From Deltaproteobacteria bacterium (lineage in GTDB: Bacteria; Desulfobacterota; DSM-4660; Desulfatiglandales; HGW-15): a stretch of 35,332 nucleotides of DNA. This document shows positions 1 through 35,332 of the stretch, piece after piece (the first letter of the stretch is position 1; each line of letters opens with the position of its first letter). A program made the translations under genes and the position numbers. Where the stretch lies: positions 1-35,332 of the forward strand of contig JAFGGA010000104.1 of the NCBI GenBank assembly GCA_016930835.1, given 5' to 3'. The notes under the pieces were generated by a model. It did no database searches, had not been told where the DNA came from, and saw nothing but the letters and a program-made list of their open reading frames with translations.

Positions 1-81
1 AGCCTGTGCCCCGTCTACTCCAGCTCTTCAATACCTCTGCTAGAGTATACCACCTTCAAGCTAAACATTCATACCATCTCC

Positions 82-1659
82 TTATTGTTTGAGACGATCA
101 TAACAATCCACGGTTAGATCTTTTTTTTCTGATTTTAATACGTTTTTCTGTACTGAACCTTTAGGGGTCCTTGGAAAATCTGTGCGAAATTCGATATATC
201 TGGGAACCTTAAAATCCGCTAGATGCTTTTCGCACCATGAAACGAGTTCTTCAGGGTTTAATTTTTCTCCAGGACGCGGAATCACATATGCCTTCACTTC
301 TTCTTCCCCCGTCCCCAGATTTGTCGGAACACCGATGACCGTGCCGTCTAGTACCTTGGGGTGAGAAAGAAGGACGGATTCGATCTGAGCTGGTGATATA
401 AGCTCTCCCCGGCGGCGAAGTAATTCCTTGCTTCTTCCAACAAAATAAAAATAACCCTCCTCGTCCTGATAACCGATATCTCCGGTATAAATCCACCCCT
501 CTCGCTTCGTTTCGGCCGTTTTTTCCGGATCTTTGAAATAACCGATCATCACCGCCGGATTTTTAATAATGATCTGCCCATGATCGCCCCTGGGGGCTTC
601 TTTTCCACTCTCATCGACGATCTTCACCTCGTTGACTATCGAGGGATCGGGATGCTCCATTGCCACGCCGACACCAGGTGTTGGCTTTCTCGTCCGCGCC
701 CCCTCTCTTGGAGCCATGATAGCAAACATAGCCTCAGTGAGTGAGTAAATGGTGACTACCTCGCCCCCGAAACGCTTTTGGAATTCTCCATAATATTCGG
801 AAGGAACGCCGCCGGCCATGATCAGACGGATGGGATTTTCCGCATCATTGGGTTGGTTGGGCCGGCTCCATATCATGGGCATGGCCGCCATCACCGATAC
901 CAGAATCGTGGAATGATACTCGCGTGCTTGCTCGAGGATTTGAGACCTGCTGAACTTCGGCAAAAGGATTAAGCTGGCTCCGGCAACCAGGCTCCCAATG
1001 GTGGAATATGCCTCAGCATTGGCGTGGAAAAGGGGGTTTGAAGTCATGATGCGGTCCTCGGCCCTGGCATCGATCATATATGTCCACGATTCCCCTGTCA
1101 GCATCCAGCACCGATGTGAAAGTTGGACGCCTTTTGGGTTTCCGGTCGTTCCCGATGTATAGATGATAACGGCGGGATCGTCCTCCGCTATGGAGACCGG
1201 AGGTAACTCATCGGAGGCGTTTGCGATGATGTCATGGTAATGAAGTGTTTTCGAAGCGGAATGGTCCTCATCACCAACGACAATTACACTTTTCAGATGA
1301 GGGGGGACTGGATGAATGCCGGTCAGGACAGGCAAATAGCTTTTATGGATAACAATGCCTTTAGCCTCTGAATGCTCGAGAATGTATTGCAACTCCGGAG
1401 AAGAAAGGTTGGTATTTAAAGGAACCTGCACCGCTCCAATCTTATTCAAACCAAACCATGAATAAAGAAATTCCGGTGAATTCGGTAGCATGACGGCAAA
1501 ATGATCGGCTTTTCCGATGCCCAGTTTGGTAAAGGCATTCGCTGCTCGATTGATCTGTCTATTGAAATTTTCATAGGTTATTTTTTGATCCTCAAAATAC
1601 AGGTAGATCTTTTCCGGCGTGGCCGCGGCCCTGGATTCAATAAGTTCCCTGATATTCAT
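82..1659 (-). CDS. AMP-forming acyl-CoA synthetase/ligase (ANL superfamily)
   Basis: A 525-residue adenylate-forming ligase that should activate a carboxylic acid to its CoA thioester with ATP in the cytoplasm. The phosphate-binding motif YTSGTTGNPKG is at about residues 167-177, the hinge region YTGDIGYQDEEGYF and the following FVGRSKELLRRRGE are near residues 390-415, and the C-terminal A10 region reads PRTPKGSVQK. In the family the residue after Gly in A10 is normally the catalytic lysine; here it is Ser502, with a lysine two positions earlier (Lys500). The length is normal for the family. The start ATG lies behind a G-rich stretch (GAGGGGG). It is the last gene of the minus-strand block, 112 bp after the ADP-forming synthetase, so the block has two different acyl-CoA-forming enzymes. 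The substrate cannot be told from sequence; carnitine/medium-chain or aromatic acid ligases are the closest type by eye. Confidence 0.9.
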   Translation of the reverse strand: MNIRELIESRAAATPEKIYLYFEDQKITYENFNRQINRAANAFTKLGIGKADHFAVMLPNSPEFLYSWFGLNKIGAVQVPLNTNLSSPELQYILEHSEAKGIVIHKSYLPVLTGIHPVPPHLKSVIVVGDEDHSASKTLHYHDIIANASDELPPVSIAEDDPAVIIYTSGTTGNPKGVQLSHRCWMLTGESWTYMIDARAEDRIMTSNPLFHANAEAYSTIGSLVAGASLILLPKFSRSQILEQAREYHSTILVSVMAAMPMIWSRPNQPNDAENPIRLIMAGGVPSEYYGEFQKRFGGEVVTIYSLTEAMFAIMAPREGARTRKPTPGVGVAMEHPDPSIVNEVKIVDESGKEAPRGDHGQIIIKNPAVMIGYFKDPEKTAETKREGWIYTGDIGYQDEEGYFYFVGRSKELLRRRGELISPAQIESVLLSHPKVLDGTVIGVPTNLGTGEEEVKAYVIPRPGEKLNPEELVSWCEKHLADFKVPRYIEFRTDFPRTPKGSVQKNVLKSEKKDLTVDCYDRLKQ

Positions 1660-1771
1660 AAATATTTACCCCCTCTACATTTCGTTTATTGCTTATTTCC
1701 TTTGATAAGATCCAGACTCCATTGCTGGCGAATACCAAAGATGAAAATGCCCTGATGACGCAAAGAAAGAA

Positions 1772-3931
1772 TTACCTGATTCCACCCCGGAATCGGTAGT
1801 AATCAACCATTTTTGCCAAGGCAAAAGCGGTACGCTGCAAGCCTTTATACACGGGGATACCTGCTTTCAGAAGGATCTGTCGAGCCGCCTCCTCAGAGTG
1901 TTTGACTCCAGAATCGGTTTGATAGCGCCGCAAACTCACAACGAAGGGCTTACCGGAAGCCTGCTCCCGTCCCGGCCCCGCCAAATAGGAGGCCAGTTTT
2001 TCGATCTGGGCACCTTGATCGGCGTTATAGAACCAGTCTATGTGGATGGAAACAACAAGCAGATCGAGCATGGGATCCGAGGCAAGAACGCGAAGCGTGC
2101 GTTCCATCATACCAAGTTGACTGAAGAGTATGCCTGCATCCACGGGATTCGTGATGAAGTTACCGGCCTGCGGAATGAATTCAGCGAGTTTCCTTTTTGT
2201 TCCTTCTGTCAGGGCGGGCAATTCAAGCCCCGCCCGTGTTATGGTATCCGCGGCCTCCACTCCAATCCCACCTCCTGTTCCGATTACACCCACACGGCCT
2301 CCTTGAGGTGGAGGCAAATTCAAGAGCGCTAATGTCACGTCCGTCATTTCCTCGATGGAGGTGACCTTAATGGTACCCGTCTGCCGGAAAAATGCATTCC
2401 ATGCGTGCTCCCCGCCGGCCAGGGCCCCGGTGTGAGAGCTAACCGTTCGGGCGCCTGATGCGGTCAACCCACCTTTCATGAGGAGTATCGGTTTTTTATC
2501 TCGGATCTCCTTCACCAAGCTTAACAGTTTTGCTCCGTCCTTGACGCCTTCCAGATAGAGAATGATTAGTTTCGTCTCATCGTCTCTACCCAGATATTCA
2601 AGAAAATCAGTGCTGTCCAGTGTTAAGGCATTTCCATAGCTGATCACCTTACTAAAATGGATCCCGAATTGCCCTGCGTAACGGGTCAGATCGGTGGCGA
2701 AACCTCCACTCTGACTGATAAAGGCTACGGGTCCAACCTCCATCGAAGCCGGAGCCCATGTAGCGATTCTGACCTTAGGGTTGAATATGCCCATACAATT
2801 AGGACCAATAACGCGGAGTCCACCGCTTTCCGCTATTTCCTCGATCTGACGTTGAAGCTTAAGCCCCTCTTCCCCACCTGTTTCTTTGAATCCCGCCGTG
2901 AAAATATGTACATTCTTGTTGCCCGAAGAGACGCAATCTCGCAGCACCGCCGGAACCTGCGGCGCGGGAACAGAGACGATAACCAAATCGACGGGTTCAG
3001 GTAGAGAAGTAAGATCCGGATAGGCCTGAATGCCATCTATTTCGGAAGCCTCTGGATTGATCGGATAGAAACGCCCTTTATATCCTAACCTGACAATGCA
3101 GCTTGTAAGATCCGACCATTTTTTTTCGCTACTGGGGCGCTTGGCACCCACCACGGCAAGACTTTTAGGGGAAAGCATGGCATCAAGGAAGCCTAAATTT
3201 CCACTGGCGGAAACAACATTTCTGCTGTGACCCAGCACAACCAGGGCATCTACGGCGGTTACATGCCCATCTGGCCCGACGAGGAGAGGATTAATATCCG
3301 CTTCGACGACTTCAGGATTTTCTACACCGAACCGAGCCAGGCCGACAAGGGCCTGGATGATCTGTTTTCTATCGGCCTCATCTTCCCCTCGAAACTTGGC
3401 CAAAAGCGAGGCTGACCTGATCTCATTGATCATATCCTCAGCCGTGGATTCATCAAAGGGTGCAATACGGAATGTGATGTCATTCAAGGCCTCTGTTAGA
3501 ATACCCCCGAGGCCAAACATAACAACCGGACCGAACTGAGTGTCCCGCACAAATCCCATGATAAATTCCCGCCTGCCGGAAAGCATGGGTTGCACCAAAT
3601 ACCCCTCGAGGTCACTGCCTGCGGAGGCGGCGATTTGTTTCGCCGCCTCTTGAAGATCCTCTTCATTCCGCAGGGACAAGCGGACGAGTCCCTTTTCTGT
3701 TTTATGCGTGAGTTTTGTCCCATGGGCTTTGAGCACAACGGGATACCTGAAGGCGGATGCCTGGATCAGCAACTCCTCAAAATCCTTGGCAACAGTTTCC
3801 TCCACCATAGGCAAGCCATATTCACGAAGTATTTTTTTGGCCTCCGGATCCGTCAGAACGGCTCGGCCGCTTGATTTCATGTTTCCGATATGTGTTCCCG
3901 TATTCATTACGGATTGTCTCAGATAGGTCAA
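1772..3931 (-). CDS. ADP-forming acyl-CoA synthetase (acetate--CoA ligase type, beta-alpha fusion)
   Basis: A 719-residue NDP-forming acyl-CoA synthetase that interconverts acyl-CoA + ADP + Pi and acid + CoA + ATP, allowing substrate-level ATP synthesis. An ATP-grasp domain comes first (about residues 22-240, with LTHKTEKG near 74-81), followed by a CoA-binding Rossmann domain (about 248-380), a succinyl-CoA-ligase-like domain (about 385-530, with the phosphohistidine motif SHTGALAG, His500) and a ligase-CoA domain to the end. This beta-then-alpha order is the reverse of many archaeal/bacterial fusions. The start is uncertain: position 3931 is a TTG behind GGTGGG, and ATG codons follow at residues 9 and 18, neither with a clear ribosome binding site. 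It lies 70 bp downstream of the thiolase gene, probably in the same transcript. The substrate is unknown; branched or short-chain acids are plausible. Confidence 0.9.
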   Translation of the reverse strand: MTYLRQSVMNTGTHIGNMKSSGRAVLTDPEAKKILREYGLPMVEETVAKDFEELLIQASAFRYPVVLKAHGTKLTHKTEKGLVRLSLRNEEDLQEAAKQIAASAGSDLEGYLVQPMLSGRREFIMGFVRDTQFGPVVMFGLGGILTEALNDITFRIAPFDESTAEDMINEIRSASLLAKFRGEDEADRKQIIQALVGLARFGVENPEVVEADINPLLVGPDGHVTAVDALVVLGHSRNVVSASGNLGFLDAMLSPKSLAVVGAKRPSSEKKWSDLTSCIVRLGYKGRFYPINPEASEIDGIQAYPDLTSLPEPVDLVIVSVPAPQVPAVLRDCVSSGNKNVHIFTAGFKETGGEEGLKLQRQIEEIAESGGLRVIGPNCMGIFNPKVRIATWAPASMEVGPVAFISQSGGFATDLTRYAGQFGIHFSKVISYGNALTLDSTDFLEYLGRDDETKLIILYLEGVKDGAKLLSLVKEIRDKKPILLMKGGLTASGARTVSSHTGALAGGEHAWNAFFRQTGTIKVTSIEEMTDVTLALLNLPPPQGGRVGVIGTGGGIGVEAADTITRAGLELPALTEGTKRKLAEFIPQAGNFITNPVDAGILFSQLGMMERTLRVLASDPMLDLLVVSIHIDWFYNADQGAQIEKLASYLAGPGREQASGKPFVVSLRRYQTDSGVKHSEEAARQILLKAGIPVYKGLQRTAFALAKMVDYYRFRGGIR

Positions 3932-4001
3932 ATTTTCCCACCAACCCTTCTCAGGAAACAGCCCATGCGTCCCTATGAAGGCTATAACTCATTTATTGTT
4001 C

Positions 4002-5189
4002 TCACCCTTTTTCATTTCCAAGAATCGCGACGGCACTCAATTGCGGGGGGCCACCAAATGTATGAGACAATCCCCGCCTTGGATTCTTAACCTGACGCTT
4101 CGGGTTATCCACTTTTTGCTGCAGTTGTTTATAAATCTCGTAGGTCATCCGAATCCCGCTGGCACCCATGGGATGCCCGAAGCATTTCAGCCCCCCATCC
4201 GTATTAACGGGCAATCCACCTTCCAGTGTGAAAAATCCGGACTCGATATCTTCACTTGCCCTTCCCCTTGGACTAAATCCTAGATCTTCGTAGATAGCCA
4301 ACTCGGTGATCGAGAAACAGTCATGAACCTCGGCAATATCGATCTCTTCTCTGGGGTTGCTGATACCCGCTTGTTCATAGGCTTTTCGGGATGATTTCAC
4401 CATCGCATCAAAACTTGTCCATCCGAATTCCGGCCGAAAATGCGGAATCATGGAGTCCATTGCCACCCCGAACCCTTTAATATAGATCGGATCCGATCGA
4501 AACCGCTTGGCGATGTCTGTCCGAGTGATGATGGCCGCCGCTGCACCATCGCTGTTTCCGCAGCAATCATAGAGACCCAAGGGCCAAGCCACTATGGGTG
4601 CTTTCATAACGTTTTCAAGGGTAATTTCATTATGGAAATGGGCTTTAGGAGACAGAGCCCCGTTGTGGTGATTTTTTATGGCGATTTTTCCGATGATCTC
4701 CTTCCCCTTTTGCGGATCTATCCCATAGGTATGAAAGTAACGGGTGGCAAGCAGGGCAAATGAACCAGGGGAGGTCCTTCTTGCTTCAATTACCGGATGC
4801 ATCCCGCGTCCCGTCCCCAATCCCGGGAAGCCCGTGTCCTTGAGTTTCTCTACACCAAGCGCCAAGACTACGTCATAGATACCACTTGCAACGGCCATGA
4901 ATGCCTCTATCATTGCAATATGACCCGAAGCACACCAATTTTCGTTCCGAATGACGGGAATATCCCTAAGTTTCAAAGCCTCTGAAGCCACGGTTCCTGC
5001 AATCCCGGTCAGCGGGGCACTGACGGTGCCCAGATAGCAGGCCTGAATATCCTTTGGTCCCACCCCAGCGTCCTGATAAGCCTCATAGACAGCCTCGATT
5101 GCCAGGTCATTCAGCCCCGCATCCCACCTTTCGCCGAACTTGGAGCATCCCATGCCGACGATGGCTACTCTATCCTTGATGCTTTGCAT
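4002..5189 (-). CDS. SCP-x-type thiolase (partner of the upstream HMGS-like/DUF35 protein)
   Basis: A 395-residue thiolase-fold protein of the lipid-transfer/SCP-x type. The nucleophile Cys86 sits in NENWCASG, HDCFSITE is near residue 290, and the GHPMGASG motif carries His339. The C-terminal Cys of classical thiolases is replaced by a SHTFGG stretch, as is usual in SCP-x-like members. It should cleave a 3-ketoacyl-CoA with CoA, or run the reverse condensation. Its ATG is 1 bp after the stop codon of the HMGS-like/DUF35 gene, and its ribosome binding site (AAGGAGAGGGGG) lies inside that gene's 3' end, so the two are translationally coupled and likely form a complex. It is a clear paralogue of the protein at 12230-13429; both begin with an almost identical IKD(R/K)VAIVGMGC(S/T)KFGE stretch. 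Confidence 0.88.
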   Translation of the reverse strand: MQSIKDRVAIVGMGCSKFGERWDAGLNDLAIEAVYEAYQDAGVGPKDIQACYLGTVSAPLTGIAGTVASEALKLRDIPVIRNENWCASGHIAMIEAFMAVASGIYDVVLALGVEKLKDTGFPGLGTGRGMHPVIEARRTSPGSFALLATRYFHTYGIDPQKGKEIIGKIAIKNHHNGALSPKAHFHNEITLENVMKAPIVAWPLGLYDCCGNSDGAAAAIITRTDIAKRFRSDPIYIKGFGVAMDSMIPHFRPEFGWTSFDAMVKSSRKAYEQAGISNPREEIDIAEVHDCFSITELAIYEDLGFSPRGRASEDIESGFFTLEGGLPVNTDGGLKCFGHPMGASGIRMTYEIYKQLQQKVDNPKRQVKNPRRGLSHTFGGPPQLSAVAILGNEKG

Positions 5190-5190
5190 A

Positions 5191-6624
5191 TTATTTTCCC
5201 CCTCTCCTTAACGGTCGACACTTCCAAAAATAGTTATGGAAGCCCGCGCCCTCATAAATCTTGCGGAAGGTAAATTCCACCGGCATACCCACACGAATTT
5301 CCTCGGGCCGGCAATCCGTCATCATACAGTAAACCCTCGCTTTATCCTCCTCTGTCTCAACCATGGTCTGGACAACAACCGGATCATCGCTGCGGCCGGC
5401 CAAGTTATCAATAGAGTATGTAAAGACCTGTCCCAACTTGTCGGATAAACGGATTTCATCGAAATCATCCTTTGCCAAGCAAGTGTAACAAACCCTCTGA
5501 ATCGGAAAACCCACGGTTCCGCAATTGCGGCATTTACTCCCATGGAAGCTGAGGATGGAATTTTGATCCCTCCAATAGGAGGTCGCCGATGGTAACAGCC
5601 GAAAAGGTTCCCCTGGCTTGGATTCCAGAAGATTGCGATAGCTCAGGTATTTCTCGTATGTAGCCAGGGGAATTCCCGTATTCAGATAGCCCTCGATGCC
5701 TCGTCTTTTTTTCATCTGAACGATTTCGTCCGTGACCTTGAAAAGAAATGCCTCCGCCCCATCTCCGTAAGAAGCAAGTAGGATGGTGTCTCCAGATTTG
5801 GCCCTCTCCAGAGCAGAAACCAAAATCATCAGAGGATGTGCGGCCCCGCAATCGCCGATATTGGCCAGGAGGGGATCCACAGCCTGCGTTTTCATATCAA
5901 AGCCGAGGCTCTGGGCTATCTGGCGATGGCTCCGTAAATTCGGAGCTGGAAGAGCAAGCCAACTCACGCTCTTCGGATCAATACCTTTCTTATTCAATAA
6001 GCCTGATATGGCTTTGGTGATAAGTTTGGAATATCCCTCTCCCAAAACCCAACGCCCTTCCCATGTTTGGACAAATGTGTCCTCCGTCTTTCTCCAGACA
6101 TCCATCATTTCATTTGCCAAGGCATAATGTCCTTCAAAGCTGGCGATAACCTTCGAATTACCCACCATCAAAGCCGCGGCTCCATCCCCGAATGCCTGTT
6201 CCGCGTCAGACTGCGGGTAAGCTAGGCGGCAGTCTGCGGCGACGGAAAGGATGTTGGTGGCCGATCCGTTTCCGACTGTATCTATGGCTGCCCGCAAGGC
6301 CGAGGTCCCGGCCCGAAGGCCGTTGGCAAAGTCGTAAGTAAGAATTTCGTTCCCCAGGTCTACGGTTTTCGCTACTATGGGTGAAATCTGTTTTTCACTG
6401 TAAGGGGCCGTGGTTGAAGCGAAGAAAAGGCCTTGGATGTCCCGCCGATTTTGGCCTTGAAGACAATCAAAGACGGCACCGACCGCCATGGTGGTGCTAT
6501 CCTCATCATTGTTTGCTACAGCCCTCTCTCCGCCCAGGGAACCCCTTCCCCAGGCCTTTGCAATCATGTCTCGACTCAGGCGAAAAGTGGGGATATAGGC
6601 CCCATATGACGTGATTCCTATCAT
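5191..6624 (-). CDS. HMG-CoA-synthase-like protein fused to DUF35 (Zn ribbon + OB fold)
   Basis: A 477-residue two-part protein. Residues 1 to about 300 have the HMG-CoA synthase/KAS III thiolase fold (opening MIGITSYGAYIP, and FGDGAAALMVG at 145-155). Residues about 345-477 are a DUF35 module with a zinc ribbon (Cys365, Cys368, Cys379, Cys382) and an OB-fold tail. I start it at the ATG at 6624 rather than an upstream in-frame TTG, because AAAGGAG lies 8-9 bp before 6624. The position of the HMGS nucleophile Cys (family motif FACKAGT) reads ANGLRAGT, so Cys is Leu103, and no catalytic His is evident. In archaea HMGS, thiolase and DUF35 proteins form one complex that shares CoA-binding sites; here DUF35 is fused to the HMGS-like chain. 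The reaction is unknown. Its paralogue is at 10726-12141. Confidence 0.85.
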   Translation of the reverse strand: MIGITSYGAYIPTFRLSRDMIAKAWGRGSLGGERAVANNDEDSTTMAVGAVFDCLQGQNRRDIQGLFFASTTAPYSEKQISPIVAKTVDLGNEILTYDFANGLRAGTSALRAAIDTVGNGSATNILSVAADCRLAYPQSDAEQAFGDGAAALMVGNSKVIASFEGHYALANEMMDVWRKTEDTFVQTWEGRWVLGEGYSKLITKAISGLLNKKGIDPKSVSWLALPAPNLRSHRQIAQSLGFDMKTQAVDPLLANIGDCGAAHPLMILVSALERAKSGDTILLASYGDGAEAFLFKVTDEIVQMKKRRGIEGYLNTGIPLATYEKYLSYRNLLESKPGEPFRLLPSATSYWRDQNSILSFHGSKCRNCGTVGFPIQRVCYTCLAKDDFDEIRLSDKLGQVFTYSIDNLAGRSDDPVVVQTMVETEEDKARVYCMMTDCRPEEIRVGMPVEFTFRKIYEGAGFHNYFWKCRPLRRGGK

Positions 6625-6699
6625 AGGAATAATCTCCTTTCTTATTATGAACAGGAACAAGTGTTAATATTTCAGGGATTGGCCAATTCCGGATGGAAA

Positions 6700-7869
6700 C
6701 TAGCTCGTTTGAGATTCCTTTTCCCTCTCTCTCTTTTCAACCACACAGTATATTCCATTGCCTTTGGCCGCTTCCACTGCACACAAATTTTCCGACACGC
6801 AGGCCGCCTTTGTATGGTCGCCCGATTTCCATCGTTTGATCAAGTCAGGTTCTCTGATGAACGGCCTGCAGATGCCGATATAGTCCGCCTCGTTATCGGC
6901 CACGATTTGTTCGGCAATATGAAAAGACCTTATGCCACCTGTAAGGATGACAGGTTTACCAACCCTTTTCTTTATGGCGGATGCCTCTCTTCTAAAATAG
7001 GCTTCCTGCTCCTCAGTGAGGATTTTTCTTCTGCTTGCCCTATTCCTAGAACCTGAAGAGAAAGTTCCACCCGTTACCTCGATGGCATCTATGCCGGCCT
7101 CTTCGAGCATCTCCGCAACACGGCAATAATCATCAATCTCGGGGCCTCCTTCCATAAAGTCCCGGCAGTTCATCTTGATCATCATCGGGTAAGAGTTCCC
7201 GATTCTTTCTCGTACATGTTTAACAACCTCCAGAAGAAATCTGGACCTATTATCGAGCGTCCCGCCGTATTCGTCTTCTCGCTTGTTGTAAACAAGGCCG
7301 AGAAACTGATTCAGCAGGTATCCATGACATGCGTGGATCTGCACACCGTCGAAACCAGCCTTTTTTACGCGATTGGCTGCTTCACCGTACGCTTCCACAA
7401 CGCCTTGGATGTCGTGATGGGTCATTGCTTCAAAGAAGGTCTCAGGGATGTCATCAAAATGAGCCAACTTGAGCCAGAGCCTGTACTGAGAAGTCGGGAC
7501 AACGGAAGGCGCAAAAGGCCTATTATCATGTGTCACGCGCGGATCGGCGTAGAGACCAACGTGTCCGATCTGGCCTACGATCGGCACCCCTTCCGCATGC
7601 ACGGCATCGACCATCTTTTTAAGCCCTGAAATATATTGGTCATCATCAATAAGAAGTCCCGTGGGTACCGCTCTGCCTTTTTCTTGTACATATGCGGAAC
7701 TGGAAACAATGAGTCCGATTTCTCCCTTTGCCAAATTTTTGACCAATTCGATCAAGCGGGGAGTGCACATGCCCTCTCTGGTGGCCATCCCTTCCCATGT
7801 GGCGGAACGTATAAACCTGTTTTTCAGGATCATGCCGTTGATTTCAGACGTCTCAAACAACTGCTTCAT
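6700..7869 (-). CDS. NADH:flavin oxidoreductase, old yellow enzyme family
   Basis: A 389-residue FMN-dependent TIM-barrel oxidoreductase. Hallmarks are an N-terminal LKNRFIRSATWEGMA segment, the substrate-binding stretch QIHACHGYLLNQFL (the usual His-x-x-His pair) followed by NKREDEYGGTLDNRSRF, and the C-terminal phosphate-binding region PVILTGGIRSF. It has a single domain, without the C-terminal Fe-S/FAD half of 2,4-dienoyl-CoA reductase or 2-enoate reductase. A vestige, CVSENLCAVEAAKGNGIYC, occurs where the cysteine cluster begins in those larger enzymes. I choose the ATG at 7869, preceded by GGAGG, over a TTG 72 bp upstream. It probably reduces an activated C=C bond (enone or enoyl-CoA) of the block's substrate. 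It lies 75 bp upstream of the HMGS-like/DUF35 gene. Confidence 0.88.
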   Translation of the reverse strand: MKQLFETSEINGMILKNRFIRSATWEGMATREGMCTPRLIELVKNLAKGEIGLIVSSSAYVQEKGRAVPTGLLIDDDQYISGLKKMVDAVHAEGVPIVGQIGHVGLYADPRVTHDNRPFAPSVVPTSQYRLWLKLAHFDDIPETFFEAMTHHDIQGVVEAYGEAANRVKKAGFDGVQIHACHGYLLNQFLGLVYNKREDEYGGTLDNRSRFLLEVVKHVRERIGNSYPMMIKMNCRDFMEGGPEIDDYCRVAEMLEEAGIDAIEVTGGTFSSGSRNRASRRKILTEEQEAYFRREASAIKKRVGKPVILTGGIRSFHIAEQIVADNEADYIGICRPFIREPDLIKRWKSGDHTKAACVSENLCAVEAAKGNGIYCVVEKREREKESQTS

Positions 7870-7924
7870 GTTTTTTCCTCCATCCAGGCCGACAGATGGC
7901 CTTTTCCTGTTAAAATTGATGGTT

Positions 7925-8043
7925 TCGTAAAAAGTCGTCACCCCGGCGAAGGCCGGGGTCCAGAGTCCCTATAACTATTTGAAAAGACTGGATTCCGGTT
8001 TTTACCGGAATGACCAAAACAGGTGTTTTCCGACTTTTTGCGA
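7925..8043. repeat. MITE-like intergenic repeat, copy 1 (119 bp)
   Basis: This element ends in 13-bp inverted repeats with one mismatch (TCGTAAAAAGTCG at 7925-7937 and CGACTTTTTGCGA at 8031-8043). Inside are CCCCGGC..GCCGGGG and TTCCGG..CCGGAA palindromes. It shares its ends and its internal GGGGTCCAGAG and CTGGATTCCGG blocks with the copy at 19654-19827. It lies between the racemase-like gene and the oxidoreductase gene, where its RNA would fold into hairpins within the transcript. There is no coding capacity. Confidence 0.75.
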
Positions 8044-8054
8044 GATCGTTAAAA

Positions 8055-8963
8055 TTATTTCTTTTTGGGTTTCGGCATCGGAAGGGGTTGCCAGTCTTTT
8101 TCGAAAGCCTCTCTAATTTGTTTCAAATCGTCCTCCTTAACCAGCTGATCCACCTTTTGATAGAGTCCCACCCTCCCCACACTGGGGATCCCGGACCTAT
8201 ACAGGTCAATCATCAGCTCTGCCATCTTAATGGGGACGGTTACATTTTCAAGGAGTGGAACCGCCGCGCCTTTTGGCACTCCAGGCATGTCACCTGCCTC
8301 TATCCTCCGCAATCCGGCGTTCTCAGCAATCAGGCTAAGCCCCGTGCTATGCATAATAATGGCTTCAGCCCCTCTTTTAATCAGCCTCCGGGCCGCGGGG
8401 ATAAAATGCTTTTCGGCAAATGCCTTTGGATCGCTATATCCTTGTTGGATGATCTCAATGTCGGCCTTTGGGCCGGGCTCGATCACCGGTTCAAAAGGTT
8501 CCGCGATAGCGTGTGATTGCAAACCGTACTCGCTGATCAACTGTTCTCCGCGCTTCATGTATGGGATGATCGGCCAGGATAAGACACCAAACTTGTAGCC
8601 CATCATGCAGGCCACATGCATGGTTGATTCAAATTCGGCAACGACGGGGATATCGAGCAGTTGTCTCAAGAATCGCAACCCGGGATCATTCGTACATGTG
8701 ACGATTATCGCATCAGCCCCTTCCTTTTCGGCATTAATGGCGGTCTTACAAATGGTGGGCACCATCAAACCGTTTTCCAGATAGTCAATGGTTGTGTGAC
8801 GTGCTTTCCAGAAGCCGGGGGGACAAGCCCTGCGTATCAATTCAGTATCCGGTTGCTTGGCTTTTTCCGCCGTCTTCCTCGACATTTCAATATAAGATCC
8901 TCCATACTTTAGGTACTCTTCGGTGCCGGGAATCGAGCTTAGTAGATATATTTTTTTCTTCAT
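8055..8963 (-). CDS. Asp/Glu/hydantoin racemase-fold protein
   Basis: A 302-residue protein of the aspartate/glutamate/hydantoin racemase superfamily, which includes racemases, maleate isomerase and arylmalonate decarboxylase. The first catalytic Cys is present (Cys90 in VTCTNDPG). The second, normally in a GCT-like motif, is replaced by Ser206 in MHSTGLS. Racemization by the two-cysteine mechanism is therefore unlikely, and an isomerase, decarboxylase or binding role is possible. It is somewhat longer than typical hydantoin racemases (about 230-250 residues) because of a C-terminal helix-rich extension ending in PMPKPKKK. A strong ribosome binding site (AAGGAGG) precedes the ATG. It is the first gene of the minus-strand block, so it is read directly from the divergent control region. 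Confidence 0.75.
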   Translation of the reverse strand: MKKKIYLLSSIPGTEEYLKYGGSYIEMSRKTAEKAKQPDTELIRRACPPGFWKARHTTIDYLENGLMVPTICKTAINAEKEGADAIIVTCTNDPGLRFLRQLLDIPVVAEFESTMHVACMMGYKFGVLSWPIIPYMKRGEQLISEYGLQSHAIAEPFEPVIEPGPKADIEIIQQGYSDPKAFAEKHFIPAARRLIKRGAEAIIMHSTGLSLIAENAGLRRIEAGDMPGVPKGAAVPLLENVTVPIKMAELMIDLYRSGIPSVGRVGLYQKVDQLVKEDDLKQIREAFEKDWQPLPMPKPKKK

Positions 8964-9306
8964 AATTCTATCCTCCTTTTTAGAAAATTGAGCATCACAT
9001 AACTGTTGGAAACGAATTTTTGAAAAACTAATGAATTCTATTGTTTATTTGGCGATTTAGATATTCCATTCATTTTGATTTGTTTTCGGTGATCATGCAA
9101 AATACCAGGTTACATTAATAAAATTATCCATAAAATCAAAATACTCATGCCTATTTTTTCCATGAAGCAGGAATAGTTATATGAGTACTTCATTTTTTAT
9201 TAATTTTAATTCGAAAAAAACTTGACAACAATTTTTTGATAATTTAAGCTTTATTCAAAGTCAAGTATTTTTTGAATTTCATTTAATTTTTTTGCAGGAG
9301 AATGAA
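8964..9306. promoter_or_regulatory. AT-rich divergent control region
   Basis: This 343-bp gap separates the two divergent catabolic blocks and must carry promoters for both. It is markedly AT-rich compared with the genes on each side, with runs such as TTTTTTATTAATTTTAATT near 9192-9210. I found no open reading frame of note and no long perfect palindrome. A candidate promoter for the plus-strand block is listed separately. The racemase-like gene has a strong AAGGAGG site just before its start at the left edge, and the acyl-CoA dehydrogenase gene has AGGAG at 9296-9300 at the right edge. Confidence 0.6.
9222..9250 (+). promoter_or_regulatory. Candidate sigma-70-type promoter for the plus-strand block
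   Basis: A perfect -35 hexamer TTGACA (9222-9227) is followed after 17 bp by a weak -10 hexamer TAAGCT (9245-9250), inside an AT-rich stretch about 57 bp before the acyl-CoA dehydrogenase start. The poor -10 suggests that an activator is needed, or that the match is fortuitous. Confidence 0.35.
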
Positions 9307-10452
9307 ATGGAATATAGTTTGTCAGAAGAACAGATCAGCATAAAAGATACGATCCAGAGATTTATGGAAAAAGAAGTCACGCGAGAAGGCGCGAGAGAAA
9401 TTGATGAAAAAGATGAATTTCCCATGAAATATCTCAAAAAGCTTATAGATCTTGGATTCATGGGGTTGAATGTAGCGGAAGAATATGGGGGCCAGGGAGG
9501 CACGGTTGTCGATAACATGATCATGCAGGAAGAAATGTCAAAGATATGTCCAGTGTTAGCTTGGGCCACCGGTAATATCATGCTTTACGGCAACAGTATC
9601 ATCGGAACAAATGGAAACGAAGTGCAAAAGAAAAAATACCTGCCAAAATTGGTTAAAGGCGAGTTGATATTTGCATATGCTCTCACGGAGCCGAATGCTG
9701 GTTCGGACGCAGCCAGCATTCGTACAAAAGCTGAGCTTAAAGATGGACGATATGTGATCAATGGAAGCAAAATATTTATAACGGGAGCCGGTGTAGCTGA
9801 CTATGTAATAACCAACGCACGCACGGCGGAATCTAAATTCGGAGGGATTACGGATTTTATAGTGGACGCCAAATCACCCGGGTTCAGCGTACGGCCGATC
9901 AAAGATTTAGGTTACAGGGGATCAAATACATGCGAAGTATATTATGACGATGTGGAGGTTCCCCTTGAGAATGTCCTTGGAGGGCCTGAATGTGTGAATC
10001 AAGGGTGGGACATGATGATGAGGCTACTTAATGAAGAAAGGTTGCTTCTTTCAGCATGTGCGCTTGGAATTGGTCAGGGTGCCTTTGAATACGCTTTAAA
10101 TTATGCCAAGGAACGCGAACAATTTGGTCGGCCTATCGGACGCTTCCAGGCGATTCAACATATGCTTGTGGAGATGGCTACCGAGCTCGAAGCGGCGAGA
10201 CAGCTCGCATATTATGCCGGCTGGAGGACTATTCAAGGTCTGGACGCCGTGAAAGAGACATCGATGTCAAAGTATTTCTGTGCGGAGGTGGCGAAAAAGG
10301 TCGCCCTCCAAGCCGTGCAGATTCTGGGAGGATATGGGTACACCATGGAATATGACGCCCAGAGATATTTGAGGGATGTGTTGGTACTGTCCATCGGTGG
10401 GGGTGCGACACAGATTCAGAAGAACATCATTGGAAAGCAGCTCGGTCTTTAG
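9307..10452 (+). CDS. Acyl-CoA dehydrogenase (IVD/LCAD-like catalytic base arrangement)
   Basis: A 381-residue flavin-dependent acyl-CoA dehydrogenase that should introduce a 2,3-double bond into an acyl-CoA and pass electrons to ETF. Family landmarks are YALTEPNAGSDAAS (about 124-137), the EREQFGRPIGRFQAIQ helix (269-284) and GGYGYTMEYDAQRYLRD (341-357). The usual catalytic Glu of the YEGT motif is Gly365 (IGGGATQIQ). A Glu-Arg pair (Glu244-Arg245) sits where isovaleryl- and long-chain acyl-CoA dehydrogenases carry their base, so the enzyme is probably active on a branched or bulky acyl-CoA. I start at the ATG at 9307, 6 bp after AGGAG (9296-9300), rather than at a TTG at 9292. It is the first gene of the plus-strand block. 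Confidence 0.92.
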   Translation: MEYSLSEEQISIKDTIQRFMEKEVTREGAREIDEKDEFPMKYLKKLIDLGFMGLNVAEEYGGQGGTVVDNMIMQEEMSKICPVLAWATGNIMLYGNSIIGTNGNEVQKKKYLPKLVKGELIFAYALTEPNAGSDAASIRTKAELKDGRYVINGSKIFITGAGVADYVITNARTAESKFGGITDFIVDAKSPGFSVRPIKDLGYRGSNTCEVYYDDVEVPLENVLGGPECVNQGWDMMMRLLNEERLLLSACALGIGQGAFEYALNYAKEREQFGRPIGRFQAIQHMLVEMATELEAARQLAYYAGWRTIQGLDAVKETSMSKYFCAEVAKKVALQAVQILGGYGYTMEYDAQRYLRDVLVLSIGGGATQIQKNIIGKQLGL

Positions 10453-10725
10453 GTCAAAAGGCATAAAGCCAGCCTCTATACCGGGCACTGGTCCTGATTA
10501 TCTTTTCTTGAACCAAAATCTTATCATGCAGCGCTTAGAACGCGCCTTTTTCAGTCATTCCGCAGGGTCAAGGACGATTTTGCAGGACAGCGGAATTGCC
10601 GAATGCCGCGGGCGGGATCCAGCGGAGGGACTTTGGTGGCTTGAGTCCAATGAAGGGATTACTCGCAGGCATAATGTAATATGTCACAGTTGGAATTTTG
10701 AGTAAGAAATTTTTTGGAGGTCAAT

Positions 10726-12141
10726 ATGGTCGGAATCAAGTCCTTTGGAGTTTATTTACCTTATTACCGATTGAACCGCGCAGATGTGGGTAAGTTCTGG
10801 AGCAGCTATCAAACGTCTGGAGAAAGAACCGTAGCCAATTTTGATGAAGACACCCTAACCATGGCCGTAGAAGCTTGCCGGGACTGTTTGGGGGGACTGG
10901 ACAAGGATTGTGTGGAAAGGTTTTACCTCGCTTCAACCACGTTCCCATATAGCGAAAAACAATCCTCGGCCCTTGTGGCTACGGCACTTGATTTGCCAAA
11001 GCAGGTCTTGACCACTGACATCTCAGGAAGTCTCCGATCCACGAGCAATGCGATCATGCTGGCCCTTGACAGCATCAGAGGCAAGTCAGCGAGAAATGTT
11101 TTGATCGGGGCTTCAGACATGCGTCTTAGTCTTCCCAACGGATCCAGGGAACTCGAATTCGGTGACGGGGCCGCGGCCCTACTGCTTGGTGACTCTGATG
11201 TGATAGCAACCATTGATCATGTTTTTAGCATGAATGAGGAAATCTACGATATCTACAGGCCCTCCGGGGAAAAATTCGTGCGTTTCTGGGAAGATCGTTT
11301 TGTTAGAGAGATGGGCTACGGGAAAATCGTCCCATCGGCAGTCATGGAAGCATTAAAGGCATTCAGTTTAAATCCCAAGGATTTTTCACGGGCCCTCTTT
11401 TATGCATCCAACCCCGGATACACCAATGGAGTTGTGCAAAAACTCGGTTTTGATCCGAAAATACAAGCGGCAGACTCCCTGTGGGGTTTGACCGGAAATA
11501 TGGGGTCTGCCCACGGTCTAGCTCTTTTGGCTCAGGCCTTGGAGAGCGCAAAGGTGGGAGATAAAATTCTTTGGGTTTCTTATGGAGATGGGTGTGATGT
11601 TCTGGCTGTCTCTGTAAAGAAAGGCATTGAACAGGCCCAACAGAAGCAAAGTTTCAAGCGGAACCTGGATGTTAAGGCATTCACCACCTATCAAAAGTAT
11701 CTCCGTTGGAGAGATATCATTCAAACCGATCCGCCGAAACGACCTAGGATGGAGCAGCCCTCAGCGGTAGCGCTTTACCGGGATCAGAAATCCGGCCTGG
11801 CACTGAATGGATCCAAGTGTAAAAAATGCGGTACGGTCCAATACCCAGCCCAGCGAATATGCATGGAGTGCGAAAGCAAAGACAATTTCGAATATTACTC
11901 CTTTGCTGACAAACAGGGGAAAATCGTGACTTTTTCTCATGACAACCTTGCAGTATCGGCGGATCCTCCTACAACGCTAGCAGCAGTGGATTTTGATGGT
12001 GGAGGCCGAATCATGCTTGATGTGACCGATAGGGATCCGGATCAGATCAAGGTAGGCACGCCCGTGGAAATGACGTTCAGACGATTTCGCGAGGTGGAGG
12101 GAATTAGGGTCTATTGGTGGAAGTCTCGTCCCATACGCTAG
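10726..12141 (+). CDS. HMG-CoA-synthase-like protein fused to DUF35, second copy
   Basis: A 471-residue paralogue of the protein at 5191-6624, with the same layout: an HMGS/KAS-III-like domain to about residue 300, then a DUF35 module with a zinc ribbon at Cys365, Cys368, Cys379 and Cys382 (the same residue numbers in both copies). The nucleophile position again lacks Cys; the stretch reads TDISGSLRSTS with Leu103 in its place. No HxPN-type His is visible (the region reads YASNPGYTNG). The ATG at 10726 follows GGAGG by 5 bp; a TTG 12 bp upstream overlaps that site and is unlikely. The thiolase gene follows after 88 bp, repeating the gene order of the minus-strand block. Probable role: part of a thiolase/HMGS/DUF35 complex with non-standard chemistry. 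Confidence 0.85.
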   Translation: MVGIKSFGVYLPYYRLNRADVGKFWSSYQTSGERTVANFDEDTLTMAVEACRDCLGGLDKDCVERFYLASTTFPYSEKQSSALVATALDLPKQVLTTDISGSLRSTSNAIMLALDSIRGKSARNVLIGASDMRLSLPNGSRELEFGDGAAALLLGDSDVIATIDHVFSMNEEIYDIYRPSGEKFVRFWEDRFVREMGYGKIVPSAVMEALKAFSLNPKDFSRALFYASNPGYTNGVVQKLGFDPKIQAADSLWGLTGNMGSAHGLALLAQALESAKVGDKILWVSYGDGCDVLAVSVKKGIEQAQQKQSFKRNLDVKAFTTYQKYLRWRDIIQTDPPKRPRMEQPSAVALYRDQKSGLALNGSKCKKCGTVQYPAQRICMECESKDNFEYYSFADKQGKIVTFSHDNLAVSADPPTTLAAVDFDGGGRIMLDVTDRDPDQIKVGTPVEMTFRRFREVEGIRVYWWKSRPIR

Positions 12142-12229
12142 GACCTTTGCCGTATCGTCGGTTTATTGCGGGACATTTGATAAGATCGCTACAGCTATTT
12201 TGATTTGGATAATTGGAGGTAATAACAAG

Positions 12230-13429
12230 ATGGAAGGCATCAAAGACAAGGTTGCCATTGTTGGAATGGGATGCACCAAGTTCGGTGAAAACTGGAACAT
12301 GAGTGCCGGCGATATGATCATTGACGCGGTATCCGAGGCATATGAAGATGCTGGAATCTCTTCTAAGGATGTCCAGGCCGCATGGATCGGCTCATTTTGG
12401 ACCAATCTGCCGGCTCCGAGCATGCCCTTGGCAACCATACTCAAGATGAAATACAAACCCATTACACGCATAGAAAACATGTGCGCGACGGCATCGGACG
12501 CTTTCAGAAATGCAGCTTATGCCGTGGCATCAGGTGTGATTGATGTGGCGTTGGTCCTAGGTGTTGAAAAGCTCAAGGATTCAGGTAATAGCGGGCTCCC
12601 TACGGATGATCTGGCCATGGGAAATGTGGGTACCGCTCCCGGGACTTTTCGGGCAAGGAATTTTACCGCACCAGGGCATTTTGCCATGCTGGCCACGAGC
12701 TATTTTAATAAGTATGGATTGTCTGCTGAAGAAGGAAGGACCATGCTTGCCAAGATCATGGTAAAGAATCATCACAATGGAACCATGTCCCCCAAAGCGC
12801 ATTTCCGAAAAGAAATCACGGTTGAACAGGTTCTGAAGGCACCTGTGATTGCTTGGCCATTGGGACTCCTGGACTGCTGCGGAGTAAGCGATGGATGCGC
12901 CGCGGCTGTGCTTGTGAGAAAAGACATGGCAAAAAATTTTAGGCCGGATCCCGTCTATATCAAGGCGATGCAGATCGCGGTGGGTCCCTGTGAGGGTTAT
13001 ATGAATCCCAAACATGACTGGACCTCCGTGAAGGAGACCTATCGGGCGGGTCAGGCGGCCTATGAAGAAGCCGGCATCAAGAATCCCAGGAAGGAGATCA
13101 GCATGGCTGAAGTGCATGACTGTTTTTCCATCACAGAAGCGGCCATTTATGAAGATCTGCAATTCTCGGCCAGAGGCGGCTGCAAGGAGGACGTCGATGC
13201 GGGGACCTTCGAATTGACCGGTGAACTTCCGGTCAATATGGACGGCGGTCTGAAGTGCTTTGGGCATCCCATTGGCGCTACGGGTCTTAGGATGGTCTAT
13301 GAAGTCTACAAGCAGATACAGGGCAAGGCCGGTCCGAGGCAGGTCAAGAACGCCGAGCTGGGCCTTACTCATAATCTTGGCGGCACGCCTGGAGGATGCA
13401 CCGTCTCGGTTATCATTGTAGGACCCTAA
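12230..13429 (+). CDS. SCP-x-type thiolase, second copy
   Basis: A 399-residue paralogue of the thiolase at 4002-5189. The nucleophile Cys85 lies in ENMCATASDAF, HDCFSITE is conserved near residue 298, and His346 lies in GHPIGATG. The C-terminus has THNLGGTPGG in place of the classical Cys motif. I place the start at the ATG at 12230, preceded by GGAGG at 12215-12219 (10-bp spacing, slightly long), because residue 1 onward aligns with its paralogue; the in-frame ATG at 12200 would add ten unrelated residues. It should act on the same kind of 3-ketoacyl-CoA chemistry as its paralogue, with the HMGS-like/DUF35 protein encoded just upstream as its likely partner. Confidence 0.87.
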   Translation: MEGIKDKVAIVGMGCTKFGENWNMSAGDMIIDAVSEAYEDAGISSKDVQAAWIGSFWTNLPAPSMPLATILKMKYKPITRIENMCATASDAFRNAAYAVASGVIDVALVLGVEKLKDSGNSGLPTDDLAMGNVGTAPGTFRARNFTAPGHFAMLATSYFNKYGLSAEEGRTMLAKIMVKNHHNGTMSPKAHFRKEITVEQVLKAPVIAWPLGLLDCCGVSDGCAAAVLVRKDMAKNFRPDPVYIKAMQIAVGPCEGYMNPKHDWTSVKETYRAGQAAYEEAGIKNPRKEISMAEVHDCFSITEAAIYEDLQFSARGGCKEDVDAGTFELTGELPVNMDGGLKCFGHPIGATGLRMVYEVYKQIQGKAGPRQVKNAELGLTHNLGGTPGGCTVSVIIVGP

Positions 13430-13483
13430 GCATCCCAACAAGATGCTTCATTATTCAATTACATCAAGAATCGAGGAGATGAC

Positions 13484-14635
13484 ATGGATAAATTTCAAGG
13501 AAAAGTCGCTATTGTCGGGACAGGAGAAGTTCCCACGGGGAAATTCCCCGAACGTCCGGCTCTTCAGCATGCGCTGGAGAGTTGCAAGATGGCCATAGAG
13601 GATGCGGGGATATCCAAAGACGAAATTGATACCGTTATGGCCTGTGGGGTGATATTCAATGCCAGGTACGGGCGCGACCTGGGTGTAGGGCTTTTAGCTG
13701 ACGAATTGGGTTTATGTGGGAAGGTAAAGCGAAATTTCATGCTGTTTAGTGGAGGCTCCAGCAGCAGCGACATGCTTGAACTCGCAGTCGCTATGGTTGG
13801 ACAAGGATTTTCAAAGACAGTACTTATTTCTCATTCAGAAAAATTAGCAGTTTCCAGTGATGCTTTCGGCCGTGTGGATGATCCTTTTGGGATGGGAATG
13901 AATACGATTATGGGGTTGATAACCCAAAGATACATCCACGAAACAGGAACAACTCCTGAGCAGCTTGCGTCGGTTTGCGTTTCCAATCGGAAATGGGCGC
14001 AATTGAATCCCAATGCCCGATTCCAAAAACCCCTCACCATAGAAGATGTCTTGAAATCAAAGATGATCACCACACCGTTGCACGCGATGGAATGTAACAT
14101 TCTATGCGACGGGGGGTCGGCGCTCATTGTAACCTCTGATGAACGGGCAAAGGATCTTCGAAATCCCCCGGTCTATCCTCTTGGATTTGGCTCGGTTGTA
14201 ACCCATTTCAATGCGACCTATGCGCCGGATATGGCGGCCCTTTCCTATCCGCAGGTAGCGAAGGAGGCCTATGAGATGGCCGGAATCGGGCCCGAGGATG
14301 TCGATATTGCGGAGCTTTATGATTCCTATCCAGTAATATCTTTGATCGCCCTTGAAGGCCTCGGCCTTTGCAAGAAAGGAGAGGCTGGACGATTTGTTTA
14401 TGAAGGTCATACTTGGCCTGGAGGAAGTTTACCGATGACGACCAACGGGGGGATGCTTTCCCAAGGGCACACGGGAGGAGGAGGCAGTTTTGCAATCCTT
14501 GTTGAAGCGGTGAGACAATTGATGGGAAAAGCAGGTGACAGGCAGGTTAAAGATGCCAAGATTGCAGTAGAAACAAGTACCGGTGGATACTATGCAGATA
14601 CCCATATGATGGTGCTTGGAAAGGAGAAACCATGA
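13484..14635 (+). CDS. Thiolase-fold protein lacking the nucleophilic cysteine
   Basis: A 383-residue member of the SCP-x/lipid-transfer thiolase family. The opening KVAIVGTGEVP and the later GGMLSQGHTGGGGS (retaining the His) are typical. The position of the acyl-accepting Cys reads FMLFSGGSSSSD, with Ser89 where Cys is expected, and HDCFS is replaced by YDSYPV. Such cysteine-less members (for example Ltp2, which works with the DUF35 protein ChsH2 in steroid side-chain degradation) act as retro-aldolases. The downstream gene here is also a DUF35 protein and overlaps by 4 bp. The thiolase-plus-Zn-finger layout is likewise that of BbsAB (benzoylsuccinyl-CoA thiolase). I infer a C-C lyase complex; the substrate is unknown. 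GAGGAG lies just before the ATG. Confidence 0.82.
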   Translation: MDKFQGKVAIVGTGEVPTGKFPERPALQHALESCKMAIEDAGISKDEIDTVMACGVIFNARYGRDLGVGLLADELGLCGKVKRNFMLFSGGSSSSDMLELAVAMVGQGFSKTVLISHSEKLAVSSDAFGRVDDPFGMGMNTIMGLITQRYIHETGTTPEQLASVCVSNRKWAQLNPNARFQKPLTIEDVLKSKMITTPLHAMECNILCDGGSALIVTSDERAKDLRNPPVYPLGFGSVVTHFNATYAPDMAALSYPQVAKEAYEMAGIGPEDVDIAELYDSYPVISLIALEGLGLCKKGEAGRFVYEGHTWPGGSLPMTTNGGMLSQGHTGGGGSFAILVEAVRQLMGKAGDRQVKDAKIAVETSTGGYYADTHMMVLGKEKP

Positions 14636-15057
14636 GTGAATATCAAAAACCATTACCTATTATTGAGTTTCAGGCGCAAAAAGAATTCTGGGATGGATGT
14701 AAAAAACACCAACTGCTTATTCAAAAATGTCGTGATTGTGGAGAAATCAATCGCCGTTCCGTGAGGATGCTTTGCCCGAATTGCTTATCCGGTAACCTTG
14801 AATTCATCCAGGCGAGCGGAAAAGGGAAGATCTATTCCTTTTCCACGATTATGGCCTATCCACCGCAAGGATTTCAGGATGATGTGCCTTATGTCGTGGC
14901 CATAATCGACCTGGAAGAGGGCACCCGTTTCAGAAGCAATATCGTTGATTGCGATATTGATGCACTAAAATGTGACATGGATGTGGAGGTAGTGTGGGAA
15001 GATATCACCGATGAATATGCGCTGCCAAAATTCCGTCCGTTAAAACAGGGGTCCTGA
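14632..15057 (+). CDS. DUF35 Zn-ribbon/OB-fold protein, partner of the preceding thiolase-fold protein
   Basis: A 141-residue stand-alone DUF35 protein. A helical N-terminus leads into a zinc ribbon (Cys33, Cys36, Cys48, Cys51), followed by an OB fold with the usual SGKGKIYSFSTI opening strand (about 60-70). DUF35 proteins bind thiolase-fold partners and help hold the CoA substrate. The ATG overlaps the stop of the upstream gene as ATGA, a sign of translational coupling and 1:1 complex formation. It is the last gene of the plus-strand catabolic block; a 360-bp gap follows. Confidence 0.88.
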   Translation: MSEYQKPLPIIEFQAQKEFWDGCKKHQLLIQKCRDCGEINRRSVRMLCPNCLSGNLEFIQASGKGKIYSFSTIMAYPPQGFQDDVPYVVAIIDLEEGTRFRSNIVDCDIDALKCDMDVEVVWEDITDEYALPKFRPLKQGS

Positions 15058-15165
15058 TCCTTCAACAGCGTTTGTAAGGTCGAATGTTTTTGGCTTAAAG
15101 GGCTTTCTTTAAGGAATGATTGGAATCCAATTACGAATTCGTGCCCATCCAGAAACGCCCGAAAT

Positions 15166-15213
15166 TCCCTCCCCCTAACCCTCCCGCGGGGGGAAGGGGG
15201 GACTGGTGAATGG
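15166..15213. repeat. GC-rich imperfect palindrome
   Basis: C-rich runs (CCCTCCCCC, CCCTCCCGC) are followed by G-rich runs (GGGGGGAAGGGGGG) and can fold into a strong imperfect hairpin. It is not followed by a T run, so it is not a classical terminator, but it could still attenuate read-through from the upstream block. Confidence 0.4.
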
Positions 15214-15342
15214 ACACTAACTGGATCTTTCCCGTGCGTACACCCGGTGTAGTATTCCGGCCGATAATATCCGCACCAAATACCTGCCATAAAGGAAGCA
15301 AAGACCTTTATCCGCGCCATTCACATTATTTAGGGAGTGATA

Positions 15343-15373
15343 TTGCCTTAAGGGGATAGCTTTTTCATATAAT
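15343..15373 (+). promoter_or_regulatory. Candidate promoter for the carboxyltransferase operon
   Basis: A perfect -10 hexamer TATAAT (15368-15373) lies 45 bp before the carboxyltransferase ATG. The best -35 is TTGCCT (15343-15348) with a 19-bp spacer, which is long. The position after a 280-bp gene-free stretch supports it. Confidence 0.4.
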
Positions 15374-15417
15374 CAACGGATTTCACCATACAATATAAAT
15401 AAGTTCGGGAATTCGCC

Positions 15418-16968
15418 ATGGATATTGAAACCAAGTTAAAGGAATTAGAGAAAAGAAATATCAGGGCAGAGTTGGGCGGAGGACAGAGGCGGATTGATGC
15501 GCAGCATGCCAAAGGAAAGATGACCGCCCGTGAAAGGATTCATTATCTCCTTGATAAGGACAGTTTCGAGGAAATCGATAAATTCGTGGTTCACCGTTGC
15601 AGCGATTTTGATATGGACAAGGAGAAGATTCCGGGAGATGGCGTGGTTACAGGCTACGGGAAGATAAACGGCCGAAAAATTTTTATCTTCTCGCAGGATT
15701 TCACGGTATTCGGTGGCTCTTTGAGCGGAGCTTTCGGGGAGAAAGTCTGCAAGATCATGGACCTTGCGTTGAAAAATGGAGCACCCATCATCGGGCTCAA
15801 CGATTCAGGCGGTGCACGGATACAGGAAGGAATCGTGAGCCTGGGAGGTTACGGGGAGATATTCAGGAGGAATGTCCGGGCCTCAGGGGTAGTTCCTCAG
15901 ATATCGCTCATCATGGGCCCTTGCGCCGGGGGTGCGGTTTATTCGCCTGCCTTGACGGATTTTACGATCATGGTCAAGAATTCGAGCAACATGTTCGTTA
16001 CCGGCCCTCAGGTGATCAAGGCTGTGAACTCAGAGGATGTTTCGGCTGAAAATCTCGGGGGAGCCATGACCCATAACAGCAAGAGCGGTGTGGCCCAGTT
16101 TGCCGAGGACTCGGATAAGGACGCCCTGGATCGTGTAAAGCAGCTTTTGCGATATTTACCTCAAAATTACAGGGAGCGACCCCCACGCTGGGATTGCACG
16201 GACGACCCGAATCGGAGAGACAAATCCCTGAATTCCATTGTACCTACAAACCCTAAATTGCCTTACGATATCAAGAAGATTATCCGCACGGTTTTGGACG
16301 ACCAGGATTTTTTTGAAATACAGGAACATTTTGCCAAGAACATTGTGATCGGGTTCGGCAGGTTGGATGGCAGGGTTGTGGGAATCGTGGCCAACCAGCC
16401 ACGATTTCTGGCCGGCTGCCTGGATATTAATGCTTCATTGAAGTGTTCCCGATTTGTAAGGACATGCGATTGCTACAATATTCCACTGATAACCTTTGTA
16501 GACGTGCCCGGATTTTTACCCGGGGTGAATCAGGAGCACGGAGGGATCATTAAACACGGTGCGAAAATCATCTATGCTTACTGTGAAGCAACGGTGCCCA
16601 AAATCACCATTATTACACGGAAAGCTTATGGAGGGGCCTACGACGTGATGTCGAGCAAGCATCACGGGGGAGATATTAATTTAGCATACCCCACCGCGGA
16701 AATCGCCGTGATGGGGCCCGAAGGGGCCGTGGACATTGTATTCAGGAAAAAAATCCAAAAGGCGGAAGACAAAGAAACCACTCGGGAGCGGTTAATTAAA
16801 GAGTACCGTAATAATTTCGCCAGCCCCTTCAAGGCGGCTGAAATGGGCTATATTGACCAGATCATTTTTCCTGAAAACACCCGCCCGCGACTCATCCATT
16901 CCCTGACGATGCTGGAGGAAAAAAGGGAGTCTCTCCCGGAGAAAAGACACGGTAATATTCCTTTATAG
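15418..16968 (+). CDS. Biotin-dependent acyl-CoA carboxyltransferase (PCC beta / MmdA / 12S transcarboxylase type)
   Basis: A 516-residue carboxyltransferase with two crotonase-like halves. The first half carries [13 protein letters not shown] and [17 protein letters not shown] (about 125-185). The second half carries [24 protein letters not shown] and [18 protein letters not shown] (about 360-425). It moves a carboxyl group between biotin and propionyl-CoA/methylmalonyl-CoA. No biotin carboxylase and no sodium-pump membrane subunit are nearby, whereas a 5S-type partner lies at 22599-24092. A methylmalonyl-CoA:pyruvate transcarboxylase role therefore fits at least as well as propionyl-CoA carboxylase or decarboxylase. 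Upstream of the ATG there is no good Shine-Dalgarno sequence (CGGGAATTCGCC). The sucC gene follows after 18 bp. Confidence 0.9.
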
Positions 16969-16986
16969 GTTAAAAAGAGAAAGACG

Positions 16987-18162
16987 ATGAAATTACATGA
17001 ATACCAGGCAAAAGAGATATTTAGAAGATATCATATTCGCGTACCGGCCGGAGAAGTAGCTGGATCAGTGGACAAGGTCATAGAATCGGCGCGGAACATT
17101 AATGGACCTCCATGGGTTGTGAAGGCTCAGGTGCATGCCGGGGGGAGAGGAAAAGCCGGCGGTGTTCGCATAGCGGATTCTTTGGAGCAACTGAAACAGG
17201 CGGCGAAAGAGATACTCGGTCGGCCTTTGATTTCGGAACAGACGGGACCGGAAGGTAAAAGAGTCACAAAGCTATTGATTGAGGAAGCGGTGGAGATCGA
17301 AAGAGAGCTATATCTGGCGATGACCATAGACCGATCAAAGGCCGAGCCTGTCATTATTTTCAGTCAGGTAGGCGGGATGGATATCGAGGAGGTTGCCAGA
17401 GTATCCCCTGAGCAATTGATGAATGAACATATTCCTTTTGATATGGGATGGTCACCTTTTGTCGCAAAGAAACTGGCCTATGGTCTTGATCCGCTCCCCG
17501 GTCCGAACACCCTGAAAGAATTGACAAATATTATCAGCCGTCTTTATACGGTATTTATGGAACTGGATTGTTCTCTAGCGGAGATAAATCCCTTGGTGAC
17601 CACCAAAAAGGGGGATGTCATCGCCCTGGACGCAAAGATAAACATTGATGACAACGCCCTTTTCCGGAGAAAGGCCATGGCGGATCTGGATGATCCGCTG
17701 GAAAAGGAACACCTTGAAAGGGAGGCCGCTAAATATCATCTTAATTACATCAAGCTAGATGGAAATATCGGGGCCATGGTGAACGGGGCAGGCCTGGCCA
17801 TGGCCACCATGGACCTGATCAAAATGGCCGGTGCGGAGCCAGCCAATTTTTTGGACGTCGGCGGCGGAGCCAGTGAAGAGATGGTGACAAAGGGCCTTGA
17901 AATCATTCTTATGGATGAAAAGGTGAAGGCGATATTCATTAATATCTTTGGCGGAATCCTGAGATGTGACGTCCTTGCCAGGGGTGTCCTTGCCGCGGCG
18001 GAAAAGACCCATATAAAGGTCCCGGTTATTGTCAGGCTTGAAGGTACGAATGTTGAAGACGGCAGGAAAATACTTGAGGAGTCGGATCTGAAATTTATGG
18101 TGGCAAAAGATATGAATGAGGCGGCGGATCTCGTAACACGCGCAGTATCCATAACCGTTTAG
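16987..18162 (+). CDS. sucC: Succinyl-CoA synthetase beta subunit (ADP/GDP-forming)
   Basis: The 391-residue ATP-grasp subunit of succinate--CoA ligase, which makes ATP (or GTP) from succinyl-CoA in a cytoplasmic complex with SucD. The opening MKLHEYQAKEIF, the VVKAQVHAGGRGKAGGV loop (about 39-55), the metal-binding CSLAEINPLV (near 194-203) and the C-terminal GGILRCDVLARGV are family signatures, and the length is normal. The gene lies between the carboxyltransferase and sucD, with AGAGAAAG as a modest ribosome binding site. In this setting it converts succinyl-CoA from methylmalonyl-CoA into succinate with energy conservation. Confidence 0.96.
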   Translation: MKLHEYQAKEIFRRYHIRVPAGEVAGSVDKVIESARNINGPPWVVKAQVHAGGRGKAGGVRIADSLEQLKQAAKEILGRPLISEQTGPEGKRVTKLLIEEAVEIERELYLAMTIDRSKAEPVIIFSQVGGMDIEEVARVSPEQLMNEHIPFDMGWSPFVAKKLAYGLDPLPGPNTLKELTNIISRLYTVFMELDCSLAEINPLVTTKKGDVIALDAKINIDDNALFRRKAMADLDDPLEKEHLEREAAKYHLNYIKLDGNIGAMVNGAGLAMATMDLIKMAGAEPANFLDVGGGASEEMVTKGLEIILMDEKVKAIFINIFGGILRCDVLARGVLAAAEKTHIKVPVIVRLEGTNVEDGRKILEESDLKFMVAKDMNEAADLVTRAVSITV

Positions 18163-18200
18163 CTTTCCAAACCAACCGAATACATTCGATAGGATAACAG

Positions 18201-19067
18201 ATGAGTATACTTGTTAATGAAGAGTCACGTGTTTTGGTGCAGGGGATCACTGGGAATGAGGGCACATTCCATACACAACAGATGGTGTCTTACGGGACTG
18301 TTGTGGCAGCAGGAGTCACTCCAGGGAAAGGCGGGATGAAACTGGACGGCATCCCTGTATTTAACAGGGTCAAGGATGCAGTGGATAATGAGGGGGTTAA
18401 CGTTTCAATAATATTTGTGCCTCCGCCGTTTGCGGCCGATTCCATCCTGGAGGCCGCTTCCGCGGGCATAGGTGTCATTGTGTGTATAACAGAAGGGATA
18501 CCGACCCTTGACATGGTAAGGGTTGCATCTTTTATCAGGAGCCGGGGAATCGTGCTTATAGGTCCTAATTGTCCGGGTATCATTTCACCCGGCAAGACAA
18601 AAGTCGGCATCATGCCAGGTCCTATACATAAACCCGGGACCATAGGGGTTATCTCTCGCAGTGGAACGCTGACTTATGAAATGGTAGACCAGTTGACAAG
18701 GGCCGGACTGGGACAATCGACCTGTATAGGTATCGGAGGCGATCCTATCATCGGGACATCCTTTATCGATCATCTCAGGAGATTTCATCGCGATGATACA
18801 ACAGAAGCCGTGGTCCTCATCGGTGAGATAGGCGGCTCTGCTGAAGAGGAAGCAGCAGAATATATCGAAAGTGAATTCAATAAGCCCGTCTTCGCATTTA
18901 TCGCAGGCCAGACAGCCCCGCCCGGTAAAAGAATGGGACATGCAGGGGCGATTATTTCAGGCGGTCAGGGAAAGGCTGAGGATAAGATAGCGGCGCTCGA
19001 AAGGGCGGGGATCAGGGTGATCAAAAACCTGGGTTCACTCGGTGAAACCGTGAAAGAATCCATTTAA
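18201..19067 (+). CDS. sucD: Succinyl-CoA synthetase alpha subunit
   Basis: The 288-residue CoA-binding and phosphohistidine subunit of succinate--CoA ligase. The N-terminal CoA-binding domain shows [12 protein letters not shown] (13-24) and GVTPGKGG (38-45). The phosphorylated His is His247 in [10 protein letters not shown], matching His246 of the E. coli enzyme within one residue, and the [14 protein letters not shown] stretch (about 207-220) is also diagnostic. It follows sucC by 38 bp and is certainly the same complex. The ribosome binding site is weak (AGGATAAC). Confidence 0.97.
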
Positions 19068-19125
19068 TATAACCCATGGAAGCCTGTTCTTGTCTCATCC
19101 CATTTCAATTTCACGGAAGGATTTG

Positions 19126-19215
19126 ATGTCGCCTTTCTGGATGAACGACCGGAATCCCATGGGAAAGGTTCTCAAAAAGATTCTCCATGAGCAGGACTCC
19201 AAGCAGAGAGGTTAA
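19126..19215 (+). CDS. Possible 29-residue small protein
   Basis: A 30-codon frame starts at an ATG 5 bp after GGAAGG and ends at a TAA just before the first desulforedoxin gene. The product would be charged, with a KVLKKILHEQDSKQRG tail. I recognise no family. The ribosome binding site and the position between co-directional genes are the only support; it may be chance. Confidence 0.25.
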   Translation: MSPFWMNDRNPMGKVLKKILHEQDSKQRG

Positions 19216-19242
19216 ACAAATGAGAAAAGGAGAGAGTAACCA

Positions 19243-19362
19243 GTGGCAAACAAGGCAGGAAAAAGATACAAATGCAGTAAGTGCGGAGCGGAATTTATCG
19301 TCACCCGCGGTGGGGATGGCCAGCTGAAATGCTGCGGCCAGCCTATGGAAGAGAAAAAATGA
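19243..19362 (+). CDS. Desulforedoxin-like protein 1
   Basis: A 39-residue protein starting at GTG, 8 bp after AAAAGGAGAG. It has the desulforedoxin pattern CSKCG (Cys11, Cys14) and then adjacent KCCG cysteines (Cys30, Cys31), which bind one Fe in a distorted rubredoxin-type Fe(Cys)4 centre, usually in a homodimer. The length and spacing match the 36-residue Desulfovibrio gigas protein. It probably carries single electrons or belongs to an oxygen/superoxide defence chain; no desulfoferrodoxin partner is visible here. It follows sucD and precedes a second copy by 13 bp. Confidence 0.85.
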   Translation: MANKAGKRYKCSKCGAEFIVTRGGDGQLKCCGQPMEEKK

Positions 19363-19375
19363 GGAGGGCTGTTGA

Positions 19376-19519
19376 ATGATGAGTCAACTGGGCAAGAGGT
19401 ATCGTTGCGAAGTATGCGGTACCGAAATTCTTTGTACAAAGGCCGGTGAAGGCACGACAAAATGTTGCGATAAGGAGATGCAGGTTCAGGAACCTAAGCC
19501 CCTACCTTCCTCCGATTGA
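19376..19519 (+). CDS. Desulforedoxin-like protein 2
   Basis: A 47-residue protein with the same iron-binding pattern (Cys11 and Cys14 in CEVCG, Cys30 and Cys31 in KCCD) plus an extra Cys20 and a proline-rich C-terminal tail (QEPKPLPSSD) absent from copy 1. GGAGG at 19363-19367 gives an 8-bp spacing to the first of two adjacent ATG codons; either could be the start. The two copies differ in most positions outside the cysteines, so this is not a recent duplication. They may form a heterodimer. Confidence 0.85.
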   Translation: MMSQLGKRYRCEVCGTEILCTKAGEGTTKCCDKEMQVQEPKPLPSSD

Positions 19520-19578
19520 TGATCATATTTGAAAATAGGTATCATTTTAGATTTTTGAAAAATTTGGCGCTGACCTAT

Positions 19579-19607
19579 GGATTCCGCGATCAAGTCGCGG
19601 AATGACC
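19579..19607. repeat. 29-bp inverted repeat, left arm
   Basis: This arm is the exact reverse complement of 19851-19879. It is also a hairpin by itself: ATTCCGCGA and TCGCGGAAT around a 5-base TCAAG loop. Together the two arms enclose the MITE-like element. Confidence 0.8.
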
Positions 19608-19653
19608 AGCCTAGTTTTTGGTTACGCGACTGTAAGTGATTACCTTTGATGAA

Positions 19654-19827
19654 CTCGTAAAAAGTCGTCACCTCGGTCCCGTATCAAGGACGGGATAGAC
19701 TGCCGCCGGGGTCCAGAGCCCATGTAACTACCTGAAAAGGCTGGATTCCGGCCTTCGACTGTCTGCATGCGGACATGCACAGGCAGGCCGGAATGACAAA
19801 AACGCGTATTTCTCAACTTTTTACGAG
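19654..19827. repeat. MITE-like intergenic repeat, copy 2 (174 bp)
   Basis: It is bounded by perfect 12-bp terminal inverted repeats (CTCGTAAAAAGT at 19654-19665 and ACTTTTTACGAG at 19816-19827). It shares with copy 1 (7925-8043) the ends, a GTCGTCACC block, GGGGTCCAGAG, GTAACTA/ATAACTA and CTGGATTCCGG. It is longer because of extra internal palindromes (near 19675-19695 and 19755-19790). There is no coding capacity; a non-autonomous mobile element or a structural intergenic repeat family are both possible. Confidence 0.75.
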
Positions 19828-19850
19828 ACCAGCACCTTTGGTTTTTACAC

Positions 19851-19879
19851 GGTCATTCCGCGACTTGATCGCGGAATCC
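19851..19879. repeat. 29-bp inverted repeat, right arm
   Basis: The exact reverse complement of 19579-19607, lying 23 bp outside the right end of the MITE-like element. Like its partner it can fold alone into a 9-bp stem with a 5-base loop. Confidence 0.8.
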
Positions 19880-20064
19880 AATCGTTTGGACTTAGAAAAA
19901 CCAAGATTGTTACGAAAATAGTTTTTTTTATAAGTCCCGAAGGATTTATTGTTGGGCATGGATGAATGGATAAGATGATTGGATTGTTCATGCGGGATTG
20001 AGAACGAGCATTTTCGTCCAAGTTTTGCCTCATACTAAAAACATGTAATTAGAGAAATCAAGCG

Positions 20065-22335
20065 ATGATAGATGAAAACGAAGCCTTACGTTATCATAGC
20101 CATCCCCGACCGGGAAAGATAGAGGTTGTTTCCACCAAGCCATGTTTATCACAATCTGATTTAAGCTTGGCCTATACCCCGGGTGTGGCCGTACCTTGTA
20201 TGCGGATATATGGAAACCCTGAGCTTTCGTTTGATTACACGACACGTGGGAACTTGGTTGGTGTTGTTTCAAACGGCAGCGCCGTACTCGGACTTGGGAA
20301 TATTGGAGCCTTGGCCGGGAAGCCGGTCATGGAAGGCAAGGCGATCCTTTTCAAGCGTTTTGCGGATTTGGATGTTTTTGACATTGAGTTGGATACCCAG
20401 GACCCGGATGAAATCATCCGTACGGTCAAATTGCTTGAACCCACTTTTGGGGGTATCAACCTGGAGGATATCAAGGCCCCGGATTGTTTTTATATTGAAG
20501 AGGAGTTGGTGCGGCAGATGTCGATACCGGTTTTCCATGATGATCAGCACGGCACGGCCATTATTTCAGCGGCCGCCCTGATCAACGCATGTGATCTGAC
20601 CGACCGTAAGATGGGTGATATCATGGTGGTGATCAACGGTGCGGGGGCTGCTGCTATTGCCTGCGCCAAGATGTATCTACAACTGGGAGTGAAGAAGGAA
20701 AATCTCATTCTCGTGGATTCAAAAGGCGTTGTCTGCAAAGCCCGGGAAGAAGAACTCAACCCCTACAAGGCGGCTTTCGCCATGGAGACGGACAAGCGGA
20801 CACTTGAAGACGCGGCCCGGGGCGCGGATGTATTGATCGGTCTTTCGGTAAAGGGGGCTTTTACGCCTGAAATCCTCAAGGCGATGGGTGAAAAGCCGAT
20901 CATTTTCCCTCTTGCTAATCCCTATCCCGAGATTGATTATGAAGAGGCCAAGATGGTACGGCCCGATGCCATTATCGCAACGGGTCGCTCGGATTATCCC
21001 AATCAAGTCAACAACGTTCTTGGATTTCCCTTTATCTTTCGAGGGGCAATGGATGTTCGAGCCAGGACCATCAATGAGGAGATGAAGATTGCGGCGGTTC
21101 AAGCGCTGGCCGGGCTCGCGCGTGATGATGTCCCGGATTCCGTCATCAGGGCCTATGGTGGGAAACCCATTCACTTTGGAGCGGAATATATCATCCCCAA
21201 GCCATTGGATTCGAGGGTTCTTCTCACGGTGGCGCCGGCCGTGGCAAAGGCGGCTATCGAGTGTGGTGTGGCCAGGATTCAACTGCCGGGTCATAATCAA
21301 TACATCCAGAGCCTGGAAGCGAGGCTTGGGCCTGAGCGGGAAATCATGAGAAAGATCATTACCCGTGCCCAGCTTGATCCGAAGCGTGTTGTGTTGCCCG
21401 AGGGCAATCATCCGGTCATCCTGCGGGCCGCTTATCAGGCCGCTCGGAACGGCATATGTAAGCCGTTGTTGTTGGGCAATGAGGATGAAATCCGTTCCCT
21501 GGCCAATGGGTTGCGCATTCCTCTTGATGGTATAGAGATAGTGGATATCGAAAAGAGCCCGCTTCAGAATGAATTTGTGGAGCCGCTTTTCAACTTGCGA
21601 TGCCGGAAGGGGTGGTCTGTCTCTGAGACCCGGAGACAACTGCACAGTGCTCATATTTTTGGGGCCATGATGGTGGCGGCAGGGCTGGTGGATGGGCAGG
21701 TTCATGGGATAGACCGAGACTATTCGGATGCCATCCGCCCGGTCCTGCAGGTTATTTCACGGCGTCAAGGGGTTTCCAAGGTCTCTGGTGTCTATCTCAT
21801 GATCTCGAAGAAGGATAACTTCTTTTTTGCCGATGCAACGGTCAATATCGCGCCAAGCTCTGAAGAATTGGCGGAGATCGCTATTCTAGCGGCAGAGATG
21901 GCGGAATTTTTTGATGTGAGACCCAAGGTGGCCATGATATCTTTTTCCAATTTCGGATCAACGCGTCACCCTGAGTCAGAGCGGGTCAAGCGGGCCGTGC
22001 AGATTGTCAGGGAGAGAACCCCCGATCTGATTATTGACGGTGAAATGCGGGCTGATGTGGCGGTGGTCGCCGAGCTGCTGGAAAAGGAGTATCCGTTCAA
22101 CAAATTGGGTGGACCTGCCAATGTGCTGATTTTTCCGGGCCTGACATCGGCCAATGTGGCCTATAAGCTTCTTGACTGTTTTGGCGGGGCCAAGGCCGTA
22201 GGTCCGCTTTTGATGGGTATCAGCAAGCCCTTTAACGTCCTTCCCCGGAATACGGATATGGAAAATGTGATCAACGTGATGGCCATCACCGTTGTGCAGG
22301 CCCAGGAGTTGGAGAAAAAAAGCAAAAGGCCCTGA
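20065..22335 (+). CDS. maeB: Malic enzyme with C-terminal phosphotransacetylase-like domain
   Basis: A 756-residue MaeB-type enzyme that oxidatively decarboxylates malate to pyruvate with NAD(P). The malic N-terminal domain carries [12 protein letters not shown] (about 32-43). The active-site region [10 protein letters not shown] is near 154-163, and the nucleotide-binding [12 protein letters not shown] near 192-203. A phosphate-acetyltransferase-like domain fills about residues 430-756; in MaeB proteins it is regulatory, not transferase-active, and commonly binds acetyl-CoA. The length is standard for the fusion. There is no strong Shine-Dalgarno sequence before the ATG. Between succinate/fumarate and pyruvate it provides the exit of the methylmalonyl-CoA route. 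Confidence 0.94.
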
Positions 22336-22477
22336 TATAAACGACCTGCTGGGATGTTGGACAGCAACCTTATGCTCTTCCATTTTGGCTCTTTTCATTT
22401 TTTCCCTAAATGACGCACTGATATTTGGACCGAAACGCTTTCACCTTCAATTTTAGCATTTCGAGATTGATGTGTGG

Positions 22478-22506
22478 TTGACTCCAAATTATTTTCTAGG
22501 TATAAA
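22478..22506 (+). promoter_or_regulatory. Candidate sigma-70 promoter for the 5S-type carboxyltransferase gene
   Basis: TTGACT (22478-22483) and TATAAA (22501-22506) are separated by exactly 17 bp, each one mismatch from consensus, and lie about 92 bp before the ATG at 22599 within a 263-bp gap. This is the best-looking promoter in the window. Confidence 0.6.
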
Positions 22507-22598
22507 AAAAGTTTGCCTTTGAGATTAGCGCTCCTTGGCAAAAACCCTCCATTATATTTTTACGGGAGGCGTGATATCAGATTTAAAGGAGAAGAGGA

Positions 22599-24092
22599 AT
22601 GAACAATTTGTTAGAAGACGGGCCGAAAAACCCCATTAAGATTCAAGACAACACTTTTAGAGACGGACACCAATCTTTATTAGCCACAAGGATGAGAACG
22701 GAAGACATGCTACCCATAGCCGAAAAGATGGACAGCGTAGGTTTCTGGGCCATGGAAGTATGGGGGGGTGCGACCTTCGATTCGATGCATCGATTCCTAG
22801 GGGAGGATCCCTTTGATCGAATCCGAACCCTTAAAAAGCATATCACCAAAACTCCGTTTTCCATGCTCTTAAGGGGCCAGAATCTGGTCGGATATCGCAA
22901 TTATGCCGATGATGTGGCGAGGTTATTCGTGGATAAGACCTGCGAAGCAGGCATGGATATCTTTCGTGTTTTTGATGCATTGAATGATTTCCGCAATTTT
23001 AAGACCGTGGTGGAAAGGATAAAGGCCAACGGCAAGCATTTTCAAGGCACCATCTGTTACAGCCTTACGGAAAGGCGTATGGGGGGGGATGTATTCAATC
23101 TGGAATATTATCTGAATAAGGCCAAAGAGCTACAGGATATGGGCGCGGACACCCTTTGTCTAAAGGACATGGCCGGTATTATGGCCCCTTTTGATATCGC
23201 CGAGCTCATCACTGAACTGAAGAAGGTCATCACCGTTCCGATCCACCTGCACACCCACTACACAAGCGGCATGGCGTCCATGGTCTACCTGGAAGCCATC
23301 AAGGCGGGGGTGGACATCATTGATACCTGTCTTGCCCCGTTTGCCCTGAGAACCTCTCAACCGGCCGTAGAGCCGATTGTGGCGACGCTTTACGGAACTA
23401 CGAGAGATTCTGGATTCAGTTTAAGGCTTCTCCTTGAGCTGGACGATTATATTGAAACGGTTGCCCCGAAATATCGGGATTATCTGGCCAAACACCGGAT
23501 GTCCGTGATTGATACGGGTGTGTTGGCTCACCAAGTGCCGGGCGGCATGATCTCCAATCTCGTCAGCCAGCTCACCGAGGCCAAGGCCCTGCACCGCTTG
23601 GCCGAAGTTTATAAGGAGGTGGCCGTCGCTCGAAAAGAATTGGGCATGCCGCCTTTGGTTACGCCCACCAGCCAGATTGTGGGGGTTCAGGCCGTGCTAA
23701 ATGTATTGTTCGGACGTTACAAGATGGTCACTAATGAGGTGAAGGATTTGGCCTATGGATTGTATGGGAAGACCCCCATCCCGGTGGACCCTGAAATCCA
23801 GAAGAAAATCCTGAAAGGATATAAACGTGGTGAAACACCGGTTACGGGAAGGGCGGCCGACTATTTAGAACCTGAATTGGAAAAAGCCAGGGAAAAAGTC
23901 GGAGATCTGGCAAAAGATGATTTTGATTTACTCATCTTTGCCCTTTATCCCACCACGGGGGAACAGTTTCTGAAATGGAAATATGGCCTGGAAAAGATGC
24001 CGCCGGCAGTAAAACCCAAGACCCTCGAAGATATCCGAAAAGAGGATGAGGCCATGGCAGCGGCTATTGAACAGGTTTGTAGAACGATATAA
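22599..24092 (+). CDS. Pyruvate/oxaloacetate carboxyltransferase (5S transcarboxylase / PycB / OadA type) without biotin domain
   Basis: A 497-residue HMGL-like TIM-barrel carboxyltransferase plus the conserved PycB/OadA alpha-helical domain (about 310-470). Metal and catalytic features are TFRDGHQSLLATRMRT (19-34, Asp22), the lysine expected to be carbamylated in LCLKDMAG (Lys189) and HLHTH (216-220). It transfers CO2 between biotin and pyruvate/oxaloacetate. OadA and many PycB proteins end in a biotinyl domain with an MKM motif; this one stops at about residue 497 without one, as the 5S subunit of transcarboxylase does. It therefore needs a separate biotin carrier, not found in the window. 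With the 12S-type protein at 15418-16968 it could form a methylmalonyl-CoA:pyruvate transcarboxylase. GGAG precedes the ATG. Confidence 0.9.
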   Translation: MNNLLEDGPKNPIKIQDNTFRDGHQSLLATRMRTEDMLPIAEKMDSVGFWAMEVWGGATFDSMHRFLGEDPFDRIRTLKKHITKTPFSMLLRGQNLVGYRNYADDVARLFVDKTCEAGMDIFRVFDALNDFRNFKTVVERIKANGKHFQGTICYSLTERRMGGDVFNLEYYLNKAKELQDMGADTLCLKDMAGIMAPFDIAELITELKKVITVPIHLHTHYTSGMASMVYLEAIKAGVDIIDTCLAPFALRTSQPAVEPIVATLYGTTRDSGFSLRLLLELDDYIETVAPKYRDYLAKHRMSVIDTGVLAHQVPGGMISNLVSQLTEAKALHRLAEVYKEVAVARKELGMPPLVTPTSQIVGVQAVLNVLFGRYKMVTNEVKDLAYGLYGKTPIPVDPEIQKKILKGYKRGETPVTGRAADYLEPELEKAREKVGDLAKDDFDLLIFALYPTTGEQFLKWKYGLEKMPPAVKPKTLEDIRKEDEAMAAAIEQVCRTI

Positions 24093-24178
24093 CCGATGAA
24101 GAGAACAAAGCCTTACAGCAATCAGCGACCGCCGTTCGAAAACTCGCAGATGATCAAAACAGACGGAGTTAATGATTT

Positions 24179-25798
24179 ATGAGTAACCCTCAAGCACCGA
24201 CGTTTATATATCAAGATATTTTCCCCATTGGTGAAGATTCCACGGTGTACCGGCTTATCTCAAGTGAACATATTACCGTTAGTCGATTTGAAGACCAATC
24301 GATTACCCGGATCAGTCCGGAGGCATTAACCCTTCTCGCCGAGGAAGCCTTCAAGGACGTCTCCCACCTTTTACGATCATCTCATCTCCAACAAATGGCG
24401 GATATACTCAAGGACCCGGAGGCATCGAACAATGACCGGTACGTAGCCCTTGAAATGTTGAAGAACGCCGTGATCTCCGCTGAAGGCGTCTTTCCCATGT
24501 GTCAGGATACGGGAACGGCGATTGTGATCGGGAAAAAGGGGCAGGGGGTTTGGACGGGCTTCTCTGATGAAGAGGCCATATCGAGGGGTATCTTCAATGC
24601 CTATACAACCTTGAACCTTCGCTACTCACAAAATGCTCCCTTGACCATGTATGAAGAGAAAAATACAGGGTGTAATCTGCCGGCTCAGATCGATATCTAT
24701 GCGGATCAGGGCGATACCTATGAATTCCTCTTTATAGCCAAGGGAGGAGGCTCTTCCAACAAGACCTTCCTATATCAAGCCACGAAAACGGTTTTACAGC
24801 CCGATGCCTTATTGGATTTTTTGACGGATAAAATAAAAAACATAGGGACGGCGGCCTGCCCTCCTTATCACCTGGCGGTGGTTGTGGGCGGGACATCACC
24901 GGAAATGAACCTGAAAACCGTTAAACTGGCCTCGGCCGGTTACCTGGATTCTCTGCCCAAAACCGGGAACGCACTGGGACGAGCCTTTAGAGATAAGGAC
25001 TTGGAAGCAAAGTTGCTTGCTGTTTCTCGGGAGCTGGGCCTTGGGGCCCAGTTTGGGGGAAAGTATTTCTGCCTGGATACAAGGGTGATTCGACTGCCTC
25101 GGCATGGGGCCTCTTGTCCCATCGGTATAGGGGTTAGTTGTACGGCCCATCGGAATATCAAAGGAAAGATCACAAAAGAAGGTATATTCCTGGAGATGCT
25201 GGAGTCGGATCCAGCGAGATTTCTTCCTGAAACGATTCAAACCGATGAAGAGGCGGTCCATATCGATCTTGAACAACCCATGGGAAAGGTCCTTGAGATC
25301 CTGACCCAATACCCTGTGTCAACACGTCTTTTATTGTCGGGAAGAATTGTCGTGGCGAGGGACATCGCCCATGCCAAGTTAAAAGAACGTCTGGAGAAGG
25401 GCGAGGACCTCCCCGCCTACTTTAAAGATCATATTATTTATTATGCGGGCCCGGCCAAAACCCCAAAGGGATACGCCTCGGGAAGCTTCGGCCCGACCAC
25501 GGCGGGACGCATGGACCCTTATGTGCCTCTGTTCCAAGCCCATGGCGGTTCCATGATCATGCTGGCCAAAGGAAACCGATCCAAAACCGTGACGGATTCA
25601 TGTAAGCGGCATGGGGGCTTTTATCTAGGTTCCATCGGTGGAGCCGCCGCCCGGTTGGGGAAGGAGTGCATAACCCATGTGGAAACCATTGAATACCCGG
25701 AGTGGGGTATGGAGGCCGTATTCATGATCACGGTCAAGGATTTTCCGGCCTTTATAATAGTGGATGATAAAGGGAATGATTTTTTTGAAATGGTTTAA
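24179..25798 (+). CDS. fumA: Fumarate hydratase, class I (iron-sulfur, single chain)
   Basis: A 539-residue oxygen-sensitive [4Fe-4S] fumarase that hydrates fumarate to malate. Alpha and beta parts are in one chain, as in E. coli FumA/FumB. The three cluster cysteines are Cys108 (FPMCQDTGT), Cys227 (ACPPYH) and Cys321 (GVSCTAH), each three residues later than FumA Cys105, Cys224 and Cys318. The C-terminal beta part contains [13 protein letters not shown]. It lies 86 bp after the carboxyltransferase gene, in line with the succinate-to-pyruvate branch. Start: ATG at 24179 with GGAG about 12 bp upstream, a rather long spacing. Confidence 0.95.
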
Positions 25799-25875
25799 AT
25801 CCAAAAAAACAGATGCTTCAAATCCCTCATTGTTTTGAAAACTTCCATAAGGTTGAAAGTGCTCCGATTTTATAT

Positions 25876-25904
25876 TTGAAAATAAATCTTTAATAACCTA
25901 TAGT
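25876..25904 (+). promoter_or_regulatory. Candidate sigma-70 promoter for the beta-oxidation genes
   Basis: TTGAAA (25876-25881) and TATAGT (25899-25904) are spaced by 17 bp, each with a single mismatch to consensus, about 74 bp upstream of the acetyl-CoA acetyltransferase start and within the 179-bp gap after fumarase. Confidence 0.5.
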
Positions 25905-25977
25905 CCGTGCGCGACCTACCCCTTCAAAAGGTGACGGCGAGGCGGGCGGTCTTTGCAAAACAAAGGAGAGCGAATCC

Positions 25978-27153
25978 ATGAAAGAAGCAGTGATTGTAAG
26001 TGCAGTCAGAACACCATTAGGCGCTTTTAATGGGGCCATAGGGAATATAGGTGCCACCAAATTGGGGGCGATCGTGATTGAAGAGGCCGTGAGGCGTGCA
26101 GGTATTGACAAGGAGGTTATTAACGAGGTCATTATGGGGCAAGTGCTCCCCTGTGGTTATGGCCAAAATCCAGGTAAGCAGGCCGCGGTTCAGGCTGGGA
26201 TGCCCTGGGAGGTGGAGACCATTACCATTAATAAAGTATGCGGATCCTCATTAAAAGCGGTCATGTTGGCTACTCAGGCTATCCAGGTGGGTGATGCGGA
26301 TGTGGTGGTAGCCGGTGGAATGGAGAGCATGAGCATGGCTCCATATTACCTGGATAAGGCCCGTTTCGGTTACAGGATGGGACCCGGCGCATTGGTCGAC
26401 CATATGGTCCACGACGGTCTTTGGGATATTGTAAATGATTTTCACATGGGTATATCCAATGAACTCTGCTCCGAAAAATACAATGTGAGTCGGGAAGATC
26501 AGGATCGGTTTGCGGTGGAGTCATATCGTAGGGCAACGGAAGCCATCAAGACCGGTAAATTCAAGGATGAAATCATTCCCATTGAGATCCCGCAACGAAA
26601 AGGGGACCCTGTTATTTTTGATACGGACGAATGCCCAAGAGAAACGAGCTACGAGGTTATGGCTAAAATGAAAGGTGCCTTTCAAAAAGACGGCAAAGGC
26701 ACCGCGGGCAATTCTTCTATTATCAGTGATGGTGCCGCGGCTGTTGTAGTGATGTCACGGGATAAGGCGGAGGCCCTGGGTTGTAAAATCCTGGCGACCA
26801 TTGGCGCCCAGGCATCTTACGGTATTGACATGAAATATGTGCTGGTGGCCCCCATTTGGGCTATCCCAAAATGTTTGAAAAAGGAGGGGATCACGCTGGA
26901 TGACGTGGACTTGTTTGAGATCAATGAAGCATTCAGCGGATCTTCGGTGGCCATTATACGGGAACTCAAATTGGATGCCGATAAGGTGAATGTGAATGGT
27001 GGGGCCGTGGCTCTCGGACATCCTATTGGTGCCAGCGGGTGTCGCGTCCTGGTGACATTACTCTATGAAATGATTCGCCAGGACAAGAAAATCGGTCTGG
27101 CCTGCCTCTGTCTGGGCGGCGGAGAGGCCGTGGCGATGGTGGTGAAGAGGTAA
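25978..27153 (+). CDS. Acetyl-CoA C-acetyltransferase (classical thiolase)
   Basis: A 391-residue degradative/biosynthetic thiolase. All three classical sites are present: the nucleophile in [11 protein letters not shown] (about Cys88), [10 protein letters not shown] with the His (near 347), and CLCLGGGEA with the proton-transfer Cys near 377. It condenses two acetyl-CoA or cleaves acetoacetyl-CoA. AAGGAGA gives a good start at 25978. In contrast with the three SCP-x-type proteins of region 1 this one is textbook. It begins a co-directional group with 3-hydroxybutyryl-CoA dehydrogenase, acyl-CoA dehydrogenase and ETF. Confidence 0.95.
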
Positions 27154-27261
27154 GAGGCGCAGGGCTGAACGCCATCGATATTCAAAAATCATTTCAAACC
27201 TTGAGCCTTATGACTTGAATCTTAAGCCTTTCCATGTGTCACTTTTAGCGGATGAACAAAC

Positions 27262-27280
27262 GTTCCCAAAGACTGGGAAC
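27262..27280. promoter_or_regulatory. Perfect inverted repeat upstream of hbd
   Basis: GTTCCCA and TGGGAAC flank a 5-base AAGAC spacer, ending 42 bp before the dehydrogenase ATG. It is a candidate operator for a dimeric regulator or a small RNA hairpin. It is not followed by a T run, so a terminator is unlikely. Confidence 0.4.
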
Positions 27281-27322
27281 TTGCTACTTAATCTAAAAAT
27301 ATCTAAGTAAATGGAGGTAACA

Positions 27323-28174
27323 ATGGAAATTAAAACTTTTGGTGTGATTGGTGCCGGTCAAATGGGAAACGGGATTGCACAAGTTGTGGCCATGAGCGGA
27401 CTGAATGTCATCATGAATGATATCAGACAGGAATTTGTTGAAAAGGGAGTCAAGGCCATTACTAAAAATCTTGACCGCAGTGTGGACAAGGGCAAGATGT
27501 CCAAAGAAGACAGGGACGCCGTATTGGGCAGGATCAAGACCAGCGTGGATATCAAAGATATGGCCGATGTAGACTTTGCCGTTGAGGCGGCCACAGAAAA
27601 CGAACCCTTAAAATTCCAGATATTTAAAAATTTGGATGAGACCTGCCGCCCTGAAGTCATCTTGGCGACCAATACGTCTTCCATTCCCATCGGGCGCATC
27701 GCCTTCCAGACCAAGCGGCCGGAAAAGGTGATCGGTATGCACTTTATGAACCCGGTTCCGGTTATGAAACTGGTGGAAGTCATCCGTGGCTTGGCCACAT
27801 CCGACGAAACCTTTAACGTGACATGGGAGCTTGCGGAAAAATTCGGCAAAACCCCGGCACTGGCCAATGATTACCCCGGTTTTATTGCCAACCGGATCCT
27901 TATGCCGATGATCAATGAGGCCATATTTTGCCTGTATCAAAGTGTCGGGACAAAGGAAGATATTGATACGGTCATGAGGTTGGGCGCTAATCACCCCATG
28001 GGACCGTTGACTCTAGCGGATCTGATAGGGCTGGATACATGCCTTGCCATTATGGAAACCCTTTACGATGGTTTTAAAGATTCAAAATATCGGCCCTGCC
28101 CCCTGCTCAGAAAATATGTGGAGGCCGGATGGCTGGGTCGCAAAACCGGACGGGGCTTTTATACATATGACTAA
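27323..28174 (+). CDS. hbd: 3-hydroxybutyryl-CoA dehydrogenase
   Basis: A 283-residue NAD(P)-dependent 3-hydroxyacyl-CoA dehydrogenase interconverting acetoacetyl-CoA and 3-hydroxybutyryl-CoA. The dinucleotide loop GAGQMG is at residues 10-15 and the active-site His lies in GMHFMNPVPVMKLVE (about 137-151). The C-terminal dimerization domain ends KTGRGFYTYD, and the length equals clostridial Hbd proteins. The ATG at 27323 follows GGAGG; an ATG 12 bp upstream overlaps that site. It follows the thiolase, consistent with the last steps of butyryl-CoA oxidation. No enoyl-CoA hydratase is present between it and the acyl-CoA dehydrogenase. Confidence 0.95.
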   Translation: MEIKTFGVIGAGQMGNGIAQVVAMSGLNVIMNDIRQEFVEKGVKAITKNLDRSVDKGKMSKEDRDAVLGRIKTSVDIKDMADVDFAVEAATENEPLKFQIFKNLDETCRPEVILATNTSSIPIGRIAFQTKRPEKVIGMHFMNPVPVMKLVEVIRGLATSDETFNVTWELAEKFGKTPALANDYPGFIANRILMPMINEAIFCLYQSVGTKEDIDTVMRLGANHPMGPLTLADLIGLDTCLAIMETLYDGFKDSKYRPCPLLRKYVEAGWLGRKTGRGFYTYD

Positions 28175-28239
28175 CAAAGAATTCCATTGTTTTAAAATCA
28201 GTGTCTAAAAACATTGGAGTAAAACAGGTGAATCAATGC

Positions 28240-28303
28240 GGCGCAAGGCGTATGGCAAAGGGCACAAGGTTTTTTCATCCCCTTGCGCCCTGCGCCTTGT
28301 GCC
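28240..28303. repeat. Long imperfect hairpin between hbd and acyl-CoA dehydrogenase
   Basis: Outer arms GGCGCAAGGCGTA and TGCGCCTTGTGCC (11 of 13 paired) and inner arms GGGCACAAGG and CCTTGCGCCC (9 of 10 paired) surround a TTTTTTCATCC-type loop. It lies in the 183-bp gap and could separate transcription or protect RNA ends. Confidence 0.6.
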
Positions 28304-28357
28304 TCTCTATCATTATTGAAATCTGAGAAAACACCAAAACTTTAAAAAATCTTTAAT

Positions 28358-29503
28358 ATGTCTTTTTTGACGACCAAACACACCCTGGTTCGTCGTTCGG
28401 TCCGTGCCTTCTGCGAACGGGAACTCCAGCCAATTGCCAAAGAACTTGATATCGAGGCCCGATTTCCATGGGACGTGGTGGAGAAAATGGGAAAATTGGG
28501 CTATTTCGGAATCCAGGTTCCAGCGGCCTTATCCGGAGCGGCCATGGATTCGGTGAGCTATTGTATCGTAATAGAAGAGATATCCAGGGCATGCGCGGGT
28601 TTGGGACTGTGCGTGACCGTCCATAACAGCGTGGGGGTCTATCCGTTGGTGGCCTTCGGGACGGAAGAACAAAAGCAAAAATGGGTCCCTCCCCTAGCCA
28701 AAGGAGAAAGGATCGGGGCCTTTTGTTTGACCGAACCCAATGTCGGCTCTGATGCCTCAGCGGTCGAATCCACAGCCATTCGCGACGGAGACCATTATAT
28801 CGTGAACGCCAACAAGGTGCTCGTTACTAATGGCGCCGTGGCGGATACATGTCTGATGTTTGTCAAAACCGATCCTGCCGCCGGGCATCGAGGACTTAGT
28901 GTCATTGTGGCGGAGCGGGGCATGCAGGGCTTTATCATCGGCGATCTTGAGGACCTCTCCGGCAATCGTGCCAACGCGGTATCTTCCATCAGGCTTACGG
29001 ATTGTCGCATCCCGGTCAGCCATCTTTTAGGCAAAGAAGGGATGGGCATGAAGATCGGCCTCGCGGCCCTGGACACTGGCCGGATCGGGATTGCGGCCCA
29101 AGCTTTAGGGATCGCCCAGGCCGCGATGGAAGAAGGGATTCGTTATGCCCAACAACGCCGTCAGTTTGGCGTGCCGATCTCGAGGCATCAGGCTGTTCAG
29201 ATGATGATCGCGGATATGGCCACCAAGGTGGATGCGGCGCGTCTATTGGTTTATCGAGCCGCGGCCCAGAGGGACAGCGGTGGACCGTTTTCCAAGGAAT
29301 CGGCCATGGCCAAGTTATTTGCATCGGAGATTGCCAGCGAGGTGGCGGACATGGCCGTCCAGATCCATGGTGGGTACGGCTATACCAAAGGTTATCCGGT
29401 TGAACGATATTATCGAGATGCGAGGATCACCCGCATCTATGAAGGAACCGCGGAGATTCATCGTATCGTCATCGCGAGAAGCGTTTTGGAGGAATATAAA
29501 TAA
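28358..29503 (+). CDS. Short-chain acyl-CoA dehydrogenase (butyryl-CoA dehydrogenase type)
   Basis: A 381-residue acyl-CoA dehydrogenase with the standard catalytic Glu362 in RIYEGTAEIHR, unlike the other family member at 9307-10452. Further landmarks are CLTEPNVGSDASAVES (near 126-141), QRRQFGVPISRHQAVQ and GGYGYTKGYPVERYYRDA. It should oxidize butyryl-CoA or a similar short acyl-CoA and give electrons to the ETF encoded next to it. The first residues are a little shorter than usual (MSFLTTKHTLVRRSV), and no Shine-Dalgarno sequence is evident before the ATG at 28358, so the start is less certain. Confidence 0.93.
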   Translation: MSFLTTKHTLVRRSVRAFCERELQPIAKELDIEARFPWDVVEKMGKLGYFGIQVPAALSGAAMDSVSYCIVIEEISRACAGLGLCVTVHNSVGVYPLVAFGTEEQKQKWVPPLAKGERIGAFCLTEPNVGSDASAVESTAIRDGDHYIVNANKVLVTNGAVADTCLMFVKTDPAAGHRGLSVIVAERGMQGFIIGDLEDLSGNRANAVSSIRLTDCRIPVSHLLGKEGMGMKIGLAALDTGRIGIAAQALGIAQAAMEEGIRYAQQRRQFGVPISRHQAVQMMIADMATKVDAARLLVYRAAAQRDSGGPFSKESAMAKLFASEIASEVADMAVQIHGGYGYTKGYPVERYYRDARITRIYEGTAEIHRIVIARSVLEEYK

Positions 29504-29560
29504 CGGTACAAGGTATATGGTGTGCGGTTAAACTCATGTCAATTCAGATCTTTGCCAAAG

Positions 29561-29588
29561 ACCTTATACCGTACACCTTATACCGTAC
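29561..29588. repeat. Tandem 14-bp repeat, two units
   Basis: ACCTTATACCGTAC occurs twice head to tail, and a related inverted sequence (GGTACAAGGTATATGGTGTGCGG) lies at 29505-29527. The whole can fold into an imperfect stem. It lies in the gap between the dehydrogenase and ETF beta genes. Confidence 0.6.
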
Positions 29589-29650
29589 ACCCTGCATTTT
29601 TCGAAGTGAAATCATTAATTGAGTTGGAGAACATTCTTCAAGGAAATTTT

Positions 29651-30427
29651 ATGCCCCTCAACATCATCATTTGCATCAAGGCAGTGGTCTTGGAAGCACC
29701 GGACGGCAAGGTGATTCGAACGTCTGAGACGTGCGCGTTAAACCCCTTTGACCGGCCTGCTATCGAGATGGCCATAAGATTACGCGATGAGGCGGGCGGC
29801 ACGGTTACGGCAGTTTCCATGGGCCCGGAGTCTGGTTCATTAGCCCTGTATGAGGCCTTGGCCATGGGTGTAGATCATGTTGTTTTGGTATCCGATCCAT
29901 CTTTGGCCGGCTCCGATACCTTCGCTACATCAACCGTCCTGAGTGCGGCTATTCGGAAGCTCGCCCCTTTTGACCTTCTCCTTTTCGGCACCCGGACATC
30001 GGATAGTGATACTGGGCAAGTGGGTCCTCAAACCTCCGTCCTGCTGGATATCCCCCTGGTAACCGGGGTGACTGCTGTTACACGGAAAAAAGCCAATTTC
30101 ATCGTTGAACGTAAGATCGATGAATTTATTGAAGAATATGAGGTCGCCTTACCGGGGGCCTTGACCATCCACGCGAGCGCCTTGCAGCCAAGGGATGCGT
30201 CCTTGATGGGTCTCGAGACGGCCTATGGACAGGAGCAATTTACACTCATGACCTTAAAAGATCTGGATATCCTGGCTGAACAGGTTGGTGATAACGGCTC
30301 ACCCACAAAGATTATCAATATGCAACGAATACAGAAAAAACGAAAGTGCGAGATGATTCAAGGATCAGTGGAAGAACAAGCTGAAGAACTGGTCCGACGA
30401 CTCAAAGAAGCCGGGCATATTGGATGA
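29651..30427 (+). CDS. etfB: Electron transfer flavoprotein beta subunit
   Basis: A 258-residue ETF beta subunit that accepts electrons from acyl-CoA dehydrogenases together with the alpha subunit. It opens PLNIIICIKAV, and the AMP/FAD-binding region shows GTRTSDSDTGQVGPQTSVLLDIPLVTGV (about 117-144). The C-terminal half has EYEVALPGALTIHASALQPRDASLMGLETA, typical of ETF beta. I start at the ATG at 29651, preceded by AAGGAA; the open frame extends 129 bp further upstream, but that part is repeat sequence. It lies 28 bp from the repeat and about 206 bp before the alpha-subunit fusion gene. Confidence 0.92.
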   Translation: MPLNIIICIKAVVLEAPDGKVIRTSETCALNPFDRPAIEMAIRLRDEAGGTVTAVSMGPESGSLALYEALAMGVDHVVLVSDPSLAGSDTFATSTVLSAAIRKLAPFDLLLFGTRTSDSDTGQVGPQTSVLLDIPLVTGVTAVTRKKANFIVERKIDEFIEEYEVALPGALTIHASALQPRDASLMGLETAYGQEQFTLMTLKDLDILAEQVGDNGSPTKIINMQRIQKKRKCEMIQGSVEEQAEELVRRLKEAGHIG

Positions 30428-30496
30428 GTCTTGTGGAAAGGTCTAAGAAAATTTCAAATGGGTTATCAATTAATGAGTGAGCATTTATTATCCCGT

Positions 30497-30570
30497 GCTA
30501 TCAGCCATCAGCAGTCAGCTGAAACCTTTAAAATAATTATTTGGCTGATGGCTGACCGCTAAATGCTTCA
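30497..30570. repeat. Intergenic palindromic repeat, family with 34097-34171, copy 1
   Basis: It begins GCTATCAGCCATCAGCA and ends TTTGGCTGATGGCTGACCGCT. CAGCCATCAG and CTGATGGCTG form the stem around an AT-rich loop. A diverged copy with the same ends occurs at 34097-34171. It lies between the two ETF genes. Confidence 0.6.
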
Positions 30571-30633
30571 TTTATCAACCGCTCATTTGAGGATGGATAC
30601 TGCTGACCTTGTTGCTTTGATGAGATACATAGA

Positions 30634-32223
30634 ATGACTAAACCATTTAACAACGACATCTGGGTATATATTGATCAAAGAAATCGGAAGCACCTTGACC
30701 TCTGTCTCCATTTACTCGCTGCGGCCCGCAATTTGGCGGAGCCGTTAAAATCAAAGGCAACGGCGATTCTTTTGGGTTTATCACCGGAATATCCGAATAT
30801 CAATGATACGGCCGAGGCCTGCCTTGCCCAAGGTGCGGATCACGTCTTGATCGTTGACCAATCTGAATTGAATACCCAGAGAACCGATATCCATGCCCAG
30901 GCCCTCTTTCAGATCATTCAACAAAAAGTCCCGCGAGCCGTTCTTTTTGCGTTATCCGATTTCAGCAGAGAGATAGCCGCTCGCACCGCATGCATGTGTC
31001 ATGCGGGTCTTATCGCCGATTGCGTCACCCTTCAGGTGGAAGGTGGACAAATCAAGGCAGGCTGCCCGTCCTGGGGCGGTGAGATCATGGCTGAATTGGG
31101 CTTTTCCGATCCCACTCAAACAGGATTCGCGACCGTTCAGCCTCATGCATTTCAGAAGAGTGAGGTGCGCGGAACACCAGGGACCGTTGAAAAGATATCG
31201 GTTCAAGACATGCCAGTCTCGCAAAAATTAAAATGCCTGTCTTCCTCAGAAGCCGCGGTGGATCACCAAAAATTGGAAGAGGCCGAGATCGTTGTCGTGG
31301 GCGGGGCCGGCTTGGGAAACGCCGATGGGTTTGCTTTGGTCCGCCAGCTGGCCGCGGCCATGGGTGGAGAAGTGGGTGCAACGCGACCGCCGGTGGTCTA
31401 CCACTGGGTGGATGAAGAACGACTGATCGGACAGACCGGCAAGACCGTTCGACCAGGTCTTTTGATCTCCGTTGGTACATCCGGTGCGATCCAGTACACG
31501 GTCGGCATCACGGAATCAAAAACCATTGTCGCTGTTGATCGTAATCCCAACACCCCGATCTTCCACATAGCGGATTTTGGAATTGTTGCCGACGCCAAGT
31601 CCTTTCTGCCGCCCCTAATTGCCCGGGTGAAACAGGTCGTGATGCGTGACCTCGCCGATGCCTTGAGTGGGGAAAAGACCAATGGAGCAGGAAGTGGATT
31701 TGGTCAAAAACTAAAAAAGCTGAGGGAATCACACGGATGGACCATTGAAGAACTCGCCCAGCATACAGGTCAGTCTCCGGAATCGATTCAACAGGTTGAA
31801 AAAGATGAGGTGGTCCCATCCGTCAGCTTTTTGCTCAGACTATCCAAGGCCTTAAAGATTGATCCCGGCACGTTTTTACATGATGAAGAGAAAGCCGCCA
31901 TCAGAGATCAACGGGCCCAGGCCTTTATCAAACGAACCAAGAACTATTATTACCAGACCCTGACCCCAGGTGCTGAAAATGAGCACTTGCGCGGCTTCAT
32001 GATCACCATTGAGCCCAACCAGGTCCATAAGCCAGTGGCCTACAAACATGAAGGAGAGGAGTTTATCTATGTCATGGAAGGGGATTTGGAACTTACCCTG
32101 GACAACAAAAAGAACCACCTTCGACCCGGCGAATCCAAGCACTTTAATTCCGAAACACCCCACAAGCTCAAAAACCTCGGAAATCAAACCACCCGTTGCC
32201 TGGTGGTACTTTACACGCCCTGA
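30634..32223 (+). CDS. etfA: ETF alpha subunit fused to XRE helix-turn-helix and cupin domains
   Basis: One uninterrupted 529-residue frame. Residues 1 to about 335 are an ETF alpha subunit: the N-terminal ETF domain, then the FAD domain with VVGGAGLG (221-228), LIGQTGKTVRPGLLISVGTSGAIQ (264-287) and PIFHIADFGIVAD (308-320). After a flexible linker (about 340-355, GEKTNGAGSG) comes an XRE-type helix-turn-helix (about 356-411: KLKKLRESHGWTIEELAQHTG..). Residues about 437-527 are a small cupin with HEGEEFIYVMEG (472-483) and PHKLKN (509-514). Stand-alone ETF alpha is about 320-340 residues, so the whole C-terminal 190 residues is extra and has the layout of an XRE-cupin transcription regulator. 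The FAD-binding signatures look intact. The DNA-binding part may regulate these same genes, or may have become a structural module. The ribosome binding site is weak. Confidence 0.9.
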   Translation: MTKPFNNDIWVYIDQRNRKHLDLCLHLLAAARNLAEPLKSKATAILLGLSPEYPNINDTAEACLAQGADHVLIVDQSELNTQRTDIHAQALFQIIQQKVPRAVLFALSDFSREIAARTACMCHAGLIADCVTLQVEGGQIKAGCPSWGGEIMAELGFSDPTQTGFATVQPHAFQKSEVRGTPGTVEKISVQDMPVSQKLKCLSSSEAAVDHQKLEEAEIVVVGGAGLGNADGFALVRQLAAAMGGEVGATRPPVVYHWVDEERLIGQTGKTVRPGLLISVGTSGAIQYTVGITESKTIVAVDRNPNTPIFHIADFGIVADAKSFLPPLIARVKQVVMRDLADALSGEKTNGAGSGFGQKLKKLRESHGWTIEELAQHTGQSPESIQQVEKDEVVPSVSFLLRLSKALKIDPGTFLHDEEKAAIRDQRAQAFIKRTKNYYYQTLTPGAENEHLRGFMITIEPNQVHKPVAYKHEGEEFIYVMEGDLELTLDNKKNHLRPGESKHFNSETPHKLKNLGNQTTRCLVVLYTP

Positions 32224-32247
32224 GCCTGAATCATTTTCCATTTCTAT

Positions 32248-32892
32248 TTAATAGCCCAGGTTCTCGCTGACCAGGACAACCGACACATCGATCAACATGG
32301 GTTTTCTATGAAGGATCACGGTTACATTGCAGATCCTTTGAGGGGAGTGACAATCGCTGCAAATGCCGGTCTCAACACAGGGCGGTTTGATATTGAGGTC
32401 CTTGGCCCGCAATGGCGCTGCCACCTCTTTGGCTCGCTTCATGGCGGAATCAAGATCCGTGGTGACCTTGTTCATGCCGGCGATGATGACAACTTTTTTA
32501 GGGCCAAAAATAGAAGCGGCGACCCGGTTACCAGCCCCATCTATATTGACAATCTCACCGGTGATGGAGATGGCATTGGCACTACAAAGAAAACAGTCGC
32601 AGCGACCTTGATTGAGTCGGTAACTCATGCTCTCTTCCTGGCTAAGGTCCCTCTTCCAGTGATCATATATGGTTTTCCCTATCGATTCGAGTTCATCCAC
32701 GATACCCAGGGATCGGACCGTGTCCGAACCGCCGACACCGAAGGTTTCATATCCTGAGATCATGTCCATGATGCCTTTTTTCGCCTCTTCCCCGGTTGGA
32801 AAAAAGTGGGCGTCAAAACCGTTCTTTTTCAATGCGCCCGTACATTTTTCCCCCAACTTTTCCCACAACCATATTTGATGATTGGTTCCCAT
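32248..32892 (-). CDS. LUD-domain protein (LutC/YkgG-like, cysteine-rich)
   Basis: A 214-residue LUD (DUF162) domain protein, the fold of the lactate-utilization LutC/YkgG proteins. The core NAISITGEIVNIDGAGNRVA (106-125) and FGPKKVVIIAGMNKV (129-143) are characteristic. Seven of its eight cysteines fall in two groups, CDCFLC (98-103) and a C-x5-C-x2-C-x6-C pattern (172, 178, 181, 188), which could bind a metal or Fe-S cluster. I start at the ATG at 32892 (GAGGT upstream); the open frame runs 213 bp further but through intergenic hairpins. It is convergent with the ETF alpha fusion gene, with 24 bp between stops, and downstream of the oxidoreductase genes on the same strand. A role in pyruvate/lactate redox metabolism is likely; the exact function is unknown. 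Confidence 0.82.
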   Translation of the reverse strand: MGTNHQIWLWEKLGEKCTGALKKNGFDAHFFPTGEEAKKGIMDMISGYETFGVGGSDTVRSLGIVDELESIGKTIYDHWKRDLSQEESMSYRLNQGRCDCFLCSANAISITGEIVNIDGAGNRVAASIFGPKKVVIIAGMNKVTTDLDSAMKRAKEVAAPLRAKDLNIKPPCVETGICSDCHSPQRICNVTVILHRKPMLIDVSVVLVSENLGY

Positions 32893-32980
32893 GTGTTTAC
32901 CTCGTAGTAGTTTAGCTATTTTGCAAATAGCAAAATTTTCCGGATGGAATACCCGGGAAAGAAAGGATTTTTCCCGGTAG

Positions 32981-33031
32981 GGTCGGGATTTATTCCCGAC
33001 CGTGACTTTCGGTGGGGTGTAAAACCCCACC
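32981..33031. repeat. Two adjacent perfect hairpins
   Basis: GGTCGGGA..TCCCGACC (32981-33001) and GGTGGGGT..ACCCCACC (33011-33031) each have an 8-bp perfect stem and a 5-base loop, 9 bp apart. They lie in the 240-bp gap between the LUD gene and porB, where they could terminate or process the transcript. Confidence 0.7.
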
Positions 33032-33132
33032 CTACTCCGAATTGCACCAAAGATATTTTGGATCTCTAGACTTTTCAAAGGGCTAAAATGATACGATTGG
33101 TTCAATGTCTAGGAGTTAGCAAAAAGAGGCGA

Positions 33133-34026
33133 TCAGGAGTTGGCATACGCCTCCCATTTTTCATCGACCTGTTTCTGAATCTTGGCCATCTGGGATTTTG
33201 ATAGTCCCTTAAAACGGGATTGCGTCTTAAAGTACTCCGTAATTGGAAGTCTTTCTTTCTTCAGAAGGCGCTTTGACGGTCCGGTGAGCTTCCGCTTGGC
33301 ATGCTCGATTTCATATAGATCGTAGAGGCCCGTTTCCACCGCGAGCCTGCCGATTTTTACCGTATCCTGGGGTTCAAATCCCCACCCGGAGGGACATGGC
33401 GTATGGACGTGGAGATATTTGACACCCTGAAAGCCTTTGGCCTTTGAAACCTTGTCGAAGAGATCCAGGGGGTAGGATGCGGATGCCGTGGCAATGTATT
33501 CCACACCATGGGCCGCCATAATGGCCGGTACATCCTTGCTCACCTGAAGTTTCCCAGAAAAGGGTGTTGTGGTCGTTAGGGCACCTTGAGGCGTGGTTCC
33601 GGAACGTTGGACCCCCGTGTTCATATAGGCCTCATTATCATAACAGATGAATATAAAGTCCTCTCCGCGTTCACATGCCCCGGACAGTGCCTGGATGCCG
33701 ATATCCGCGGTTCCGCCGTCGCCGGCCCAGGCCGCGACAGTGGTATGTTCTCTTTTTAATACCTTCAGGGCGGCCAAAACACCGGTTGCCGCGGCCGCGG
33801 TCGATGCAAAGGTCACGTTCAGCGAAGGCAATTTGGTAGAAGCAATGGGATATAATCCCTGGAGAACGGTCAGGCAACTTGGCGGCACAACCAGAATGCT
33901 GTCCTTGCCAAGGGCTTTTAAAGCAATACGATATACGATACTAAGGCCACATCCCGAACAAGCTCGACTTCCGGGATGGACCAATTCTTCCTCGGGAAGA
34001 CTCAGAATATCTGTTTTTGGGTTCAT
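33133..34026 (-). CDS. porB: 2-oxoacid (pyruvate):ferredoxin oxidoreductase, beta subunit
   Basis: A 297-residue thiamine-diphosphate-binding subunit. The TPP motif GDGGTADIG begins at residue 102 and ends with NEAYMNTG (131-138). Four cysteines at 23, 26, 51 and 211 (ACSGCG, PPSC, HTPCPSGWG) match the [4Fe-4S] ligands of archaeal-type PorB. With the alpha subunit it oxidizes pyruvate and CoA to acetyl-CoA, CO2 and reduced ferredoxin. YMNTGVQRSGTTP is typical of pyruvate-type enzymes, so pyruvate is the likely substrate. AAGGAAAAA precedes the ATG. It follows porA by 178 bp on the minus strand; gamma and delta subunits are not in view and may lie beyond the right edge. Confidence 0.93.
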   Translation of the reverse strand: MNPKTDILSLPEEELVHPGSRACSGCGLSIVYRIALKALGKDSILVVPPSCLTVLQGLYPIASTKLPSLNVTFASTAAAATGVLAALKVLKREHTTVAAWAGDGGTADIGIQALSGACERGEDFIFICYDNEAYMNTGVQRSGTTPQGALTTTTPFSGKLQVSKDVPAIMAAHGVEYIATASASYPLDLFDKVSKAKGFQGVKYLHVHTPCPSGWGFEPQDTVKIGRLAVETGLYDLYEIEHAKRKLTGPSKRLLKKERLPITEYFKTQSRFKGLSKSQMAKIQKQVDEKWEAYANS

Positions 34027-34096
34027 ACTATTTTTCCTTAAAAATCAATATACTACCTTTTTGAGATTTCTCCATCCCATGAAACGGGCTAGTCGC

Positions 34097-34171
34097 GCTA
34101 TCAGCTATCAGCATTCGGCAATCAGCTTAAAACTTTTCAAACACAGATTTGGCTGACCGCTGAAAGCTCCA
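34097..34171. repeat. Intergenic palindromic repeat, family with 30497-30570, copy 2
   Basis: It has the same ends as copy 1 (GCTATCAGCTATCAGCA and TTTGGCTGACCGCT) but the centre has diverged and part of the stem is lost. It lies between porA and porB. Confidence 0.55.
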
Positions 34172-34204
34172 TCCAGAAATTGGGGATTTCTGGATGGACA
34201 CTAT

Positions 34205-35332
34205 CTACATCTTCAACCCTACCCAAACGGATTCGCCGAGCTTTGGTTCTTTTGTCTTACAAGCTTCCTTAAGCGTTTGGTAAAGAGCCTTTGTTTTTAT
34301 TTCTCTCCCTCCGATGCCCAGAATGAACCCTTGTACGATGGGTTTTTCATCGCCATCATAAAGAGCCGACTTGATATCGCTGTACAAGGGTCCTCCATAG
34401 CCGTAACTCAATGCCTTTTCAAAAACCAAAACGCGTTCAGCCTTTTTTAATGCCTCGATGATGATTTGGTCCGGGAACGGCCGGTAGAGATGCAGGCTCA
34501 AGACCCCGACCTTCATGCCTTCTCTTCTCAGGGTGTCGACGACATCGCGCAGATGGTATGAAAGGGAACCGATGCTGACGGCGATAAAGGATGCATCGTC
34601 ACAGAGATAATCTTCAATAATGGGGAAGCCCCCTCGACCAAAAATATCTTTATACTTCGCATCGATCTCCTGCAGTACCGCAATGGATCCCCTCAAATCC
34701 TTATGGAGCGCATTACGTATCTCCATATAGGCCGGGGCCATACGACCATGTATATCCAGCCTCAATTCAGGCATGGTCACGCTGTTCAGATTGGCGGGAT
34801 TGTCCGGGTCCAGATGATAATGGGAGGTAAAGGGCGGAAGAAATTCATCGGCCTTCTCCTGGCTGGGGATCTCAAAGGGCATATAGGAATGTGAGAGAAG
34901 ATAACCATCATAGCATACCATGACGGGGATGCTGACATTTTGAGCAAGATGAAAGGCCTTGATAACCGTATCCATGATCTGCTGGTGATCGTTTGCATAA
35001 AGCTGTATCCACCCGTTATCTCTTTGAGACATGGCGTCTTGCTGATCATTCCAGACGGTCCAGGGGGCACCAATACCCCTGTTGACGACACACATGACGA
35101 CCGGGAGTCTGGCTCCCGCGGCCCAGTGTACCTGTTCACTCATGTATAAAAGACCGTTTGAACTGGTGGCGGTGAAGGCCCGAGCCCCGGTACTAGCGGC
35201 CGCGATGCATACTGAAAGCGCGCTGTGTTCACTCTCGACGGGGATATATTGGGAATCCAGTTCCCCTGAAGCCACATATTCCGAGAGTTTCTCTGTCAAC
35301 GGTGTCTGGGGCGTGATGGGATAGGCGGCTAT
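34205..35332 (-). CDS. porA: 2-oxoacid (pyruvate):ferredoxin oxidoreductase, alpha subunit (5' end outside the window)
   Basis: The frame is open to the last base: translation from the edge reads IAAYPITPQTPLTEKLSEY, where YPITPQTP is the strongly conserved N-terminal motif of PorA. The TTG at 35299 is not the start, and perhaps 25-30 N-terminal residues are missing. PVESEHSALS carries the Glu that activates TPP. Domains I and II follow, with YGYGGPLYSDIKSAL near the C-terminus. The fragment has 375 visible residues, close to the normal 390-400. It pairs with porB downstream for pyruvate oxidation to acetyl-CoA. Confidence 0.93.
   Translation of the reverse strand: MAAYPITPQTPLTEKLSEYVASGELDSQYIPVESEHSALSVCIAAASTGARAFTATSSNGLLYMSEQVHWAAGARLPVVMCVVNRGIGAPWTVWNDQQDAMSQRDNGWIQLYANDHQQIMDTVIKAFHLAQNVSIPVMVCYDGYLLSHSYMPFEIPSQEKADEFLPPFTSHYHLDPDNPANLNSVTMPELRLDIHGRMAPAYMEIRNALHKDLRGSIAVLQEIDAKYKDIFGRGGFPIIEDYLCDDASFIAVSIGSLSYHLRDVVDTLRREGMKVGVLSLHLYRPFPDQIIIEALKKAERVLVFEKALSYGYGGPLYSDIKSALYDGDEKPIVQGFILGIGGREIKTKALYQTLKEACKTKEPKLGESVWVGLKM

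Follow-up and report, generated by a model that had tools for sequence, protein, structure and literature searches.

An ETF alpha subunit with a C-terminal XRE-type helix-turn-helix and cupin in acyl-CoA dehydrogenase operons of Desulfobacterota

Desulfobacterota that oxidize fatty acids exist close to the energetic limit; the control of electron flow at their acyl-CoA dehydrogenase step is an open question. In a 35,332-nucleotide stretch of DNA from a Deltaproteobacteria bacterium (contig JAFGGA010000104.1, hereafter the window), one gene encodes an ETF alpha subunit followed by an XRE-type helix-turn-helix (HTH) and a cupin. What is such a module doing on an electron carrier? The initial annotation, made from the sequence, offered two answers: a DNA-binding regulator that reads the flavin redox state, or a ligand-sensing cupin that tunes ETF activity. 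A sensor-type domain on an electron carrier, conserved across many families, would make the control of electron flow testable on one protein.

The fused gene, its distribution and its origin

The gene is a single uninterrupted open frame of 529 amino acids with an ATG start. It gives four Pfam matches above the curated cut-offs: ETF (residues 9–192, 2.6e-26), the ETF_alpha FAD domain (213–292, 1.2e-27), HTH_3 (360–412, 7.7e-12) and Cupin_2 (456–525, 1.2e-16). The first two place the N-terminal part among ETF alpha subunits, and the XRE HTH-then-cupin order of the remainder is found both by Pfam and by profile comparison. The gene, its parts and its neighbors are:

25978–27153, forward strand: thiolase (Pfam); in the same operon in the closest relatives
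27311–28174, forward strand: 3-hydroxyacyl-CoA dehydrogenase (Pfam); in the same operon in the closest relatives
28358–29503, forward strand: short-chain acyl-CoA dehydrogenase (Pfam); nearest solved relative is Bcd in C. difficile Bcd-EtfAB (5ol2)
29651–30427, forward strand: etfB, the partner subunit (Pfam); nearest in structure databases to bifurcating ETFs, whose diagnostic Gly is a Ser here
30494–30573, no strand: copy of a dispersed repeat, lying between etfB and etfA and containing a 12-bp inverted repeat; six further genome sites at 75–92% identity, not operon-specific
30634–32223, forward strand: fused gene, ETF alpha + XRE-type HTH + cupin, 529 amino acids (open frame, Pfam, homologues)
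30658–31209, forward strand: ETF N-terminal domain, residues 9–192 (Pfam); 41% mean pairwise identity, the lowest of the folded parts
31270–31629, forward strand: ETF alpha FAD domain, residues 213–332; R251 and T268 are retained and Y288 stands at the alpha-His position; mean pairwise identity 70%
31630–31698, forward strand: variable linker, residues 333–355 (homologue alignment); low model confidence at 346–353
31699–31875, forward strand: XRE-type HTH, residues 356–414 (Pfam, alignment); acidic reading face
31876–31968, forward strand: HTH-cupin connector, residues 415–445; R427, R434, Y438 and Y440 invariant
31969–32220, forward strand: cupin, residues 446–529 (Pfam); triad H472, E476, H510 invariant; 72% mean pairwise identity

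The cupin and the FAD domain are the best conserved parts among the fusion homologues (mean pairwise identity of 72% and 70%), followed by the HTH (56%), the ETF N-terminal domain (41%) and the linker (34%). A short Gly/Ser-rich stretch is present at about residues 333–355, as annotated, but the linker varies between homologues in both length and sequence. The AlphaFold2 model of the fusion (pLDDT 78, pTM 0.43) is uninformative on the relative placement of the domains.

The same three-domain order is conserved in many genomes of sulfate-reducing bacteria and their relatives, where it is placed behind etfB. Scanning the GTDB collection of genomes gave 20 homologues covering all or nearly all of the protein, at 48–60% identity (L008–L027, with L024 truncated where its contig stops). 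A fusion-length frame occurs in 22 of the 85 genomes of the window's own class and, in an even sample across the phylum, in 22 of 395, three divergent ones in one family included; fusion-level matches were found in about 39 of the 291 genomes of a second class. Most carrier genomes have one copy, and G021 has two different ones (L121 and L129). Strain NaphS2 is a carrier that is in culture. Since independent homologues share the architecture, some of them in single-contig or near-complete assemblies, a frameshift or an assembly artefact is ruled out as the origin of the fusion, and the uninterrupted ETF alpha, XRE HTH and cupin frame claimed by the initial annotation is borne out. An apparently split fusion in G584 results from a single frameshift within the FAD domain.

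A non-exhaustive scan of the whole collection by peptide patterns found no full-length fusion outside Desulfobacterota-like records, which include some unclassified "Deltaproteobacteria" that carry the label Myxococcota in the name look-up. No description of such a fusion turned up in a search of the open-licence literature for ETF combined with cupin and with XRE or HTH, and an earlier notice elsewhere is possible. The fusion is conserved and apparently undescribed so far.

A maximum-likelihood tree built from 90 HTH-cupin modules places every fusion, the divergent family among them, in a single clade (support 99/90), within which the regular fusions are a subclade (99/91). The stand-alone modules lie outside; some of them are long branches whose exact branching order is unsure. 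A single fusion event is therefore the simplest reading of these sequences. The divergent fusions of one family (L160, L161 and L162) branch beside the main fusion clade, with 32–34% identity in EtfA and 43–45% in the HTH-cupin. An apparent 590-residue EtfB fusion at these three loci is an over-extended reading frame that overlaps the dehydrogenase gene.

The ETF part and its operon

The closest solved relatives of EtfA and EtfB are bifurcating ETFs, and that of the dehydrogenase is Bcd in the C. difficile Bcd-EtfAB complex (5ol2_C). Bcd-EtfAB and CarCDE (5ol2, 6fah), bifurcating acyl-CoA dehydrogenase/ETF complexes that provide the best solved matches to the dehydrogenase and to each ETF subunit, have the same gene trio, but they are without the HTH-cupin that the window's fusion has. 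CarE and LctC are likewise ETF alpha subunits extended by an added domain; theirs are N-terminal ferredoxin domains, which serve as an iron–sulfur electron relay, whereas the HTH-cupin is C-terminal.

The roles of the flavin-site Arg, Ser/Thr and His of ETFs are described in PMC12630350. In the 38 aligned fusions the Arg is kept in 37 and the Thr in all, while the His is replaced by Tyr in 36 and by Phe in two. The FAD region had been called intact, which holds for most of the FAD-site residues but not for this His, a Tyr in the window. LctC, which is of the bifurcating type, likewise has a Phe at this position, so the loss of the His is compatible with ETF function and with domain membership. 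The partner subunit also departs from bifurcating ETFs: the Gly that is invariant in them (Gly123 of A. fermentans EtfB, PMC12630350) is a Ser in 41 of the 43 EtfB partners and a Gly in two, with a few loci counted twice. Judging from sequence, a second FAD is conceivable despite this replacement, Ser being small.

The position given for etfB by the initial annotation is right, and the fused gene lies directly behind it in an operon for acyl-CoA oxidation. The etfB frame is also open from a GTG at 29522, 129 bases before its likely ATG start. An acyl-CoA dehydrogenase gene precedes etfB and the fusion in 38 of the 40 loci whose surroundings could be read (all but L023 and L170) and in all six loci added later, that is, in 44 of 46. 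A 4-base overlap of etfB with the fused gene is frequent. In the closest relatives of the window, the thiolase and 3-hydroxyacyl-CoA dehydrogenase genes lie upstream of the dehydrogenase-etfB-fusion row.

The nearest stand-alone HTH-cupin proteins (about 40–50% identity) are often encoded directly before a different acyl-CoA dehydrogenase, and therefore the link of the module to acyl-CoA metabolism is probably older than the fusion. Some stand-alone genes, e.g., those of family f13, are not placed in this way. In the window's own taxonomic order, stand-alone genes lie next to a methylmalonyl-CoA-type mutase, a B12-binding protein and MeaB. At L134 (2248–8066), and also at L133, L135 and L137, a stand-alone HTH-cupin gene is part of an operon-like row with methylmalonyl-CoA-type mutase, MeaB and acyl-CoA dehydrogenases.

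The HTH: regulator or structural element

The fused HTH retains the residues of the buried core and of the fold. The helices by which DNA would be read are acidic instead of basic or polar: the mean net charge of helices 2–3 is -4.2 in 48 fusions versus 0 in the DNA binders PuuR, SutR and 434 repressor, a small control set of three. It is -5 in HppE, and -2.1 and -1.8 in two stand-alone groups of Desulfobacterota. The PuuR and SutR sequences come from the genome of E. coli and that of HppE is identical letter for letter to the PDB entry; for 434 repressor, we used what we take to be its sequence. A stand-alone group of Bacteroidales (-5.1) is as acidic as the fusions, so charge alone is not decisive and acidity is no proof. 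The positions by which 434 repressor contacts DNA, mapped onto the fused HTH, have within the fusion set a mean entropy of 1.77, versus 1.48 for other surface positions, and 3888 of 5000 random position sets were at least as conserved.

Upstream of the fusion operons (local regions of 38 loci), no palindrome was enriched above shuffled sequence, and the upstream regions of one fusion subgroup gave no shared palindrome enriched above shuffles. The region 30428–30633 had been proposed as a target of the protein. The inverted repeat in it (30501–30555, with a spacer of 31 nt) was rejected as an operator, since it is part of the dispersed repeat, which has six other copies in the genome.

The regulator had been expected to fail if the HTH of homologues lacked DNA-contacting residues, and this is in part what is seen, with an acidic face and contact positions no better conserved than the rest of the surface. 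These two traits, together with the absence of a shared palindrome and the dispersed nature of the one at 30428–30633, leave the proposed flavin-redox-reading regulator unsupported. The regulator reading is weakened, although these computations leave DNA binding possible. The case cautions against taking every annotated HTH for a transcription factor.

ETF subunits are normally abundant, an odd copy number for a local repressor. This, along with the acidic face, the unconserved contact positions and the missing shared palindrome, counts against a PutA-like bifunctional protein, in which ETF alpha would also repress its own acyl-CoA dehydrogenase-etfBA operon, with a cupin that senses a metabolite and a flavin state that possibly alters DNA binding. 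The idea is nonetheless a serious possibility, if on balance a doubtful one. The fused HTH keeps its core and passes the Pfam cut-offs, and acyl-CoA dehydrogenase operons contain the fusion as well as many of the stand-alone proteins related to it. XRE-cupin regulators (PuuR, SutR, ErfA, PsdR and the solved 1y9q) share with the fusion the HTH-then-cupin order and the neighboring metabolic genes; among solved structures, 1y9q comes closest to the module as a whole (profile match 1.2e-17). Those of Pseudomonas bind palindromic DNA, repress adjacent metabolic genes locally and probably sense metabolites of the pathway (PMC7901475), so that prior expectation favors DNA binding and stands against a structural HTH. 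Unlike the fusion, with its acidic HTH and no operator found, they are stand-alone proteins. Trifunctional PutA is itself a catabolic flavoprotein that uses a fused DNA-binding domain to repress its own regulon (PMC5293562), but its domains (RHH and proline dehydrogenase) are unrelated and its DNA binding is proven; the likeness is one of analogy, not homology.

The cupin as a predicted sensor

H472, E476 and H510, together with R427, R434, Y438 and Y440, are invariant in all 38 aligned homologues. HppE matches the entire HTH-cupin module by profile (6.5e-7) and by fold, and HEPD and MPnS are further fold matches. Its iron ligands H138, E142 and H180 align with the invariant triad, and its Y103 and Y105 with Y438 and Y440. 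The triad is thus of the 2-His-1-Glu metal type, the metal itself being predicted; it is also kept in the stand-alone relatives. HppE resembles the fusion in having an HTH, acidic in both, ahead of a cupin, but it is a stand-alone protein of 23% identity and the alignment shows that its K23, R97 and N135, which we take to be substrate-site residues, are not conserved in the fusion. The HTH of HppE is structural.

The full triad, the two aligned Tyr and the fold matches could mean that the cupin is itself an enzyme, an HppE-like mononuclear iron enzyme that acts on a pathway intermediate and is tethered to its electron carrier. The loss of the HppE substrate residues, the equal presence of the triad in stand-alone relatives and the anaerobic hosts, in which an enzyme using oxygen or peroxide would be unlikely, make this improbable. 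More improbable still is that the HTH-cupin merely sets the oligomeric state, as a non-sensing scaffold that would keep at least two ETFs close to the dehydrogenase tetramer; the constant partner dehydrogenase and the flexible linker would suit it, but the seven invariant pocket-type residues exceed what a scaffold needs.

We prefer a sensor or allosteric module on the ETF over a PutA-like autoregulator, because of the evidence from the HTH against a regulator and the conservation of the cupin residues. The fused ETF alpha would have EtfB and the neighboring short-chain acyl-CoA dehydrogenase as its working partners, and the HTH-cupin module would hang on its C terminus by the flexible linker. 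The module may descend from a stand-alone XRE-cupin protein whose gene lay next to those of acyl-CoA dehydrogenases, the HTH having turned mainly structural after the fusion, for dimerization or as part of the pocket, as in HppE. The cupin would bind a metal along with a small ligand, anionic or acyl, and in the bound state would tune the assembly of the dehydrogenase-ETF unit or the electron flow through it.

We consider the chances of this modulation by a tethered metal- and ligand-binding cupin, with a mainly structural HTH, to be about even. It is favored by the conservation of the cupin and the FAD domain, the invariant triad, Arg and Tyr residues, the alignment with HppE, the acidic HTH, its unconserved contact positions, the lack of an enriched palindrome in 38 operons and the dehydrogenase neighbor in nearly all loci; the retained fold residues of the HTH, the equally acidic Bacteroidales group and the missing HppE substrate residues count against it. 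The earlier suggestion of a ligand-sensing cupin that tunes ETF activity fits better than a redox regulator does, while the effect on the ETF is a prediction. It is a tentative and rather unlikely extension that, in syntrophic and sulfate-reducing bacteria, an ETF with its own metal-cupin sensor gates the electrons coming from acyl-CoA oxidation or signals the state of the ETF to transcription. If true, it would be a controlled electron carrier of a new kind.

Repeats near the fused and stand-alone genes

The palindromes that precede stand-alone genes (CTGATNATCCTSATCAG and others), judged by eye, are probably conserved coding sequence of the upstream reading frame and were set aside. A repeat of the TATAAT-N4-ATTATA type lies upstream of the stand-alone gene at L149, L150, L152 and L154, over a promoter-like TTGAAA...TATAAT, and is common to 3 of 7 members of the group. 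It is a candidate autoregulatory site of the stand-alone relatives, which is suggestive only.

Within the window, the gap between the dehydrogenase gene and etfB contains a tandem 14-mer, ACCTTATACCGTAC, at 29561–29588, and two further sites in the genome have CTTATACCGTACACC. Another inverted repeat is present at 28240–28303, in the gap before the dehydrogenase gene. The operon gaps of the window seem to have accumulated repeats where many relatives show short gaps or overlaps.
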